The notes below the pieces were generated by a model, which saw only the letters and a program-made list of their open reading frames with translations, did no database searches and was not told where the DNA came from. 64,000 nt of DNA from Desulfosediminicola ganghwensis. Lineage in GTDB: Bacteria; Desulfobacterota; Desulfobulbia; Desulfobulbales; Desulfocapsaceae. The position numbers were made by a program, and so were the translations under genes. Location: contig NZ_CP050699.1 of NCBI RefSeq assembly GCF_005116675.2, positions 2,193,001-2,257,000 on the forward strand. The letters are read 5' to 3'. Shown piece by piece: positions 1 to 64,000 of this stretch (within the stretch, counting starts at the first letter, position 1; each line of letters begins with the position of its first letter).

Positions 1-304
1 AAAATGAGTGTGGTTGATGCGAAACAGCATCAATTTTGTGGTGAATTGCTATGGTTGTCGAATATTCTTCCTCTGTTGAAAGCCATCTCCTTTCGATATT
101 TCACTGTTCCCTTTCACCTCCTCCTGACAAAACATGTTTCTCATCGAAAACGGTGGGGTGGAACGTGGATGATGTCACTTTTATCCAGTTATGGCAAATG
201 ATTGCCAATCTGCTGGATATTCCCTTTCTGAATGACCATTCAAGGGATCCGTGTATCAGGTTGGTTGGGCCAAATCCAGTCTCATTTTCAAGGAATGACT
301 GAAA
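1..304. other. Left edge, no gene assigned
   Basis: I see no reading frame with a convincing start, ribosome site and protein-like composition here. The two short overlapping plus-strand frames (4-201 and 51-302) have unrelated low-complexity translations and no recognisable domain. An AAGGA at about 290 serves the small gene that starts at 305. Any promoter for the downstream set should lie here, but I cannot point to clear -35 and -10 boxes. Confidence 0.4.
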
Positions 305-433
305 ATGACAAAAATGTACACTCCGGGCGCGCTTCTTGCTTTACTTGTAACCACCGGCACGATAGCCGGGTTCTCTGCGCGGAGAATTGATGAAATTCAA
401 GCAGGACAATTATTCACGTTTAACCAGGAGTGA
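305..433 (+). CDS. Small single-span membrane protein (42 aa), unknown function
   Basis: The frame runs ATG 305 to TGA 433 and encodes 42 residues. Residues about 6-26 (PGALLALLVTTGTIAGFSA) form one hydrophobic segment, followed by a short charged tail. An AAGGA lies about 10 bases upstream of the ATG. The stop codon is immediately followed by the TTG start of the large permease, so the two are probably translated together. Tight coupling to a transporter is what one expects of an accessory membrane peptide, but that is inference. No family is recognised, and the frame could instead be a leader peptide or spurious. Confidence 0.45.
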   Translation: MTKMYTPGALLALLVTTGTIAGFSARRIDEIQAGQLFTFNQE

Positions 434-1876
434 TTGTACATGAAAGCAAAGAGAGAATATGGTGCATGCCAACCGGGCATACGTATGGGGTCGTTAACCT
501 TCCGTTTGCCTTTCATCCACTACCGATTCGAAATAGCCGATTATCTGCAGGGGCTGCTGATGTGCACGGTTTGCCTTGCGATTATACCGGTACTGACGGG
601 TAAACTGGGGATGTCCTTCGAGGTCGCACTGGCAATCGTCATTATCAACGGAACGCTGTACCTGGCTCATGTAACTTTCGGTGATCCCGTGATTCCGGGC
701 TGGATAACCCCCGCAATTCCACTGCTGATTGCCTACGTTGAAACCTTCGCGCCCGGGGCTGCGCGGATGCAGGCACTTATTGCCTTTCAGCTCACCTTCG
801 GAGTGTTTTGTGTCTTTCTCGGGGTGACCGGTCTGGCGAAGCGTTTTGTCTCCCTTATTCCCAATGCCGTGCAGTCAGCCATCTTGCTGGGGGCCGGCTT
901 TTCCGCGGTCATGCTGGTCTTTAAGCCGGGCGAGGGCTTGAAGAGTTTTGACTCCAATCCATGGACCATTACCATCTGCATAGGTATCGCCTTTTATCTG
1001 TTGTTTTCAGAGCATTTCAAGAAGCTCAGGCGTAAGAACAAGTTCATGTATTACCTTGGTAACCTCGGCATGATGCCTGCGCTTGCCCTGGCAATTTTCG
1101 TCGGACCACTGCTTGGCGAGCTACCGTGGCCGACTTACGACGGCAGCATCATCACCCACCCTGATTTTGCAGGCCTGTTCAGGGACTTCACCGTATTTGG
1201 CAATATCCCGTTTCCCCCACTGGAGATGTTCATTACCGGTCTGCCCATGGTGATCAGCTGCTATATAGTTGTTTTCGGTGATGTAATTCAGTCACAGGCT
1301 CTGCTCGATGACGCCCAGAAATATCGTCCCGATGAGAATGTCGACTACAATCCCAACAGGTCCCACATCATTTTTGGTGTCCGTAACAGCATTATGAGTT
1401 TCCTCGGACCGGATATTTCCATGTGTGGCCCTCTCTGGGCGGCAATGCAGGTTGTGGTGTGTGAGCGGTACAAGCATGGTCCGAGAGCGATGGACTCCAT
1501 CAATGGCGGCGCCGGTTCCTTCCGCATGGGAACCTGGACCGGTTATTTTCTTGCCCCGATCGTCTCCACAGTGAAACCGATCCTCGGAGTCGGTCTGGCC
1601 TCCACCATGCTGATTCAAGGCTATGTGAGTGTACGGGTTGGTGTGCTGAAGTCGCGGGGATTCAACGACCTCGGCATTGCCGGCGTCGCTGGCGCAATCC
1701 TTGCCACCCGAGGCGCCGCCTGGGGATTGGGCTCAGCAATTCTTCTTACTTTCTTGATTTACCTCAGCAGTTTTCCCAAGGCGTACGAGAAGGAAGATCC
1801 GATCTTTCCCTGCGATTCACCTGAGAATATTGAAAAGCAAGTCGCTGAAGCATTGAAAGGAAACATGAGGAACTGA
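434..1876 (+). CDS. Polytopic permease, NCS2-like / DUF3360-like
   Basis: A 480-residue integral membrane protein with at least ten hydrophobic segments. The N-terminal stretch LPFIHYRFEIADYLQGLL and the overall length recall the uncharacterised DUF3360 family, distantly related to NCS2 xanthine/uracil permeases; the assignment is from memory of the family. I see no soluble STAS domain at the C-terminus. The start may be TTG 434 or the in-frame ATG 440; the choice changes only two residues. It follows the 42-aa membrane peptide without a gap and is followed after 4 bases by the NERD-like gene, so it sits in an operon with an alcohol dehydrogenase and an aldehyde oxidoreductase. A role in importing an organic substrate for those enzymes is inference; the substrate is unknown. 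Confidence 0.6.
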   Translation: MYMKAKREYGACQPGIRMGSLTFRLPFIHYRFEIADYLQGLLMCTVCLAIIPVLTGKLGMSFEVALAIVIINGTLYLAHVTFGDPVIPGWITPAIPLLIAYVETFAPGAARMQALIAFQLTFGVFCVFLGVTGLAKRFVSLIPNAVQSAILLGAGFSAVMLVFKPGEGLKSFDSNPWTITICIGIAFYLLFSEHFKKLRRKNKFMYYLGNLGMMPALALAIFVGPLLGELPWPTYDGSIITHPDFAGLFRDFTVFGNIPFPPLEMFITGLPMVISCYIVVFGDVIQSQALLDDAQKYRPDENVDYNPNRSHIIFGVRNSIMSFLGPDISMCGPLWAAMQVVVCERYKHGPRAMDSINGGAGSFRMGTWTGYFLAPIVSTVKPILGVGLASTMLIQGYVSVRVGVLKSRGFNDLGIAGVAGAILATRGAAWGLGSAILLTFLIYLSSFPKAYEKEDPIFPCDSPENIEKQVAEALKGNMRN

Positions 1877-1880
1877 TCGA

Positions 1881-2591
1881 ATGGCACAAATTGTCGGGTA
1901 TCAACAGGGCAAGGAGCAGAAGGTTCCGCTCACCCAGGTAGCCCTGATAGTCATAGTTGGGTTTTCCCTCATCGGTTTCATGCTGGTGTCTGATCAGAAG
2001 TGGCAGGAGCATATGGTCTCTTTGGTATGCGCCGTACTGGTGATTCTGGTCCTGGTCTATTTCGCATCCAACAGGAAAAACCCAAACTGGTGGAAGCGGT
2101 ATTTCAAGAAAGCCGACCACGCGCGTCACTTGCAGGGAGAAAAAAAGATTGTCGAGGCTCTCAGCAAACTGGGTGACGATTACACCATCCTCTGTGGCTT
2201 CACCCTGGAGTTGATCCATGTGAGTTTTTTGGTCCTGTCACCGAAAGGGATCTTTGTCATTGGCAAGGCTACGTTACCCGGAGCGATTCGGGTAGAGCAG
2301 GAGACTCTTATGGCCGGTGATGAATCCCTTGCCAAGTGTACCGGCAATTTGTGGCGAGTAAGTCATCTGGTGAATCTATTGATAAAGAAAGGTTATAGCA
2401 CTGAAATCATGCCCAAGCCAATCCTGGTTCCAACCCATAGCGATTCATTGCAAGAGGCGCTGTTTGACGGCATATCCATCGTCAAGCCAGAAGGGTTGGC
2501 ATTGCTGGTTGAAACACTCGCAACAGAGGAAATTCGACCAGACCTGATACACGGTTTCACGGCTTATCTGTATCAAAGGTATTTCAAATAA
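1881..2591 (+). CDS. Membrane protein with a degenerate NERD-like domain
   Basis: 236 residues. Two hydrophobic segments lie at about residues 18-36 and 44-60, followed by a basic stretch and a cytosolic domain of about 150 residues. The segment LVLSPKGIFVIGKA followed by a glycine turn and a C-terminal LVPTHSDS region resembles the nuclease-related domain (NERD), but the acidic residues normally seen before the hydrophobic strand and in the ExK motif are replaced (VIGKA instead of VIExK), so nuclease activity is doubtful. The start is 4 bases after the permease stop, which implies translational coupling. The function in the operon is unknown; it could be a scaffold or regulator. The family link is tentative. 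Confidence 0.55.
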   Translation: MAQIVGYQQGKEQKVPLTQVALIVIVGFSLIGFMLVSDQKWQEHMVSLVCAVLVILVLVYFASNRKNPNWWKRYFKKADHARHLQGEKKIVEALSKLGDDYTILCGFTLELIHVSFLVLSPKGIFVIGKATLPGAIRVEQETLMAGDESLAKCTGNLWRVSHLVNLLIKKGYSTEIMPKPILVPTHSDSLQEALFDGISIVKPEGLALLVETLATEEIRPDLIHGFTAYLYQRYFK

Positions 2592-2716
2592 TTTGGGCAT
2601 ATGTGAGCACTTCTCAATGCGGGCAGCTTATGCTGTCTGCTAGAGGTGCTTGAATATGGCCCCTTACGACATGCACATCGCGCCAATCTCCGGGCGGTGT
2701 GTCAGGAGATGCTGTT

Positions 2717-3874
2717 ATGTCAAATATAAAGATGTTTCGTACCACCGAGCGCCTGGTCATGGGAGCCGGTGCAATCAATAATATCGTTCAGGAAATAGCC
2801 GCTCTGGGGGGCAGCAAACCGATGATCGTCACTGATCCCGGCCTGGTGGCCACAGGCATCATCGAGCGCCTGGAGGAACTCCTGAGTGAAGGAGGGTTGC
2901 AATGTGCCAGATTCGACAAGGTCGAGGCTGATCCCCGTTATGAACTGGTCAATGAAGTCGTGCAGCTGGTACAGGCAGAAGGTGTTGACTGCATTATCGG
3001 TATCGGTGGCGGCTCTTCCCTGGATATCGCCAAAATCGTTGCGGTAATGGTCAACAACCCAGGCAGCGTGGCAGAATATTTCGGTATCGATCTGGTGAAA
3101 AAGCCTGGTCTGCCCATGGTGCTGATTCCGACCACTGCCGGCACCGGCAGCGAGGTTACCCCGATCGTCATTTTGTCCGATCATCAAGAAAAACTGAAGA
3201 AAGGAGTGGTCAGCTCACATCTCTTTCCTGATTGCGCGCTGCTCGATGCGGAGTTGACGGTCGGTCTGCCGCCTGCGGTGACCGCTGCCACCGGCATGGA
3301 TGCGCTTATTCACGCCATGGAAGCCTATACCTCGATCAACGCCAACTCAACCACGGATATGCTGGCAGTCAAGGCGATGGAGCTGATTTTCGATAATATC
3401 AGGACAGCTTACGCCAACGGGCAGGACATCGAGGCGCGAGAGAAGATGCTCGAGGGCAGCATGCTTGCCGGCATGGCCTTTGCCAATGCCGGGGTGACCG
3501 CCGTTCATGCCTTTGCCTATCCGATAGGTGCAGAGTTCCATATTCCCCATGGTATCGCCAACACCATCATGCTGACACCGGTGATGGAGTTCAATCTCAT
3601 AGGAAATATAGAGAAATTTGCTGAAATTGCGAAAATTTTCGGGGAAGGCGAAAAGGGCATGAGCCAGCGAAAGCTGGCAGAACTCGGAGTGGCTGCAGTC
3701 AAACAGCTGGCGGATGACCTCAATGTACCCCAAAACCTTACTGCGTATGGGGTGAAGGACGAGGATATACCGGGTTTGGCGGAAGGAGTGATGAAGGTTA
3801 CACGCCTTTTAGCCAATAATCCGAGGACGCTTCAGCAGGAAGATGCTGAAAACATCTATCGGCGTGTTCTTTAG
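2717..3874 (+). CDS. Iron-containing alcohol dehydrogenase
   Basis: 385 residues, the usual length for group III (Fe-ADH) alcohol dehydrogenases that interconvert primary alcohols and aldehydes with NAD(H). Seen in the sequence: the dinucleotide signature GIGGGSSLDIAK, the PTTAGTGSEVTP motif, and the metal-ligand segments GMDALIHAMEAY and AVHAFAYPIGAEFHIPHG, which supply the Asp and three His. I chose ATG 2717 over the upstream in-frame GTG 2699 because AGGAG (2704-2708) lies about 8 bases before 2717 and would otherwise be inside the gene. It is 15 bases upstream of the aldehyde:ferredoxin oxidoreductase, so the pair probably carries out alcohol to aldehyde to acid. The substrate cannot be read from the sequence. 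Confidence 0.9.
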   Translation: MSNIKMFRTTERLVMGAGAINNIVQEIAALGGSKPMIVTDPGLVATGIIERLEELLSEGGLQCARFDKVEADPRYELVNEVVQLVQAEGVDCIIGIGGGSSLDIAKIVAVMVNNPGSVAEYFGIDLVKKPGLPMVLIPTTAGTGSEVTPIVILSDHQEKLKKGVVSSHLFPDCALLDAELTVGLPPAVTAATGMDALIHAMEAYTSINANSTTDMLAVKAMELIFDNIRTAYANGQDIEAREKMLEGSMLAGMAFANAGVTAVHAFAYPIGAEFHIPHGIANTIMLTPVMEFNLIGNIEKFAEIAKIFGEGEKGMSQRKLAELGVAAVKQLADDLNVPQNLTAYGVKDEDIPGLAEGVMKVTRLLANNPRTLQQEDAENIYRRVL

Positions 3875-3889
3875 CGGGGAGGAGGGCTT

Positions 3890-5665
3890 GTGTACGGATT
3901 CTATAATAAACTTTTGAAAATAGATGTTACTGATAACAGCTTTGAGTCAATTGAAATCACAGATGAACTGCTGCGTGAGCAAATGGGTGGCAAGGGTTTG
4001 GCCAGTCACCTGTTGATGCAGCTCAACCCCCCGGGGGTGGATCCTCTGGGGCCTGATAACCACCTTATTTTCTCTGTCGGGCCTGTGGCGGCGACACGGG
4101 TCTGGGGTTCCTGCCGGTACGGGGTGTTCACCAAATCCCCCCAGACCGGTTTCTATGCAGAGTCCTACTCCGGTGGAACCGTGGCCGAATACATCGCCGC
4201 GACCGGCTACGACGCCATTGTTTTCCATGGGCGCTCAGAAGAGCTGGTGTGGGTGGAAGTATCGGATGACACCGTGCGGTTCCATTCGGCGGAGCAGCTG
4301 CGTGGCCTGGACACCTATGCCACCGAGGACCGAATCAAACAGTGGATTTCCGCTAACAGACCGGAGACACCAAAATGCGGGGTGTCGGTGGTGGGTCCGG
4401 CCGCCGAGAACGGGGTGACGTTTGCCTTGATTGAAAACGACTACTGGCGATCTGCGGGACGAACCGGCGCCGGCGCCGTGCTGGGTGCCAAAAACATCAA
4501 GGCCATCGCTTTTCACGGCAGGCAGAAAGCCGAGGTGGCTGATCCTAAACTGGTGGCCGCATTTGCCCGGGAGTTGTCGGAAAGAAGCAAGACCGACAAT
4601 GGGGTGAAGGCGTATAAAAAGCTCGGCACCCCAATGATGGTCGACGTGCTCAATGAGGCCCGGGCATTTCCGACCAGGTACTGGTCGAAAGGGCAGAGCG
4701 AACATCGGGAAAATATCAACGCCACCGCCTTGCATGAGCGGTGCGAGGTCAGACCCAATGCCTGCAGAAAATGTTTCATGGCCTGCGGGCGCCTGTCGAC
4801 GGTCAAGAGCGGGAAACATCAAGGCCTGACCGTCGAAGGACCGGAGTACGAGACCATTTACGCCTTTGGTGGCCTCTGCGAAGTGGATAACATTGAGGAT
4901 ATCCTCTATCTCAACGACCTCTGCGACCGGTTGGGTATGGACACCATCACCGCAGGTAATTTGGTGGGGTTGGCCATTGAAGCCGTGCTTCAGGGTCGTA
5001 TCGAGCTGGATCTGAGCTATGGAGATACCGAGGCAATTGCCCGACTCTTGCGGGACATTGCCTATCGGCAGGGCTATGGCGATGTGTTGGCCGATGGCAT
5101 CAAGGTGGCTGCGGAGCAGTGGGACATGGTGGATCAAGCAATCCATGTCAAGGGACTGGAACCGGCCGGGTACGACCCGAGGGTTCTGAAAGGTATGGGG
5201 CTTGCCTACGGCACCTCCGCCCGTGGCGCCTGTCATCTGCGGGCGACCTTCTATAAACCGGAAATTACCGGAATGAGCGACCCCGAGAAAATTCAGGGCA
5301 AGTCTGAGATGTTCGTTGAATGGGAAGACCGGCTCACCTTTTTTGATACGCTGATTCTCTGTCGATTCTACCGCGACATGTACCAGTGGCAGGAGTTGGC
5401 CACCATGGTAAAAGGAGTAACCGGTCTTGATCTAAGTGAACAAGCCATGGTAGCTATTTCAAGACGTATCACTGATAACACCAGGTTGTTCAATATCCGT
5501 GAGGGATTGACCGTTGAGGATGATAGACTGCCCAAGCGGTTTGCCAGAGAGGTCTTGCCTGAATCTGGCCGGGTGATCTCTGAGGAAAATATGACCATTC
5601 TTCTGGGGAATTACTACAAAACCAGGGGCTGGGACGAGGAAGGTATACCGGTGCCTAAAGGTTAG
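3890..5665 (+). CDS. Aldehyde:ferredoxin oxidoreductase (tungsten/molybdopterin)
   Basis: 591 residues, full length for the AOR family, which oxidises aldehydes to carboxylic acids at a bis-pterin tungsten or molybdenum centre and passes electrons through a [4Fe-4S] cluster to ferredoxin. The cluster ligands are visible as C292-x2-C295-x3-C299 (CRKCFMAC) and C491 (LILCRFYRD), matching the spacing in characterised archaeal AOR. The N-terminal domain (about 1-210), the central cofactor-binding region with GTSARGACHLR, and the C-terminal helical domain are all present. The start is GTG 3890 with GGAGG 5-9 bases upstream. Tungsten use is likely but not provable from sequence. It lies in an operon after Fe-ADH and before a selenoprotein gene. 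Confidence 0.93.
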   Translation: MYGFYNKLLKIDVTDNSFESIEITDELLREQMGGKGLASHLLMQLNPPGVDPLGPDNHLIFSVGPVAATRVWGSCRYGVFTKSPQTGFYAESYSGGTVAEYIAATGYDAIVFHGRSEELVWVEVSDDTVRFHSAEQLRGLDTYATEDRIKQWISANRPETPKCGVSVVGPAAENGVTFALIENDYWRSAGRTGAGAVLGAKNIKAIAFHGRQKAEVADPKLVAAFARELSERSKTDNGVKAYKKLGTPMMVDVLNEARAFPTRYWSKGQSEHRENINATALHERCEVRPNACRKCFMACGRLSTVKSGKHQGLTVEGPEYETIYAFGGLCEVDNIEDILYLNDLCDRLGMDTITAGNLVGLAIEAVLQGRIELDLSYGDTEAIARLLRDIAYRQGYGDVLADGIKVAAEQWDMVDQAIHVKGLEPAGYDPRVLKGMGLAYGTSARGACHLRATFYKPEITGMSDPEKIQGKSEMFVEWEDRLTFFDTLILCRFYRDMYQWQELATMVKGVTGLDLSEQAMVAISRRITDNTRLFNIREGLTVEDDRLPKRFAREVLPESGRVISEENMTILLGNYYKTRGWDEEGIPVPKG

Positions 5666-5701
5666 AACGAAATCGAGATACAGAGTGACTCGTGGAGTTG
5701 T

Positions 5702-5727
5702 GGTGGTGCCCTGTTTAGGGCGCCACC
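5702..5727 (+). terminator. Hairpin between AOR and the selenoprotein gene
   Basis: GGTGGTGCCCT, a four-base loop GTTT, then AGGGCGCCACC give an 11-bp stem with one G-T pair. No T-tract follows, so it may be an mRNA-stability or partial-termination element and not a classical terminator. Confidence 0.4.
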
Positions 5728-5759
5728 TGGCTCGGGGGTACATAACCGCTGGAGTGAGA

Positions 5760-6074
5760 ATGTTTGTTGTATCACCGGAAGCACTGGAATACGTAAAAAA
5801 GAAAGGAAGCGATATAACTGTTTGGCTTGAATTTACTCATTCGGCAGGTGGCTGATGTGGTGGAAGGCAGGTTATTGCCTGCACCCCGGCGGTTCGCTTG
5901 GGAAAACCTTCATGCCCGGAGAAGTATCAAAGTACGGTTCTTGAGGATGTTACTATATGGTTTGGTGACAATATTAAACCCGAAAAGGAATATGCAGTTA
6001 TATCTCTGAAAAAGTTATGGTTCCTAAAAGAGCTGGTAGTCGATGGCGTACAATCGTTTGTCCGGCATGACTGA
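5760..6074 (+). CDS. Selenoprotein, CC/Se-motif type (Sec at codon 32)
   Basis: Read through the in-frame TGA at 5853-5855, ATG 5760 gives 104 residues up to the TGA at 6072-6074. The residue order around the UGA is GG-Sec-CGG, the arrangement of the CC/Se motif (seleno)protein family, where Cys-containing members carry CC. A GGAG lies 6 bases before the ATG. The N-terminus MFVVSPEALEYVKKKGSDI resembles the first helix of HesB/IscA-like proteins, and two further Cys occur at codons 41 and 52. Protein-like composition continues on both sides of the UGA (for example EKEYAVISLKKLWFLKEL), which argues against a plain stop. A SECIS-like hairpin starts 3 bases after the TGT codon. The function is unknown; a redox or metal role next to AOR is inference. 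SelA, SelB and SelC are not in this window. Confidence 0.75.
5853..5890 (+). promoter_or_regulatory. Bacterial SECIS-like element after the UGA
   Basis: Directly downstream of TGA 5853-5855 the RNA can fold as a lower stem GGUG (5859-5862) with CACC (5882-5885), an internal loop GAA/UG, an upper stem GGCA (5866-5869) with UGCC (5876-5879), and an apical loop GGUUAU. An apical GGU and a small bulge are the features SelB recognises in the E. coli fdhF element, and the distance from the UGA is in the expected range. An alternative register pairs GCAGG (5867-5871) with CCTGC (5878-5882). Confidence 0.6.
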
Positions 6075-6162
6075 TACCTGTTGCCGGGGCCAATTTATAA
6101 CCACCCTCGCAGATGTTTTGTAAATGGCATACCCACCCAACGCGTTACACACTATACGCGGT

Positions 6163-6238
6163 GCCGGGATAGCTCAGTCGGTAGGGCAACGGCTTGAAAA
6201 TCCGTGTGTCCCTGGTTCGATTCCTGGTCTCGGCACCA
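6163..6238 (+). tRNA. tRNA-Phe (GAA), with two stem mismatches
   Basis: A 76-base cloverleaf with encoded CCA. The acceptor arms GCCGGGA and TCTCGGC pair over 7 bp (one G-U). The D arm, anticodon loop TTGAAAA (anticodon GAA at 34-36), variable loop GTGTC and T loop TTCGATT match bacterial tRNA-Phe. Two pairs are broken: C31-U39 at the loop end of the anticodon stem and U51-U63 in the T stem, and U12-G23 is a wobble. It could be a functional but diverged gene. It lies 88 bases after the selenoprotein stop and is followed by a strong terminator. Confidence 0.9.
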
Positions 6239-6247
6239 TTTAGATAG

Positions 6248-6284
6248 AAAGCCCTTTCAGCAACATGCTGGAAGGGCTTTTTTC
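6248..6284 (+). terminator. Rho-independent terminator after tRNA-Phe
   Basis: AAAGCCCTTTCAGC and GCTGGAAGGGCTTT pair around the loop AACAT with one mismatch, and the 3' arm runs into TTTTTT. It starts about 10 bases after the tRNA CCA. Confidence 0.9.
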
Positions 6285-6758
6285 GTTTCCTGAATTTGTC
6301 CGGTCGTGTTTGCGGACGTTTTTCAATTGCCTGCAGTTATCGTGTGTCGCTCATTGGGTAGGATAATCCTTGGCGGCAATGATGGGGGAGATTCGTTCAC
6401 GTGTTTGCGCATCTGCTTTTATTGCGTCAGAGTATATCTCTATTCAGTCCGAGCTTTGAAGATCCTATAACCTACCCCAGCCGAAATTATTTAATATCAG
6501 AGGAATGACCTACACTGTCGTGAATCTTATACATTGCCTAACGCCTTGTTGTTCTTGATCGCTAACGGCGCTGCCAAAGATAAGCAGGAAACACGTTAAC
6601 TTCAAGAGGAAGACAACATGGATAACCTTCGGTTTGGCAATAAAAAATTCAATGCTCACAATCCAGCGTTACGGTTGAGGTTACCAAATAATTCACGTAT
6701 GTCGTATCTGGCAGAAACATACCTCGACAATAGCCCATAAAAATCATCGTACATCGCG
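6285..6758. other. Gene-free gap carrying repeat copy A
   Basis: No supported gene. It holds one copy of a dispersed repeat (about 6362-6521; partner at 14494-14657). An AAGAGGAAG before the ATG at 6618 looks like a ribosome site, but the frame that follows has only about 40 codons and nothing recognisable. Confidence 0.5.
6362..6521 (+). repeat. Dispersed intergenic repeat, copy A
   Basis: Aligns by eye with 14494-14657 in the same orientation. The core 6391-6456 is the best conserved part, including the shared string ATCTGCTTTTATTGCGTCAG. Both copies end a short common reading frame (RSRV..SAFIASE.ISIQSEL) at the same TGA, with differences at synonymous and non-synonymous positions. It may be the remnant of a mobile element or an intergenic repeat family. 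Confidence 0.65.
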
Positions 6759-8981
6759 TCACCACTTCAAAACATCCCGAAGAATAGACCACCGGGGTAA
6801 TTTATCACGCTTCATCGCATCACCCAACATCCAGTGGTTATATAGTGCATCAACCACTCCGTACGATTTCTCGTTGAGCAGCCAGGCGTTTATTGCCAGA
6901 AGCAACTGTTTATTGTCACGGGCAACAGCATAAACAACGGGTTCTCTGATTACAGGTTTAGGTACTACAAGAGTAAAGGCCGGGTAAAGCAATGTCACAG
7001 CAGCACCTTCCTCAGCTAAATCCAGTATTGCATCAACACTATCGAGATTGTTTTCAAGCATCCTCACCTGTTCTTCTCTATTCTGAATGGGCACAATTGT
7101 TGCCTTTGGCAGGGCCATTGAAAGCTTGGATAAGTTGCTGATGTTATTTTCAACAGCCACAGTGAAAGACTCTTTTTTAAGTAATATCTCTTGCCAGTTC
7201 AGGTAATCATTTCTGTTATGATCTCGTACAATCAGGCCCAAAGATGAGACATAAACTGTCGATGTCAATGAAAATTGATTTGTTTTTTGCCAGGAAACGG
7301 ACACACTCCGTGTATATACGTCACATGCACTATTATTAAGGAACTGTGCTGCTTCTTGTTCTGATTCGGTTGCTATAAACTCGAGAGGCAAGCCAAATTT
7401 CTTTGCAAGCCTGTGCGCCATCTCAATATCAAAACCTACGAGTTGAGAGCGATTCTCATCCGTGAAAAACGATGAAGGATATTCGTCAGGTTGAAAACAC
7501 ACTCTCAACACCCCTCTTTCAACTATCTGCTCAGAATTTGCTGGTTTTGCATCTGTTTCAGTGACACCACCGTCATGGTCGTATCTGATAGTGAACGGTT
7601 GAGGAGTACCCCAAAATTGCATACTCTGCAGGGCTTTGTCCTTGGTATAATGAACAACAATAAAGGTAGAATATAACCAGCGAACTCCGAGTAAGATTGC
7701 AGTAATGAGCAAGATACTTATGACAGTCACCTGTACAAGCTGGCGCCAGTTGAAATAGGTTCTTCGTAACAACAGCATGGTACCGATCAAACCAATTGTT
7801 GCATATTGCATCGCAGATAACAGCGTTCCAAAACGTGAGGTTATTACATCAACAGAGACGAAGACCTGAAAAAGATCTGCGGGGAGATGCATGAGGTCCA
7901 GCAAAAACGGTATAGTCTTTATTGTGCCAGCAAACAAAGCGGGTACTCCGGCAGCAAAGAGCAGAGGATAGGAAGATGCAGAAACCTCCGAACCGATATA
8001 CCACCCACCGAAAAGAAGAAATGATAGTGAGAGTACCCCCATGACACTGGGGAAAGTATAAAAGGTCGGGATTAAGACTTCGACCGATGAATCAGCATCA
8101 TCCGGCGAAACTGATGGTAATTCGGCCGCATTGATAATTTTTTTACACTGCTCTATGAGCTGAGGTAACACAATTAGAGAACTCCCGGTTGCAAAAGCAG
8201 TGATTAAAGGAGTTCGCAGTTCGGAGATGATTCGTCGATAACGAAAGGGTGTAAAAACTGTAATCAGTCCAGGTAAAACAAAGAGGGCCAGAATGAGGCA
8301 AATTGCTGAGTAAATAACAACATACACCTGCAGTCGAGCAAAGTCCGCTACATCCGTTGTTCCTGCCATATCTGCCATAAGTGCAAATACGCCTATCGGA
8401 CTGAGTTTTGAAATAATGGAGGTGATCTTCATGGTAGCCTGTTGAATCAACGTCAGGGGCTCCAGTACCTTTATTTTCTGTGAAAGTCCAATAAGAGCAA
8501 TACCAAGCAAAATACTAAAGATAACAATGGCAGGAACAGCACCTTCGGCATAGGAGCTAAAAGGGTTTGAGGGAATGAAAAGTCGCTGGAAATCAAATGG
8601 AACTGGCTCAGTAATTTGACTTGTACTGAAAAACGACGATGTAATCCAGGAAGGAAATGCTATTGGAATGAGTATCACCAATGAAACCGCTATCGCCCAG
8701 ATAACGAGCAGGATGCTTCCACCCTTGATAGCCAGAGATTTCACCTCCTCATAGTGGAGAGATCCTATTCCGGTGATCAATGCCAGAGAAATGTAAGGGA
8801 TTACTGTGATCTGTAATAATTGAATAAAAACTTCACCTACAATTTTCAACCACCCCACTTGTTCACCAAAAAATAGACCAGTGATAATACCCAAAAAGAC
8901 GCTGAGTAAAACCTGTTCGGGCAGACCAAAGCGAAGGGTGGCAGAGGGGGGGGGAGTTGGCGGCATATTGGAATTACTCAT
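6759..8981 (-). CDS. Dicarboxylate/amino-acid:cation symporter (SDF/DAACS) fused to a periplasmic binding domain
   Basis: 740 residues in two parts. Residues about 10-440 are a sodium/proton:dicarboxylate symporter (GltP/DctA type) with eight or more membrane segments, including the reentrant region ITAFATGSSLIVLPQ, which corresponds to the serine-rich motif. Residues about 480-725 are a family 3 solute-binding domain (VLRVCFQPDEYPSSFF, GFDIEMAHRLAKKFGLPLEF, CDVYTRSVS, a second lobe after residue 600), here tethered to the membrane. Free symporters of this family have about 420 residues, so the C-terminal domain is an extra module that may deliver or sense substrate. It is transcribed alone; the chaA gene upstream ends 215 bases away on the same strand. 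SD AAGGGA lies about 10 bases before the ATG. Confidence 0.85.
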   Translation of the reverse strand: MSNSNMPPTPPPSATLRFGLPEQVLLSVFLGIITGLFFGEQVGWLKIVGEVFIQLLQITVIPYISLALITGIGSLHYEEVKSLAIKGGSILLVIWAIAVSLVILIPIAFPSWITSSFFSTSQITEPVPFDFQRLFIPSNPFSSYAEGAVPAIVIFSILLGIALIGLSQKIKVLEPLTLIQQATMKITSIISKLSPIGVFALMADMAGTTDVADFARLQVYVVIYSAICLILALFVLPGLITVFTPFRYRRIISELRTPLITAFATGSSLIVLPQLIEQCKKIINAAELPSVSPDDADSSVEVLIPTFYTFPSVMGVLSLSFLLFGGWYIGSEVSASSYPLLFAAGVPALFAGTIKTIPFLLDLMHLPADLFQVFVSVDVITSRFGTLLSAMQYATIGLIGTMLLLRRTYFNWRQLVQVTVISILLITAILLGVRWLYSTFIVVHYTKDKALQSMQFWGTPQPFTIRYDHDGGVTETDAKPANSEQIVERGVLRVCFQPDEYPSSFFTDENRSQLVGFDIEMAHRLAKKFGLPLEFIATESEQEAAQFLNNSACDVYTRSVSVSWQKTNQFSLTSTVYVSSLGLIVRDHNRNDYLNWQEILLKKESFTVAVENNISNLSKLSMALPKATIVPIQNREEQVRMLENNLDSVDAILDLAEEGAAVTLLYPAFTLVVPKPVIREPVVYAVARDNKQLLLAINAWLLNEKSYGVVDALYNHWMLGDAMKRDKLPRWSILRDVLKW

Positions 8982-9195
8982 GGGTGTATTTTCCCTTGAC
9001 TTGTTGAACCGACATTCTGTGATACAGGGTGAGCTAGTAAATTAAATGGTCGTGGGTGATCAGAAGAGATCAGACTTTACTAGCATACGTAATTGACGAC
9101 TCTAATTTCGATCGAAGAATTTGACACCATGAAATGTTGAACAAAAAACTTTACAGTAAATCGATTTATTTTTTATCATCCTCTCGTTTGCAAAC

Positions 9196-10311
9196 CTAGT
9201 CGAAGATCATGACTAAATACGTAACAAAAAGAATCAGATGAACCACTCCATGAATTATATTTGTCTTGTTACTGGAAAAGGTCACGATAGAAACAACCAA
9301 TGTTGTGATTAGTAAAACCATGTCCACCTGACCAAGACCAAGAACCACTTTGCTGCCGGTCGCAAGACCAATCAGCAAAATTGCCGGTACAGTCAAGCCT
9401 ATAGTGGCAAGGGCCGAGCCAAGGCAAATATTGACTGAACGCTGGAGTTTATCAGAGGTGGCTGATTTAATGGCCGCAACACCTTCAGGTGCAAGAACCA
9501 GCACCGCAATCAAAACACCTCCAAGGGCCATTGGAGCATTGTATGCTACAATCTTGTAATCGATAATCTTTGCCATGTTTTTTGAAAGTAAAACGATAGG
9601 CAGCATATTGAGAAGCAGCAGACACGCGTGATATGGCACTGAGCGAATAACCAGGTTGCCATGGTCATGCTCACCTTCCGGGTCACCACCTGGTATCATA
9701 AAGAACCCTTGATGACGCATGGTCTGTATTGCCAGGAAGGTACCATAGAGTGAAACAGAGGCAAGAATACCAAAAATCATCTGAGTAGTAGAATATGTCC
9801 CCCGTTCAGTGGCAAGGGTAAAATCTGGCAGGATGAGGCTCAGAACCGATAGTGGAATGAGAACAGTGAGGAAGGTATTGGCACCCTGAAGATTATGGAC
9901 TTGTTCTAAATGGCGTAAACCTCCACAAAGTAATGAAATGCCGATCAACCCATTGAGTACTATCATCAATACAGCAAACATCATGTCGCGACCGAGGGTC
10001 GGGTTTTGATCCCCTGTTAGCATAACTGCTGAGATCATCACAACCTCGATACTGATTACTGAAAGTGTAAGAATGAGTGTGCCATAGGGCTCACCAAGCT
10101 TAATTGCCAGGCAGTCAGCATGTTTGACCACACCAAAAGACAACCACAGCATGATAAGGAAAAGCCAGAAGAAAAAGGCTGTTGGTAAAACCGCACCTGA
10201 CATGTTGGTCAGCGAGGCCTTGCCCAAAAGTAGAAAACAGGCAAGAGTTATCAAACCAGCCAGTAGACCAACTTCTTCCTTTACGAACTTACCTAACGTA
10301 TCTCTGTTCAT
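9196..10311 (-). CDS. chaA: Calcium/sodium:proton antiporter ChaA
   Basis: 371 residues, eleven or so membrane segments, length as in E. coli ChaA. The two CaCA-type alpha repeats are recognisable; the second reads VLVLAPEGVAAIKSA followed by NICLGSALATIGLTVPAILLIG. ChaA exports Ca2+, Na+ or K+ in exchange for protons at the inner membrane. I chose the start at 10311 because AGGAG lies 4 bases before that ATG; an in-frame ATG at 10365 would add 18 residues without a better ribosome site. The loop with GDPEGEHDHG between segments may contact cations. It stands alone on this strand upstream of the symporter-binding protein fusion. Confidence 0.88.
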   Translation of the reverse strand: MNRDTLGKFVKEEVGLLAGLITLACFLLLGKASLTNMSGAVLPTAFFFWLFLIMLWLSFGVVKHADCLAIKLGEPYGTLILTLSVISIEVVMISAVMLTGDQNPTLGRDMMFAVLMIVLNGLIGISLLCGGLRHLEQVHNLQGANTFLTVLIPLSVLSLILPDFTLATERGTYSTTQMIFGILASVSLYGTFLAIQTMRHQGFFMIPGGDPEGEHDHGNLVIRSVPYHACLLLLNMLPIVLLSKNMAKIIDYKIVAYNAPMALGGVLIAVLVLAPEGVAAIKSATSDKLQRSVNICLGSALATIGLTVPAILLIGLATGSKVVLGLGQVDMVLLITTLVVSIVTFSSNKTNIIHGVVHLILFVTYLVMIFD

Positions 10312-10820
10312 CCTACTCCTAACTTGCTTTTGAATTATATTTAAATAAGTAAAAGCTTGAAGCACCCGTAGAGATATAGACCTACATGAAGTCTTTGATA
10401 GATAACCAACAGCAATACACTTTATCGTAATGATAGAGGCTATTATTTGTAATGTAAACTATTTAAGCAAATCTGAAAATTCACTCGAGTTCCTGTTACG
10501 GTTCACTTAATGCGTATTGGAACAGTTGTTCCATCAACGGCAAAGGGCTGTGGACAATTCCACTTTGGTGTCAACCACCCTGATCAAGCCTAAACAGCCC
10601 CTCTGTAGGAGAAGATCTATCTGAGCATGTGCCAGCCTGTCAGGAGAATCCTCACCGCCTGGATTGCAGTTTTTTAAAAGAGCCGAGGGGATAGATTGTT
10701 TCTCTGCTTATAGAATGTTACGGTTATAGAACCGACTCAAGCAAACGGTTGGGCAACCTGAGCTATTGCAGATGCGTAGAAGATCTACAGAAATATAAAT
10801 GGTGAGAAGAGGGGTGGGCT
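10312..10820. other. Gene-poor gap
   Basis: No gene supported. A sequence at 10634-10647 (AGCCTGTCAGGAGAA) resembles the AGCCTGTCGGAGAA end of the small inverted-repeat elements at 12681 and 53355 with one extra base; I cannot find a partner end nearby, so it may be a decayed end or chance. Confidence 0.4.
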
Positions 10821-11048
10821 ATGAGAATTCTTGATACCGGCGGAATTAAGGAACTGATGTTAGGTAGTTTCGTGGCTGCAGTATGTTTTGGTGCTCCCGC
10901 ATTGATGAAATATACGTTTCCTGATCCTACGGCAATACACGAAGTTGTGAATGAAATGCCGTTTCTCGGTTGTCTGATTGTTGGTTTAACGTTTCTCAGA
11001 TTGTTGCAGCGTAAGAAGAATCTCGAAAAAGATGCAGAAAATAATTAG
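10821..11048 (+). CDS. Small membrane protein (75 aa), hypothetical
   Basis: 75 residues with two hydrophobic stretches (about 12-27 and 45-60), the second followed by a very basic then mixed charged tail (RLLQRKKNLEKDAENN), as in small inner membrane proteins. A purine-rich AGAGGGG lies 7-13 bases before the ATG. No family is recognised. It is isolated between the chaA region and the convergent phosphatase gene. The composition is protein-like, but expression cannot be judged. Confidence 0.5.
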   Translation: MRILDTGGIKELMLGSFVAAVCFGAPALMKYTFPDPTAIHEVVNEMPFLGCLIVGLTFLRLLQRKKNLEKDAENN

Positions 11049-11220
11049 TGGGATCAGGTTCTTGGTGACCCCGCATTGAGTGAGAATAACCGGCACTCTT
11101 TAAAGGATAGAAGAGACTACTTGCAAATCAGGCATTACAACAGTGTTGCGCCCCAAGTAAGGTACCGGAATGTTTCCCCCAAATTATGTAATGTTCCTGT
11201 AAGAACATACATTCATCAAA

Positions 11221-11247
11221 GCAAAACAGGCAAAACAGGCAAAACAG
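11221..11247 (+). repeat. Three tandem 9-bp repeats GCAAAACAG
   Basis: GCAAAACAG occurs three times head to tail just beyond the stop codon of the PP2C phosphatase gene on the other strand. Short arrays of this type can arise by replication slippage. Confidence 0.85.
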
Positions 11248-11263
11248 GAACATCAATTGATTG

Positions 11264-12490
11264 CTAAATAATTTTCACGATAACTATGGTAATATCATCC
11301 GCTTGAGCGACTCCTGAGGTAAAACTGTTATGCTCCTGAATGATCTGGTCAAGAATGTTCTTCGCTGTTTGAGTTGAATGTTGTCGGACTATATTTTGCA
11401 TGCGTTCTTTACCAAACATTTCATTATCTTGGTTGCAGGCTTCATAGATACCATCTGTTGTCAACAGAAGAACTTGATGAGGTGCCAGGCTCTCGAATTG
11501 CTGCTGATGGTAGTCATAATCCTTATCAATACCGAGTGCGAGACCGGGGCCTTTCAACTCCGTAAAGAGATCGGTAACCGGGTCGTACAGAACTGCGGGG
11601 TCGTGCCCGGCGCGAACCCACTCCATGCTCGTATGACACCGATCCAGAGTAAGATAAAACAATGTCATGAACCTGCCGTTTTTTTCCATATCTTCGGTCA
11701 AATGTCGATTCATGGCCATCACTATATCCTTCACTGCTCCTTGCTGTGACGCCCGCATCCTAAGAAATGCTCGAGCACTTGCCATCAGAAGAGCGGCATC
11801 AACGCCATGTCCGCTAATATCGCCTATGATTATCGATAAAGATCCATTCCCCGTTGTAGATTCGGGTAAATAATCGAAATAATCACCACCCACCTCATCA
11901 CAGGGGAATGTTTTTCCTGCGATATCGAGGCCGTCAATAATGGGATCATCCTCAGGCAAGAGGCTCTTCTGCACTTCTGCCGCAAGTTGAAGAGCTTTTT
12001 TCTTCTCATGAATATCGATCACAATACCCTGGTGGTAACGGGTTCCTGTAGAGGGGTCTTCGAAAATTGAGGTGCGATCCTCGATCCAGCGAATATCACC
12101 ATTGCCGGTGATAATACGATATGTCTGAGAGTAGCTCTCTATCCCTTGTTTTACAAAATCCTGTATTTCCTTTAGAGTTCTCGCTGAATCTTCATGATAG
12201 ACAATATCCCTGAACATGATTTTTCCCACCAGAAAGTCTTCTGCATGATAACCAAAGCACGAGATGTTTGGAGACACATAGACCATTTTACGCTTTTTGG
12301 GATCATCGGCTGCCAAACGACGAAAGAGGATGGCGTTACTGTTTTCAAGTATAATTTCAGTCAGTGATAACGCGCCTAAGTTTTCGACTTCCTGCTCTTT
12401 GGATTTCAGTCGATGAGTCAACTCCGCAATCTCTTCTCGCAGGGAACGGTTTATGGATTCAAGGGTGCTGCATTCTTTATCCGAGGTCAT
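11264..12490 (-). CDS. PAS-domain PP2C (RsbU/SpoIIE-type) serine phosphatase
   Basis: 408 residues. Residues about 5-40 form a charged coiled coil (SLREEIAELTHRLKSKEQE), residues about 45-165 a PAS domain (FRRLAADDP, GYHAEDFLVGK, YRIITGNGDIRWIEDRT, PAC-like GIVIDIHEKK), and residues about 170-405 a PP2C/SpoIIE phosphatase with the metal-binding signatures FPCDEVGGDYFDYL, IIGDISGHGVDAAL and LTTDGIYEA. Such proteins dephosphorylate anti-sigma-factor antagonists in partner-switching systems, here in response to a signal sensed by PAS or a partner. No antagonist or anti-sigma gene lies next to it. No signal peptide, so it is cytosolic. Confidence 0.9.
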   Translation of the reverse strand: MTSDKECSTLESINRSLREEIAELTHRLKSKEQEVENLGALSLTEIILENSNAILFRRLAADDPKKRKMVYVSPNISCFGYHAEDFLVGKIMFRDIVYHEDSARTLKEIQDFVKQGIESYSQTYRIITGNGDIRWIEDRTSIFEDPSTGTRYHQGIVIDIHEKKKALQLAAEVQKSLLPEDDPIIDGLDIAGKTFPCDEVGGDYFDYLPESTTGNGSLSIIIGDISGHGVDAALLMASARAFLRMRASQQGAVKDIVMAMNRHLTEDMEKNGRFMTLFYLTLDRCHTSMEWVRAGHDPAVLYDPVTDLFTELKGPGLALGIDKDYDYHQQQFESLAPHQVLLLTTDGIYEACNQDNEMFGKERMQNIVRQHSTQTAKNILDQIIQEHNSFTSGVAQADDITIVIVKII

Positions 12491-13712
12491 TATCAGTTGC
12501 TCCAGAAGCCTGTATTGTCAATTTCCGTTTCATTAGAAGGGGGCTAGCCGCCTGCTATAAACAGGTTAGAGCACCTTCTGGCCCAGATCAAGTCCTGTAT
12601 TTCACTAAGTTTACTGCTAAACCAGGTTCTATTTTTGCGAAAAATGAGACACTCAATCATGTAACGAGTTATTAACCAGGAGCCTGTCGGAGAAAACCCT
12701 TTTCCCCAAGTCGGCATTATAAATGGAAAATTAATGCTTGTAATATCAGCCATATGGTCCGGCATGATCTGCCACCCCCCTCGATGTCTCGATCTGTGCA
12801 ATAATTGCAATTCTCCGACAGGCTTCGAGTAAAGTGAACAGGTAGAGACCAGAGGAATTCACTCAATATCCTCCAGAGGCTTTTTTTTGAACTTGTGGTG
12901 TCTGAGCCTGAGAGAGAAATCAAAGATGATGCATCGTTTGAAAATGCTTTTCTTGATAAACGGGAAAGCCGATTTTGCTGTGGTCGATAGCAGTAGTAGT
13001 TTTGCAGTATCAATGTAATCAGGAATTTTTGTGCAGGATTAGGATTCTCAGGTCCCACTCCGGTCGTCTGGAGGTTGAAGGACAACTTCTGCAAATAGCA
13101 TTTGAATTGTCATCGTGCGGAGCAGACACTGCAACTGTGGCGCAAAGAAGCTGTAAAACTGGTGCTGGAGCCGGGTAAAGGCGGCTGACATAATGAATGA
13201 TTCAGTCAGGCAGGGAGCAAAGAGACGGGAAGGAGGCAAACCTTACCAAGATCTCTGGGGAGAGGCGTTACACCAAGACAAAAATTGTGTTGGGTGAAAA
13301 TCAGCTTGGCGCGGTGCGGATGCATGAGGAAAAATCAGGACTGTAATGAACTACGAACTCTACGCAGTCTAACCAATTGCTGGCCTTTTTCCATGTGGTT
13401 TATACCGCTCCGGTATGGGAAAAGATACTTCTCCATCTATCTGAAAATTGGTGCTATTATTTTAAATCGGTTGGTTGTGTATTGCTTATAAAGACATGGA
13501 TGAGACAAAAGTCAAAGGGGTTTCGTATCCTGTATGTTCTCTGGTCCAGCTTCAGCGTATCCATTGAGATTTTGATCCTGCGAGGAATGCGGGGACGTGG
13601 GCCCATGTTCTGTGTGTGGCACAGTTTCACGTAACCTTGATTTTGACTTGTTAGTTGTGACGTTGGGGATGTCGAGTATTTTGGAGGAAACTAACCAAGA
13701 GGAGAAGAAAAA
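12491..13712. other. 1.2-kb gene-poor region with an inverted-repeat element
   Basis: Contains the element at 12681-12824. Frames in 12830-13650 are short, broken and overlapping on both strands; stretches such as EPEREIKDDASFENAFLDKRESR (plus strand, about 12900-12970, given here only as positions of a charged run) look protein-like but are interrupted by stops, so this may be decayed coding DNA. AGAGGAGAAG before 13713 is the ribosome site of the carbonic anhydrase gene. Confidence 0.45.
12681..12824. mobile_element. MITE-like element with 14-bp perfect terminal inverted repeats
   Basis: AGCCTGTCGGAGAA (12681-12694) is matched by its exact reverse complement TTCTCCGACAGGCT (12811-12824). 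The 144-bp unit encodes nothing. The left end continues as AAACCCTTTTCCCCA, very close to the second copy at 53355. No target duplication is evident. It could be a non-autonomous transposon or a large hairpin. Confidence 0.6.
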
Positions 13713-14300
13713 ATGATCAGTGCGTGCAATAATATCCGGCCAAATCTTGTTGGAGATTATCCAGAAATTGATCCCACGGCTCTCATAGATCCATCAGCAC
13801 AGATAATAGGGAACGTAAAAGTGGGCAAAAATGTATTTGTTGCTCCGTTGGCTGTAATCCGATCTGATGAACCGGGGCCTGATGGTAAAGTTAGCCCAAT
13901 CATTCTGGGGGAGGAATGCAATATTCAGGATGGTGTCATTATCCACAGTCACGGTGGCGATATTGTCAGTATAGGGGAACGTTCTACCGTGGCCCATGGC
14001 GCGGCTATTCACGGGCCTTGTGAGGTGGGAATAGGGTGCTTTATTGCCATGCGCAGCACAGTGTACAGCGCAAGCCTGGAAGCAGGTGTGTGGGTGGGGA
14101 TGAACGCGACCATAATGAAAACGACTCTTGAGGCTTACACCTATGTACCCGCCGGTGCGGTAATTCGATCAAACCGTGACGCTCTTGATCTCCGTCTGGT
14201 CTCTGAAAAGGAAAAGACGTATATGGACAATGTCTTGCTGGCAACGAATCGGTTGCGGGAGGATTACCGACGGATGCTGACAGCCAGGTCTGCTGGCTAA
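13713..14300 (+). CDS. Gamma-class carbonic anhydrase (Cam-like, left-handed beta helix)
   Basis: 195 residues. Hexapeptide repeats from about residue 20 to 160 (for example IDPSAQ, IGNVKVGKNVFVAPLAVIR) build a left-handed beta helix, followed by a C-terminal helix. The zinc-ligand pattern of Methanosarcina Cam is present: the VIIHSH segment (H78/H80) and AHGAAIHGP with H95 and H100 spaced as His117 and His122 of Cam. The enzyme interconverts CO2 and bicarbonate; here it is predicted cytosolic, as no signal peptide is visible. AGAGGAG sits about 10 bases upstream of the ATG. Transcribed alone. A related acyltransferase role is possible, but the His spacing favours carbonic anhydrase. Confidence 0.82.
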   Translation: MISACNNIRPNLVGDYPEIDPTALIDPSAQIIGNVKVGKNVFVAPLAVIRSDEPGPDGKVSPIILGEECNIQDGVIIHSHGGDIVSIGERSTVAHGAAIHGPCEVGIGCFIAMRSTVYSASLEAGVWVGMNATIMKTTLEAYTYVPAGAVIRSNRDALDLRLVSEKEKTYMDNVLLATNRLREDYRRMLTARSAG

Positions 14301-14970
14301 TTACAACCTGGATGGCCCGGGCCGTTACTCCTGTCGGGAGAGGCCTCCTGAGTGTATAACAGTGAATGAGTATCGGGGGCCCGCTTCATTGTGGCACAAA
14401 TCTAATGGGTGGGGATTTGGCCCTGTCTTTGTCTGGTGTCTTCCTGGGTTAAGTTACCCGGGCGTGTTGCTCGTTTGGAATTCAAATAGGAATGACAATC
14501 CTCGGTGCCAATGTTGGTTGAAGATTCGCTCACGTGTTGGCTCATCTGCTTTTATTGCGTCAGAGCACATCTCTATTCAGTCCGAACTTTGACGACCCTA
14601 TACTCACTTCTGTTGAGATGATTTACTGTAAGAGAGGGAATGAACGATACTGTGGTGGTATATCTCATCAGACTGATAACTTCACAGCCAGATTGCAGGG
14701 TGCGCCCGACAGACGACTACTGTTAATGTTCTTATATCGCAAGACATAAGCTTGAACTTGTGTTCCTCTGGCTAACCTGAGATGTTAGCCAGGTGTACAG
14801 AGCAGACAAGATGGCTGCGCGAAGAGAGAACTGAAAGAATTGAACGGGAAAAACTTTATCTTGAACAGGAGTCTCCCTGGATCATATCTGAGTCGATCCT
14901 CCCAGTTATTTTGAATATGTACATCTCAACAATAAAAACATTCGACAGCAAACAAATAGAGAACAGGAAA
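14301..14970. other. Gap with repeat copy B, upstream of the RidA gene
   Basis: No gene supported apart from a possible N-terminal extension of the RidA frame back to 14782, which lacks RidA similarity. Holds copy B of the dispersed repeat. Confidence 0.45.
14494..14657 (+). repeat. Dispersed intergenic repeat, copy B
   Basis: Partner of 6362-6521. The core 14523-14589 differs from copy A at about ten positions by eye. Both copies lie in gene-free DNA. Confidence 0.65.
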
Positions 14971-15324
14971 ATGATAATTACACGAATGGAAACTAAACAG
15001 CGGATGAGTAGGATCGTTATCCATAACGGTACAATCTATCTCTGCGGTCAGGTGGCGGAAGACGCGAGCATGGGTATCAAGGAACAGACTGAAACGATGC
15101 TTGCCAAAGTTGATTTTCTCCTTGAACAGGCTGGAAGCGACAGAAAACATATCCTCTCTGCCACCATCTATATAAAATCCATGGAAGATTTTGCCGAGAT
15201 GAACGAGGTTTGGGATAACTGGGTCCCTGAGGGGCACGCACCGGCACGTGCCTGTGTGGAGGCGTCTATGGCAAGAGACGCGTTGCTGGTTGAAATCTCC
15301 GTTGTAGCGGCTGTTGCAAAATAG
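14971..15324 (+). CDS. RidA family (YjgF/YER057c) deaminase-like protein
   Basis: 117 residues from ATG 14971. The RidA core is clear: [62 protein letters not shown], and [23 protein letters not shown], including the Arg (PARACV) that binds carboxylates in imine deaminases. RidA proteins hydrolyse reactive enamine/imine intermediates released by PLP enzymes. The frame is open back to 14782, but those 63 residues show no RidA similarity; AGGA just upstream of 14971, or ATG 14986, gives the usual length. No obvious operon partner. Confidence 0.85.
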
Positions 15325-15408
15325 CAGTTTTAAAGGTTAGGATCTTACCTGGCAGTTAGAGTTGAGCAATAGTGTCCTACCCCGGCCCGAACGATTTTGA
15401 TCATCATA

Positions 15409-16599
15409 TCAAAGATCCTTGAGGGTTGGCGGTGTTGGAAGCCAGGGCTCACCAGATTCTGCCATCTGGTAGCCGAGATCGAATAATTGACGCATATAGT
15501 TGGGGTCAAATATTTCACTTGGTTTCTCATTAAAATCAGCAGGTATGAAAGCCAGATTGTAATTCAGTCCATCCCTCACCGCGCCATAATATAATCTGTA
15601 CATGTCGCCGATACCTTGGGTGCGGATGAGTGAGGTAATTGCGCTACCTGCAATTGGAATGATTTTGGGATCAATGGGTTGCATTTGGGGGTACAGGCGG
15701 GCATTACGTATCAGATATAGATTGGGGGTGCCTTTGATTTCAAGCTTCCCAATCACTGTTGACCACTTAACGCCCACCGGATAGAGGAATATCTGGGTTG
15801 TTGTACCACCATCGACATGAATTTCGTCATAGCGCTGCCCGTTTGCTTCGACCTCGATAAAAATGGGTGGGAAGGCCGCTGGTATTGACGCAGATGCCAG
15901 CAACACTTTATGGATCAATTCTGATGCCTGTGGATGGCCGCTGGCCGCAATTTCGGTAATGTTCCAGATAACCGGCCTTCCCGCCTCCAGATTGGTTGTT
16001 CCGATAAACAGCTTGCGCCCTTTGGTATTCTCTGTCGCAATTGCGTCTACGACTTTTTGATCTATGTATTTCTTGATTTGAGCGTAAATCGGTTCGTTCC
16101 CCATCGCGGCGTCCCCCGATATGATCGAGAGGATTGAACGTCTTCTCAAGAGATCTTTCGTTGACAGGGTGGTGTAAATTTCTTCGAGTTGCGCATCGTA
16201 TTCCGGACCCAGAAATGCAAAAGGTGCGGTGAGAGCTCCTGTACTCACACCGGTCACGATGGTGAATTCTGGGCGTGTACCGGTGGCTGACCAGCCCACG
16301 AGCAGTCCTGCTCCAAAAGCTCCCTCGGCTCCTCCACCAGAGATTGCCAGATAATTGTGTTCTCTCCCCATTATGCCGCTGAAGTCATCTGCGAGTTCTT
16401 CCTTGGAGAGTGTTTGCCACCTGTCAGCCCAGGGCGGTGGCAAATCGCCCCAGAACCTACCTTTGAGGGGTATTCCTGGGATCTGGGCCAGTCCTTTGAA
16501 ATCAGATGGCAACGGTTGGTGGGGCGTTACTGAAGCACAACCGGCAACAATACTCATGGTCACTACAATGAGTATCAGGAGGTTTCCTTGTATTTTCAT
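15409..16599 (-). CDS. Patatin-like phospholipase, lipoprotein
   Basis: 396 residues. The N-terminus MKIQGNLLILIVVTMSIVAG-C is a lipoprotein signal with lipobox IVAGC, placing the enzyme on a membrane in the periplasm or outer membrane. The patatin catalytic dyad is visible: oxyanion loop SGGGAEGAFGAG, nucleophile elbow GVSTG, and DGG (VDGGTTTQIF) for the Asp. Family members hydrolyse phospholipid or acylglycerol esters. The start at 16599 is chosen because it gives a proper signal peptide; the frame is open 33 codons further upstream without signal-like sequence. Single gene on this strand. Confidence 0.87.
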   Translation of the reverse strand: MKIQGNLLILIVVTMSIVAGCASVTPHQPLPSDFKGLAQIPGIPLKGRFWGDLPPPWADRWQTLSKEELADDFSGIMGREHNYLAISGGGAEGAFGAGLLVGWSATGTRPEFTIVTGVSTGALTAPFAFLGPEYDAQLEEIYTTLSTKDLLRRRSILSIISGDAAMGNEPIYAQIKKYIDQKVVDAIATENTKGRKLFIGTTNLEAGRPVIWNITEIAASGHPQASELIHKVLLASASIPAAFPPIFIEVEANGQRYDEIHVDGGTTTQIFLYPVGVKWSTVIGKLEIKGTPNLYLIRNARLYPQMQPIDPKIIPIAGSAITSLIRTQGIGDMYRLYYGAVRDGLNYNLAFIPADFNEKPSEIFDPNYMRQLFDLGYQMAESGEPWLPTPPTLKDL

Positions 16600-17763
16600 A
16601 ATCTGATCTTTAAATAATAATTCATCTATCAAATTGTTATGGTTTGATTTTCTAGGGAATGTCTTTCTGCTTCTTGCGTTTGGCTGGGTCGCTGTCAACT
16701 CCCAATACAGGACTGTGATTTCGGCGGGCAGTTTCCACGGACAGGGTTGGCATCATGTGATCATTGCCGTCTGCGAGAACATCAATGTGGCGTTTATTCC
16801 TTGATTGTTGTGTATGCACCGGGCCCACGTCGGGGTAAGAGTTGAACTCATACCAACCACGAAACCACGCTTTATGTACTCACGATAGATGCAATGAGCA
16901 CACAAAGTCTAATAAAAAAATCTGAGGAGACTCTGGCGGAGGTTGAATAAAACGGACACCAGGGGAAAAAATGCCAACGGCAATGGAGGTGTCGCTAAAC
17001 GCTGACCATCAGACCTTTCTGTTCAACGATTCCAGGTGGTCGTGTTCACAGAGCTACCACCAGGCAAAAAGGGATTTACCCAACCTGCCGCAGTTGCAGG
17101 AGCTGAAACCATGAGGCTGCCAGTTACGGCTCACAGCAATAATGACATGTCATTGCTATTGATATCGCCAGATTCGCTTACAAGCAGTCTCGCAAGGCCC
17201 TCGCTCATACATTCGGACTGCATGGTGTGGAGGGCCTCATTAGCCCGGCATTTCAATCACCTGTCTGCCTCGTTTGCCACTGACTTTTGGTATCTCAGAC
17301 TCGCCTATAACTCTCTTCGTCTGAGATTGGATACCTTTTAACAGGCGGTGGCTACCGGCCAGTATGATTTTCATCGCGGAAAGGGTGATGGTGTTGCCTG
17401 CGTATGGAAAATAAGCAGGCCGCAACCCATATCCGAGTTGTCTTCTCTCGATGGCATTGACATTGGACACGGAATAGAAATTTGTAGAATTCTGTTTAGT
17501 TACCTACTTACGTCGAAGAGCTTTACGGGCAACTGTGGAGAACTGGCGCTGAATTGAGGCGGCTTTTAGAGGCAGAAAATGTGGAATATGCATATCATTT
17601 AACACATACTATTCAAAGGAATAACAGGTAATCTGGTTATAAGCCGGGCGGCAACTGTTGCCTCCAGCATCAATACCGCTATCAAGAAACAGTAAGGAGC
17701 CTGATTGTGACGGAGCAAAGGGGAAAGCATTTAAACTGGCATTGAAATTACAGATGGATATGG
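16600..17763. other. 1.1-kb gene-poor region
   Basis: Only short overlapping frames with no recognisable domain. The stretch 17036-17341 is open on the plus strand but has no family match I recognise and no ribosome site. I see no RNA gene, terminator or repeat that I can support. Confidence 0.4.
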
Positions 17764-18834
17764 ATGAATAGTTTGAACAGCAACCGGTACAAAATACTGC
17801 TGGTAGATGATACACCTGTCAATTTGAAGTTGTTGGGGCAGATTCTGGACCCTGAGTATGAGGTGTTTTTTGCCGAGGATGGGGAGACGGCCATTGAACT
17901 TGCCGGCACGGTTAGGCCGGATCTGATACTGCTGGATGTCATAATGCCAGGATTGAACGGCTATGACGTATGCCGACACCTGAAGGCACAACATGACACA
18001 GCCAATATTCCCGTCCTTTTTGTCACCTCTATGGGGGAGTTGGAAGATGAACGCCGAGGTTTTGAGGCTGGCGGGGTGGATTATATCACGAAACCGATTT
18101 CCCCGTCGATTGTTCTGGCAAGAGTGCAAACGCATCTGGCTCTCTACAACCAGTCTCGATTGCTTGAGGATATGGTCGAGCAGCGAACGAAACAGTTGAA
18201 GCAAGCCCTCGAGACAATAAAAAATGCCACCTTGGAAACCATTCATAGGCTATCCATGGCAGCCGAGTACAAGGATAAGAATACCGGCGCACATATTCAG
18301 CGCATGAGCCATTATTCTGCTGCGTTGGCCCGGCAAATGGGATTAACGGATGGGGAGGTTGAAAATATTTTTCACAGTGCTCCCATGCACGATGTGGGCA
18401 AAATTGGTATCCCCGATCGTATCTTGCTTAAGCCGGGAAAGCTTGACGCCGATGAGTGGAAGATTATGAAGCAGCATACGACTCTCGGTGGCAAACTTTT
18501 AAAGTCGTCTACCTCCAAATTTTTTAAGACCGCTGAAATCATAGCCTTAACCCATCATGAGAAATGGGAGGGCAGCGGCTATCCCAAGGGATTGAAGGGA
18601 AGAGAGATCCCATTGGTGGGGCGCATTGTTGCCATTGCAGACGTATTTGACGCCTTGACCGTGCGTCGGCCATATAAAGATCCTTTTTCTTTGAAAAAAT
18701 CTTATGCCATTATCCAGGACAAAAAGGGAAAGCATTTTGACCCGGATGTGGTGGATGCCTTTTTTGCGATCAAGGACGAACTGATCAGCATTAAGGGCAA
18801 GTTCCAGAATAAGGGAATCAGTTCAATATTTTAG
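17764..18834 (+). CDS. Response regulator with HD-GYP output domain
   Basis: 356 residues. Residues about 9-125 are a CheY-like receiver with the acidic pair D15/D16, phospho-acceptor D58 (LILLDVIMPG) and Lys in YITKPIS. After a linker helix (about 135-160), residues about 165-345 form an HD-GYP domain with HD in APMHDVGKIGIPD and the GYP region HHEKWEGSGYPKGL followed by IVAIADVFDALT. HD-GYP domains hydrolyse cyclic di-GMP to pGpG or GMP, and all metal-ligand His/Asp positions I can check are intact. It is the RpfG/two-component type. No sensor kinase gene is adjacent. The ribosome site is weak. Confidence 0.92.
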   Translation: MNSLNSNRYKILLVDDTPVNLKLLGQILDPEYEVFFAEDGETAIELAGTVRPDLILLDVIMPGLNGYDVCRHLKAQHDTANIPVLFVTSMGELEDERRGFEAGGVDYITKPISPSIVLARVQTHLALYNQSRLLEDMVEQRTKQLKQALETIKNATLETIHRLSMAAEYKDKNTGAHIQRMSHYSAALARQMGLTDGEVENIFHSAPMHDVGKIGIPDRILLKPGKLDADEWKIMKQHTTLGGKLLKSSTSKFFKTAEIIALTHHEKWEGSGYPKGLKGREIPLVGRIVAIADVFDALTVRRPYKDPFSLKKSYAIIQDKKGKHFDPDVVDAFFAIKDELISIKGKFQNKGISSIF

Positions 18835-19020
18835 TTAAACTGATCTGGTTGCGTACCCTATGTGTTTCCATCATCAGGACATCGGGGTAATGAAATAAAC
18901 TTTTCCGCCGGTGGGTGCGGACGCACATGTGCGGTTTACCACTCAGTGAGATGCGTCGGGTGGGTGAGGAGAGTGCCGTCCCGATATTCTTTATATCCAG
19001 GGGGGACGCGGCTAGTTGAT

Positions 19021-19383
19021 TTATGAATGGCGGCTTTCCAACCTGAAAGACTCCAGCGCATCCTTGAGCCATTTACCTGAAGGCAACCGCTCATCACCAC
19101 ATTGGACTTCATACTGCTTTCTGGTGATGGAACTGGCTGAAGCGATTTTAGCGATGAAGGTATCGGCGTCGGGGATACGGTTTTTTACCTTGCCGTATTT
19201 GTATTGAAGGTGTTCCGCGGCTTTGGTGGAGGGGTACTCCTTGCCGTTGCGAATGAAGGTGCAGCCGCTCTCGCTGATATAGTTCAGCAGGTAGTCAATT
19301 TCTTCATTTGCCCGGTTCTCAGAAGCGGCAAGGTTTGTTGTGGTGGTGGCGAAAAATATAAGGGATAGCAGAAATACTTTCAT
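19021..19383 (-). CDS. DUF5329 family exported protein
   Basis: 120 residues. A signal peptide (MKVFLLSLIFFATTTTNLAA) is followed by the DUF5329 pattern: EIDYLLNYISESGCTFIRNG, AAEHLQYKYGKVKNRI, FIAKIASASSITRKQYEV, and a C-terminal SGKWLKDALESFR. The function of the family is unknown. Its ATG overlaps the stop of the EEP lipoprotein gene (ATGA, 19380-19383), so the two are translationally coupled. Periplasmic location is inferred from the signal. Confidence 0.8.
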   Translation of the reverse strand: MKVFLLSLIFFATTTTNLAASENRANEEIDYLLNYISESGCTFIRNGKEYPSTKAAEHLQYKYGKVKNRIPDADTFIAKIASASSITRKQYEVQCGDERLPSGKWLKDALESFRLESRHS

Positions 19384-20339
19384 GGGTGGTTGGTTCTGTA
19401 CTGGCTGAGAAGCGGATTTGCCAAGCGAAAAACAGCGGTTATCGGGTTGTGATCAGAAGAGTCCACCAGATGCACATCATTAGAGACAACTTCAAGTCCG
19501 CGGTAGAGAATATGGTCGATAGGGGCATTGAAGACAGTTGTTCTCTCATCATCCTCAAAAGAGAGTGCGGTCAGGCCGAGGCTTCCGGCCAGTTCATCAA
19601 TCACTGCCGATCGTTTGTCGCTCCAGTTATTGAAATCCCCGGCCAGGATGATCGGGCCGTTATGATCATCCATTAACTGCTTCAGGGTTTGAAATTGCTT
19701 TTTGTAGGTGGCGGTGCCCAGAGTGAAATTCACCCCGTGAATATTGGCAACCATCAGCGTCTTCGTTGAACCGGCGACAGGATAGAGGCTGATCAGGGCA
19801 GTTTTGGGCAGCCTGAGCAGCGGTTCCATCTCCTGAACTCCGCAACTCTCTTCCGGTGATATCCATGAGGCGATCATGACCCCCGAAGCCACTCCCTTGT
19901 AGCTGAAGGCACTGTTGAAGTTCCAATACAGGCCTTTTGCCGAAAGACTATCCAGATTGTTTTGAAACTCGTTGTCGAGATAGGCCTCCTGCAGCAGGAT
20001 CAGGTCTTTGCCTGCACCGAAAGTGCGCAGATCCTCCCGCCAGCCATTCTTGTTCTTTTTATAGATATTCCAGGTAAGAACAGAGATATGTTCAGGGGTA
20101 AGACCGGTGATATTTAAAACCGGATTCAGACGCTGGTTTTTGCCCGCTATCTGATCGCAGGTACCGGGGCTCACGGAAACGGGCGACTCATCTTTGGCTG
20201 AAACCATCCGCTCACTTTCAGGCGTGGGCGCGCAACCGTTCAGCAGAGCCAGCGTTGTGGCAATGAGAAGCAGGGCTGATGATTGGGGGATAAATCGTTT
20301 TATGAATCGGGCGATATGGGTTGCAGGGTGTCGAGTCAT
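19380..20339 (-). CDS. Endonuclease/exonuclease/phosphatase (EEP) family lipoprotein
   Basis: 319 residues from ATG 20339. A lipobox ALLNGC follows a hydrophobic core, so it is a periplasm-facing lipoprotein. EEP-fold landmarks are VLTWNIYKKNK (Asn), LILLQEAYL (Glu), VANIHGVN, ILAGDFNNWSDKR (Asp/Asn) and SSDHNPITAVF (catalytic His). The fold covers Mg-dependent nucleases and phosphodiesterases; the actual substrate is unknown. An in-frame ATG at 20426 would bury the signal, so I prefer 20339, although neither start has a strong ribosome site. It is paired with DUF5329 by a 4-base overlap. Confidence 0.85.
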   Translation of the reverse strand: MTRHPATHIARFIKRFIPQSSALLLIATTLALLNGCAPTPESERMVSAKDESPVSVSPGTCDQIAGKNQRLNPVLNITGLTPEHISVLTWNIYKKNKNGWREDLRTFGAGKDLILLQEAYLDNEFQNNLDSLSAKGLYWNFNSAFSYKGVASGVMIASWISPEESCGVQEMEPLLRLPKTALISLYPVAGSTKTLMVANIHGVNFTLGTATYKKQFQTLKQLMDDHNGPIILAGDFNNWSDKRSAVIDELAGSLGLTALSFEDDERTTVFNAPIDHILYRGLEVVSNDVHLVDSSDHNPITAVFRLANPLLSQYRTNHP

Positions 20340-20770
20340 TGTATGACAATTGTGATTCGAAGGTGGAAAAGCAAGGATAACTTTAAGAAGAAAGCATAAG
20401 GGTGAATAATTATCACCTTGCTTCATACCATGTTCCAGGTCTGCTTATGAAGAATAATTTGTGCATGGTGCAGGCAAATGAGCAGTGTACTGGCGATTTA
20501 TTGAAAATAAATTGATCAATAAATATCTGGTAACTATTTAAAATCAGATGGTTGCGGAGATTCGGTTGACTCAGATAACAGCAACAGAGGCCAGGGAATT
20601 TTTTTTAGCGAGCGGGAGAGCCAAGGTGCTTGAAAAGACGTAGCTGATCAATGGCACCGGTGATTCGGCGCCAACGTATGCGTGGCAAGCATGGAATCTG
20701 AAATGGGCATGTCGATGCGGGAATGAGCGTGATTTTCTGGTGAGAAGTTCACGCGACACGTTTCGAAGAT
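20340..20770. other. Gap, no feature assigned
   Basis: AT-rich upstream region of the EEP gene and downstream region of the DUF554 gene. No gene, terminator or repeat supported. Confidence 0.4.
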
Positions 20771-21463
20771 TCAGATAATCGACTTCACCATGAAATAGAG
20801 CAGTGGCAGAAAAATAGCCGGCAACATATTACCAATCTTGATTGTGGTGATTTTCAGCATATTGAGACCGATAGACACGATAAGCAACCCGCCCACCGAG
20901 GTCATCTGGGCGATGGTTTCGGGTATCAGATAGCTTTTGAGGAAACCGGCCGAGATTGTGATCAGCCCCTGGTAGGCAAAGACGGCGATGCTGGAGAAAA
21001 TGACACCGATGCCCATGGTTGAGGCAAAGATAATGGATGTTACCCCGTCCAGTACAGATTTGGCCATTAAGGTCTGGTGATTGCCGGTAAGGCCGCTCTC
21101 CAGTGAGCCAACAATCGCCATGGAGCCGACACAGAAGACCAGGCTGGCGGTGACAAAACCACGGCCGATGGCGCTGGTGTCTCCCGATGCGGAGGCCATT
21201 TTCTTTTCCAGAAACTTGCCGAATCCCTCGAGTTTATTTTCAATAGCCAGTGCCTCTCCAAGCAGCGAACCGATGATCATGGAGAAGATGACGACCATGA
21301 GGTCATCCGTAACCAGTGCACTTTTCAGGCCGATCAATACCACCGACAGGCCTATGGCACTCATCAGGATCTCTTTGTACCTTTCTGAAATCCCTTTATT
21401 AAAGAGCAGCCCGATAAGACTGCCGCCGATTATGGCCAGACTGTTGACGATGGTTCCGAGCAT
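20771..21463 (-). CDS. DUF554 family membrane protein (YdfK/YqgA type)
   Basis: 230 residues with about seven hydrophobic segments. The beginning MLGTIVNSLAIIGGSLIGLL, the segment GSLLGEALAIE, and FCVGSMAIVGSLESGLTGNHQTLMAKSVLDGVTSIIFASTMGIGV (positions about 110-155) are typical of DUF554. The family may be transporters, but the substrate is unknown. Length matches family members. Single gene. Confidence 0.88.
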   Translation of the reverse strand: MLGTIVNSLAIIGGSLIGLLFNKGISERYKEILMSAIGLSVVLIGLKSALVTDDLMVVIFSMIIGSLLGEALAIENKLEGFGKFLEKKMASASGDTSAIGRGFVTASLVFCVGSMAIVGSLESGLTGNHQTLMAKSVLDGVTSIIFASTMGIGVIFSSIAVFAYQGLITISAGFLKSYLIPETIAQMTSVGGLLIVSIGLNMLKITTIKIGNMLPAIFLPLLYFMVKSII

Positions 21464-22499
21464 GATATGAGCCGATCCTTGCCGCTGTTACGCGCTGTAA
21501 AAATATAAAACTATCAATTTGTTCCAGCAATACTATCTACATGGTTCAGGTTGTTTTAACCATTGTATATTTTGGTTTTCTTCTATTTTCTGGCTGGCAA
21601 AATTGATAAACGGCCTCGCTTTTTCAGACTGCAGATGAGTGGTTTGAGCAGCCAGGGGGACAGGTAAACAGGGAACTGGGCAAGAGCGAAGTAGAACCCA
21701 GGCCAGATAAGGAGGTGCTGGTGAGGGCACGGCGAGTGGTAATCCGATATTTCATTGGGAAACCATAATGCCCATGGTGTGTGCATTGAGTTTAATGGGG
21801 CAGATAAAAATCACTACTTTTCCAAATACCACCAAAAATTCAGGCACTCTATGAGATTCTTTCTAATAGAAAAAAAGTAGATAACGACTGATATCGTCAA
21901 TGTTGCCGGCTTTTTTACTTGGTGGAAACGGCGTCAACCGAACTAACATTCTAAAAGTCTATTTTATGGCAATTCACAACAGTTTCCATAACAAGGAATT
22001 TCACAATACACACGCTGATACACACAAATGAGAAATGCCCTAAATTTATTCCACCACCTAATCTATCCCAACAATTTGACCTGATGCATGATTGAATGAC
22101 CTGTGTAGCAGCTACACCGGATAGTCAATATTCAAGACCTGATCCCGATCTTTACTCGTCTTTGCCCTTCTTCGTCATGGCTTTTTGTTTTTATTGTAGC
22201 TGATTTTTTGTTTCCAGGCAGGGAATGGAAAGAGACTGTCAGTTCGCTCCTGGCAAGGTGTCGGCATGGGAAAAGTGCAGCATCAGGAAGGTGTCAGTTC
22301 GCCAGGTTGGCAGTTGTGGGTGGGTATCGGGAGCCGATATCTGCTCCACCGAGAATACATACGGAATGACAGCCCGACTCATGACGGCTCTACCGGACCA
22401 CGCGGCCACAATCAATAGGGTAGAATCGGCAGTATAGAAAACACATCAGGACAATAATCTGATTAGCGGGTCAAGGATCGGCTCAACTCTTTCTCATCC
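21464..22499. other. Mostly non-coding gap upstream of DUF554
   Basis: Apart from the doubtful 67-aa frame at 21583-21786 I see no gene. AT-rich up to about 22200, then more balanced. No RNA gene recognised. Confidence 0.4.
21583..21786 (-). CDS. Possible small membrane protein (67 aa)
   Basis: A frame of 67 residues with one strongly hydrophobic, aromatic segment (HLLIWPGFYFALAQFPVYL) and a basic tail. No ribosome site is evident, and a second frame overlaps it. It could be a real small protein or a remnant. Listed because the composition looks protein-like. Confidence 0.25.
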   Translation of the reverse strand: MHTPWALWFPNEISDYHSPCPHQHLLIWPGFYFALAQFPVYLSPWLLKPLICSLKKRGRLSILPARK

Positions 22500-22526
22500 A
22501 ATAGGGTCGCCGATGGCGACCCTATT
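22500..22526 (-). terminator. Perfect 12-bp hairpin after the multicopper oxidase gene
   Basis: AATAGGGTCGCC, loop GAT, GGCGACCCTATT. It lies 42 bases beyond the oxidase stop on the minus strand. No T-tract follows on that strand, so it may act as an mRNA 3'-end stabiliser and not an intrinsic terminator. Confidence 0.5.
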
Positions 22527-22568
22527 CCGATGAAGGTTACCGATGAGGGTTACATATGCTCAGACACC

Positions 22569-24641
22569 TCAATCTTCTTCTACTACTTGCAGCACGCGCA
22601 TCATCTCGTGGTCCTCATGCGAGAGGATGTGGCAGTGCCAGACATATCGACCCGGCTTATTGAAGTGCGCTTTAATCCGCACCAATTGGCCGGTTGGGGG
22701 GTCTCCATCAGGATCGCCTGGCAAAGAGGTCACCATGTCTTTCGGCGCAGCCTCGAAGTATTCCGAACCCACAGATACGGCTGAAAAATTTCGAATATTG
22801 GAAATCTCCGGAGCCTCTCCAGTTTTGCCATTGTGCTGAGCGATTGTCTGGGTACCGGTTATATCGTATTCGAAATCCTCCCGATCCAGGATATCAAAGT
22901 TCACCAGATGCAGATGGACGGGGTGCGCATCCGCCGTGAAGTTGTAGATCTCCCAGATCTCCGTGCTGCCTAAGACCGGGGTTTCAGTGGTCGGCTGGAA
23001 CCAGGTGTAGGCGGTCGCAACATTAGTACCGGTTAAATCACCATCAGCCACCGTACCCAGCAAGGGCTGCAATCGTCCGAAATCGTCCTTACCCTCGAAA
23101 AGCGCCACCCGCCGGGTTGTTGGCTCTGTCCCGCCGTTGGTTACCAGATTATATCCAGGAAGACTGGCAGGGCTGAAGGTATCCTCTACACCGGACAGTG
23201 GCATGACCACATCAAACGCCATGATACGGTCGGTTTGTCGATCAGGGAACAGGTCTTCAAGGTCAAGATCGTCACCGAAAGCACCACCGAAAGGCGCATC
23301 CCCGCCGAGGTTTTTCATAATAACTCGGCTACCGGACGGGACCTGCGAGAAGTCAACGACTACATCGTAGCGGCCGCCGGGCTCAAACACCAGCGTGTCG
23401 GTCTGTTGCGGAGTGCCGAGCCCCTGATCGCTGCCGATAACCCAGAACGGGATGGGATCGCCCGCGGTGTTAAAATTGGTTTCTCCGGCGTTGACAGCCA
23501 CGAACTGAACAACCATGAAGCGACTGTCACAACCGTTGAGCAAGCGAAGGCGGTAATTTCGCGGCTCGACGTTTTCCTTGGGCCAGATCTTGCCGTTGAC
23601 CACCATGTGATCGCCAAAGAACTCGGCCAGCGCTGTAGGTCCGCCACCAGGGAACAGGTCTGGCGGCAATTCGGCTCCTTCTCCGGTGATGAAATCATCA
23701 TAGAACGGATCGCCCGGAAAAGCCGGGTAAAAAAGCGCCCCCCGGTCGGTAAACATGCGATCCTGGACAGCATAGGCCAGCTCGTACGGAAAGGCCGGCA
23801 GACCGAGAGGATTGCCCGTCTGACCGGTATCGAACTCATCACGGACAAAGTAGAAACCGGCCATCCCCGCATAGACATTCAAGCGGGTGAGGCCCAGGGC
23901 ATGATCGTGATACCAGAGGTTGGCGGCCGGCACACCGTTGTTGTAGCGGAAGGTGTTGGTGAATCCACCCTCCACGAAATCCCACTGCGGCCCTTTAACC
24001 GTTCCATCGGGGCTGTAGAAGAACTCCGGATTCCCGTCGAACTGAAAGTCGGTATTGCCGCCGTGAAGGTGGGTGATAATCGGCACCCCGTTCTTTTTGA
24101 TGCTGTACTGTCTGTAATCAACGTCATTTGAAGAGCTTGCACCATGCAGGGAATAGCACCAGTGAAGATTGGTGTCCACGGGAAGCAAATGTTTCTTGCC
24201 TTGAAGCTCATTCTCCCAGCGGACCACCGTTTCATCCGCACCACCAGCTGATGTGCTCATTACCTGAAAGGTCTGCCCGGGCCAGGAGACGGTGTCCGCG
24301 CCATAACCCCAGATTTTCGTGCTCAGCCTACGGCCATTTCTCGGATTGATGAGCCCGGTCTGCTGTACGGCCTCTTTGACGCGAAGACTGAAGTTCGGAC
24401 GTTGAGCTGGCCCACCATCCTGATTGAGATCCTTAAACAGGAAACCCGGATCCAGTGCGTTCGGCGCCAGTTCGACAAATTTGGGCTGGCGAGCTGGATC
24501 GCTCAACCCAGCCAGTAACTCTATACCGAATGCATTTCGTGGCAGAAACCTCAACGGTAGCATCATTCCCGCACCACTGACCATGCCAGCCTTCAAAACC
24601 TGTCGTCGGGTTATCTTAAAGTTCGATGTATGACTTTTCAT
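22569..24641 (-). CDS. Multicopper oxidase, Tat-exported (CotA/bilirubin-oxidase-like)
   Basis: 690 residues. The N-terminus carries a twin-arginine signal (KITRRQVLKAG). The copper-binding motifs are complete: HLHGGNTDFQ, WYHDHALGLTR, HPVHLHLVNFDIL and HCHILSHEDHEMM, the last giving the type 1 copper Cys, His and Met and the His-Cys-His bridge to the trinuclear site. Three cupredoxin domains are expected. Such enzymes oxidise metals, phenols or bilins with O2 in the periplasm, which is notable in an otherwise anaerobic-looking genome. GAGGAGG lies 8 bases before the ATG. The transcript has a leader of nearly 400 bases. Confidence 0.92.
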   Translation of the reverse strand: MKSHTSNFKITRRQVLKAGMVSGAGMMLPLRFLPRNAFGIELLAGLSDPARQPKFVELAPNALDPGFLFKDLNQDGGPAQRPNFSLRVKEAVQQTGLINPRNGRRLSTKIWGYGADTVSWPGQTFQVMSTSAGGADETVVRWENELQGKKHLLPVDTNLHWCYSLHGASSSNDVDYRQYSIKKNGVPIITHLHGGNTDFQFDGNPEFFYSPDGTVKGPQWDFVEGGFTNTFRYNNGVPAANLWYHDHALGLTRLNVYAGMAGFYFVRDEFDTGQTGNPLGLPAFPYELAYAVQDRMFTDRGALFYPAFPGDPFYDDFITGEGAELPPDLFPGGGPTALAEFFGDHMVVNGKIWPKENVEPRNYRLRLLNGCDSRFMVVQFVAVNAGETNFNTAGDPIPFWVIGSDQGLGTPQQTDTLVFEPGGRYDVVVDFSQVPSGSRVIMKNLGGDAPFGGAFGDDLDLEDLFPDRQTDRIMAFDVVMPLSGVEDTFSPASLPGYNLVTNGGTEPTTRRVALFEGKDDFGRLQPLLGTVADGDLTGTNVATAYTWFQPTTETPVLGSTEIWEIYNFTADAHPVHLHLVNFDILDREDFEYDITGTQTIAQHNGKTGEAPEISNIRNFSAVSVGSEYFEAAPKDMVTSLPGDPDGDPPTGQLVRIKAHFNKPGRYVWHCHILSHEDHEMMRVLQVVEED

Positions 24642-24819
24642 GGTATTACCTCCTCATCGAAAGGGTAATAAGTGAACGTATGTTTTTTTCAGCAACCGCA
24701 TTCGTTATCTCCAATTCAGGAGCACCTCCTTTTCCAGTGAATCTCTAGTCGGCTGGTCTGGAAACACTCCTCAACAACTGAATCAATTCAGCTTGTTGGA
24801 TTTTGGTCAGGGCAACGAA

Positions 24820-25020
24820 ATTCAAGCCGCGAATGCGTCTTTATCCTCCTCTGAAGGAACGACCTTCCACCCGGGTGGGTATGCCATAAACGGTCCTCCC
24901 CGGAATATTCTGCAGGGAACCGCAAACCGTCGCTTTCCACCCCAGCCTCACGGCTAGGGTGGCTTTGTCTTGAGCATCCCCACATCGAAAACACACTGTC
25001 TCCTAAAGTACGTTTAGGAG
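24820..25020 (-). ncRNA. Structured leader of the multicopper oxidase gene, candidate GEMM-I-like riboswitch
   Basis: On the minus strand an 11-bp stem (24962-24952 with 24947-24937, one G-U pair) is capped by a GUGA (GNRA) tetraloop and followed at once by AAAGCGACGG, with ACAAAG just before it. A GNRA-capped helix flanked by A-rich purine strings is characteristic of the cyclic-di-GMP-I (GEMM) fold. A second helix (CGGUUCCC with GGGGAGGACCG region) follows at about 24925-24890. The expected 3' half (receptor and GGGUUGCCGA-like end) is not clear, so the family assignment is weak. Confidence 0.35.
25000..25020. promoter_or_regulatory. 8-bp dyad at the predicted oxidase transcript start
   Basis: CTCCTAAA, GTACG, TTTAGGAG. 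The symmetric sequence lies immediately downstream of the predicted -10 box on the minus strand, so it could be an operator or a 5' hairpin of the leader. Confidence 0.5.
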
Positions 25021-25028
25021 TGAGTTAA

Positions 25029-25056
25029 ATTATGACAGAGTGGTACTTTGAGTCAA
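25029..25056 (-). promoter_or_regulatory. Sigma-70-type promoter for the multicopper oxidase gene
   Basis: On the minus strand TTGACT (25056-25051), 16 bases, then CATAAT (25034-25029). Transcription would begin near 25022, giving a leader of about 380 bases. Confidence 0.65.
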
Positions 25057-25389
25057 GGGGCAAATCTGTAAATTCGACGCACATCCAGCCACATAAGCAA
25101 TGTCAGGCAATACAGTCATTGGACAACACTCACGTTTTTGTAATTCTCTTTGTAGTACAATTTCTCATCAGTCCTTTTCTGGTCGTATCATCTTCATCCA
25201 GGAAATAGCGTTTGGCAATTTGCCGATACTGCCGGGCGGCAAAACCATTCCTGACGCACCCATACCCTTTTCACCTGCAGGAAACGGTCATATAATCATT
25301 GAATACGTACCCTATTCATCAGCCAGGCAACCTGCACTTACAGGCTCAACAGCCAACCCGGCAGCTTACTCTCCGCAAAGGGGGCTACC

Positions 25390-26391
25390 ATGAAAAAATC
25401 GTCTCTATACTCAACTGTTTTCAGTGCAGTAGCGTTTTTGGTCCTCTGTACCTGCTCCGCCCAGGCAGCAGGTGGCGGTGCGGTTGAGAGTGATTGGTCG
25501 CCGACCAGGCCATGCCCCCGGCATGAGGTCTATTTTCCGGGAACAGAAGAGCTTAAGCCAGATGAGATGCGCGTCATTACCATTGGCTCCGGTATGCCCA
25601 TGCCGCGCCTCAAACAGGCCGCCGCAGGATTTCTGATAGAACTGGGCAACGGCGACAAGTTTATCTTCGATGTGGGGACCGGTTCGTTCACCACCCTCTA
25701 TTCGCTTGGTATTCCACTGGACTATATGACTAAGATCTTTATCAGCCACCAGCATGCGGACCACATGGGTGACTTGCCCACCTTCTGGATCTACGGCATG
25801 CAGAATGGACGGTCCCAGCCCCTGGTGAGCTGGGGGCCGGGTGGCGGCGGCATGCCCGACAGCTGGGGGATGAAGGCTGCTATGGATGGGATTCTGCAGT
25901 TCTACAACTGGATGCTGGAGACCAGCAAGGGCGGCCTCGATACAAGATCATTGGCCATGCAGGTGACTTTTTCCGGCGACACCCTCGCCAACCAGTGGTG
26001 GGTCGGGCACACCGGGAGGGGTGGATCTGTCGATCCATGAATGCTTTTGCCCAACGAGTACTTTGTCATCAAATACAAATTTCAGCCAGCAGAGGCAATT
26101 TACGTGAGCACTCTGGTGCATACTGCAGCACCTGTATTCGGCAAGATCATGGCCATGACAGAACCGAAACGGGCGGTGGCCTATCATTTCCAGAACGACC
26201 CGGACACCATTGCCGATGTGGTTACGGCGGTGCGCCAGTATTATGACGGTCCTGTTGATTTTGCGGTGGACGGCATGACCTGGAACATCACCCTGGATGA
26301 GATCGTAACCCGGGTGGAGGTGATGAACTCCCAGCCTTTTCCTCCTCCTTCGGTGACTCCCCGGCAGCCTGAAAATGAGCACAAGGAGTGA
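25390..26391 (+). pseudogene. MBL-fold metallo-hydrolase, exported, with two compensating frameshifts
   Basis: Residues 1-22 are a signal peptide (VAFLVLCTCSAQAA). The MBL core follows: ITIGSGMPMP, FIFDVGTGS, the metal motif SHQHADHMGDL, FSGDT. The frame then stops at TGA 26038-26040, but the same frame continues at 26041 with LLPNEYFV and VSTLVHTAAPVFGKIMAM. Between them, the missing segment VDLSIHECF is found in the +1 frame at about 26020-26047. One G too many in the GGGG run (26018-26021) and one T too few in the TTTT run (26045-26048) would restore a single protein of about 333 residues. This could be sequencing error in homopolymers or real decay. It resembles GntH-type MBL hydrolases. 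Confidence 0.75.
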
Positions 26392-26576
26392 TGGATTAGA
26401 GAGGATGTACTTCCACAACCATAGGGGGAGCCCACTCTTGTCTGTTCCAACTTCAGTGAAGAAGCATCAGACCTCTTGAGACTGAAAGGCAAGTAGCAAC
26501 CTCGGAGAAGACTTCAGAACCATCAAGCACGTCATCGGCAGCGGCTAGTCCCTGACAACATTAGAGAGGATACACA

Positions 26577-28520
26577 ATGAATTTCACAACTGCTTTGCCC
26601 AAGACACTTGCGTTAGCTACAGCTGTTTTGACTCTGCCACTAGCTGTCCTGGCATACGACATCGGAAGCACTGACCCCGAGGTTCTTAAGGAACTTTACC
26701 CAGGTGCAACCTATTCGCCGTATGCACAGCGTACGTTCCCAAGTACGGTCTACTGGGGAGAGACCCACTTACACACGGGATTATCGCTCGATGCAGGACT
26801 GTTCGGCAACATCCTAGGTCATGAGGATGCATACCGATTCGCACGGGGTGAAGAGATTACCTCATCTACCGGCTTACCGGTAAAACTCAGCCGGCCTCTT
26901 GACTGGATCGCTATCACTGACCACTCCGACATGATGGGCATTGCCACGGATATTCAAAACGGGGCGCCGAACATCGTCGCGGATCCAAAAGGCAGGGAGT
27001 GGGCTGAGGGCTTCCAAAAAGGAGGTGAGGCCGCCGCTAAGGCCGCCTTCGACCTGATTACCAATTTCTCCCAGATGACAATTCCTGAGAAACTTGTTGC
27101 CGACTACTCCCCCGGTTCCGGAGTGTATAATAAACTGTGGGACAAAATTATCAGCACTGCCGATGATTTTTACGAACCGGGCCGCTTTACCACCTTAATC
27201 GGCTTTGAATGGACTTCAGTTCCCAAAGGTTACAACTTGCATCGCAATGTCATTTTACGTGATGATAGCCGCCGGGCAGGAATGGTCATTCCTCTTACGA
27301 CGCAACCTCCCTTGGGCACCCAGGACCCTCTTGATCTCTATAAATGGCTGGAGACCTACGAAAACAAGACCGGAGGCCAGGCCTTTGCACTGGCCCATAA
27401 CGGTAATCTTTCTAACGGCTGGATGTTTCCTCTGGTGGAAACCTATGCAGGAGGCAAGGTTGACGAAAATTACCTCACTCTGCGGGCCAAATGGGAACCA
27501 CTCTACGAAGTCACCCAGATCAAGGGTGATGGGGAAGCACATCCGTTTCTTTCGCCCGATGATGAGTTCGCAGACTATGAAACCCTGGACAAGGGCAACC
27601 TTGACCTCACCGATCTCAAAAAAGATGATATGCTGCAGCGTGAGTATGCCCGAGAGGCTCTGAAAAACGGCCTCCTACTGGAGCAACAACTGGGCATCAA
27701 TCCGTACAAGTTCGGCATGGTCGGGGCGACAGACAGCCACACAAGCTTATCCACAGCCGAAGAAGAAAACTTCTTCGGGAAATCAACCAGTGCTGAACCT
27801 TCAAAAACACGAGTAGCGCACCCATTTGTCAAATCAGAACTGGGGGCTATTGAAGGTTATGAACTATCTGCGTCCGGCTATCAGGCTGTTTGGGCATCAG
27901 AGAATACCCGTGAGGCTATTTTTGATGCCATGGAGCGCAAAGAGACCTATGCCACAACTGGTCCCCGTATCATAGTCAGGTTTTTTGGCGGATGGGAATT
28001 CGTTGAAGATGATATCAGAAATCGAGCTCCTGCCTTTATTGGATACCAAAAGGGCGTTCCCATGGGCGGAGATCTGACAACTGCGCCTGAAGACAAAGTA
28101 CCAAGTTTCATGGTGGTCGCACTCCGTGATCCTATAGGTGCGAATCTGGATAGAGTCCAGATCATCAAGGGCTGGCTTGACGAGCAGGGCAAGACCCATG
28201 AACGCATCTATGATGTCGCCGTCTCTGACGATCGTTCGATAGATGCAAATGGCCGCTGCCTGGAAGCTATTGGCAACACCGTCGACATTGACAAGGCCAC
28301 ATGGAGCAATAGCATCGGAGAATCAGAACTCACTGCCGTTTGGACCGACCCCGAGTTCGATCCAACCCAAAAAGCTTTTTATTACGCAAGAATACTTGAG
28401 ATTCCAACACCCAGGTGGGTGCTCTATGATAAACTCCGCTTTGGCGCTGAGATACCTGATGAAGCACAACTCACCCATCAGGAGCGGGCATATACGAGCC
28501 CTATCTGGTACACGCCGTAG
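26577..28520 (+). CDS. DUF3604 domain protein, exported
   Basis: 647 residues. A signal peptide ([15 protein letters not shown]) is followed by the full DUF3604 domain: [56 protein letters not shown], and [13 protein letters not shown]. The His and Asp residues in HLHTG, DHSD, HNGN and DSH are arranged as in PHP-like metal-dependent hydrolases. Proteins of this family are widespread and uncharacterised; periplasmic location is inferred. It lies 185 bases after the frameshifted MBL gene and before a remnant of a second MBL gene, so the locus may once have had MBL-DUF3604-MBL order. Confidence 0.9.
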
Positions 28521-28698
28521 CAACGGTAAACGAAACAGAGACCATGGCAGAAGTGGCCTCATTGCCCAATGCTCATTGCAGGCAAGTGCATATGTTCCGT
28601 ATCCGGTTTCTGGCTGGCCTCATCATTCGTGTAATGATGAGTGCTGGCTATGCATAAGCCAAACCAATTTTACCTTGGTATTTAAAGATATTTTCGGT
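28521..28698. other. Short gap after DUF3604
   Basis: No gene supported. It joins the DUF3604 stop to the remnant of a second MBL gene. Confidence 0.4.
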
Positions 28699-28826
28699 TG
28701 GAGTGGCACTTTACCTGAGCACCCTGGTGCATGCTACGGTGCCCGTTTTCGGCAGCAAGATCATGGCCATGACAGAACCACGACTGGCCGTGGCCCATCA
28801 CTTCCAGAACCACCCGGAATGATCCG
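28699..28826 (+). pseudogene. Remnant of a second MBL-fold hydrolase gene (C-terminal part)
   Basis: The nucleotide sequence aligns with 26088-26210 of the MBL gene: LSTLVHATVPVFGSKIMAMTEPRLAVAHHFQNHPE against VSTLVHTAAPVFGKIMAMTEPKRAVAYHFQNDPD (shown in two pieces of the family motif VSTLVHT and KIMAMTEP). There is a 3-base insertion (GS for G) and a stop at TGA 28820-28822. The remnant runs into the IS4 target site. Confidence 0.75.
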
Positions 28827-28837
28827 TGGTCTGTCCC
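28827..28837. repeat. Target-site duplication, left copy (11 bp)
   Basis: TGGTCTGTCCC, identical to 30402-30412, flanks the IS4-family element. Confidence 0.9.
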
Positions 28838-30401
28838 GAATGGCGCTAGTTTAAGCGTGTTTTATAGGTGAAAAGCAACTGAATATATTGGCAAAAATTG
28901 GTATAATTTGCTATGCGAAACCAACACCAAATCATGCCAATGTTGCCCGGTTTTCACCTTCCCAAACGAGGTAGAAAACCTCATAGCCAACAACAAAAAT
29001 TTGCTCGAAAAATCACTTCCCTCAGACAGAACTCTTTTAAACAGATAGGAGAGATTTTTGGGCAATTCATTCCCACGAAATTGCTCAAACAGGATCCTTC
29101 GGGAAAGATGAGCAGACGACGTTTGTTTACCAAGGAAAACACTTTTTGGTCCTTCTTAGGCCAAGTCCTTGATGCAGACGGTGGATGTAGAGAAGCTGTA
29201 AAAAAGTTGCAATCATATGCATCTAACCACGGCCTTCGGCTTCCATCATCATCTACCGCTTCATATTGCTGTGCACGTAAGAAATTAGATGAAAATCTGC
29301 TTGTTGAGGTGTTTCAACATACTGCTAAATGGTCCGGAGCACGACGTGCATCTCATTCATTAAATGATCGCCAGGTAATTGTTGTTGATGGGACAGGTGT
29401 TACAATGGCGGATACAGCAGAAAATCAAGAGCTTTGGCCACAGTCATCGAACCAGAAACCAGGATGCGGCTTCCCCTCAGCACGAATATGCGCATACTTT
29501 TCATTGCAAACCGGAACAATGCTCAGCTATGCCATCGGTAATAAAAAGAGTAACGAACTTCCATTGTTCCGTAAGCAGTGGTCCACCTTTGAGGCTGGTG
29601 ATATCTTTCTTGGTGATAAAGGTTTTTGTAGTTACTTCGATTTAGCCGAGCTGAAAAAACGCTGTGTTGATAGTGTGATAACACTTGCTCGTAGAAAACC
29701 AGTCGGTAGGAAAAACTGCATTAAAGAATTCGCTCCTGATGATCTACTGATTGAATGGAAAAAACCAGTATACAGGGAAATGGTGTCGTATTCGCGGAAA
29801 ACCTGGGAGGACCTTCCCGACAAACTCGTTATGAGACAAATCAAAGTAAAGGTGACTCAATCAGGGTTTAGAACAAAAGAATTTCATATTGTTACCACGC
29901 TAATCGATCAAGATCAGTACCTGAAAGACGAAATTGCAGCGTTATACCTTAAGCGTTGGGATGTCGAACTTTTCTTTCGTGATATCAAGACAACGATGGG
30001 ATTTGATATCCTCCGGTGCCAATCGCCTGAAATGATAAAGAAAGAAATTTTAATGTACTTCATAGCGTACAACTGCATCCGGCGCATAATGTTACAAGCG
30101 ACACAGCTGGTAGACATTGATATCCGGTCTATCAGTTTCAAAGGAAGTCTACAGGCTATTAGAAGTTGGGAACCACGGTTGGGGTCCTCTAGGTTGAGCA
30201 CAAATGAAAGACAAAACATGCTCTCAGATTTATCCTTTGTCGTGGCTCGTTGCAAAGTTTTCGACAGGCCTGGACGAAGCGATCCGCGGTGTCTTAAGCG
30301 AAGACCAAAACCTTATCAGTTACTCAACAAACCTAGGAGTGAAATGGTCGAAATACAGCATCGGAGCAGATATGAAAAAAAGGCTTAAACTAGCGCCATT
30401 C
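28838..30401 (+). mobile_element. IS4-family insertion sequence, complete (1564 bp)
   Basis: Ends are perfect inverted repeats of 19 bp (GAATGGCGCTAGTTTAAGC at 28838-28856; its complement at 30383-30401). It is flanked by an 11-bp direct repeat, the length expected for IS4-type transposition, and holds one intact transposase. Perfect ends and duplication suggest a recent insertion. It separated the MBL remnant from the IS110-type remnant. Confidence 0.93.
28913..30388 (+). CDS. IS4-family transposase
   Basis: 491 residues, DDE type. An N-terminal helical region with basic character (RRRLFTKENTFWSFLGQVL) is followed by the RNase H-like core: first Asp in VVDGTGVTMADT, second in FLGDKGFCSYFDLAEL, and Glu in the signature YLKRWDVELFFRDIKTTMGFDIL. 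It spans nearly the entire IS4 element from 75 bases after the left end and overlaps the right inverted repeat. No frameshift or internal stop, so it is probably active. Confidence 0.93.
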   Translation: MRNQHQIMPMLPGFHLPKRGRKPHSQQQKFARKITSLRQNSFKQIGEIFGQFIPTKLLKQDPSGKMSRRRLFTKENTFWSFLGQVLDADGGCREAVKKLQSYASNHGLRLPSSSTASYCCARKKLDENLLVEVFQHTAKWSGARRASHSLNDRQVIVVDGTGVTMADTAENQELWPQSSNQKPGCGFPSARICAYFSLQTGTMLSYAIGNKKSNELPLFRKQWSTFEAGDIFLGDKGFCSYFDLAELKKRCVDSVITLARRKPVGRKNCIKEFAPDDLLIEWKKPVYREMVSYSRKTWEDLPDKLVMRQIKVKVTQSGFRTKEFHIVTTLIDQDQYLKDEIAALYLKRWDVELFFRDIKTTMGFDILRCQSPEMIKKEILMYFIAYNCIRRIMLQATQLVDIDIRSISFKGSLQAIRSWEPRLGSSRLSTNERQNMLSDLSFVVARCKVFDRPGRSDPRCLKRRPKPYQLLNKPRSEMVEIQHRSRYEKKA

Positions 30402-30412
30402 TGGTCTGTCCC
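30402..30412. repeat. Target-site duplication, right copy (11 bp)
   Basis: TGGTCTGTCCC, identical to 28827-28837. Confidence 0.9.
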
Positions 30413-30831
30413 CAGATTCTTCATGACCAAACTCGGAATCCTCCCACAAGGATACATTTACCCCAAAGAAGTGCGACCTATACGAGATCTCTTAAGAAAA
30501 CGAGGACATTTGGTCAGTTTGCGGACCTCATTAATCAACAGCCTACAGGGGAGATTGTCAAGAAACTGTGGCCACAGCCTTAATGGCAACAAGATCAAAC
30601 AGACAACAGAGAATCACGTAGCACCCCTCCTTTGTGACAATGATGACTTGGCGCTCAGCGGCGAAGTTTCCAAACAGAGCATCGATTATCTGAGCAGGCA
30701 AATAACCAGGATAGAAAGAACCTGCCATGAAAGGATGAAAATTGAAGATCAATATAGAAATTTACTCACCATCCCAGGTGTAGGCAAAATTCTGGCCTTA
30801 ACCATTTCCCTGGAAACAGGATCTATCGCTA
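30413..30831 (+). pseudogene. IS110-type transposase remnant, middle part (piece 1 of 2)
   Basis: In frame from about 30420: LGILPQGYIYPKEVRPIRDLL, LRTSLINSLQG, LLTIPGVGKILALTISLETGS. This is the second half of the RuvC-like domain and the start of the transposase_20 domain of an IS110-type (COG3547) recombinase. The N-terminal 100 or so residues, including the first DEDD residues, are missing. At 30831 the gene is interrupted by the IS3-family element; it resumes at 33396. Confidence 0.85.
30829..30831. repeat. Target-site duplication of the IS3 element, left (CTA)
   Basis: CTA here and at 33393-33395. Removing one copy plus the element restores the IS110 frame as ...GSIARFKTVGDYASYCR..., which proves the insertion point. 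Confidence 0.88.
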
Positions 30832-30861
30832 TGATCTTGCAACAATAAAGTGGAACCCTAG

Positions 30862-31065
30862 TTAAGCCGTTTTTTCCCTATCCCACCACTCCTGCTCAAA
30901 AAGAGCTGGTGCTTTGTAACCGTTCGTCGAGTGCTTCCTCTGACGATTAAAATAGACCTCTATATAGTTGAACAGTGAATGCTCGGCTTCCAATTTGTCG
31001 CGAAATTTCACATGATGAGTCAGCTGTGTCTTCAAAGAGGCAAAGAAGGATTCAGAGACTGCATT
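30862..31065 (-). pseudogene. IS3 orfB transposase, 3' part (piece 2 of 2)
   Basis: Encodes NAVSESFFASLKTQLTHHV, then FNRQRKHSTNGYKAPALFEQ, the final DDE segment with the catalytic Glu (SESFFASLK) of an IS3 OrfB. It joins in frame with 32350-33027; together 882 bases, 293 residues. Missed as a reading frame because it has no start of its own. Confidence 0.9.
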
Positions 31066-31077
31066 GACGCTCCTATG

Positions 31078-32136
31078 TCAAGAGGTCAAGGCGGCATCTT
31101 CCAAATCAGCCAAAATTAATGGGTACAATTCTCTGACAATATAACGTTTCAAACAACGATGTATCTCTTTCACGGATTTTCCTTCTGCAGTTCTACGAGC
31201 GACATAAACCTGGGTGCGTGGATCACTCCTCATGCGTACCATGGCGATCGTCCAGAGAGCATTGTTTGCAGCTCGGTTACCACCTCTATTCAGGCGGTGA
31301 CGGACTGTTTTCCCAGAAGATGCTTCCAAAGGGTTAACACCGCACAACGATGCAAGTGCTGATTCACTTCGTAAACGTTCAGGATTATCGCCGGCTACAG
31401 ATAGCAATATGGCAGCTGTTTGAGGCCCGACACCAAACTGCTTACGCACCCGCGTAGCTGCTTTTGCAGTCAATTGTTCCAGATCTTTGTCTAATAACTT
31501 CAGTTCTTCTGTCAAGTATAACCAGCGCTTAGCAAGGAGGCGAAGTGTTGTTGCCAAGGTTTTCGACCAGTTTGTTTCACCCAAAGAACGAAGGCGTGCA
31601 CAGCATTTCGCACACTCGGCAGCATTTGATTTCCATAATCTTGATCTTATTTCATCTGGCGCAGAAATTAACAAGCCTCTTAGCTGGTTGATTGTCTGTG
31701 TCCTGGATTTAACCGTGCTACGTCGAGCAACTGAAATAATACGCATTGCTTCTGCTGCACCTGACTGTGATTTTGGAACTGCACAGTCGGTACCTGATAA
31801 AACGGTGCGGGCTGCACTCTCAGCATCTGTTGGATCAGATTTTCCACGAAATCGGCGCATTGAACGATCTGGTCGATTAATTTCCAGAACTAAAACATCC
31901 TCCGCAGCAAGATACCTGGCCAGGCCCGCACCATAAGTTCCAGTACCTTCAATCCCCGCTCTTTGCAGGTCTCCAAAAGATCGAGCCCATTTAGCTAATT
32001 GTTTATATCCTTTTGAATTAGCTGTAACTGATAAATGACCTAAAAGTTTGCCTACGCTATCAATGACGACTCCAATGTGCTGGTCCAAGTGGGTATCAAC
32101 ACCAAGGATTACCTCACGTGTCAGTTGGCTGCTCAT
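31078..32136 (-). CDS. IS110-family transposase (DEDD recombinase)
   Basis: 352 residues. The N-terminal RuvC-like domain has LGVDTHLDQHIGVVID (first Asp), AGIEGTGTYGAGLARYL (Glu) and RGKSDPTDAESAAR (Asp pair). The C-terminal transposase_20 domain has VGPQTAAILLSVAGDNPERL and ASLCGVNPLEASSGKTVRHRLNRGG, where the Ser is the likely nucleophile. These enzymes insert using an RNA encoded in the element end. GAGG of TAGGAGGTAGTCG sits 6 bases before the ATG. No disruption, probably active. Confidence 0.93.
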   Translation of the reverse strand: MSSQLTREVILGVDTHLDQHIGVVIDSVGKLLGHLSVTANSKGYKQLAKWARSFGDLQRAGIEGTGTYGAGLARYLAAEDVLVLEINRPDRSMRRFRGKSDPTDAESAARTVLSGTDCAVPKSQSGAAEAMRIISVARRSTVKSRTQTINQLRGLLISAPDEIRSRLWKSNAAECAKCCARLRSLGETNWSKTLATTLRLLAKRWLYLTEELKLLDKDLEQLTAKAATRVRKQFGVGPQTAAILLSVAGDNPERLRSESALASLCGVNPLEASSGKTVRHRLNRGGNRAANNALWTIAMVRMRSDPRTQVYVARRTAEGKSVKEIHRCLKRYIVRELYPLILADLEDAALTS

Positions 32137-32349
32137 CGACTACCTCCTAAAAGTTTAGTAGGTATCACCAGCCCGGATTACAGGACAGGACACTCAAGAT
32201 GCAGGACAAAGCTCCTATTAGGTCACAAGCAATCGGCCCAGTGATGCATGGGGAACGCCAGGGCCAGCCGACAGGTCAACGCAAAGGCAATAGAGCCAAT
32301 CCCAGCACGGGTCAGGCTAGCCTGACATTCAATACCACTATAACTGAGT
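32137..32349 (-). ncRNA. Candidate bridge-RNA region of the IS110 element
   Basis: This non-coding left end precedes the transposase, where IS110-group bridge RNAs are made. It contains GTCAGGC-TA-GCCTGAC (32322-32337 region, a perfect hairpin), the octamer GCTCCTAT (32211-32218) that also occurs at the opposite element end (31069-31076), and ATCCCA (32299-32304), identical to the target sequence next to the insertion (32350-32355). These fit donor- and target-guide segments, but the lengths are short and chance is possible. Confidence 0.4.
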
Positions 32350-33027
32350 ATCCCAACAATTTCCCTTGCGACTCATGCTTTGAATATATCCATTCTGTGT
32401 TAGTACAGCCCTGAAACTGGAACTTGCATACTGAATGCCACGATCACTATGGATCATCAAACCTGGTGCAGGCCTGCGCCTCATTATTGCTTTTTTAAGT
32501 GCATATATTGCAGATTTACTCTCCAGGGATTCGCTCAGATCCCAGCCAACAATCGCGCGAGAAAATAGATCAATAAACACTGTGAGATAATGCCATTTTG
32601 CACCGACCTTGATGTAGGTGATATCGCTCACCCAGGTGGTGTTCGGTGCTGAAACTGAGAAATTACGATCAAGCAGATTCGGCGCTACAGGTTGCTTATG
32701 TTTTGAATCGGTTGTTACTACGAATTTCTTTGTTGTTTTGCACCTCAACCCCATTTCTTTCATTAATCGCGCAACGCGAGGCCGACTAACGCTGGAAAAT
32801 TCACGCTCATCTCGCAAGTCAGCGGTAACAAGCGGGCTGCCGACCATGCCTTTATGAACGCTAAAGATCTCCTTCACGCGCTCTTTAATCCGTATATTTT
32901 CTCGTTTTCGCTTGGAGATAGGAGCTTTCTCCCAACGATAGAAACCACTCGGGGTAACTTCTAAAGCCTGGCACATCTTCTTCACCGGAAATGCTGAGCG
33001 GTTCTTTTCAATAAATCTATATTTCAT
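32350..33027 (-). pseudogene. IS3 orfB transposase, 5' part (piece 1 of 2)
   Basis: Encodes the HTH_21-like start (MKYRFIEKNRSAFPVKKMCQ) and the integrase core up to GNCWD: first Asp in TTWVSDITYIKVG, second in HSDRGIQYAS. Broken after GNCWD by the IS110-type insertion. Its ATG overlaps the orfA stop (ATGA), consistent with programmed frameshifting or coupling in IS3 elements. Confidence 0.92.
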
Positions 33028-33326
33028 TTCGGTGCTCTGCTGAAGATGGCCACAGCTTTTTTTAGGATATCTCGTTCCATCTCGGCATCCTTGAGCTTTT
33101 TCTCCAGGTCCCTGATTTTCTTTTCCTGCTCAGTCAGAGCCTCACGACCGTTCCCAGGGAAAGCTAGTTCTTCTTTGGCTCGAAACTCACGCCTCCACTT
33201 GTAGAGAAGGTCTTTAGAGATACCGAGACTGTCGGCAACATCTTGCACTGACCTGCCGGGATCATCGGTCAGCTGAACTGCATTGCGCTTGAAATCTGGA
33301 TCGTATCTTCTTCTTTGAACACTCAT
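33024..33326 (-). CDS. IS3 orfA (HTH transposase subunit)
   Basis: 100 residues. A helix-turn-helix (RRYDPDFKRNAVQLTDDPGR, SVQDVADSLGISKDLLYKWR) is followed by a leucine-zipper coiled coil (LTEQEKKIRDLEKKLKDAEM). Intact, but the partner OrfB is broken, so the element cannot move by itself unless helped. Confidence 0.92.
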   Translation of the reverse strand: MSVQRRRYDPDFKRNAVQLTDDPGRSVQDVADSLGISKDLLYKWRREFRAKEELAFPGNGREALTEQEKKIRDLEKKLKDAEMERDILKKAVAIFSRAPK

Positions 33327-33392
33327 ATCTTCCTCCTGCCAATCTCTTTAATATTGGCTTATCTGAGTGTCCACTCTTTTATAGCAGGATCA

Positions 33393-33699
33393 CTAGGTTT
33401 AAAACGGTCGGAGACTATGCGTCCTATTGTCGAAAGGTGCCGACAAAATGGCTAAGCAACAAAAACGCAAAGGGAAAGGCAACAGCAAAAACGGTAACAA
33501 GTACCTCTCCTGGGCATTCGCCGAGGCTGCGGAATATGCCCGGAGATATAACGATCAGGCAAGGACCATTTACAACCGGAAATCGTCTAAAGCTACAGCA
33601 TCTGTCGCCTATGCAGCATTAGCACATAAACTGGCACGCGCTGCCTACTATATCATGAGGGATAATGTTGAGTTTGATGGCAACAAACTCTTTGCCTGA
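33393..33699 (+). pseudogene. IS110-type transposase remnant, C-terminal part (piece 2 of 2)
   Basis: CTA at 33393-33395 is the second target-site copy. From 33396 the frame reads RFKTVGDYASYCRK, GNSKNGNKYLSWAFAEAAEYA, ALAHKLARAAYYIMRD and ends at TGA 33699. It is the end of the recombinase whose middle lies at 30413-30831, and not a gene of its own. Confidence 0.88.
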
Positions 33700-34452
33700 A
33701 AAATCGGCCGGAACGGGGAACCTGAAGAGGGGATGGAACAACCACCAGATCTGATTGGTATCCGTTTCGCCTGTGCCGAATATCAGTTTCTTTGGCGCCC
33801 ATGCTGTGAGCCACTAAAGGGTTGGGTTTAAGCCACGAGATCTGTGCAAACAATTGGACACAACATGGCACCGATAATTTTCTGGGTCCGCGAGTATGCG
33901 GACAGGGCGTAGGTTGAAGGTTACATTGCTCCACTGCGAGATGTTGTGCGGGTCTCTCCGTTCTGTAATGTAACCTTCAACCTACGCCTCGATCCTGATG
34001 GGTGACTGGTGCGGGAAAGTATTTCCCGACACGCTACTCTGAAAAGACGGGCGCGAAAAAGATCGGTATTCTGCACGCCAGGTGTTTTATTGCAAGCACA
34101 ACACCTTAAAAAGGAAAGACGTTCGTTTCCTCACAGGGGAGTATTATCCATTGACAAGGGGCCTTTTAATGGGTGCCCCCGATCTTTATCACAGAACCTG
34201 ATTGACCGGTTGAGCGCTTGAATAAAACACCTGCATACGATAGGCTTTCAGGTAATCAGCTAACGAGTGACAGGTACGGTGAGTTCAAAAGTTAGCAACA
34301 CCTGCGGCAATATTCAATGACTATAAGGAGACCCATCACCTGAGTTTTCATCTACCTCTGAAAGGCCATGAAGAGACGGAATAGAATGGCTTTCTCCAGA
34401 TGCAACCAACATGAGGTTTCTGTAAGAGGGGTGCTTCAGGAGGACAACGACC
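33700..34452. other. Gap after the IS nest, with a large inverted repeat
   Basis: No gene supported. It contains the 22-bp inverted repeat at 33906-33988. AGGAGG at about 34437 is the ribosome site of the DUF1540 gene. Confidence 0.45.
33906..33988. repeat. Perfect 22-bp inverted repeat with 39-base spacer
   Basis: Left arm 33906-33927 begins GGCGTAGGTTGAAGG, right arm 33967-33988 is its exact complement. In RNA it would form a very stable hairpin; as DNA it may be a MITE, a transposon end pair or a recombination site. Confidence 0.85.
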
Positions 34453-34740
34453 ATGAAAATGCCAAAAGTAATGGATTGCACTGTTTCCGGCTGCGCTTAC
34501 AACACCAGCAAGGCCTGTCATGCCATGGCAATCACTATCGGTGGTAATCCCGACCAACCAATTTGCGATACATTTTTCCAATCTTCAACCCACGGCGGTG
34601 TCAAAGATTCAACCGCCGGCGTCGGAGCTTGCAAGACCTCTGATTGCAATTTCAATGAGGAATACGAGTGCGTAGCACCCAATATTAATGTCGGCATGCG
34701 CAACGGAGAACCCGACTGTCTGACATTCAGGAATAAATAG
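34453..34740 (+). CDS. DUF1540 cysteine-rich protein
   Basis: 95 residues with nine or more Cys. The repeated pattern CTVSGCAYNTSKACHAMAITI and later CKTSDCNFNEEYECVAPNINV is the DUF1540 signature (C-x4-C-x7-C-type), present twice. A metal-binding role is likely for such Cys spacing; the function is unknown. AGGAGG lies about 10 bases upstream of the ATG. Stands alone. Confidence 0.85.
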   Translation: MKMPKVMDCTVSGCAYNTSKACHAMAITIGGNPDQPICDTFFQSSTHGGVKDSTAGVGACKTSDCNFNEEYECVAPNINVGMRNGEPDCLTFRNK

Positions 34741-34814
34741 CAAACGCATTACACCCCTCAAGACAGAAACCTCTGTAATTTTAAATTGATATCGACGGGT
34801 CGAGCAAAAAGAGC

Positions 34815-34834
34815 TTTGCCCGACAGGCTCCTGG
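34815..34834 (-). repeat. Solitary end of the 12681-type inverted-repeat element
   Basis: TTTGCCCGACAGGCTCCTGG matches the complement of the left end and flank of the 12681 element (CCAGGAGCCTGTCGG) over CGACAGGCTCCTGG. No partner end found nearby. Confidence 0.45.
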
Positions 34835-34919
34835 CCACCTTAAAGGAGATGGACAATCCTGGTGGGATGCAGGGCGATTGAGGATGCAGGCCATCTGAAA
34901 AAATGGGGAGGAGTCAGAG

Positions 34920-35981
34920 GTGAGATTGAGGTTTGCGCCTCAGGGGATACTGCAATGGCTGGCAACACTGGGTTGTCTTCTGCTTCTGATGGTAGGAATT
35001 ATGAGCAGTTTCCTTGCCCTTATAGGGATGCCGGGCTCTTCTTATACCGGTCCCCTGCAGAAATTAAGTGCTGCCGAGAGCTACAGCACCGCGAGACTGG
35101 CCGGTCATGTCCGGGCTCTGGCCCAGGACATCGGCCCGCGTAATATCTGGACGACCGGCTCCATGGCTGATTCGGTTCGCTATATCCACGATGAACTCGC
35201 CGCCCTGGGCTATCAGGTCGAGGCTCAGGAGGTACCAAGCGTCAAGGGGATGGTTGTCAATCTGGAAATCGGGATCCCTGGCCGGAAGCTGGCCTCGGAG
35301 ATTGTGGTGGTGGGAGCCCATTATGATACCGTGCCCGACTGCCCCGGTGCCAATGATAATGCATCCGGCCTCGCCGTCTTATTGGAACTGGCCCGCCTTT
35401 TGGCGGACTGCGAGCCGCAACGCACCATCCGCCTGGTGGCCTTTGCCAACGAGGAGGCCCCTTTCTTTGCCACTAAGTCCATGGGCAGCCGGGTCTATGC
35501 CATGCAGGCGCGGATGCGACAGGAGAAGATCACGGCCATGCTGTCCCTGGAGACCATGGGCTACTATAGCGATGAACGGGAGAGCCAATTCTATCCTTTT
35601 CCCTTAAGTTATTTCTATCCCGATCAGGCCAACTTCATAGCCTTTGTCAGTAATATCAAGTCGCGCCGACTGGTTCGAAGAGCCATCAGCGCCTTTCGCC
35701 GCCATGGCCATTTCCCCTCGGAGGGGCTTGCCGCCCCCGTTTGTATCAGGGGGGCGAGCTGGTCTGATCACCAGTCTTTTTGGGCAGAGGGCTATCCGGC
35801 CATCATGGTAACGGATACCGCATTTTATCGTTATGCGGCCTACCACACCCCACATGACACCCCGGAGAAGCTCGACTATGAACGTCTGGCCCGTGTGGTT
35901 AGTGGTCTCGCAGCCACCATTCAGGAACTGGCCTCTACAAACCAGGAAAATATGAAAAGAATCGAGAATGGCGTTAGGTGA
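34920..35981 (+). CDS. M28-family aminopeptidase-like zinc peptidase, membrane-anchored
   Basis: 353 residues. An N-terminal hydrophobic segment (about 12-37) anchors or exports the protein. The M28 zinc sites are seen: VVVGAHYDTVPDCPGANDNASG (His and bridging Asp), LVAFANEEAPFF (catalytic and ligand Glu), and a C-terminal His in YHTPHDTPEKLDY. The enzymes remove N-terminal amino acids or act on related substrates in the periplasm. The start is GTG 34920 with GGAGG about 10 bases before it. Confidence 0.88.
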   Translation: MRLRFAPQGILQWLATLGCLLLLMVGIMSSFLALIGMPGSSYTGPLQKLSAAESYSTARLAGHVRALAQDIGPRNIWTTGSMADSVRYIHDELAALGYQVEAQEVPSVKGMVVNLEIGIPGRKLASEIVVVGAHYDTVPDCPGANDNASGLAVLLELARLLADCEPQRTIRLVAFANEEAPFFATKSMGSRVYAMQARMRQEKITAMLSLETMGYYSDERESQFYPFPLSYFYPDQANFIAFVSNIKSRRLVRRAISAFRRHGHFPSEGLAAPVCIRGASWSDHQSFWAEGYPAIMVTDTAFYRYAAYHTPHDTPEKLDYERLARVVSGLAATIQELASTNQENMKRIENGVR

Positions 35982-36111
35982 GTTTCCATCCGAAAACGGT
36001 GCTTTTCCTCTGCTGTATCTCCCCTATCATATCTTGATTCCGATACATGTATGCCTACAGTATAGTAACAAGGCGGTTCCCGCTTTGTAATGTAAAAGGA
36101 GCAGGTACGTC

Positions 36112-36387
36112 ATGGCATCAAAAGAAGATATCTGTAGAAAAATAGAGCAGGTTATACCCGAAGCCGGGAAGTGCGGAATCGATTATAAGGTCGAATATGA
36201 TGACACAAACCACTGCTGGGCTGTAGATATGCAGGAAAGTGGTCATCACTTGAAAACCTTTATTGAGAAGTTCGAGGCTGAGGAGTGTATCGGGAACGAG
36301 AAGTGTATCCCGGTCGGAGTGCAGATCGGTCAGCTGAAGGAAAACCTGAAGCTTTACCACAAATGCGCAACCTCGAAGGTTCTGTAA
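36112..36387 (+). CDS. Small hypothetical protein (91 aa), cysteine-containing
   Basis: 91 residues, predicted soluble, with four Cys (for example KCGID, NHCWAV, EECIGNEKCIPVG, YHKCATS has another). AAAAGGAGCAGG lies about 8 bases before the ATG, and a strong terminator follows, so it is likely a real single-gene transcript. No family recognised. Confidence 0.65.
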   Translation: MASKEDICRKIEQVIPEAGKCGIDYKVEYDDTNHCWAVDMQESGHHLKTFIEKFEAEECIGNEKCIPVGVQIGQLKENLKLYHKCATSKVL

Positions 36388-36485
36388 CACGCATTTCCCA
36401 CGAACGGCTCTTACCGGCAGCTCACGAGGCGCCGGGCAAAACAAGCCAATCAATCAGTTGTCGGCATCATTGGATGACAGGCAAG

Positions 36486-36516
36486 GGGGAGGTCGCATCA
36501 GGTGACCTCCCCTTTT
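36486..36516. terminator. Bidirectional terminator
   Basis: GGGGAGGTC and GACCTCCCC form a 9-bp stem around a 9-base loop, followed by TTTT on the plus strand. It separates the 91-aa gene from the convergent AidB-like gene. Confidence 0.85.
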
Positions 36517-36539
36517 ATTGTATTCGCTGAGCGTGTATT

Positions 36540-38141
36540 TCAAAACTCAACCTGATTCACTTCCGCAAGCGCCAGGTCCTGATACGCATGAAACAGGCGA
36601 TGGCAAAGGTTATCCCACTCCCTGCAGGCCGTACGCATCGCAGGGTTCTCTTCCGTAAGGCTGGGAAGGGTGGCAATTTTCTCAACCTCCGCAGCCAGAT
36701 CCGTCACAAGCGCAGTGTCCGCTCCGGCAAGGAGGTTGTGGACAAACTCCGCCGGCTCATACCACGGTTTTGCCCTGTGCAGATCACGGTGAATTTGATC
36801 CAGCAGGACATTTCGCGGTCCCTCCCAGAGCTCATTCACCACCCCATCCCGATATAACCTGGGCAGAGAGGAGAAGTCTTCCATTACGCCATGCCCTCCG
36901 AAGATCGACATGGCCAACCGCAGCTGATCCACTGCATCCCTGGAGGCCGTTATTTTCTGTAGCATTACCAGTTCGCGGGCATTGAACCGCTGTTGCTGAA
37001 CCGGGGGGCGTTCCTCCGGATTAATACTCAGCTTGTTTTTGCCGTCGAGCTGCAGGAATTGACTATAGAGCTTGAACGCTCCGGCAGTCGATCTTTTGGC
37101 ACTGTGCTCCAGATCGGCAAGTTGGCCGGCCACCATTGGAAACTGGTGTATGGGGCGGCCGAAGGCGCTTCGGAATTCAGCATATCTCAGAGCTTCCCTG
37201 GCTGCCCTCGTCATGCTTGCGGCTGCGGACAGACCTACTGTCAGACGGGAATAGGTCAGGACAATGCCGACAACATGGGCCATTCCGCGATCGAGTGGGC
37301 CTATCGGATAAGCAACTGCACCCCTGAAGGTCATTTCTCCGGTGGTCAATTCAGTGGTACCCATCTTCCATTTAAGGCGATCGATGGTATGCCCGTTGCG
37401 AATCTCCCGTGCTTTGTTGCCCGGCAGCCAGGCAGGTACGACGAACGTGGCGATGCTCTGGGAACCGCGGGGCTTGGCGGTTACCAGGGCATAGTCGGCA
37501 TGGGTTGCGGAACAAAAGAACTTGGTGCCGTACAGCCTCCAGGTGGTTCCTTCCTGAACGGCCTCCAGCAGGTTGGCGGGGACATCAGATCCGCCCTGTA
37601 TCTCGGAAAGATACTGGGCCCCGATAGCGAAATCGCCGTCTATCCCTTCCCGACAGTGGGCAAGGATCTGCTTTGTCTCGTCCGTGTCGGCAAATGCCTC
37701 CAGAATTGCCACCAGCCCTTCCGTGCAGGTAAGCGGACAAGCAATACAGGCCTCGCCGTTCTGATAGATCAGAAACATCTTGACCAACCGCTCCCAAGGC
37801 GAGGTCTTCCGGGAAAACAAAGCCTCAGCGAAAACCTCCTCTTCCATGAGAACCGTTTCCAGCGGCCGGACAATCCGGTCGATACGATGATTGTGACCGT
37901 CATACTGCAGCAGATAAGGGCTGTTTTCCGGCCTTGCCGCACGATCGGCAAGATCGCGCCAGCGAAAGGAGGCCTGGCGTGAGAGTATTCGGGCTGCCGT
38001 ATCAACGTTTGGCCAGTCGTCACCTGCAAAGTGTCGCACCAGTTTTTGCAAAAACGGGTCATCCGCGTAGTAGTCGACGTTATTTCGCCAGCCGATGAAT
38101 GCATCGAAGTTGTACGGATTGTCTCTGTTGGGAAAGGACAT
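36540..38141 (-). CDS. AidB-like acyl-CoA dehydrogenase family flavoprotein
   Basis: 533 residues, longer than ordinary acyl-CoA dehydrogenases (about 380) and close to AidB. Family landmarks are GAQYLSEIQGGSDVPAN, WRLYGTKFFCSA, RSAFGRPIHQFPMVAGQLADLE, and VNELWEGPRNVLLDQIHRDL near the C-terminus. AidB is an FAD protein that binds DNA and is linked to alkylation stress in E. coli; it may also have isovaleryl-CoA dehydrogenase activity. Which applies here is unclear. GGAGG is 5 bases before the ATG. Confidence 0.87.
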   Translation of the reverse strand: MSFPNRDNPYNFDAFIGWRNNVDYYADDPFLQKLVRHFAGDDWPNVDTAARILSRQASFRWRDLADRAARPENSPYLLQYDGHNHRIDRIVRPLETVLMEEEVFAEALFSRKTSPWERLVKMFLIYQNGEACIACPLTCTEGLVAILEAFADTDETKQILAHCREGIDGDFAIGAQYLSEIQGGSDVPANLLEAVQEGTTWRLYGTKFFCSATHADYALVTAKPRGSQSIATFVVPAWLPGNKAREIRNGHTIDRLKWKMGTTELTTGEMTFRGAVAYPIGPLDRGMAHVVGIVLTYSRLTVGLSAAASMTRAAREALRYAEFRSAFGRPIHQFPMVAGQLADLEHSAKRSTAGAFKLYSQFLQLDGKNKLSINPEERPPVQQQRFNARELVMLQKITASRDAVDQLRLAMSIFGGHGVMEDFSSLPRLYRDGVVNELWEGPRNVLLDQIHRDLHRAKPWYEPAEFVHNLLAGADTALVTDLAAEVEKIATLPSLTEENPAMRTACREWDNLCHRLFHAYQDLALAEVNQVEF

Positions 38142-38670
38142 GTCATCCTCCGTCAGGGTTGCTGTCTTCTTATGTCCACCTGGAAAAATTTCTTTTTCAG
38201 GGTGTCCTCATGCTATTCCCGATGCTTCAGGCCACAATAGTCCGGGAGCCATTTGCAGCAGTGCTCAAAAGCTAAGCCTGGTGTTGCCTCCTGCAGATAA
38301 GTATACCATGGTATGCATTGTATTATATGGCCTTCGAAAGAAGAAACGCTCGCTCAGAACCCACATCTGCTGGCCTTAAAGTACTATATTAACGTGGATG
38401 TATGGCGAACTGCAGCAATAGGTCCTTGATAAATTTTCTGCCCCAACTTTCAGGGAGAGCATGGGTGCGCAGTTGCTCGGGACGCACGATCGATGCCGGT
38501 GCTAAAATTTGAATTCACCTGTACCCAATTCAACTCGAAGATAGTTTTTTATGTAATGACAGTTCATTACTCTCATTGCTATTATGTTTGCTGCTATCGG
38601 TGGACAACTCGTGCCGTGCTCAAGGTTACAGCAACTATCTGAAACTTATTAATCAAGCAGTGGGGAGAGC
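38142..38670. other. Gap, no feature assigned
   Basis: Divergent intergenic DNA between the AidB-like gene and the TPR gene. No gene, repeat or RNA recognised. GGGGAGAGC before 38671 serves the TPR gene. Confidence 0.4.
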
Positions 38671-39303
38671 ATGAAGAGAGAACAGGAAATCGCTGATGCT
38701 TTCAGGGTCGACGAGGCTGTTGAGGCAATCAAAGCCCGGGACTGTACGACGGCAAAGGAGATTTTGCAGGATGTTGCGGCAGGCGCTCCCATGCAATATG
38801 AGAATATGATAGAGGTCGAAGGAGCGATCTTTATTAAATGCTGGGATCTTGATGCCTTTTTCCATTATCTGAACTACCAGGCAGAACATGGCGACCCGAG
38901 CCTTGATATTCACTGGTCTCCTGGCGCCTACCCCAGAGCGTACTATTATCTTGGTTATCTGGCAGTGCAGGACAGCGACTTTGATAGCGCAATAGAATAT
39001 TTAAATAAAGGTTTACTGCTGGAGCCCGAACATCCCAAACTCCGGCTTGAAAAAGCACAGGCACTGATAGGTAAGCATGAATTTCAGGCAGCGCTGGCAA
39101 CGCTTTTGCCAATTACCAGTACCACCTCGCTGGTAACCGAAGCCGATCTTGCTGCGGTGTTGCGTTGCCGTGCCTTTATTCTTATCGAGATGGGCGATCT
39201 GAATACCGCCAGGGGATTGTTGCATGCTTCATTACGACTTGCCCCCGATAATGACATGGCTCGCGATGAACTGGCCTATATCGATAACCAGGAAAAAGTC
39301 TGA
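38671..39303 (+). CDS. TPR repeat protein
   Basis: 210 residues, no signal peptide. Three or so tetratricopeptide repeats lie at about residues 90-205 (AYYYLGYLAVQDSDFDSAIE, KLRLEKAQALIGKHEFQAALA, AVLRCRAFILIEMGDLNTAR). TPR proteins mediate protein-protein interactions; no partner can be inferred. Stands alone. Confidence 0.75.
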   Translation: MKREQEIADAFRVDEAVEAIKARDCTTAKEILQDVAAGAPMQYENMIEVEGAIFIKCWDLDAFFHYLNYQAEHGDPSLDIHWSPGAYPRAYYYLGYLAVQDSDFDSAIEYLNKGLLLEPEHPKLRLEKAQALIGKHEFQAALATLLPITSTTSLVTEADLAAVLRCRAFILIEMGDLNTARGLLHASLRLAPDNDMARDELAYIDNQEKV

Positions 39304-40063
39304 GCCGACATTCGTCATTGCAGAAAGGTATGCCTGAACTGAATCTGATGATCTTTCTATTATTTTTTCTTTGAACTATCAAAATTTTATGGGGCTCTTT
39401 TCATTGCAATTCAGATAGCCATCAAATGTAATCAGGTGAACAGGGTGATACGCTGATACCCCCTGATATTCTGCTTACAGATTGGCACGTGCCCACTGCC
39501 TGAAATCATAACGCAATCCCTTTGTAGAGAACAGCTCTTAGCTTTAAGTTGTTTGCCCTGTCGCCGCTCTCTTCCGTCCTCCCGCCTAAAAACTCCCTTA
39601 CTTTTATATGCTCTGTGCAACTATTTGACAGCGACTTCAGTTTGTGATGCTATTGGGATATTACAGGCTGTCATTTGCTGGAGGGCTTGAAATTACAGCT
39701 TCTTTGCGATGGTGCGCAGGGGTTCAAACCATTTTCAGCTAACAACTTCAATTTAATGACGAAAGCCGTGTGGAGTGTTTCCGGTTGAAGAACTCTTTGT
39801 TGGCAATGTTGCTACAAATGGCCCATGAACAGTTCTGGGGTGATGGGAAAGTATTTTAAAGCAAGGTAGCGCCAGGTTTTGGGGCTGTAGTGGAAATGTT
39901 GCCGGAAACAGCAGGGGCTGGTGGACGGCATGGTGAGAAGATGCTCCTTGAAAAGCCTAGCTATATATAGGTTCATTCTCTGTCTGGCTGTTGGCTTGCT
40001 GCCTGGTTCAGTCAACTTTCGTCAATAGGGAACCGGGCAGAACATGATTCGCCTGGAGGTGTT
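39304..40063. other. 0.8-kb gap, no feature assigned
   Basis: Only short overlapping frames without family resemblance. No RNA gene, terminator or repeat supported. Confidence 0.4.
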
Positions 40064-40750
40064 ATGTACGAGTTACCTGGGATAGCAAAAGATATCGTAC
40101 TTATCAGATGTGGCCAGAGCAGTGACTTGCCGGGTGAACCGAATGATGCCGGGAATCCCGGGTTAAGTGAATTAGGCAAAAAACAGATGACAGCCGTAAA
40201 GGCTCGACTGGATCAGCACACGTACGATTTTGTCTATGTCAGCCCTTTGCTGCGTGCGTATCAATCGTATCAGATTGCCTCCCCGAAGGCGTGCTATGTG
40301 GAACTTGATAACCGCATCACCGAAAACAATGCGGGCAGAAATTGGTATCAGTCGATGGTCGGATATCTGCCGGCGGATCGACTTACCTGTCGATGTGGTG
40401 ACGGCTGGCTGATTCCCTGTGAAAAACGGGCTGAAATGATTGCTGCAAACATAGCCGCCAACGGTGCGGAGAAAATCCTTATTTTCGGCCACCAGGAGAT
40501 CATTAAATGTCTTATAGCGACCTGGCTTGGAGTAGATGGTGTCAAGCTGCATGAAAATCTGGTTCTCGATAATGGGTCATTCACCGGCCTACTGCTTGAC
40601 TCGACGGGATGCAGGCGGGTGAAGTATGTGAACGACTCCAGCCATTTGACTTTCGCTCAAGCTCATCAGGCAAAGTCTATGAACCCGTGGGGGCAAGCTG
40701 AGTTTCAGGGCGCTGGGGCAATGCGTCAGCAAAAAAAGAACGATGATTGA
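40064..40750 (+). CDS. Histidine-phosphatase-fold protein with Cys in place of the catalytic His
   Basis: 228 residues. The phosphoglycerate-mutase/histidine-phosphatase fold is clear from VLIRCGQSSDL, LSELGKKQMTAVKARL, FVYVSPLLRAYQS, ENNAG and the second catalytic His in ILIFGHQEIIKC. The RHG motif, however, reads R15-C16-G17 (codon TGT), so the phosphate-accepting histidine is replaced by cysteine. It may be inactive, bind ligands, or use Cys. GGAGG is 5-9 bases before the ATG. First of three closely spaced genes. Confidence 0.82.
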   Translation: MYELPGIAKDIVLIRCGQSSDLPGEPNDAGNPGLSELGKKQMTAVKARLDQHTYDFVYVSPLLRAYQSYQIASPKACYVELDNRITENNAGRNWYQSMVGYLPADRLTCRCGDGWLIPCEKRAEMIAANIAANGAEKILIFGHQEIIKCLIATWLGVDGVKLHENLVLDNGSFTGLLLDSTGCRRVKYVNDSSHLTFAQAHQAKSMNPWGQAEFQGAGAMRQQKKNDD

Positions 40751-40831
40751 AGGCGGACATTGAAAATACTTCCGTATGTACTGGGAATGTGTTGTGAATT
40801 TTTATGAAATATTCGGTGCGGGAGTTGAGTA

Positions 40832-41680
40832 ATGAGCGATACCATCATCAGAAACGATCTCACTTTGAAGTTTGAAGATTCTGAAGAGATAAGCCGTCAG
40901 CAGGATGCGCCTGAGGCGATTGAGGCCAAGGCGTGGGAGATTATTTCAGGTGGTTGGCTGCACCACGGCTATTTTGATGAAGCCAATGTAGATGCCAGTC
41001 TGGCGGAGGGGGCTGAGCGATTTGCCCGGATGATGATTGATAAGACCTCCATTTCCGCCGGACAGACTTTTTGTGATCTGGGTTGTGGGGTCGGCCGTAC
41101 GGCTATTATGCTGGCTGCAGAGCGGGGCTGCTTTGTAGAGGGCGTGACCAACAGTTATCACCAGCAGCAAATTGCGACTAGACATGCCTGGCTGGCGGGT
41201 CTGGATCATCTGGTGGCATTTCATCTTGAAGATGCCAGGGATCTGCCCTTTGCCGGAGAGTCGATGGCCGGTGGCTGGTTTTTCGAGTCGATCTCACGCA
41301 TAGGCCATGAAAAGGCGCTGATCGAGGCAAGACGGGTCTTGAAAAGTGGTTCTACACTCCTCATTGCAGACCTTTACCTGCGGGGGGAGGCCCAGCGCGG
41401 CTTTTGCCAATATGCGGTTCGGGAGATGCAAACTCAAATCATCCGCTTGCAGGCGTATCGTGAGGTGCTCGCCGATTGTGGTTTTGAAGTTGTTGAACTG
41501 GAAGACGTGAGCACATTTGTCGGTAAACCTTTTCCGCAGAAATTTGCCGAGGCCTTTCACCTCCACCGACATGAGATCGCTCATCTTGTCGGGGAAAAAG
41601 AGGTTAAAAGATGGCTCGAGGTTCATGAGACAATTGCCAGAAATACCGGCTATATCACTGTTGCTGCCAAAGCTGTGTAA
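40832..41680 (+). CDS. SAM-dependent methyltransferase, class I
   Basis: 282 residues. Motif I is FCDLGCGVGRTAIMLA (SAM binding), with the acidic post-I residue in EGVTNSYHQQQIA, motif II/III LPFAGESMAGGWFFESISRIG, and ARRVLKSGSTLLIADL. The order and the HHGYFDEANV start resemble small-molecule C-, N- or O-methyltransferases of the RebM/UbiE type. The substrate is unknown. It is 81 bases after the phosphatase-fold gene and 88 before the phosphoesterase gene, suggesting one transcript. Confidence 0.82.
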   Translation: MSDTIIRNDLTLKFEDSEEISRQQDAPEAIEAKAWEIISGGWLHHGYFDEANVDASLAEGAERFARMMIDKTSISAGQTFCDLGCGVGRTAIMLAAERGCFVEGVTNSYHQQQIATRHAWLAGLDHLVAFHLEDARDLPFAGESMAGGWFFESISRIGHEKALIEARRVLKSGSTLLIADLYLRGEAQRGFCQYAVREMQTQIIRLQAYREVLADCGFEVVELEDVSTFVGKPFPQKFAEAFHLHRHEIAHLVGEKEVKRWLEVHETIARNTGYITVAAKAV

Positions 41681-41768
41681 CACCGGAGCCGACCTGTCTA
41701 TGGGCCAGAAGTGCGGTTGACTGTGGTGAAGAAAGACAATCCTGCAATCCACACTGGGAGATGTTGAC

Positions 41769-43007
41769 GTGCTAAAGAAACGAATGATGAAAACAGGGTA
41801 CTTGATTACCGGCGGTTTGAAAATTTTCGCTCTGGTTTGCTCCATTACTTTCTTCTGTACAGGATTGTCGGCGGCGCAACTGGAACGCATTCCTTCTCCG
41901 AAATCTTTTTCAGCAGATGAGGTTCATTTCATAGTCTTCGGTGACAGCCGCAAGAACGTTCTGGTGGGGAAAGACAGGTATGACGAAGATAAGGTACGCA
42001 GTGCCCGCAGATACAACCATTTTCGACATCTGGTTTTTTCGGATGTGGCGGCAAGTCTGGAAAAGCGTGAGGCGGATTTTACACTTTTTACCGGAGATTT
42101 TATCTGGATGGGAGGCGATAAGAAACAATGGCAGGAAATCCATCGGTATTTCCCACGGGGGCTGCGCAGCAACGGTTCTGCGCAGATGTTTCCGGTACTC
42201 GGTAACCATGAGTTGCTGCAGGAGCCGGGCAAACAGGACGCGCTCAAGAATTACTTTGCAACCTTTCCCTATCTCACCGACGGCGGGAAAGGGCTGCATA
42301 ACTACTATTTCACCGTTGGCTCAAACCTCTTCGTGTCTCTTTGCAGCGGTAATACCACTGATGATGAGAAAAAGGTGCGCCGTGAGTTGGACCAGTACTG
42401 GAATTGCGATTGCGTGGTCTCTTTCGATAGCCTGATGCTGGAATTACTGTCACTGCTCGATGGGGTGATGCTGGAAGATGGCTTGCAGAATGTTTTCGTG
42501 CAGTATCATAAGCCGTCATTCAGCAATTCGGTTCATCCGCCCCTGAACAGCTCATTCGACCCACTGATGGCTTTAGGGCAGTGGAAGAAAGAGCATCCGG
42601 AGGTGAATGTGGCTGTCTTTAACGGGCATAACCATACGACTGAGATGTATCGTACTCAGGAGGGAATTCTGGTGATGGTAACCGGAGGTGGCGGTGCTTC
42701 CCAGGATGGCTATCTGGCAGCACACCAGCACACCAAACAGACACCCGATGAACTGTTCTGGCAAACTCTGGGTAAGGTTGAACGTGAGCCGCGGATAAAT
42801 TATTTCAGGGTCGATATCGATGCAGAAGGGCAGGCTGTCATCCGTGAGATGGTATTGGTGATAGACGGTGGGCTTTTCCCTCATCTGAAGACCCATTTCG
42901 CAGAAGGAGTGAGGATTCTGGCCAATGGGGAAATGTTGCCACCCGTTATTCAGCTGGAAAGCATCAGGATGAAAAGGCTGCTCCATGCCAGAATGGGAGC
43001 AAGGTAA
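41769..43007 (+). CDS. Calcineurin-like metallophosphoesterase, exported
   Basis: 412 residues. A signal peptide (ALVCSITFFCTGLSAAQ) follows a short N-terminus. The metal-binding motifs are in order: FIVFGDSRKN, FTGDFIWMGGD, VLGNHELLQ, QYHKPSF and FNGHNHTTEM. It hydrolyses phosphomono- or diesters in the periplasm. The GTG at 41769 has GGGAG upstream; an in-frame ATG at 41784 is an alternative. Last of the three-gene set. Confidence 0.85.
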   Translation: MLKKRMMKTGYLITGGLKIFALVCSITFFCTGLSAAQLERIPSPKSFSADEVHFIVFGDSRKNVLVGKDRYDEDKVRSARRYNHFRHLVFSDVAASLEKREADFTLFTGDFIWMGGDKKQWQEIHRYFPRGLRSNGSAQMFPVLGNHELLQEPGKQDALKNYFATFPYLTDGGKGLHNYYFTVGSNLFVSLCSGNTTDDEKKVRRELDQYWNCDCVVSFDSLMLELLSLLDGVMLEDGLQNVFVQYHKPSFSNSVHPPLNSSFDPLMALGQWKKEHPEVNVAVFNGHNHTTEMYRTQEGILVMVTGGGGASQDGYLAAHQHTKQTPDELFWQTLGKVEREPRINYFRVDIDAEGQAVIREMVLVIDGGLFPHLKTHFAEGVRILANGEMLPPVIQLESIRMKRLLHARMGAR

Positions 43008-43236
43008 GTTTCTTGCGTTATATGCTGGTTGAGTCGACTGGAGGGCCACTAGGCGCAAGGTTGCTGTTGCTTGACTAATAGCTGGGCGTCAAGCGATAAT
43101 GAAGCACGTTTGGCCTCGTTTGTAACAGTTGATGCCCTGAGAAGCAGCTAAATGATTCTCTGAGTTCGTGTTACTTGAAAGATCACACGTTAGGTTCTCC
43201 GGGTTGATTCTCAATCTTTTCCATGGAGAGGTTGCT

Positions 43237-45108
43237 ATGCGATGGAAAGTATTTTTTGCCTTCCTGTTGGCTGTCCTTTTGTGTGTAACAGTAGCCCAGG
43301 CCGAAAATCAGTGTCTGACTTGCCATGAGGGGATTGAGCCAATTTCCGAAGATCCGGAAGTACATGATATGGAGTGCGTGGAGTGTCATTTCGGTGACGC
43401 TTCTGCCACAGATGCTGAGGCGGCGCATAAGGGGATGTTTGCCAATCCCAGTGACATGCGGGTTATCGATCAAACCTGTGGTACCTGCCATGACGAGATT
43501 GTGGAGCATGTGAAAAAATCACTCCATGCCACCAGCGCCGGAAAAATTTCAGGCACGCGCTACGCCTGGGGGTTGCAGGATAAAATGGCTGCAGAGTACG
43601 CCACCTACGCTGTCGAGGATGACAGTCCGGAAGGTGAGCATGCAGTCAAATCCCTGGCCCAGCTCCCCATGTACAAGTATGACCAGCCAGAGAGCCCGGA
43701 CAACCACCCGGCCAACGATTATTTACGGAACCAGTGCTTGCGCTGCCATGTCTGGAGTGATGGACACCAGCGCGATGGTGACTACCGTGCCAGTGGCTGT
43801 GCTTCCTGCCATGTGGAGTATTCTGATGCAGGGCTTTATGAGGGTGGTGACCCAACTATACCGAAGGATCAGAAGGATCGCCCAAAGCTGCATCGCATTA
43901 CCAAAAAAATAACTGAGACCCAGTGTCTGCATTGCCATAATCGTGGTGGACGTACCGGCGTGAGCTATATCGGCACCATCGAAAGTGATGGCTACGGTAC
44001 CCCATGGCGTGCCGATGGCAGCAAGCAACCCAAGCTGCATGGCAAGAATTACAACCATCTGCAGGCCAATATTCACTATGAAAGGGGAATGACCTGTATT
44101 GACTGCCATACCATGCTGGAGTTGCACGGTGACGGAAATATATATCTAAAACGGGAACATGCGCTGGAGGTTGTCTGTGTGAATTGTCATGGCACCCTTG
44201 AAGCCGCAACGGATATGAAGACCAGCCGTGGCAATGAGATGACGAATCTTGCCAAAAAGGGTGATTCGATTGTGCTTACTTCAAAGCTTGATGGCAAGGA
44301 ACATGTGGTTCCGCAATTGGTGGAAGCAGAGCTTTCTCCTGAGGCGTATGTGGCCAAAAAGGCGGTGCCGGTACATATGGAGAAACTTGAATGTTATTCA
44401 TGCCATGCCAGGTGGGCCTCTCAATGTTATGGCTGCCATGCCAAGCAGGATGTCTCAAAGCCATCGGGCGATTGGCTGCAGGGCAAACCCGGTGGCGATC
44501 CGAGTAAGAATTCCATGAAGGGGAATCGCGAAAACAGTGCCTACGCCTGGGATGAGTCCCGCTCCTATGTGCGTTGGATAACCCCGGTTCTGGGGATCAA
44601 CTCCAGGGGCAAGGTGAGCCCCCTTATTCCTGGTTGCCAGGCTATTTTCACCCAGGTTGATGGCGAAAACCCGCTGGTAAACAATAAGGTCTTTACCACC
44701 AGGGATGGACTCACAGGTATCAGTCATACGCCGATTCACCCCCACACTACTTCTATAAAAGCCAGAAGTTGTATGGACTGCCATGCAAACCGCAAAACTC
44801 TGGGACTAGGAGGTGGAATATATGATATCGAAGGGAATTTTCCAGACGGAGCGCCCATCGATTTTGAGCTTGAGCGAATAGTGGATGAAAACGGTACGCA
44901 GCTACAGGCTATTCCCCATGAGGTCGCACGGCCATTTAACAAGGAAGAGTTGGAGCTTATGCAAAAGGCGGGGACCTGCATCGCTTGCCACAAGAAGGAT
45001 CAGAAATTCTGGATGAGCCTTAAAGAGAAAAGTGGAATTAAAGGAGCGCCGAATGACGAATTGCACCAGAAGGCGATTGAGGCGATTCTGGAACATGGTA
45101 GCAAGTAG
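43237..45108 (+). CDS. Dodecaheme c-type cytochrome, periplasmic
   Basis: 623 residues from ATG 43237, chosen because GGAGAGG lies just upstream and the protein then begins with a clean signal peptide (VFFAFLLAVLLCVTVAQA). I count 12 CxxCH heme sites: CLTCH, CVECH, CGTCH, CLRCH, CASCH, CLHCH, CIDCH, CVNCH, CYSCH, CYGCH, CMDCH, CIACH. Multiheme cytochromes of this size transfer electrons across the periplasm or to extracellular or nitrogen/sulfur acceptors. No partner enzyme is adjacent, so the role is open. The heme spacing does not match NrfA or Hao that I recognise. Confidence 0.9.
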   Translation: MRWKVFFAFLLAVLLCVTVAQAENQCLTCHEGIEPISEDPEVHDMECVECHFGDASATDAEAAHKGMFANPSDMRVIDQTCGTCHDEIVEHVKKSLHATSAGKISGTRYAWGLQDKMAAEYATYAVEDDSPEGEHAVKSLAQLPMYKYDQPESPDNHPANDYLRNQCLRCHVWSDGHQRDGDYRASGCASCHVEYSDAGLYEGGDPTIPKDQKDRPKLHRITKKITETQCLHCHNRGGRTGVSYIGTIESDGYGTPWRADGSKQPKLHGKNYNHLQANIHYERGMTCIDCHTMLELHGDGNIYLKREHALEVVCVNCHGTLEAATDMKTSRGNEMTNLAKKGDSIVLTSKLDGKEHVVPQLVEAELSPEAYVAKKAVPVHMEKLECYSCHARWASQCYGCHAKQDVSKPSGDWLQGKPGGDPSKNSMKGNRENSAYAWDESRSYVRWITPVLGINSRGKVSPLIPGCQAIFTQVDGENPLVNNKVFTTRDGLTGISHTPIHPHTTSIKARSCMDCHANRKTLGLGGGIYDIEGNFPDGAPIDFELERIVDENGTQLQAIPHEVARPFNKEELELMQKAGTCIACHKKDQKFWMSLKEKSGIKGAPNDELHQKAIEAILEHGSK

Positions 45109-45174
45109 CTGAAACGGAATAAAAAGATGTGATGAGCCGACAGCCGCTACAATACATATCTGTGCTGTATATGG

Positions 45175-45738
45175 CTACTCCTGCACGAAGCTCTTAACAT
45201 AGGCCAGGTGCTGGTTATAGCTGTCGGTTCCGAGTTCGTTGGTCATCAGGCTGAAGCCCAGTACCGAATCGGTTGACAGACGAACCATGCCCTTGGTGAG
45301 GTATTTAAAAACACCAGCGGGGATTTGCTCTTTATCTGCGAGCTGCCTGTCGGAGAGAATCGTCAGGTAGCCGCGTCGGTTTTTCCAGAAAAACTCCCGT
45401 AGCGCTACTTCCGTTTCAACGACATAAGGCAGGTATGGTGTGGCTGCCTGGTAGAGGTTGTCCCGGATTTTTTGGGCAGTATCAAATTGGGCGAGATCGG
45501 GAGTGTCGCTTTTGAAAAAGAGCAGGAGGTCAAAATCTTTGCCATTTTGGGGAGTGACCTGAACATTGGCAAAGCGGAGGATAAGTTGCTTCTGGAGAGT
45601 GACCTTGTATTCCTCTGTATCCTTGACGATGAAATAATCATTAAGGCTCAGACGAATCCGGTATTCTTTGGGACCGCTCGCAAAAGAACTGTTTTGCCAG
45701 AAAAGCGACAGTAGAATCAGTAACTGGAGAAGCCTCAT
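45175..45738 (-). CDS. Hypothetical periplasmic protein (187 aa)
   Basis: A signal peptide (LLQLLILLSLFWQNSSFA) is followed by about 165 residues rich in beta-type sequence and charged residues, ending LAYVKSFVQE. No family recognised. Convergent with the cytochrome gene. Confidence 0.65.
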   Translation of the reverse strand: MRLLQLLILLSLFWQNSSFASGPKEYRIRLSLNDYFIVKDTEEYKVTLQKQLILRFANVQVTPQNGKDFDLLLFFKSDTPDLAQFDTAQKIRDNLYQAATPYLPYVVETEVALREFFWKNRRGYLTILSDRQLADKEQIPAGVFKYLTKGMVRLSTDSVLGFSLMTNELGTDSYNQHLAYVKSFVQE

Positions 45739-46066
45739 GCGCTCTCCCTTTAGTAGAATATGTGTGAAACCCTATCACGTTACTGCATCAAGTTATCTCT
45801 TTTTCAATTGCAACGCAAGACTAATTTGTTTGTTATGGTCAGCTATAAATTTCTGAGGGAGGGGGACAAAGGGGGGAGGTGTGGCTTGATCGTAACAAGT
45901 AGGGCTGTAAATTTTTTACTATTTAATATCAATGCGATAGGGTGAATGACATAGTAACTCAACGCAAACTGCATCAGGGCTGCGCCTGACCAGCTCTTGT
46001 TGAGTCCCAGGGTGGAACAAAAAAAATGAGTGAAAACAGTCTGTTGAGATCTTCTGGGGGCGATAA
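45739..46066. other. Gap, no feature assigned
   Basis: AT-rich, no gene, RNA or repeat supported. Confidence 0.4.
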
Positions 46067-46519
46067 TTATAATTTTCTCTGGATGTAGGAGCTGTAATCC
46101 TGCAGCTGTGGATGATACTCCTGCCGCATTAACGGCGATGAAATCAGGAAATCTGCGCTGGAGCGGTTATTTGCCGTGGGAAGATTGTAGAGTACGGTAA
46201 TTCTCAAGAGTGCTTTTACGTCGACATCGTGCGGGTGTGGCTGCATCGGGTCCCAGAGGAAAATCAGCATATCCACTTTCCCTTCAGCGATCATCCCGCC
46301 CAGCTGCTGGTCACCGCCTAAAGGCCCGCTTTTCAGCTTCGTGATCAACGGGGCTGGCGCACCGTTTTGGCATAGACACTCCTCCACCAGTTTGCCGGTG
46401 GTGCCTGTGCAGATAAGTTCATGTTTTAGGAGTTCGTCACGGTTGTGATCAACCCATTCGATGAGTGCCTCTTTCCTGTTGTCGTGGGCCACCAGGCCAA
46501 TTCTTTTTTGTACTTTCAT
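46067..46519 (-). CDS. mgsA: Methylglyoxal synthase
   Basis: 150 residues, full length. It converts dihydroxyacetone phosphate to methylglyoxal and phosphate, a bypass of lower glycolysis. Seen: phosphate-binding LICTGTTGKL, KSGPLGGDQQLGG with catalytic Asp70, LIFLWDPMQPHPHDVDVKALLRI with His97, and C-terminal NRSSADFLISS. Cytosolic. A GTG/ATG start at 46519 has only a weak ribosome site. Single gene. Confidence 0.95.
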   Translation of the reverse strand: MKVQKRIGLVAHDNRKEALIEWVDHNRDELLKHELICTGTTGKLVEECLCQNGAPAPLITKLKSGPLGGDQQLGGMIAEGKVDMLIFLWDPMQPHPHDVDVKALLRITVLYNLPTANNRSSADFLISSPLMRQEYHPQLQDYSSYIQRKL

Positions 46520-46650
46520 AGTTGATCATTCTAATTCCTTCAGAATAAAAGGCTATATGATTTCGGTTATTTTTCCGATAAAGATTCGGTTCTGTCGTCT
46601 CGCTGTTGTAGAGTGTTTTATAACCCGTTAACCCTGAAAAGGAGTATCTC

Positions 46651-46944
46651 ATGTATATCGTAAGTGTATGTTTTGTTATAAAGGATGCATATGTCGAACT
46701 GTTTAAAAAGGAGATGAGCCAACAGGCCAGAAGGTGTCTGGACAGGGAGGAAGGCTGTCTTCAGTTCGATCTGGGGCAGGACCCGGATAACCCCAGCCGT
46801 TTTTTCCTCTACGAGTTGTATACCGATGAGGCTGCCTTTGAGGTGCACAAAAAGACCGAGCATTTTGTCTCTTTTGCGGAACTGGTGGGAGATTGGATTG
46901 CCGAAAGAAGCCTGGATACCTGGCAGAGGATAGAGCAGCAATAG
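46651..46944 (+). CDS. Antibiotic biosynthesis monooxygenase (ABM) domain protein
   Basis: 97 residues, the usual single ABM domain (dimeric ferredoxin-like fold). Typical parts are VCFVIKDAYVELFKKEMSQQA, EEGCLQFDLGQDPDNPSRFFLYELYTDEAAFEVHKKTEHF (positions about 33-75). Related to quinol monooxygenase YgiN and LsrG. Substrate unknown. GGAGTATCTC sits just before the ATG, and a strong terminator follows. Confidence 0.85.
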   Translation: MYIVSVCFVIKDAYVELFKKEMSQQARRCLDREEGCLQFDLGQDPDNPSRFFLYELYTDEAAFEVHKKTEHFVSFAELVGDWIAERSLDTWQRIEQQ

Positions 46945-46995
46945 CAGATCTGCATTTGCCCGGAAAGCAAATTGGCGGTTGAGCAAGATGGAATA

Positions 46996-47033
46996 GCAAA
47001 AGCCCCGTCGGGTGACGGGGCTTTTGCGTTTTT
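46996..47033 (+). terminator. Rho-independent terminator
   Basis: GCAAAAGCCCCGTC and GACGGGGCTTTTGC form a perfect 14-bp stem with a 4-base loop, then GTTTTT. It serves the ABM gene and could work toward the convergent zinc-ribbon gene too. Confidence 0.93.
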
Positions 47034-47059
47034 ACAAAGAGTAAGGATGTGGTTTCGGA

Positions 47060-47281
47060 TCAGTCTGTCTTGACTGGATTGCAGAGACGACCGGAATCTG
47101 CGGAAACTCTGCCGCAGGAGTCACAGGTAAATTGCATTTCAGTTATCTTCTCCTGGCATACAGGATCTTTTGCTGAGTCGCTGGTGCCGCACAGGGGGGC
47201 CCCTGGTACCTCGTCGATGGGATTGCAGAGATGGCCCGGGGCTTTTGCCGAGACTCCGCAGGTTTTACATGTATATGCCAT
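47060..47281 (-). CDS. Small double zinc-ribbon-like protein (73 aa)
   Basis: 73 residues from ATG 47281, preceded by GGAGGAG at ideal distance. The sequence is an internal duplication: YTCKTCGVSAKAPGHLCNP and FTCDSCGRVSADSGRLCNP, each with C-x2-C and a later C, joined by a linker with two more Cys. Two small metal sites are likely. An in-frame upstream start at 47329 is less likely. Function unknown. Confidence 0.8.
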   Translation of the reverse strand: MAYTCKTCGVSAKAPGHLCNPIDEVPGAPLCGTSDSAKDPVCQEKITEMQFTCDSCGRVSADSGRLCNPVKTD

Positions 47282-47618
47282 TTCGTTACTCCTCCAAGCG
47301 CCTGATACAGATAGGCGCAATCGGGTCATCGTATAACGATCTTCAATCGCTGTGGCGGGTTTGAGTCTCTTGGACTGCTTTTAAGGAATTTCATTGAGCA
47401 ATCAAGTTCTGTCGAACCCAGCTCAAAAATTAAAACTGTATCCTGCTGCTGTCAAGTTGGCGGGCTGGCGTCGCTCGCGGTATACAACCAACAAACCAGG
47501 AGCCGGCAGGTTGCCTGCGTCAATGTGTTTTGCCTTTTACCATTCATGTATTATCTCTTCTACAAGGCCTCTTGAAGGCTGCAAATATGATCAGCGCAAG
47601 ACGTTATGAGGTACATAC
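47282..47618. other. Gap, no feature assigned
   Basis: No gene or RNA supported. GAGGT at about 47607 precedes the 59-aa frame. Confidence 0.4.
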
Positions 47619-47798
47619 ATGTTAGCATCAGATAAGATTGCCGGAGCTTTCCTGGCAATAGTCGAGGAAGCGGAAAAACTTCGTGGCACCAGTCTGAATG
47701 AAGAGCAGGAGAAAGCGGTGAAAACTATTATCTCCATCGCCAAACACCAAAGTGACATTAGAAATGCTAAAGCGGGCGAATGTCCGGCACATCCATGA
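47619..47798 (+). CDS. Small hypothetical protein (59 aa)
   Basis: ATG 47619 to TGA 47798. 59 residues, mostly helix-forming (AGAFLAIVEEAEKLRG, EEQEKAVKTIISIAKHQS), soluble, with a Cys near the end. GAGGT lies about 7 bases upstream of the ATG. Amino-acid composition is protein-like. No family recognised. Confidence 0.5.
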   Translation: MLASDKIAGAFLAIVEEAEKLRGTSLNEEQEKAVKTIISIAKHQSDIRNAKAGECPAHP

Positions 47799-47897
47799 TG
47801 TGAATAGCCGATATTGAAATACCCTGCAAACAATGGGATTACCGACTCGTATCCGGTACTCCCATTGCTTTTCAGCGTGCCAGGTGCAGTTCAGTTT

Positions 47898-48368
47898 TTA
47901 AACCTGACATATATCAGCCAGTGCTCCTCGGGTAAGCGTCAGTAAATCATTGTGGTTCAGCTCAATTTCCAACCCTCTTCTCCCTGCACTTACATGGATG
48001 GTGGGGAAGGTGGCGGCACTCGCATCAATATAGGTTTTCAGCAGTTTCTTCTGGCCGAGCGGGCTCACTCCACCCAATACGTAGCCGGTGGTTTTCTCCA
48101 CTTTTGCTTTATCAGCCATGGTAGCTTTTTTGGCGCCGGCGGCTTTTGCCAGCAATTTCATGCTGAGCATCTGATTGACGGGGATGATGGCAACGACCAG
48201 GGATCCATCACCGAGTTCCGCCACCAGGGTCTTGAAAACCTGATCAGGGTCCAGGCCAAGCTTTTCAGCCGCTTCAAGACCGTAGGATGGATGGTCGCCG
48301 TCATGGCTGTAGGAGTGAACTTTATGGGTGATTTTCTTTTTCTTCAGGATATTGATTGCGGGTGTCAT
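47898..48368 (-). CDS. ybaK: Cys-tRNA(Pro) deacylase YbaK
   Basis: 156 residues from ATG 48368. The YbaK domain removes Cys mischarged on tRNA-Pro. Seen: DPDQVFKTLVAELGDGSLVVAIIPV, the catalytic Lys in KLLAKAAGAKKATMADK, and GGVSPLGQKKLLKTYID. The frame is open 25 codons upstream, but the shorter start matches family length. Cytosolic, single gene. Confidence 0.92.
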   Translation of the reverse strand: MTPAINILKKKKITHKVHSYSHDGDHPSYGLEAAEKLGLDPDQVFKTLVAELGDGSLVVAIIPVNQMLSMKLLAKAAGAKKATMADKAKVEKTTGYVLGGVSPLGQKKLLKTYIDASAATFPTIHVSAGRRGLEIELNHNDLLTLTRGALADICQV

Positions 48369-48390
48369 AACAGGATTACGTAAGAAGTGG

Positions 48391-48702
48391 CTAAGTGCCG
48401 TGATTGATAATTGTTCTAGTCGGACTGGTCTGCAACGGATCATCAGGGAATTTCTCTGACAACAAGCCCGACAGATAATATGTCATGCATTTTCTCGTCT
48501 GTAAATCGTTTGTCGATATAATCATTCTTCCCGGCAGCAAGGCATCGCTTGCCTTCTCATCCGGAGGTACCGTCCAGCCAATCCCTGAGGGCACTACAAG
48601 TATACCTATGCCTGGGGAACTGAACAAGTTGAAAGCATAGTGGAAATTGGAACTTGAACCATTCTGGATGTATCCACGATAGTCCCGGTCCTTGAGCCTC
48701 AA
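48391..48702 (-). pseudogene. Possible protein fragment of unknown family
   Basis: The frame (TTG start at 48702) gives 103 residues with protein-like runs (DRDYRGYIQNGSSSNFHYAF, WTVPPDEKASDALLPG). It is open further upstream without a convincing start. It may be a decayed gene or chance. Confidence 0.25.
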
Positions 48703-49110
48703 CCAGCCGGAGTGACGGAATCTGCACCGGTAATGAAGGGAGAGCCTGAAATTCCTACCTGTTTAAGATGCATAAACGCCCACCAATGATTACCATCTAT
48801 TTTACGTAAACAATGAAATATGCTGTTGCGGCAGCAGTTCAGTATTTGCCGGTGCTGTCGTTAAGCCAAGCGCTGTTCGTTACTGAGCAGAGGTCCTATA
48901 ACTCTATACTTTCAATGTAAAACTGGAAAATATGTGGCAGGCCATGACAACACTTTCGTAACTGCAAAAGTGGTTTGAACGAGAAGAAAAGTTTTTGAAA
49001 AATGGTTGACTTAAACGTAAAGGTACGGTATCTAGGGGTTGATGCATAAGTTTTCCGCGTGAGAGTGGGCAATAGTGTCAGTGTGAAAATTAGTGTGGAG
49101 CAGATGAATT
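48703..49110. other. Upstream region of the fatty-acid oxidation cluster
   Basis: Non-coding. It contains the promoter at 49006-49034 and, before the ligase ATG, GGAG at about 49096. Confidence 0.5.
49006..49034 (+). promoter_or_regulatory. Candidate sigma-70 promoter of the fatty-acid cluster
   Basis: TTGACT (49006-49011), 17 bases, TATCTA (49029-49034). About 75 bases upstream of the ligase ATG. The -10 box is a weak match. Confidence 0.45.
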
Positions 49111-50967
49111 ATGAACTTTCTGTCATATCAGTCGGTCCCAGCAATTCTCAGAGACAATGCCAGGAAATATGCCGGAAGGACGGCTATCAGCTATAAAAAG
49201 CGTGGGGTATTTCTTTCCCTGACCTACCAGGAGTTTTATGAACGGGTAATACTGTTGGCGCGAGGTCTGAAGAAGGCTGGCGTCAAGCCCGGGGACAGGG
49301 TGGCGATTTTTTCCGAAAACAGATTGGGCTGGGCGATTTCCGATTTTGGAATTCAGTCGGCGGGGGCCATTACAGTCCCGATCTACGCAACAAACACCGG
49401 CAAGCAGGCGGCATACGTTATCAACCACTGTGAGGCCAAGGTAGTCTTCGTTTCAACCAAGTCGCAGTACGAAAAGCTTTTTGCCATACGGGATCAGATT
49501 CCCAACGTCGAACTGGTTATCTCATATGAACGTTTTATGGGAGACCGCTCTTTTCCGGTTTACACCCAGTATCAGCTTTCTGAAGTATCGACTCCGCTTT
49601 CTGAAGAAGATTGTAGTGTTATTGAAAAGGAGATCGATTCAATCAAGCAGGAAGATATCATCACCATTATTTACACCTCTGGCACCACCGGTGTTCCCAA
49701 GGGCGTGCTGCTCACCCAGAGGAACATCCTGGCCAATGCCCATCACGGTATCAAAAGAGTAAAAGTGACGGAGAGTCAGCAGACATTTTTGTCCTTTCTG
49801 CCACTCAGTCACGTGTTGGAGCGTACCGGCGGGTATTACACTACGCTGCTTACTGGCAATCACGTCGCTTTTGCCGAGAATGTGCAGAAGGTCATGGAAA
49901 ACATGGTCGAGATACGTCCGACCAACATGGTCAGCGTACCGCGTCTGTTCGAGAAGATCTATTCCCGCATTTACGAGAACGTCCATCAGGCATCAAACTT
50001 CAAGCGTAACCTGTTCCACAGGGCGGTTGAGGTCGGGCGGGAATATGTGCATAAAAAGTATATTAAAAAAGAGCCACTCGGTTTGCTCGAGTTGCGCTAT
50101 CAATTCTTTGACCGTCTGGTTTTCAAAAAGGTCCGAGAACGTTTTGGCGGTAAGCTCGATTACTTTATCTGCGGCGGTGCACCGCTTGACAAGACCGTCA
50201 ACGAGTTCATGTGGATTATCGGTCTGCCGGTCTTTAACGGCTACGGTCTGACTGAAACCAGCCCTGCGGTAACGCTTTCAAGTTACCAGGATGTTCGTTT
50301 CGACTCTGTTGGTAAACCGTTGGATGAAACCGAGGTGAAGCTCGGTGACGACGGTGAGCTCTTTGTCAAAGGTCCGCAGGTCATGCGTGAGTATTACAAG
50401 AATGATGAAGCCACCAGTAAAAACCTCGAAGATGGTTGGTTCCGGACCGGCGATATCGCCACCATAGACGAGCAGGGGTTTGTCTATATCATCGACCGCA
50501 AAAAAGAGATCATCGTTACAGCGGGTGGCAAGAATATCGCTCCGCAACCAATCGAAAATGAATTGAAGCTTGATAAGTACATCTCCCAGGCCTACGTGTA
50601 CGGCGACATGAAACCGTATCTGGTGGCACTGCTCACCCCGAATCTCGAACGTCTGATCGATTTGGGCCGTGAACTGGAGGTGGACTATATCGACATGGAA
50701 GAGCTTGTTACCCATAAAAAGGTGATGGAGCTTTATACCGAGCGTGTGGAGGCACTCAATGCGAATTTGCCTTCATATAAAACCATTAAACGATTTGCCC
50801 TTCTTCCTCGGGAATTCACCATTGAAGGAGGCGAGCTGACCCCCACTCTCAAACTGAAACGTAAAGAAATCTTCAACAAGTACAAAGACACCATTGAAGA
50901 ATTGTACATGAAAGCTGGTAACGGCTTAGTCGGCCGGCCGAAAACAGATAATGGAGATAACAAATGA
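49111..50967 (+). CDS. Long-chain fatty acid-CoA ligase (AMP-binding, FadD15-like)
   Basis: 618 residues. It activates fatty acids to acyl-CoA with ATP. Adenylation motifs: IIYTSGTTGVPKGVLLTQRN (P-loop), NGYGLTETSPAV, WFRTGDIATIDEQG, IDRKKEIIVTAGGKNIAPQPIE with the Lys for adenylate transfer. Cytosolic or membrane-associated. It is the first gene of the cluster; its stop overlaps the next ATG (ATGA at 50964-50967). Confidence 0.93.
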   Translation: MNFLSYQSVPAILRDNARKYAGRTAISYKKRGVFLSLTYQEFYERVILLARGLKKAGVKPGDRVAIFSENRLGWAISDFGIQSAGAITVPIYATNTGKQAAYVINHCEAKVVFVSTKSQYEKLFAIRDQIPNVELVISYERFMGDRSFPVYTQYQLSEVSTPLSEEDCSVIEKEIDSIKQEDIITIIYTSGTTGVPKGVLLTQRNILANAHHGIKRVKVTESQQTFLSFLPLSHVLERTGGYYTTLLTGNHVAFAENVQKVMENMVEIRPTNMVSVPRLFEKIYSRIYENVHQASNFKRNLFHRAVEVGREYVHKKYIKKEPLGLLELRYQFFDRLVFKKVRERFGGKLDYFICGGAPLDKTVNEFMWIIGLPVFNGYGLTETSPAVTLSSYQDVRFDSVGKPLDETEVKLGDDGELFVKGPQVMREYYKNDEATSKNLEDGWFRTGDIATIDEQGFVYIIDRKKEIIVTAGGKNIAPQPIENELKLDKYISQAYVYGDMKPYLVALLTPNLERLIDLGRELEVDYIDMEELVTHKKVMELYTERVEALNANLPSYKTIKRFALLPREFTIEGGELTPTLKLKRKEIFNKYKDTIEELYMKAGNGLVGRPKTDNGDNK

Positions 50968-53351
50968 GGCAGATTAATCGTGTAGGTGTACTCGGCGCCG
51001 GAGTCATGGGAGCGACTATCGCTGCTCATCTGGCAAATGCTGGGCTTGAGGTTCTTTTGCTGGATATCGTGCCGAAGGAACTTACTGAGCAGGAGCAGGC
51101 AAAAGGCCTGACCATGGAAAGCCCCCAGGTGCGTAATCGCATCGCCCAGGCTGGTCGTGACGGACTGCTGAAGATGAAACCGGCCCCGTTTTATTTGAAA
51201 GAATATGTTGCTCAGATTGCAGTGGGCAACCTGGAAGATGACCTGGCTAAACTTAAAGAGTGCGACTGGGTTATTGAAGTCGTGGTCGAGTACATGCCTA
51301 TCAAACTCGACTTGCTGAAGAAACTGGTACCTAATCTTGCTCCGGGTGCGATTCTTTCCACCAACACTTCAGGACTCTCGGCAAACGAGATGGCCGAGGT
51401 GCTTCCTGCGGAGATTCGCAAAAATTTCCTGGTAACCCATTTCTTCAATCCACCGCGCTACATGCGTCTGATGGAGCTGGTGCCAACCACTGCCACCGAC
51501 CCGGCAGTTATGAAGGGCATGGCCGATTTTATCTCCAGCCGTCTGGGTAAGGGTATTGTTTTCGCCAAGGATACCGCAAACTTCATCGGTAACCGCATCG
51601 GTGTCTATGCCATTTACAAGGCCATGCAGCATATGGTCGAGATGGATATGACAGTAGAAGAGGTTGACGCAGTAGCAGGTCCGGCCACAGCACGGCCCAA
51701 GAGTGCCGCTTTTAGAACCGCTGATCTGGTTGGTCTCGATACCCTGGCCCATGTAGGGAAAAACTCGTATGATCTTTGCCCGGATGATGAGGAGCGTGAG
51801 GTCTTCAAGACACCTGATTTCATGGCCAAGCTGGTTGAGAATGGCTGGTTGGGTAACAAGACCAGGCAGGGCTTTTATAAAAAAGCGAAGGTAGATGGCA
51901 AGCGCCAGATCTTTTACTTCGATTACAAAGAAGGTGACTACAAGCCGTTGGCCAAGCCGAAGTTCGCTTCTGTAGGCATGGTCAAGCAGGTGGATGACCC
52001 AGCCCAGAAAATCAAGATGATCGTTGGTGCCGCCGACAAAGGTGCTGAGTTTGCCTGGAAATCAATCCGCGACACCCTCATTTATGCTTTTAACCGCATT
52101 CCGGAAATTGCTGACGACGTAGTCAATATAGACAACGCCATGAAGTGGGGTTTTAACTGGGAAATCGGCCCATTCGAGATGCTGGATGCAATCGGTATTG
52201 CTTCTTTCGTCAAGCGGGCGGAAAAAGACGGTGTGGTTGTTCCCGAGAAAATGAAGGGAATTGAGAGCTTCTATCGCTTCGCTGATAACGGAACCCAGGA
52301 ATACTACGACGTTCTCAAGGGCGAATACGTACCTGTACCGTTGAAAGAGGGTCAGATCAAGCTCGATATCCTGAAGAAAGCCGGCAAGGTTGTCGAGAAA
52401 AACGCCAACTGTTCCATCATCGATCTGGGTGACGGTGTTTTCGGTTTCGAGTTCCATTCCAAGATGAACTCTATCAGTGGCGACATCCTGGCCATGACCC
52501 ATAAAGCGGTCAAGCGGGCTGAAGAAGAAGGTGTTGGCCTGGTGGTCGGTAACCACGGGGCGAACTTCTCCGTAGGTGCCAATCTGATGATGCTGGCAGT
52601 CGCCATGGCCGAGGGTGCGTACGACGACATCAATATGGTGCTCAAGAATTTCCAGAATGCCACCATGGCTCTCAAATACGCCAAGGTGCCGGTTGTTGCA
52701 GCTCCATTTGGTATGGCTCTGGGCGGTGGTTGTGAGTTCAGCCTCCACGCCGATGCTATGAATGCCTATGCCGAAACATATATGGGGCTGGTTGAAATCG
52801 GTGTTGGCCTGCTGCCTGCGGGTGGTGGTACCAAGGAGATGTGTGTTCGTGCGGTTGATATCGCAGCTCAGTATAAAACCGACCCACAACCATTTGTCTT
52901 CAAACACTTCGAGCAGATCGCCATGGCAAAAGTGTCCATGGGTGCTGCAGAACTGGCTGGCATGGGCTACATGCGCAACGGCGATTCCATCACCATGGAC
53001 ATCGACAGACTGATTGGTGATGCCAAGCAGAAGGTGCTGGCTCTTGCAGTGAATTATCGTCCGAAACTCAAGCGCACTGATATCGCAGCCCCAGGTCGCA
53101 ACATTGCTGCATCAATCAAGAGTCAGCTCTGGAATATGCAGCAGGGTAATTTCATCACTGAGTATGAGTCCCAGATGGGTGGCATGATTGCAGATGTTAT
53201 CTGCGGCGGTGATGTGAACCCCGGCACCATCGTGACCGAGGATTATTTGCTGCAGCTCGAGCGTGAAAATTTCGTGCGGTTGTGCGGCAACAAGAAGACC
53301 GCCGAGCGTGTCCAGCATATGCTTAAGACCGGCAAGCCGCTAAGAAACTAG
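50964..53351 (+). CDS. 3-hydroxyacyl-CoA dehydrogenase / enoyl-CoA hydratase bifunctional enzyme (FadN-like)
   Basis: 795 residues. The N-terminal dehydrogenase has the NAD site VGVLGAGVMGATIAAHLANAG, STNTSGLS, and catalytic His in THFFNPPRYMRLMEL. The C-terminal crotonase domain (about 490-720) has VVGNHGANFSVGANLMML and PVVAAPFGMALGGGCEF with the oxyanion glycines. The domain order is dehydrogenase first, as in Bacillus FadN and unlike E. coli FadB. It carries out hydration and oxidation steps of beta-oxidation. Overlaps the ligase gene by 4 bases. Confidence 0.93.
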   Translation: MRQINRVGVLGAGVMGATIAAHLANAGLEVLLLDIVPKELTEQEQAKGLTMESPQVRNRIAQAGRDGLLKMKPAPFYLKEYVAQIAVGNLEDDLAKLKECDWVIEVVVEYMPIKLDLLKKLVPNLAPGAILSTNTSGLSANEMAEVLPAEIRKNFLVTHFFNPPRYMRLMELVPTTATDPAVMKGMADFISSRLGKGIVFAKDTANFIGNRIGVYAIYKAMQHMVEMDMTVEEVDAVAGPATARPKSAAFRTADLVGLDTLAHVGKNSYDLCPDDEEREVFKTPDFMAKLVENGWLGNKTRQGFYKKAKVDGKRQIFYFDYKEGDYKPLAKPKFASVGMVKQVDDPAQKIKMIVGAADKGAEFAWKSIRDTLIYAFNRIPEIADDVVNIDNAMKWGFNWEIGPFEMLDAIGIASFVKRAEKDGVVVPEKMKGIESFYRFADNGTQEYYDVLKGEYVPVPLKEGQIKLDILKKAGKVVEKNANCSIIDLGDGVFGFEFHSKMNSISGDILAMTHKAVKRAEEEGVGLVVGNHGANFSVGANLMMLAVAMAEGAYDDINMVLKNFQNATMALKYAKVPVVAAPFGMALGGGCEFSLHADAMNAYAETYMGLVEIGVGLLPAGGGTKEMCVRAVDIAAQYKTDPQPFVFKHFEQIAMAKVSMGAAELAGMGYMRNGDSITMDIDRLIGDAKQKVLALAVNYRPKLKRTDIAAPGRNIAASIKSQLWNMQQGNFITEYESQMGGMIADVICGGDVNPGTIVTEDYLLQLERENFVRLCGNKKTAERVQHMLKTGKPLRN

Positions 53352-53354
53352 GAG

Positions 53355-53429
53355 AGCCTGTCGGAGAAAGCCCTTACTCCCCATTTCTGTGTCATGAGCT
53401 GGGAGAAGATGGCAGTTCTCCGACAATCT
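53355..53429. mobile_element. MITE-like element, second copy, inside the operon
   Basis: Left end AGCCTGTCGGAGAA (53355-53368), right end TTCTCCGACAATCT (53416-53429; ten of fourteen bases match the other copy exactly, the outer four differ in two). It shares the left-end extension with 12681 (RCCCTT..TCCCCA). It lies between the FadN-like and thiolase genes. Confidence 0.55.
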
Positions 53430-53487
53430 CCAAGGGTAGCGAAAGTGTCCGATCACATACGAAGAATACACTAAAAGAGGATCAGAT

Positions 53488-54660
53488 ATGAAAACAGCCT
53501 ACATTCTGGCAAGCTACAGAACTCCTGGCTGCCGGGCGACTAAAGGAAAATTCAAGGATATGCGGCCGGATGACCTGGCGGCACTTGCCATAAAAGGACT
53601 GGTGGAGAGGACGGAAATCGATCCCGCCACCGTGGAAGATGTTTATCTTGGCTGCGCCTTCCCGGAAGGGGAGCAGGGCATGAACATGGGCCGTGTGGCG
53701 GCAATGAAAGCGGGCTTGCCCATCGAGGTATCCGGTCAGACAATAAACCGCTTCTGCTCTTCAGGTCTGCAGACCATTTCCATGGCGGCAGAGCGTGTCA
53801 TGTGCGGTTTTGCCGACTGTATCATCGCCGGTGGCGCCGAGTCCATGTCCAGTGTGCCCATGGGCGGTTTGAAATACTCCGCCAACCCGGGCCTGATGGT
53901 CAACTGGCCGGAGGCGTTTGCTTCCATGGGTGTTACCGCAGAAAATGTGGCCGCGCAATATGGCATCACCCGTGAGATGATGGATGAGTTCGGTGCTGCC
54001 AGCAATGCAAAAGCAGCCGCGGCAATCAAAGAAGGCCGGTTTACCGATGAGATCATCCCGGTAGAGATTGAGCACACCAAGCTGGTGGGCGGCAAGATCA
54101 AGCGCGAAAAGGAACTGGTCACGGTTGATGATGGTGTTCGCCCTGGCACAACTGCAGAGAGTCTTGGCAGGCTGCGTTCCGTATTCAAGGTAGGCGGCCC
54201 GGTTACAGCCGGTAACTCCTCTCAGATGACCGATGGTGCGGCGGTGACACTGGTAGTTTCAGAAGATTACCTGAAAAAGATCGCTAAAGATCCTTTTGCC
54301 CGCTTCGTATCCTTTGCCGTGAAAGGTGTTGCCCCTGAAGTTATGGGTATCGGCCCTATTGCCGCTATCCCGGAGGCGCTGAGGCTGGCCAACCTGAAGA
54401 AAGAAGACCTGGACCTTATCGAGCTGAACGAGGCTTTTGCTGCCCAGGCCCTGGCCTGCATCAAGACACTCGGTCTCAATAAGGACATTATCAATGTCAA
54501 TGGTGGCGCCATCGCTCTCGGTCATCCGCTTGGATGTACCGGTGCCAAGCTGACCGCAACCCTGCTGCACGAGCTGGGCCGCCGTCAAGGCAAGTATGGC
54601 ATGGTTTCCATGTGTATCGGCGGCGGTATGGGCGCAGCCGGAATATTCGAAAAACTGTAA
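53488..54660 (+). CDS. Acetyl-CoA C-acyltransferase (thiolase)
   Basis: 390 residues. It cleaves 3-ketoacyl-CoA in beta-oxidation. Active-site residues: Cys90 in INRFCSSGLQ, His in ALGHPLGCTGAK, GGHP-like region, and C-terminal Cys in SMCIGGGMGAAG. No signal. AGAGG is 6-10 bases upstream of the ATG. Follows the FadN-like gene across the 75-bp element; likely the same transcript. Confidence 0.95.
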   Translation: MKTAYILASYRTPGCRATKGKFKDMRPDDLAALAIKGLVERTEIDPATVEDVYLGCAFPEGEQGMNMGRVAAMKAGLPIEVSGQTINRFCSSGLQTISMAAERVMCGFADCIIAGGAESMSSVPMGGLKYSANPGLMVNWPEAFASMGVTAENVAAQYGITREMMDEFGAASNAKAAAAIKEGRFTDEIIPVEIEHTKLVGGKIKREKELVTVDDGVRPGTTAESLGRLRSVFKVGGPVTAGNSSQMTDGAAVTLVVSEDYLKKIAKDPFARFVSFAVKGVAPEVMGIGPIAAIPEALRLANLKKEDLDLIELNEAFAAQALACIKTLGLNKDIINVNGGAIALGHPLGCTGAKLTATLLHELGRRQGKYGMVSMCIGGGMGAAGIFEKL

Positions 54661-54742
54661 GTACGTCAAGCGCACGCGGGGCAAGCCCCGCGTTCCCTAC
54701 TTATAGAGATAAGAGCATCTTTGAAGGAATATAGGTGATTAA

Positions 54743-56521
54743 ATGTCTGATAATATATTAAAAGGCGGCGAATATCTGATAGCGGAAACTCCTTGTGCGA
54801 GTGTCTTTACTCCGGAGGATTTCTCAGACGAACAGCGACAGATGGGGGAAACCACAGAGCAGTTTGTTCAAAACGAGATTTGGCCTCATGTGGAAGAGAT
54901 TGATAAGCAGGATTTTGATATCGTAGTCAAGGGCTTGCGGCAGTGTGGCGAGCTCGGTCTGTTGATGATGGATGCGCCCGAAGAGTATGGTGGCCTTGAA
55001 CTCGATAAGGCTTCATCAATGCTGGTTGCGGAAAAAATTTCCCAGGGCGGGTCGTTCTCTGTGGCATATACCTGTCACACTGGTATCGGCACCCTGCCAC
55101 TTGTCTATTATGGAACCCCGGCGCAGAAAGAAAAATACCTGGAGAAGCTCATCTCCGGCGAATGGCCTGCCGCCTATTGTCTGACCGAACCGGGTTCGGG
55201 CAGTGACGCCCTTGGTGCTCAGTCGACTGCGACCCTTTCTGAAGACGGGAAGCATTATATTCTGAACGGTACCAAGCAGTTTATTACCAACGGTGGTTTT
55301 GCCGAACTGTTTACGGTTTTCGCCAAGATCGACAAAGAGCACTTCACCGCCTTCCTGGTTGAAAAGTCATTTGACGGTCTGGTGGTTGGTGCTGAAGAGA
55401 AGAAACTTGGTATCAAGGGTTCTTCCACTACCCAGATCATTCTCGATAACTGTAAGGTTCCTGTAGAAAACGTGTTGGGCGAGATCGGCAAAGGGCATAA
55501 GATCGCTTTTAACGTGCTGAACATCGGCCGTTTTAAGCTCGGTGCAGCTGTCGCCGGTGCGTCCAAAATGGCTCTTGTTGAAGGAATCAAGTATGCCAAC
55601 GAGCGCTCTCAGTTCGGCAAGAAAATCTCCAGTTTTGGCGCAATAGGTGAGAAGATCGCCAATATGACAGCCGAGATCTACGCCGCAGAATCTCTGGTCT
55701 ACCGCATGGCCGGTGTACTTGATGAGACCATTGCCAAGATCGACAGATCCGCCGACAATTACTACGAACTGTATCTGAAGGCAATCGAAGAGTACGCCCC
55801 TGAGTGCGGTATCGCTAAAGTCTACTGTAGTGAGGTTCTGCAACGCACCGTGGATGAGGTTGTCCAGATTCATGGTGGGTACGGTTTTGTCAGCGAGTAC
55901 CCTGCAGAACGTTACTATCGCGACGAGCGTATTAACCGGATATTTGAGGGAACCAACGAGATCAATCGTCTGCTCATTCCAGGCATGATCCTCAGAAAAG
56001 CCATGAAAGGTCAGCTGCCGCTGCAGTCAGAGGCAATGAAGGCCTTTGAGTCGCTGATGACCCCGAGTTTCGATGAGATTGACGACTCCATACCTTTTGC
56101 AGCGGAAAAAGCGTTGATCAAGAATCTCAAAACCCTGTTCCTCATTCTCGCCGGCGCTGGTGTCCAGAAGTACATGGATAAGATTGCCGACGAGCAGGAA
56201 ATCCTGATGGCGGCTGCTGATATCGCCATTCAGATCTACGCCCTTGAGAGTGCAGTGCTTCGTGCAGAGAAAATCATGCCGGCCGCAAGCGAGCGTAAGC
56301 AGGAACTGGTGAAAGCCGCAGTGAAAGTCTGTGCATTTACCATGACCGAAGAGGTCAGCAAAGCGGCAAAGCAAGGCGCTTTTTATATCGAAGAGGGCGA
56401 CACCCTGACCATGATCCTCTCCGGTATCCGTAGATTTGCCAAGTACGATGCAACCGGCCTTTTAAAGGCCAAGCGTCTCCTGGCTGCAACTGCCTGTGAA
56501 GAAGAGAAATATCTCTTCTAG
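54743..56521 (+). CDS. Acyl-CoA dehydrogenase, long (VLCAD-like) form
   Basis: 592 residues. The first 400 form a normal acyl-CoA dehydrogenase (YCLTEPGSGSDALG, TNGGFAELFTVFAK, KIHGGYGFVSEYP-like QIHGGYGFVSEYPAERYYRD with the catalytic Glu region RIFEGTNEINRLL), and the last 190 a helical extension as in VLCAD/ACAD9. It introduces the first double bond in acyl-CoA. Followed by a terminator, so it ends the first transcript of the cluster. Confidence 0.93.
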   Translation: MSDNILKGGEYLIAETPCASVFTPEDFSDEQRQMGETTEQFVQNEIWPHVEEIDKQDFDIVVKGLRQCGELGLLMMDAPEEYGGLELDKASSMLVAEKISQGGSFSVAYTCHTGIGTLPLVYYGTPAQKEKYLEKLISGEWPAAYCLTEPGSGSDALGAQSTATLSEDGKHYILNGTKQFITNGGFAELFTVFAKIDKEHFTAFLVEKSFDGLVVGAEEKKLGIKGSSTTQIILDNCKVPVENVLGEIGKGHKIAFNVLNIGRFKLGAAVAGASKMALVEGIKYANERSQFGKKISSFGAIGEKIANMTAEIYAAESLVYRMAGVLDETIAKIDRSADNYYELYLKAIEEYAPECGIAKVYCSEVLQRTVDEVVQIHGGYGFVSEYPAERYYRDERINRIFEGTNEINRLLIPGMILRKAMKGQLPLQSEAMKAFESLMTPSFDEIDDSIPFAAEKALIKNLKTLFLILAGAGVQKYMDKIADEQEILMAAADIAIQIYALESAVLRAEKIMPAASERKQELVKAAVKVCAFTMTEEVSKAAKQGAFYIEEGDTLTMILSGIRRFAKYDATGLLKAKRLLAATACEEEKYLF

Positions 56522-56527
56522 CAGCTC

Positions 56528-56583
56528 AGCACTTCCCGGGCCCCTTCTCCAATCCTCGCGCCCAGGCCCGGGGGGTGCTTTTT
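56528..56583 (+). terminator. Rho-independent terminator after the acyl-CoA dehydrogenase
   Basis: AGCACttCCCGGGCC pairs with GGCCCGGGggGTGCT around a 20-base loop, then TTTTT. Confidence 0.85.
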
Positions 56584-56846
56584 ACACGCTGATACGGTCA
56601 GCTATCCTGTGTCGCCTTTGAGAACCACATACTCAAGGTAGAGTGATTTTCAAGGCTTCTCAGCCAGCAGACCATCTCAACGTGTAAAATCCTCAAAATA
56701 TCTGGGTATGAAACGTGGGGTTTTCCTCCAGAGCAACGACGAGTTAGAGGAAAAGAGCCGTTTCGGCCAAAACCTGGAAATTCCTCCGGGGTTCCTGTGG
56801 TACCGCTTACGCGACCGGTGCCGCGGGAATCCCGGTCTCGGAAAGT

Positions 56847-57788
56847 ATGCTTACGCAACATACAATCAATACACCCTACATTGTCGGACCTGTTCACTGT
56901 TACACTTTAGAGCGTGACGGTGAGTTGCTGCTTTTCGATACCGGCCCCTACACTATGGACGCGATGGGCTTTATGCGTAACAACATAGATCTCAGCCGTC
57001 TTCGCCATATCTTCATTACCCATTGTCATATCGATCACTACGGATTGGCGCATTGGCTCGAAAAAGAGACCGATGCCACCATTTACCTGCCATATCGCGA
57101 CGCCCTGAAAATGGAGCACCATCATGACCGGATGGAGTTGATGTATGACTTGCTGGTCAGTCTGGGGTTTGGGGAATCGTACCTGAGAGAGCTCAGGAGA
57201 ATATTTGAAAGCGGCGTACTGTTTCCACCGTTTCCCAAAGAGTACCAAATAAGCGAAGATTTTATACCAGAGGAACTTGGCATAGAGGTGATCAATTGTC
57301 CCGGTCACTCACAGAGTGACGTGGTCTATGTGGTGGATGATTACGTGGTGACCGGGGATACGTTGCTGCGTGGTATTTTTCAGTCCCCCCTGCTCGATAT
57401 CGACCTGAACACGGGCAAGCGCTTCAAAAACTACGATGCCTACTGCAAAAGCATCGTGAAACTCGCTGCTCTCAACGACTACACGGTACTTCCCGGTCAT
57501 CGTGAGAGTGTAAGCAGTATTGAAGATATCCTGCTCTTTTACATTGATAAGCTGCTGATTCGGGTTGAGCAAATGGTGCCGTTTCGTGATCAGGACAATG
57601 TTTCGTGGATCATAGAAAAGTTTTTCAACAAATCCATGACCGATGTATTTCACATTTACCTCAAAGCATCGGAGATACGTTTTATGCAGGATTTGCTGGC
57701 TGAACCCGAGCAACTGAAAAGATCTCTTGAAACAATAGGTCTGTTTGACAAGGTGGCCGATAAATATGCGCGTGTAGCATTGAAATAA
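56847..57788 (+). CDS. MBL-fold metallo-hydrolase
   Basis: 313 residues. Metal motif THCHIDHYGLAHWL, further His in INCPGHSQSDV and VVTGDTLLRG with the bridging Asp, and VLPGHRES. Many MBL proteins are thioesterase- or glyoxalase-like; the cluster context suggests an acyl-CoA or related thioester substrate, which is inference. The N-terminus is short; a longer in-frame start is not evident. It begins the second part of the cluster and is 13 bases before the flavoprotein gene. Confidence 0.85.
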   Translation: MLTQHTINTPYIVGPVHCYTLERDGELLLFDTGPYTMDAMGFMRNNIDLSRLRHIFITHCHIDHYGLAHWLEKETDATIYLPYRDALKMEHHHDRMELMYDLLVSLGFGESYLRELRRIFESGVLFPPFPKEYQISEDFIPEELGIEVINCPGHSQSDVVYVVDDYVVTGDTLLRGIFQSPLLDIDLNTGKRFKNYDAYCKSIVKLAALNDYTVLPGHRESVSSIEDILLFYIDKLLIRVEQMVPFRDQDNVSWIIEKFFNKSMTDVFHIYLKASEIRFMQDLLAEPEQLKRSLETIGLFDKVADKYARVALK

Positions 57789-57801
57789 CAACGGAGACAA
57801 A

Positions 57802-59802
57802 ATGCACGATCCTTTATTTCAACCCTGGAACATTGGGCAGTTAAGCATCAGGAATCGAATTTTCATGCCGGCTATGCATATGAATATGTGCCGGAATTTT
57901 GAGGTGACTGATCAGATCGTCGACTTTTACCGGGAACGTGCCTTTGGCGGTGCCGGCCTGATAAGTGTCGGTTATGCGACCGTTGACGAATTGTCCGGAA
58001 CCCCGCTGAATATCGGTGCTCACAGTGATGCATTTGTGCCGGGGCTCGCCAGGCTTGCTGCCGCGATCCATGAAGGTGGTGCCCTGGCAACAGTTCAGCT
58101 CAACCATGCAGGGCGATACAACGCTTCGTTCTTCCTCGGCGGTAAAAAGCCGGTGGCGCCTTCACCAGTGCCGTCCCGACTGACCAGGGAGACCCCCCGC
58201 GAGATGACCAGAGAGGAGATCGATGCGACGGTTGCCAGCTTTGCCGATGCGGCGGTTCGGGTAAAGGAGGCAGGGTTTGACCTGGTCGAAATCCTGGCCG
58301 GTACCGGCTATCTCATCAGTTCCTTCCTGTCGCCGTTTACCAATCAGCGTGATGACGAATATGGCGGCAGGCTTGAAAACCGTATGCGCTTTGGTATCGA
58401 GGTGATCAAGGCCGTGAAAGAACGGTTGGCTGGCGCTTGTCCGATATTGGTTCGTATCAACGGCAACGACTACATGCAGGGTGGTATCGGTTCAAAAGAT
58501 ATGCAGGCCTTCGCTGTAGCACTGGTCGAGGCCGGTGTTGATGCCTTGTGCGTCAATGTGGGTTGGCATGAGGCCCAGGTGCCCCAGATTGTGACTAAGG
58601 TGCCGAGAGGTGTGTTCGCTTATATGGCACGTGAGATCAGGGAGAAGGTCGATGTACCCGTCATCGCTTCCCATAGAATAAATGACCCGGCCACAGCCCG
58701 GAGACTCATCAGCCTTGGATATTGCGATGCGGTGGCAATCGGCAGGGCGCTTATCACAGATCCCGAATTTCCGGAAAAAGCACAACGGGGCGAAGAGGAT
58801 CAGATTGTTCACTGTATAGCCTGCGGCCAGGGTTGTTTTGACAACATCTTCAAGATGCGGCCGGTCGAGTGTGTCTGTAACCCGAAAGCAGGTTATGAGA
58901 AAGAACGAAAAATCGAGCTCAGCGACTCTCCTTGCAGGGTAATGGTTGCTGGTGGTGGCGCTGCCGGTATCAGCGCCGCGCTGGCTGCAGCGGAACGTGG
59001 CCACCGGGTAAGCCTCATTGAATCTTCGATGAGGCTTGGTGGCCAGCTGCATCTGGCCGGAGCGCCTCCAGGCAGAAATGAATTTCTGGTCTATGCGAAT
59101 GATCTGAAAAGTAAATTGTCAGCCTCAGGTGTTGAAATTGTGCTGAACACGTCGGTGGATCGGGCGTTGCTTGATGAGCAAAGACCTGATGAACTGATTG
59201 TTGCTACCGGCGGCAAGCCGGTCACTCCGCAGATAGCCGGGGTCGAACAGGATCATGTGGTGCAGGCCTGGGATATTCTATCGGGTAAATACCAGGCGGG
59301 TCGCAGGGTGGTTGTTGTGGGTGGTGGTGCAGTGGGTGTTGAAACGGCACTGAAACTTGCGGAAGAGGGCACATTGAGTGGCGAGGAGTTGAAGTTCCTG
59401 CTTGTGAACCAGGCAGAGGACCCTGCTGAATTGGTCCGCCTGGCCACAGAGGGCGGCCGGGAAATCGTGATGGTCGAGATGCAGGAGAAGGTGGGGACAA
59501 ATTTCGGTAAGACCACCCGCTGGGGCATGTTGCAGGATGTCGCCCGACATCGCGTTCAGGCACTGGCAGCAGCGAAGGTTCTGGAAATTACCGCAACCGG
59601 TGTATGCGTAGAGGTTGAGGGCAATAAACGTGAAATTCCGGCAGACACGGTAGTGCTGGCGGTGGGAACGGCTTCGGAATACTCGCTGAAAGCTGATGCT
59701 GTCGAGCTCGGTATCCGGGTCCGGACCGTGGGGGATGCTTCCCAGCCGGGTACTGTTTTTGAAGCGTGTCACCAGGGTTTTCTGGCAGGACGGGGGATCT
59801 GA
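57802..59802 (+). CDS. 2,4-dienoyl-CoA reductase-like NADH:flavin oxidoreductase (FadH-like)
   Basis: 666 residues, normal for FadH. Residues about 1-330 are an OYE-type TIM barrel (FQPWNIGQLSIRNRIFMPAM, NHAGRY), then a [4Fe-4S] site CIACGQGCFDNIF...CVCNP, then an FAD/NAD-binding domain (VMVAGGGAAGISAALAAAERG, RVVVVGGGAVGVETALKLAE). FadH reduces 2,4-dienoyl-CoA from unsaturated fatty acids. The stop TGA overlaps the next ATG by one base (59802). Confidence 0.92.
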   Translation: MHDPLFQPWNIGQLSIRNRIFMPAMHMNMCRNFEVTDQIVDFYRERAFGGAGLISVGYATVDELSGTPLNIGAHSDAFVPGLARLAAAIHEGGALATVQLNHAGRYNASFFLGGKKPVAPSPVPSRLTRETPREMTREEIDATVASFADAAVRVKEAGFDLVEILAGTGYLISSFLSPFTNQRDDEYGGRLENRMRFGIEVIKAVKERLAGACPILVRINGNDYMQGGIGSKDMQAFAVALVEAGVDALCVNVGWHEAQVPQIVTKVPRGVFAYMAREIREKVDVPVIASHRINDPATARRLISLGYCDAVAIGRALITDPEFPEKAQRGEEDQIVHCIACGQGCFDNIFKMRPVECVCNPKAGYEKERKIELSDSPCRVMVAGGGAAGISAALAAAERGHRVSLIESSMRLGGQLHLAGAPPGRNEFLVYANDLKSKLSASGVEIVLNTSVDRALLDEQRPDELIVATGGKPVTPQIAGVEQDHVVQAWDILSGKYQAGRRVVVVGGGAVGVETALKLAEEGTLSGEELKFLLVNQAEDPAELVRLATEGGREIVMVEMQEKVGTNFGKTTRWGMLQDVARHRVQALAAAKVLEITATGVCVEVEGNKREIPADTVVLAVGTASEYSLKADAVELGIRVRTVGDASQPGTVFEACHQGFLAGRGI

Positions 59803-60320
59803 TGCAACTCTTTGATCTGCTCGACCCGCTGACCACGCGGGCACGGGTATCGAAGGGATGGCTGTGGGTGCTGAACCGTATCGTTATGTGGGTAATTCCG
59901 TTTAATGGAGCACATAATTTTGTTATCGCTGGCATCGGTGAAGATTTCGTGCGCACCAAGGCCCCGTACAGAAGAAAGAACTTCAATCATATCCGCGGAA
60001 TTCACGCCTGCGGTATTGCGACTATAGCAGAATTTTCTGCAGGATTTCTATTGCTGACTCAGCTCGATCCATCCAGGTATCGTTTGATCATGTCCCATAT
60101 GGAAGTTGAGTATACTTACCAGGCTAAAGACGAGATCTATTCGGAATCACGGCAGAGTCTTGATAAACTGAACCGTGATGTGGTGGAACCGTTGAAAAGT
60201 AAGGATCTGGTCACTGTCACCATGGAGAGCAGGGTTACTGACAGTTCCGGCAATAATGTGGCGCTGGCCCACACGACCTGGCAGATCAAAAACTGGCGGA
60301 AAGTGAAGACCAAGGTGTGA
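59802..60320 (+). CDS. DUF4442 hotdog-fold protein
   Basis: 172 residues. The start ATG 59802 overlaps the FadH-like stop (TGATG). The DUF4442 hotdog core reads NGAHNFVIAGIGEDFVRTKAPYRRKN-like sequence, HIRGIHACGIATIAEFSAG and ALAHTTWQIKNWRK. Hotdog proteins include thioesterases and dehydratases acting on acyl-CoA; the actual reaction is unknown. A hydrophobic N-terminal stretch (about 24-33) is short and probably part of the fold. Confidence 0.85.
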   Translation: MQLFDLLDPLTTRARVSKGWLWVLNRIVMWVIPFNGAHNFVIAGIGEDFVRTKAPYRRKNFNHIRGIHACGIATIAEFSAGFLLLTQLDPSRYRLIMSHMEVEYTYQAKDEIYSESRQSLDKLNRDVVEPLKSKDLVTVTMESRVTDSSGNNVALAHTTWQIKNWRKVKTKV

Positions 60321-60363
60321 ATTCCGGACTATTGCCATACAGCAAAAAGCTTAGGAGACTTAA

Positions 60364-62064
60364 ATGTTACTCAATCCAAAGAATTATGATCGTCCCCATA
60401 TTGATGAACGCTATCGTGAGCTGGTGGAGAAAACCATCGAATATTTCGAGACCAAAGGGCTGAATAAGATCAAGGAAGATGATCAGTCCCAGGTCTGGTA
60501 TGAAGATTTTCTGGAATTTATCAAGCATAAGAAGGTATTCGCTACCTTGCTAACTCCTGAAGCGTACGGCAAAGGTGAAACCCGCTGGGATATGTACCGT
60601 ATTAGTGAATATAATGAAATTCTGGCATTTTACGGACTTTGCTACTGGTATGCCTGGCAGGTCACTATTCTTGGTCTTGGCCCTATCTGGATGGGTAAAA
60701 ATGAGGAGCAGAAGCAGTTGACGGCAAAGCTTCTGCAAGAAGGTGGGGTGTTTGCTTTCGGCTTGTCCGAGAAGACCCATGGGGCGGACCTCTACTCTTC
60801 AGAGATGACCCTCACTCCGCAGGAGGATGGCACCTATCTGGCCAACGGTTCGAAATATTATATAGGCAACGGCAACTGCGCGGCCCTGGTCTCCACCTTT
60901 GCCAAGATGGCCGATACCGGTGAGTATGTGTTCTTCACCGTGAACCCAGAGCACCCTGCATATGAATGTGTTAAAAAGATCGACACCTCCGGTGTTCGCC
61001 AGGCCTATGTGGCTGAATATGCCCTGCACGATTACCCAATCACCGAGGCAGATATTCTCTCTGTCGGTGAACATGCCTGGAACTCCTCGCTCAATACCAT
61101 TAATGTCGGCAAGTTTGAACTGGGCTGTGCTTCCATAGGCATTGCCACCCACTCATTTTACGAGGCGCTCAACCATGCGGCCGCACGAAACTTGTATGGT
61201 CGTTATGTGACGGACTTTCCCCATGTGCGTAAGATCTTTGTAGAGAGTTACGCCCGCCTCTGTGCCATGAAGCTGGTGGCCTATCGCTCTGCCGACTATC
61301 TGCGTGTGGCCAGTGACGAAGACCGCCGCTATCTGCTCTTTAACCCCATCGTCAAAATGAAGGTGACCGGCCAGGGGGAAAAGGTGGTGGCGCTCCTGCA
61401 TGAGGTGATTGCAGCCAAGGGCTTTGAGCAGGATACCTATTTCGAGATGGCCATTCGTGATATCGGTATGTTGCCCAAGCTGGAAGGAACCGAGCATGTC
61501 AATATGGCGCTCATCATTAAGTTCGTGAAAAACTATTTCTTCGAGCCGGTAGAGTATCCGGAGGTCGGGAAACAGTGTGAGGCCAAAGATGACAGCTACC
61601 TGTTCAACCAGAAGACCGGCAAGCTGGCCTCTGTGCGCTTTGCCGATTACCGCCGTGCTTACAAAGGTTTTGAAACGGCAAACATCCTGTTGTTCAGATC
61701 ACAGATGGAGCTGTTCAGAAAGCTGCTTATTTCCGCACCACCATCGAAAGAGCAGGCAGCTAATATCGATTATATGCTGAGTGCCGGTGAGCTTTTCACC
61801 CTGGCAGTCTATGCCCAGCTTGTTCTTGAAAACAGTAAGATCAATGGCGTGGACAGCGACCTTCTGGAGCAGATCTTCACCTTCCTGGTGCAGGATTTCT
61901 CCCGGGCAGCCCTGCAGATGATCGTCAGCTTTGACAACAGTCCTGAGCAGGAAGAGATGTATCGGGAAATGCTGAAGAAGCCGGTAAACGACAGCGACAG
62001 TTTTGACAGGGTCTGGCAGAACCAGGTCTATCCCTTGCGGGATACATATGTTATGAATGACTAG
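60364..62064 (+). CDS. Acyl-CoA dehydrogenase family protein (second copy, diverged)
   Basis: 566 residues. Family parts: LTPEAYGKGETRWDMYR, FAFGLSEKTHGADLYSSEM, LANGSKYYIGNGNCAALV, NVGKFELGCASIGIATHSF. It is more like the large uncharacterised acyl-CoA dehydrogenases than VLCAD, and I do not recognise the catalytic Glu with certainty. It lies 43 bases after the DUF4442 gene and 55 before the ferredoxin-like gene. Confidence 0.85.
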   Translation: MLLNPKNYDRPHIDERYRELVEKTIEYFETKGLNKIKEDDQSQVWYEDFLEFIKHKKVFATLLTPEAYGKGETRWDMYRISEYNEILAFYGLCYWYAWQVTILGLGPIWMGKNEEQKQLTAKLLQEGGVFAFGLSEKTHGADLYSSEMTLTPQEDGTYLANGSKYYIGNGNCAALVSTFAKMADTGEYVFFTVNPEHPAYECVKKIDTSGVRQAYVAEYALHDYPITEADILSVGEHAWNSSLNTINVGKFELGCASIGIATHSFYEALNHAAARNLYGRYVTDFPHVRKIFVESYARLCAMKLVAYRSADYLRVASDEDRRYLLFNPIVKMKVTGQGEKVVALLHEVIAAKGFEQDTYFEMAIRDIGMLPKLEGTEHVNMALIIKFVKNYFFEPVEYPEVGKQCEAKDDSYLFNQKTGKLASVRFADYRRAYKGFETANILLFRSQMELFRKLLISAPPSKEQAANIDYMLSAGELFTLAVYAQLVLENSKINGVDSDLLEQIFTFLVQDFSRAALQMIVSFDNSPEQEEMYREMLKKPVNDSDSFDRVWQNQVYPLRDTYVMND

Positions 62065-62119
62065 ATAATTAAGCTGATAGAGTAGTCAATATATATACTT
62101 TGCATTTTCAGGGGTTGAG

Positions 62120-63301
62120 ATGGGTCATCATATTAATGGTAAAGATTCGATAGTTCCGCTGATCGATCGATTGAACAGGTATCCGATCGGTTTGCCCGAT
62201 AATGAAAAACTGCGGCAGATTCTGGCCATTCTCTTTTCTGAAGATGAAGCCTATGTCGGTTCGAGGTTTCCCTTGCAGGAATCGACCATGAAGGAGTTGA
62301 TACGCGCCACCGGCTGGCAGGAAGAGAAGCTGACGCCGGTACTTGATTCCATGGCCGACAAGGGTCTGATAATGGATTTCAAGTATGGCCGTCGTGTCTA
62401 CTACCTGCTCTTGCCCGGCCTGATCGGTTTTTTCGAGCTGACCTTTATGAAGCGTAGGCAGGATCTGCCGGTGGAGGAACTCGCGCAGCTGATGCACGAT
62501 TACCTCTTTGAAGATCCCGATGATTCCATGGGCAATGAATTCTTCAACAGCCCGACTCCGCTGACCCGTTCGCTTACCTATGAAGAACATATTCCGGTGC
62601 ACTCCGAGGTGACAACCTATGAAAGTGCCCGCGATATAATAAAAAAGGCGGGCTATGGTGCGGTGGGCATGTGCTATTGCCGCCACAAGAAGGAGCATCT
62701 CAACAAGAGTTGCGATAAAAATGCTCCGGTGGAAGAGATCTGCATATCACTTGGACATGGGGCAAAGTTCATGGTTCGCCGTGGCTTTGCTGAAGAGAGA
62801 AGTGTCGATGAACTGCTGGCAGTTCTGGATCGTGCCCGGGAATTGAACCTCACTCATATCACTGACAATATCCGCAATAAGCCGTCATTTATCTGCAACT
62901 GTTGTTCATGCTGCTGTGAACTGCTGGGCGGTGTACTGCGTGGTTTTCCAAACGGTGTGGCCAAGGCGAATTTTACCCTGGAGATTGAGGCTGAGAGTTG
63001 TAAAGGATGTGGGTTATGCGCCAAAGCCTGTAATGTTGAAGCGCTTGTCCGTGTGGAAAATCCGGCTGGTGGCAAACCGAAGTTCAAGATGACAGTTGAT
63101 CCGGAGCGTTGCCTTGGCTGCGGTGCCTGTGTATCCGCCTGTAAAACAGACTCCCTGTCAATGGTTCGCGTTGAACGTCCCGAGACTCCGGAGAAGAAAA
63201 AGGATCTCTTTAAACAGATCTTAAAAGAGAAGAAGCGTCTTACTCCATTTGTGATCGAAGGGGTAAAAACAACGGTGATGAGGAAGATTGGTCTCAGTTA
63301 G
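62120..63301 (+). CDS. 4Fe-4S ferredoxin-domain protein with N-terminal winged-helix-like region
   Basis: 393 residues. Residues about 15-120 resemble a winged-helix domain (STMKELIRATGWQEEKLTPVL, MADKGLIMDFKYGRRVYYLL). A Cys-rich centre follows (GMCYCRHKKEH, FICNCCSCCCELL), then two ferredoxin motifs CKGCGLCAKACNVEAL and CLGCGACVSACKTDSL. The two C-x2-C-x2-C-x3-C sites hold two [4Fe-4S] clusters. In this operon it may carry electrons to or from the dehydrogenases or an ETF system; this is inference. Last gene before a terminator. Confidence 0.88.
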   Translation: MGHHINGKDSIVPLIDRLNRYPIGLPDNEKLRQILAILFSEDEAYVGSRFPLQESTMKELIRATGWQEEKLTPVLDSMADKGLIMDFKYGRRVYYLLLPGLIGFFELTFMKRRQDLPVEELAQLMHDYLFEDPDDSMGNEFFNSPTPLTRSLTYEEHIPVHSEVTTYESARDIIKKAGYGAVGMCYCRHKKEHLNKSCDKNAPVEEICISLGHGAKFMVRRGFAEERSVDELLAVLDRARELNLTHITDNIRNKPSFICNCCSCCCELLGGVLRGFPNGVAKANFTLEIEAESCKGCGLCAKACNVEALVRVENPAGGKPKFKMTVDPERCLGCGACVSACKTDSLSMVRVERPETPEKKKDLFKQILKEKKRLTPFVIEGVKTTVMRKIGLS

Positions 63302-63335
63302 TCCTATATCGTAGTTTCAAGTCATATTGCACTCC

Positions 63336-63385
63336 CAAAGCCCCTCGGATCCCGCCTGAATTTTTAATATCCTTGGGGCTTTTTA
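63336..63385 (+). terminator. Rho-independent terminator of the cluster
   Basis: AAAGCCCCTcGGAT and ATCCTtGGGGCTTT pair around an 18-base loop, followed by TTTT. Confidence 0.8.
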
Positions 63386-63547
63386 TCGCTTTATTCCAGT
63401 TGTGTCCGGATTTGTATTTTTCTTATGTTTTTCAGCATATACTCTAGCCCTGCAATGGTATTGTAATGTTTTATTAATCTTCATCTAACCTCGTCGTAGA
63501 AAGGTAAATGTTTTAAGATACTTAAACTCTACACAAGAGGAACAGGG

Positions 63548-64000
63548 ATGAAAAAGACTATTGTTCGTGGAGCAATTGCGCTGGGATTAGTGTGTTTTGC
63601 AGGGCTTGGGACTTCATGTAAAAAGGATGTCGATACCACCGCGCTTGAGATCAATAACCCGAACTTCGGTGGGGGGAAGGTGCTTCTGTATACCACTGGC
63701 GGTGAGTTCAAAGGTGCGGCACATGTTGGCAATCTTCCGGATATGGTGGCTTTCCTGCCTTCAGGTGATGGCTTGATTGTTGCCAATGAGGGGGAACCAA
63801 AGGATGACTACTCTGTTGATCCGATTGGTTCTATCAGCATAATTACCTTAAATCCACGGCTTGATGGTCTGGTCCAGGATGTTACTACACTCAACTTTGA
63901 TGGTGTGGCTATTCCATGGGATGTACGAATCAAGCCTGGTGCGACACCAATTGCCGACCTCGAGCCTGAGTATGTGGCAGTAAATGAAGATGGTACCAAG
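63548..64000 (+). CDS. Choice-of-anchor I family lipoprotein, partial (runs off the window)
   Basis: At least 151 residues. The signal peptide (VRGAIALGLVCFAGLGTSC) has lipobox LGTSC, so it is a lipoprotein. The following GNLPDMVAFLPSGDGLIVAN and GEPKDDYSVDPIGSISIITL match choice-of-anchor I proteins, beta-propeller-like proteins often found near alkaline phosphatases. AGAGGAACAGGG precedes the ATG. AT-rich TGTAATGTTTTATTAAT at about 63461-63477 vaguely resembles a PhoB box, which would fit phosphate control but is weak. Confidence 0.8.
   Translation, partial: MKKTIVRGAIALGLVCFAGLGTSCKKDVDTTALEINNPNFGGGKVLLYTTGGEFKGAAHVGNLPDMVAFLPSGDGLIVANEGEPKDDYSVDPIGSISIITLNPRLDGLVQDVTTLNFDGVAIPWDVRIKPGATPIADLEPEYVAVNEDGTK

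Follow-up and report, generated by a model that had tools for sequence, protein, structure and literature searches.

Does the plus-strand frame at positions 5760–6074 of the window, that is, of the whole 64,000-nucleotide stretch of Desulfosediminicola ganghwensis DNA analyzed here, encode one protein read through an in-frame TGA, and what kind of protein would it be? The frame contains 105 codons: 31 sense codons from the ATG, a TGA at 5853–5855, 72 sense codons and the final TGA at 6072–6074. The product thus comprises 104 residues and a TGA stop. A Shine-Dalgarno-like GGAG (5751–5754, plus strand) lies 5 nt upstream of the ATG. The initial annotation had described this frame with its ribosome site and the GG-U-CGG context of the inner TGA, and all of this can be read directly from the DNA. 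With the TGA (plus strand, residue 32) translated as selenocysteine, the product is MFVVSPEALEYV...SAGG-U-CGGRQV.... The next codon, TGT (5856–5858, plus strand), encodes Cys33, the vicinal partner of Sec32; in seven sister genes a second TGA stands there.

Read-through frame and family assignment

The frame had been proposed to be a hidden selenoprotein gene of the CC/Se motif family, and both parts of this proposal hold. The family profile NF041239 (Moor_selen_rel) matches the read-through protein across the TGA with 63.5 bits (E 1.4e-17; curated cut-off 40 bits), covering residues 3–97 of the protein and positions 4–91 of the 91 positions of the model, and tRNA-Sec and SelB are encoded in the genome (see below). 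When the whole 5.65 Mb genome was searched with the same profile, the locus 5760–6074 was the sole match, with one TGA inside. Homologs aligning across the TGA, named beforehand as one of two tests on which the proposal would stand or fall, were found, and the Sec column is aligned in them. On both sides of the TGA dN was lower than dS in all ten pairs of relatives tested, several of them saturated; for the pair L088/L094, dS downstream of the TGA was 0.21 and dN was 0.01. Given the NF041239 match, the homologs across the TGA and the purifying selection on both sides of it, the region 5760–6074 forms a single gene in which UGA 5853 is read as selenocysteine, and both the gene and its selenocysteine are well supported. 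Gene finders that halt at the first TGA would truncate CC/Se genes.

In the table of 119 selenoprotein families in the 2026 review PMC13188914, CC/Se is listed as a hypothetical protein with one Sec and the motif CxxU. The window protein shares with NF041239 the near full-model match, Sec at the conserved GGU position and the length of about 104 aa. It differs from the entry, as far as the table describes it, by the adjacent U-C pair and by an extra codon stretch before the SECIS element, and the sister group differs by its U-U pair. Across the literature searched, the accession NF041239 occurred only in PMC13188914, and the excerpts of PMC5029168 and PMC2398784 contain nothing on the CC/Se family.

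SECIS element

A SECIS-like hairpin with an apical GGU had been noted, with no coordinates given. It corresponds to a conserved, covarying hairpin at 5884–5902 (plus strand) that has its apical GGU at 5891–5893 and lies within the codons for TPAVRLG. The codon stretch of the family, TPAVRxGKP, has the folding pattern ACCC.[GU]GCGGUNCGC..GGG. The hairpin was compared in 16 sequences, 11 of them obtained by protein-profile searches and five (L085, L087, L089, L092, L098) by the DNA-pattern scan described below only; the scan fixes part of the stem, and for its five loci only the free SECIS columns count. The hairpin folds with the same G-U-N loop in all 16 sequences. In this set (14 distinct sequences) 89.8% of cells are paired, compared with 82.1% in shuffles and 33–63% when the pairing is slid, and none of 500 shuffles reached the observed pairing or covariation score. 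Columns 6 and 16, the pair fixed by no search, form U-A in eight, G-C in five and G-U in one of the 14 distinct rows, with no broken pair. Columns 7 and 15 vary as G-C, G-U and A-U; columns 5 and 17 fail to pair in 10 of the 14 rows, among them the window. Neither doubly changed pairs nor further pair types were notably numerous, their counts being reached in 144 and 62 of 500 shuffles, respectively.

Two other lines of evidence were set aside. A generic fold of 5853–5910 had no unusual stability (z −1.05; 26 of 200 shuffles were equally good), so stability alone is no proof and, not being significant, was rejected as evidence for the SECIS. Synonymous recoding of the SECIS codons is suggestive at best: of 2000 trials each, 108 gave an equally stable hairpin for the window, 6 for L100, 40 for L095, 11 for L085 and 181 for L096, recoding having covered these five sequences. 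The case for the SECIS draws on conservation and covariation in place of these two lines.

The excerpted rules of PMC13188914 for bacterial SECIS elements include an apical loop of 3–9 nt with an upper stem of 4–16 bp, a G among the first two loop positions, a UGA-to-loop distance of 16–37 nt and an MFE of −7.5 kcal/mol or lower. The window hairpin has a 3-nt loop and a 4-bp upper stem, followed by one mismatch and three more pairs, within the first rule. G occupies loop position 1 in all 16 sequences, the base being fixed by the pattern for the five pattern-only loci. The UGA-to-loop distance in the window is 36 nt. The MFE of the window element is −9.0, and 15 of the 16 elements are within the energy rule, L096 with −7.0 being 0.5 kcal/mol short. 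The hairpin at 5884–5902 is the SECIS of UGA 5853 and agrees with all four of these excerpted rules.

A second hairpin at 5867–5882 (plus strand; GCAGGU/GCCUGC) was rejected as the SECIS since it has no conserved apical G. It is an accessory hairpin of the spacer. Such a stem can form in the eight long-spacer U-C genes, with pairing in 87.5% of cells and not one doubly changed pair; in the window it is slipped, the stem of the other long-spacer relatives lying about one codon away. The spacer stem may shorten or set the effective distance between the UGA and the SECIS.

Family members and their distribution

In a sample of the phylum, the family was found in 13 of 395 genomes, with 15 matches, 10 of them over the cut-off. 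Twelve of these matches contain one TGA, one contains two, and two contain none. Sec or Cys occupies the motif position in 14 of the 15 aligned members; the exception, L041, which is below the cut-off, has Ser. L041 and L040 (Cys-Cys) are the TGA-free members; both score below the cut-off and form long branches of unsure placement. Among 257 genomes of the class, 10 have the family (six over the cut-off), three with one TGA, the window included, and seven with two. No family member was found in the three genomes of the same genus that were searched.

A DNA-level scan of 84,980 species, each represented by one genome, then looked for TGATG followed by the conserved SECIS codons at 10–31 nt. Since the scan demands TGATG and exact SECIS codons, it is silent on forms with Cys-Cys and passes over less strictly conserved relatives, L059 for one. 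It yielded 17 matches, of which 14 are real: seven U-U and seven U-C genes. The U-U genes are the same seven as in the class search, and all come from MAGs; the U-C genes include those of Desulfoluna limicola (complete genome) and Desulforhopalus sp. IMCC35007. The remaining matches, in Frankia (L090), Planctomycetota (L091) and Serratia (L097), are chance matches whose frames have no family sequence. A protein-based scan of the same species-wide contigs confirmed none of 132 pattern-matching stretches.

Predicted fold

The family pattern (strand, helix, GG-C/U, VDGVxVYxxPGL, A-C-S-F) resembles that of IscA, and this likeness prompted a test of the fold, which had not been seen in the initial annotation. 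AlphaFold models were built with 15 aligned sequences: that of the window protein has a pLDDT of 87.3, that of the U-U protein L095 one of 86.5. Termini aside, the window model is least certain in the Sec-bearing loop (pLDDT 59). The models were compared with 350,542 PDB chains by Foldseek. For the window model, ranks 1–5 and 7–9 are IscA, SufA, AQ_1857 and HI1723, rank 6 is a YneR complex, rank 10 is an unrelated protein, and rank 11 is DsrR. For L095, ranks 1–9 all belong to IscA/SufA or to the AQ_1857/HI1723/YneR/DsrR set, whose members we take to share the IscA fold. Thus all of the first nine hits of L095 and all but one of the first 11 of the window model are IscA-like structures. The best E-values were 8.5e-3 and 1.2e-3, respectively, none reaching 1e-3, and the IscA-like hits had TM-scores by query length of 0.36–0.59 (window) and 0.39–0.50 (L095) with identities of 5–16%.

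Profile comparison by hhalign points to the same relationship. The profile of 27 CC/Se sequences (26 kept) was aligned with that of 21 PF01521 matches from 14 of the 19 genomes searched with probability 93.3 and score 43.8; controls gave at most 18.9 in 200 column permutations and 14.8 for the reversed profile. With the Sec column masked the probability was 89.4, and with both motif columns masked, 82.0. Against the seven IscA-type rows alone it was 80.8, and against the ten Sec-containing HesB-like rows alone, 44.1. The alignment places the CC/Se Sec column on the IscA/HesB Cys column. In the model, the loop following the second strand carries Sec32, and there it occupies the position that IscA fills with its first cluster-ligand cysteine and HesB-like selenoproteins with their Sec; its column is that of the first ligand Cys/Sec in IscA/HesB-type proteins.

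Sequence searches gave less. Even at a limit of E 10, none of the 15 members matched any Pfam family, PF01521 included, or the NCBIfam model TIGR01911, and a sequence-profile search of the PDB found no IscA chain. As neither the Pfam nor the NCBIfam HesB models match, the protein is not filed as a PF01521 member. A carnitine acetyltransferase match (E 0.99) from a sequence search for distant kin was discarded as chance. From the models and the profile comparison, the CC/Se family probably has the HesB/IscA fold of A-type iron-sulfur carriers, for which the support is fair. This family, so far hypothetical, would thereby gain a probable fold and testable chemistry, with Sec as a cluster or metal ligand.

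The window protein shares with the A-type carriers IscA, SufA and ErpA (PF01521) the predicted fold and the first-ligand position; it differs from them in lacking a Pfam match and the C-terminal C-x-C and in having Sec in place of Cys. We take the ligands of IscA to be three cysteines, one internal and two in a C-x-C near the C terminus. The internal position is kept as Sec in the window protein and the C-terminal C-x-C is absent, so an IscA-type [2Fe-2S] site cannot be assumed. The HesB-like selenoproteins of TIGR01911 (UxGP motif) are likewise small Sec proteins of a related fold with GG-U at the aligned place; the window family differs from them by the absence of GP after Sec and of the Cys-rich tail. 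Ten of the 21 PF01521 matches in the relatives (L109, L110, L112, L114, L116–L121) resemble HesB-like selenoproteins, each with a single in-frame TGA in the motif G-G-U-[SA]-G-P.

Tandem TGA codons in the sister group

The seven two-TGA genes have GGC TGA TGA in place of the GGC TGA TGT of the window. After the pair, the frame is open for 69–76 codons in all seven, and the other two frames close after 2–49 codons. Four of the seven end in TGA, and hence TGA is still a stop there. SelA is present in all seven genomes. Given the open frame, dN<dS in the pairs tested and SelA in all seven genomes, Sec-Sec is the natural reading of the tandem TGA TGA, predicted from the gene sequences. The SECIS loop begins 24 nt after the first UGA and 21 nt after the second, which places one SECIS within range of both.

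In a maximum-likelihood tree (28 proteins), one supported group of eight (97/95) unites the seven U-U genes with L087. U-U may have arisen once, the U-U genes standing on a single side of a branch in 28% of bootstrap trees. L087 (3702–3992 in its contig) is a U-C gene with a short spacer like that of the U-U genes, and is possibly an intermediate or a reversal. Near four Sec-Sec genes there is a kinase/phosphatase-like gene (labeled by eye), which may only reflect relatedness.

We consider it fairly likely that the A-type carrier fold has a second selenium branch, the CC/Se family, and that one lineage of this family decodes adjacent UGAs as Sec-Sec via a single SECIS. If so, a single bacterial SECIS/SelB complex would work in two consecutive elongation cycles, and an iron-sulfur-carrier fold would hold a vicinal diselenol (or diselenide) as a ligand. 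The tandem-UGA group would be a natural system in which to ask whether two UGAs in a row can share one bacterial SECIS, a question that bears on the release and reloading of SelB. The table of 119 families in PMC13188914 has no U-U motif, some of its entries giving no motif at all. A literature search on tandem, consecutive or adjacent UGA or Sec retrieved no report of such a case among the matches listed, and the excerpts of PMC12013277 and PMC9312934 contain no tandem Sec-Sec case, the latter having only UxxU motifs. The novelty of U-U is provisional.

Possible function

Inspection of the alignment by eye links the motif with the C terminus. In the branch of the window, Cys or Sec follows Sec in 16 of 16 sequences (11 of 11 when the five TGATG-pattern loci are left out), and a Cys near the C terminus occurs in two of 16 (L093, L101). 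In the other main branch (10 tree rows), the C-terminal Cys is present in all 10 and a Cys after Sec in one (L031). The vicinal pair seems to have replaced the distant C-terminal ligand, which hints at a redox switch or at the binding of a soft metal or cluster. A vicinal Cys/Sec pair is shared, according to the table in PMC13188914, by the CU-motif selenoproteins of metal chemistry SaoL, SaoC, HgcA and MbdU; theirs is C-U, not U-C or U-U, and they are other families, set apart here by the table description only.

Our preferred reading, in which we have moderate confidence, is that of a divergent carrier-like selenoprotein with a soft metal or cluster bound via the vicinal Sec-Cys pair, the function being inferred. 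UGA 5853 is read as Sec with the help of the SECIS apical loop 36 nt downstream and of the tRNA-Sec and SelB of the genome. The Sec-Cys pair, or Sec-Sec in the sister group, would bind a soft metal or an iron-sulfur/selenium species, standing in for the C-terminal cysteine that the other main branch keeps. The protein would then serve a metalloenzyme as carrier, scaffold or redox switch, a role unlike that of classical thioredoxin-like oxidoreductases. For the proteins of the window and of Desulforhopalus sp. IMCC35007, the likely client would be the upstream aldehyde ferredoxin oxidoreductase (AOR); in other genomes the client must differ or lie elsewhere in the genome.

A plain redox selenoprotein, in which Sec-Cys cycles between selenenyl sulfide and selenol and reduces a small molecule or a protein with no metal involved, is a possible but rather unlikely alternative. 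A vicinal U-C pair is redox-competent in principle, and most uncharacterized prokaryotic selenoproteins are likely redox proteins according to an excerpt of PMC13188914; however, the predicted fold is not thioredoxin-like, the nearest solved structures are iron-sulfur carriers, and the Sec position coincides with that of a cluster ligand.

Gene neighborhood

The selenoprotein gene is preceded, all on the plus strand, by genes for a permease with weak similarity to xanthine/uracil permeases, below the cut-off (434–1876), a protein with weak NERD (nuclease-related) similarity, also below the cut-off (1881–2591), an iron-containing alcohol dehydrogenase (2699–3874) and an aldehyde ferredoxin oxidoreductase with AFOR_N and AFOR_C domains (3890–5665). 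Aldehyde ferredoxin oxidoreductase is an Fe-S and W/Mo enzyme. The same order of five genes was found in two of 23 regions, those of the window and of Desulforhopalus sp. IMCC35007, some regions ending at contig ends; identities to the IMCC35007 proteins are 78%, 31%, 63% and 64%, respectively. Around the U-C gene of Desulfoluna limicola, the 8 kb examined contain no AOR cluster.

The initial annotation had linked the function to AOR or to metal/sulfur chemistry. The second link gains from the HesB/IscA fold. The first, seen in two of 23 regions, is weak, and is a local arrangement rather than a family rule. A narrower form of the preferred reading, compatible with it, makes the protein a dedicated AOR maturation factor, with the AOR operon as the true functional unit. 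This we regard as improbable. It draws on the five-gene order kept in IMCC35007 with 31–78% identity of the four neighbors and on the gap of 94 nt between the AOR and selenoprotein genes in the window, but no AOR cluster was seen in the other 21 regions, several of which end at contig ends, or in five further loci. Moreover, the three genomes of the same genus, in which the selenoprotein family alone was searched, have no selenoprotein of this family.

Selenocysteine decoding machinery and the TGATG string

A search of the genome for selA, selB and selC had been suggested, their absence being the other condition named as counting against the proposal. The latter two are present: tRNA-Sec scores 75.4 bits (Rfam threshold 47) and SelB 384.7 bits (curated cut-off 242.25). 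For SelA, TIGR00474 gave no match and PF03841 two weak ones (E 0.24 and 5), and for SepSecS there was one match below the cut-off (E 0.94). In the same-genus genomes G001 and G002, selA adjoins a gene of 722–732 aa. A strong match to this gene was found in the genome of the window and in G003, where the DNA on its selA side reads N. Since this DNA is masked, the absence of SelA from the genome is not established, and the loss of SelA or its replacement by SepSecS, at first suspected, was dropped. A family search alone would wrongly imply that selA is missing. N stretches occur in some genomes of the genus, one of them at the selA place of relatives. Overall, 15 of the 19 genomes searched, the genome of the window included, have a SelA match, 13 of them over the cut-off, and SelA is over the cut-off in all ten tested genomes carrying the nearest homologs of the window protein.

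A decayed gene that yields only a 31-residue peptide after loss of Sec decoding would account for the lack of SelA and SepSecS matches over the cut-off in the genome copy searched, but with the selA place of two same-genus relatives reading N in that copy, SelB and tRNA-Sec well over their thresholds and both the SECIS and the frame of the gene intact, this explanation is highly improbable. Least credible of all, with hardly any probability left to it, is a true stop with a coupled start, in which TGATG ends the 31-codon peptide and opens a new frame: TGATG, a known stop-start coupling motif, is present in all 16 aligned genes (the search pattern demanded it for five), and L085 has, by chance, 69 open codons in frame +1, but the frame from the ATG of TGATG closes after 2–51 codons and frame +1 after 2–69, neither consistently, whereas frame 0 after the TGA pair is open for 67–76 codons in 16 of 16 genes with dN<dS in ten of ten pairs, and the NF041239 profile spans the TGA.

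A consensus scan of 5600–6400 detected no promoter-like or terminator-like site, which says little. Downstream of the selenoprotein gene by 88 nt, a tRNA-Phe (gaa) is encoded at 6163–6238 on the plus strand. Farther on, at 6759–8981 of the minus strand, a 740-aa protein combines a sodium:dicarboxylate symporter domain (SDF) with a family 3 solute-binding domain (SBP_bac_3), and looks like an unusual fusion of a transporter and a binding protein.
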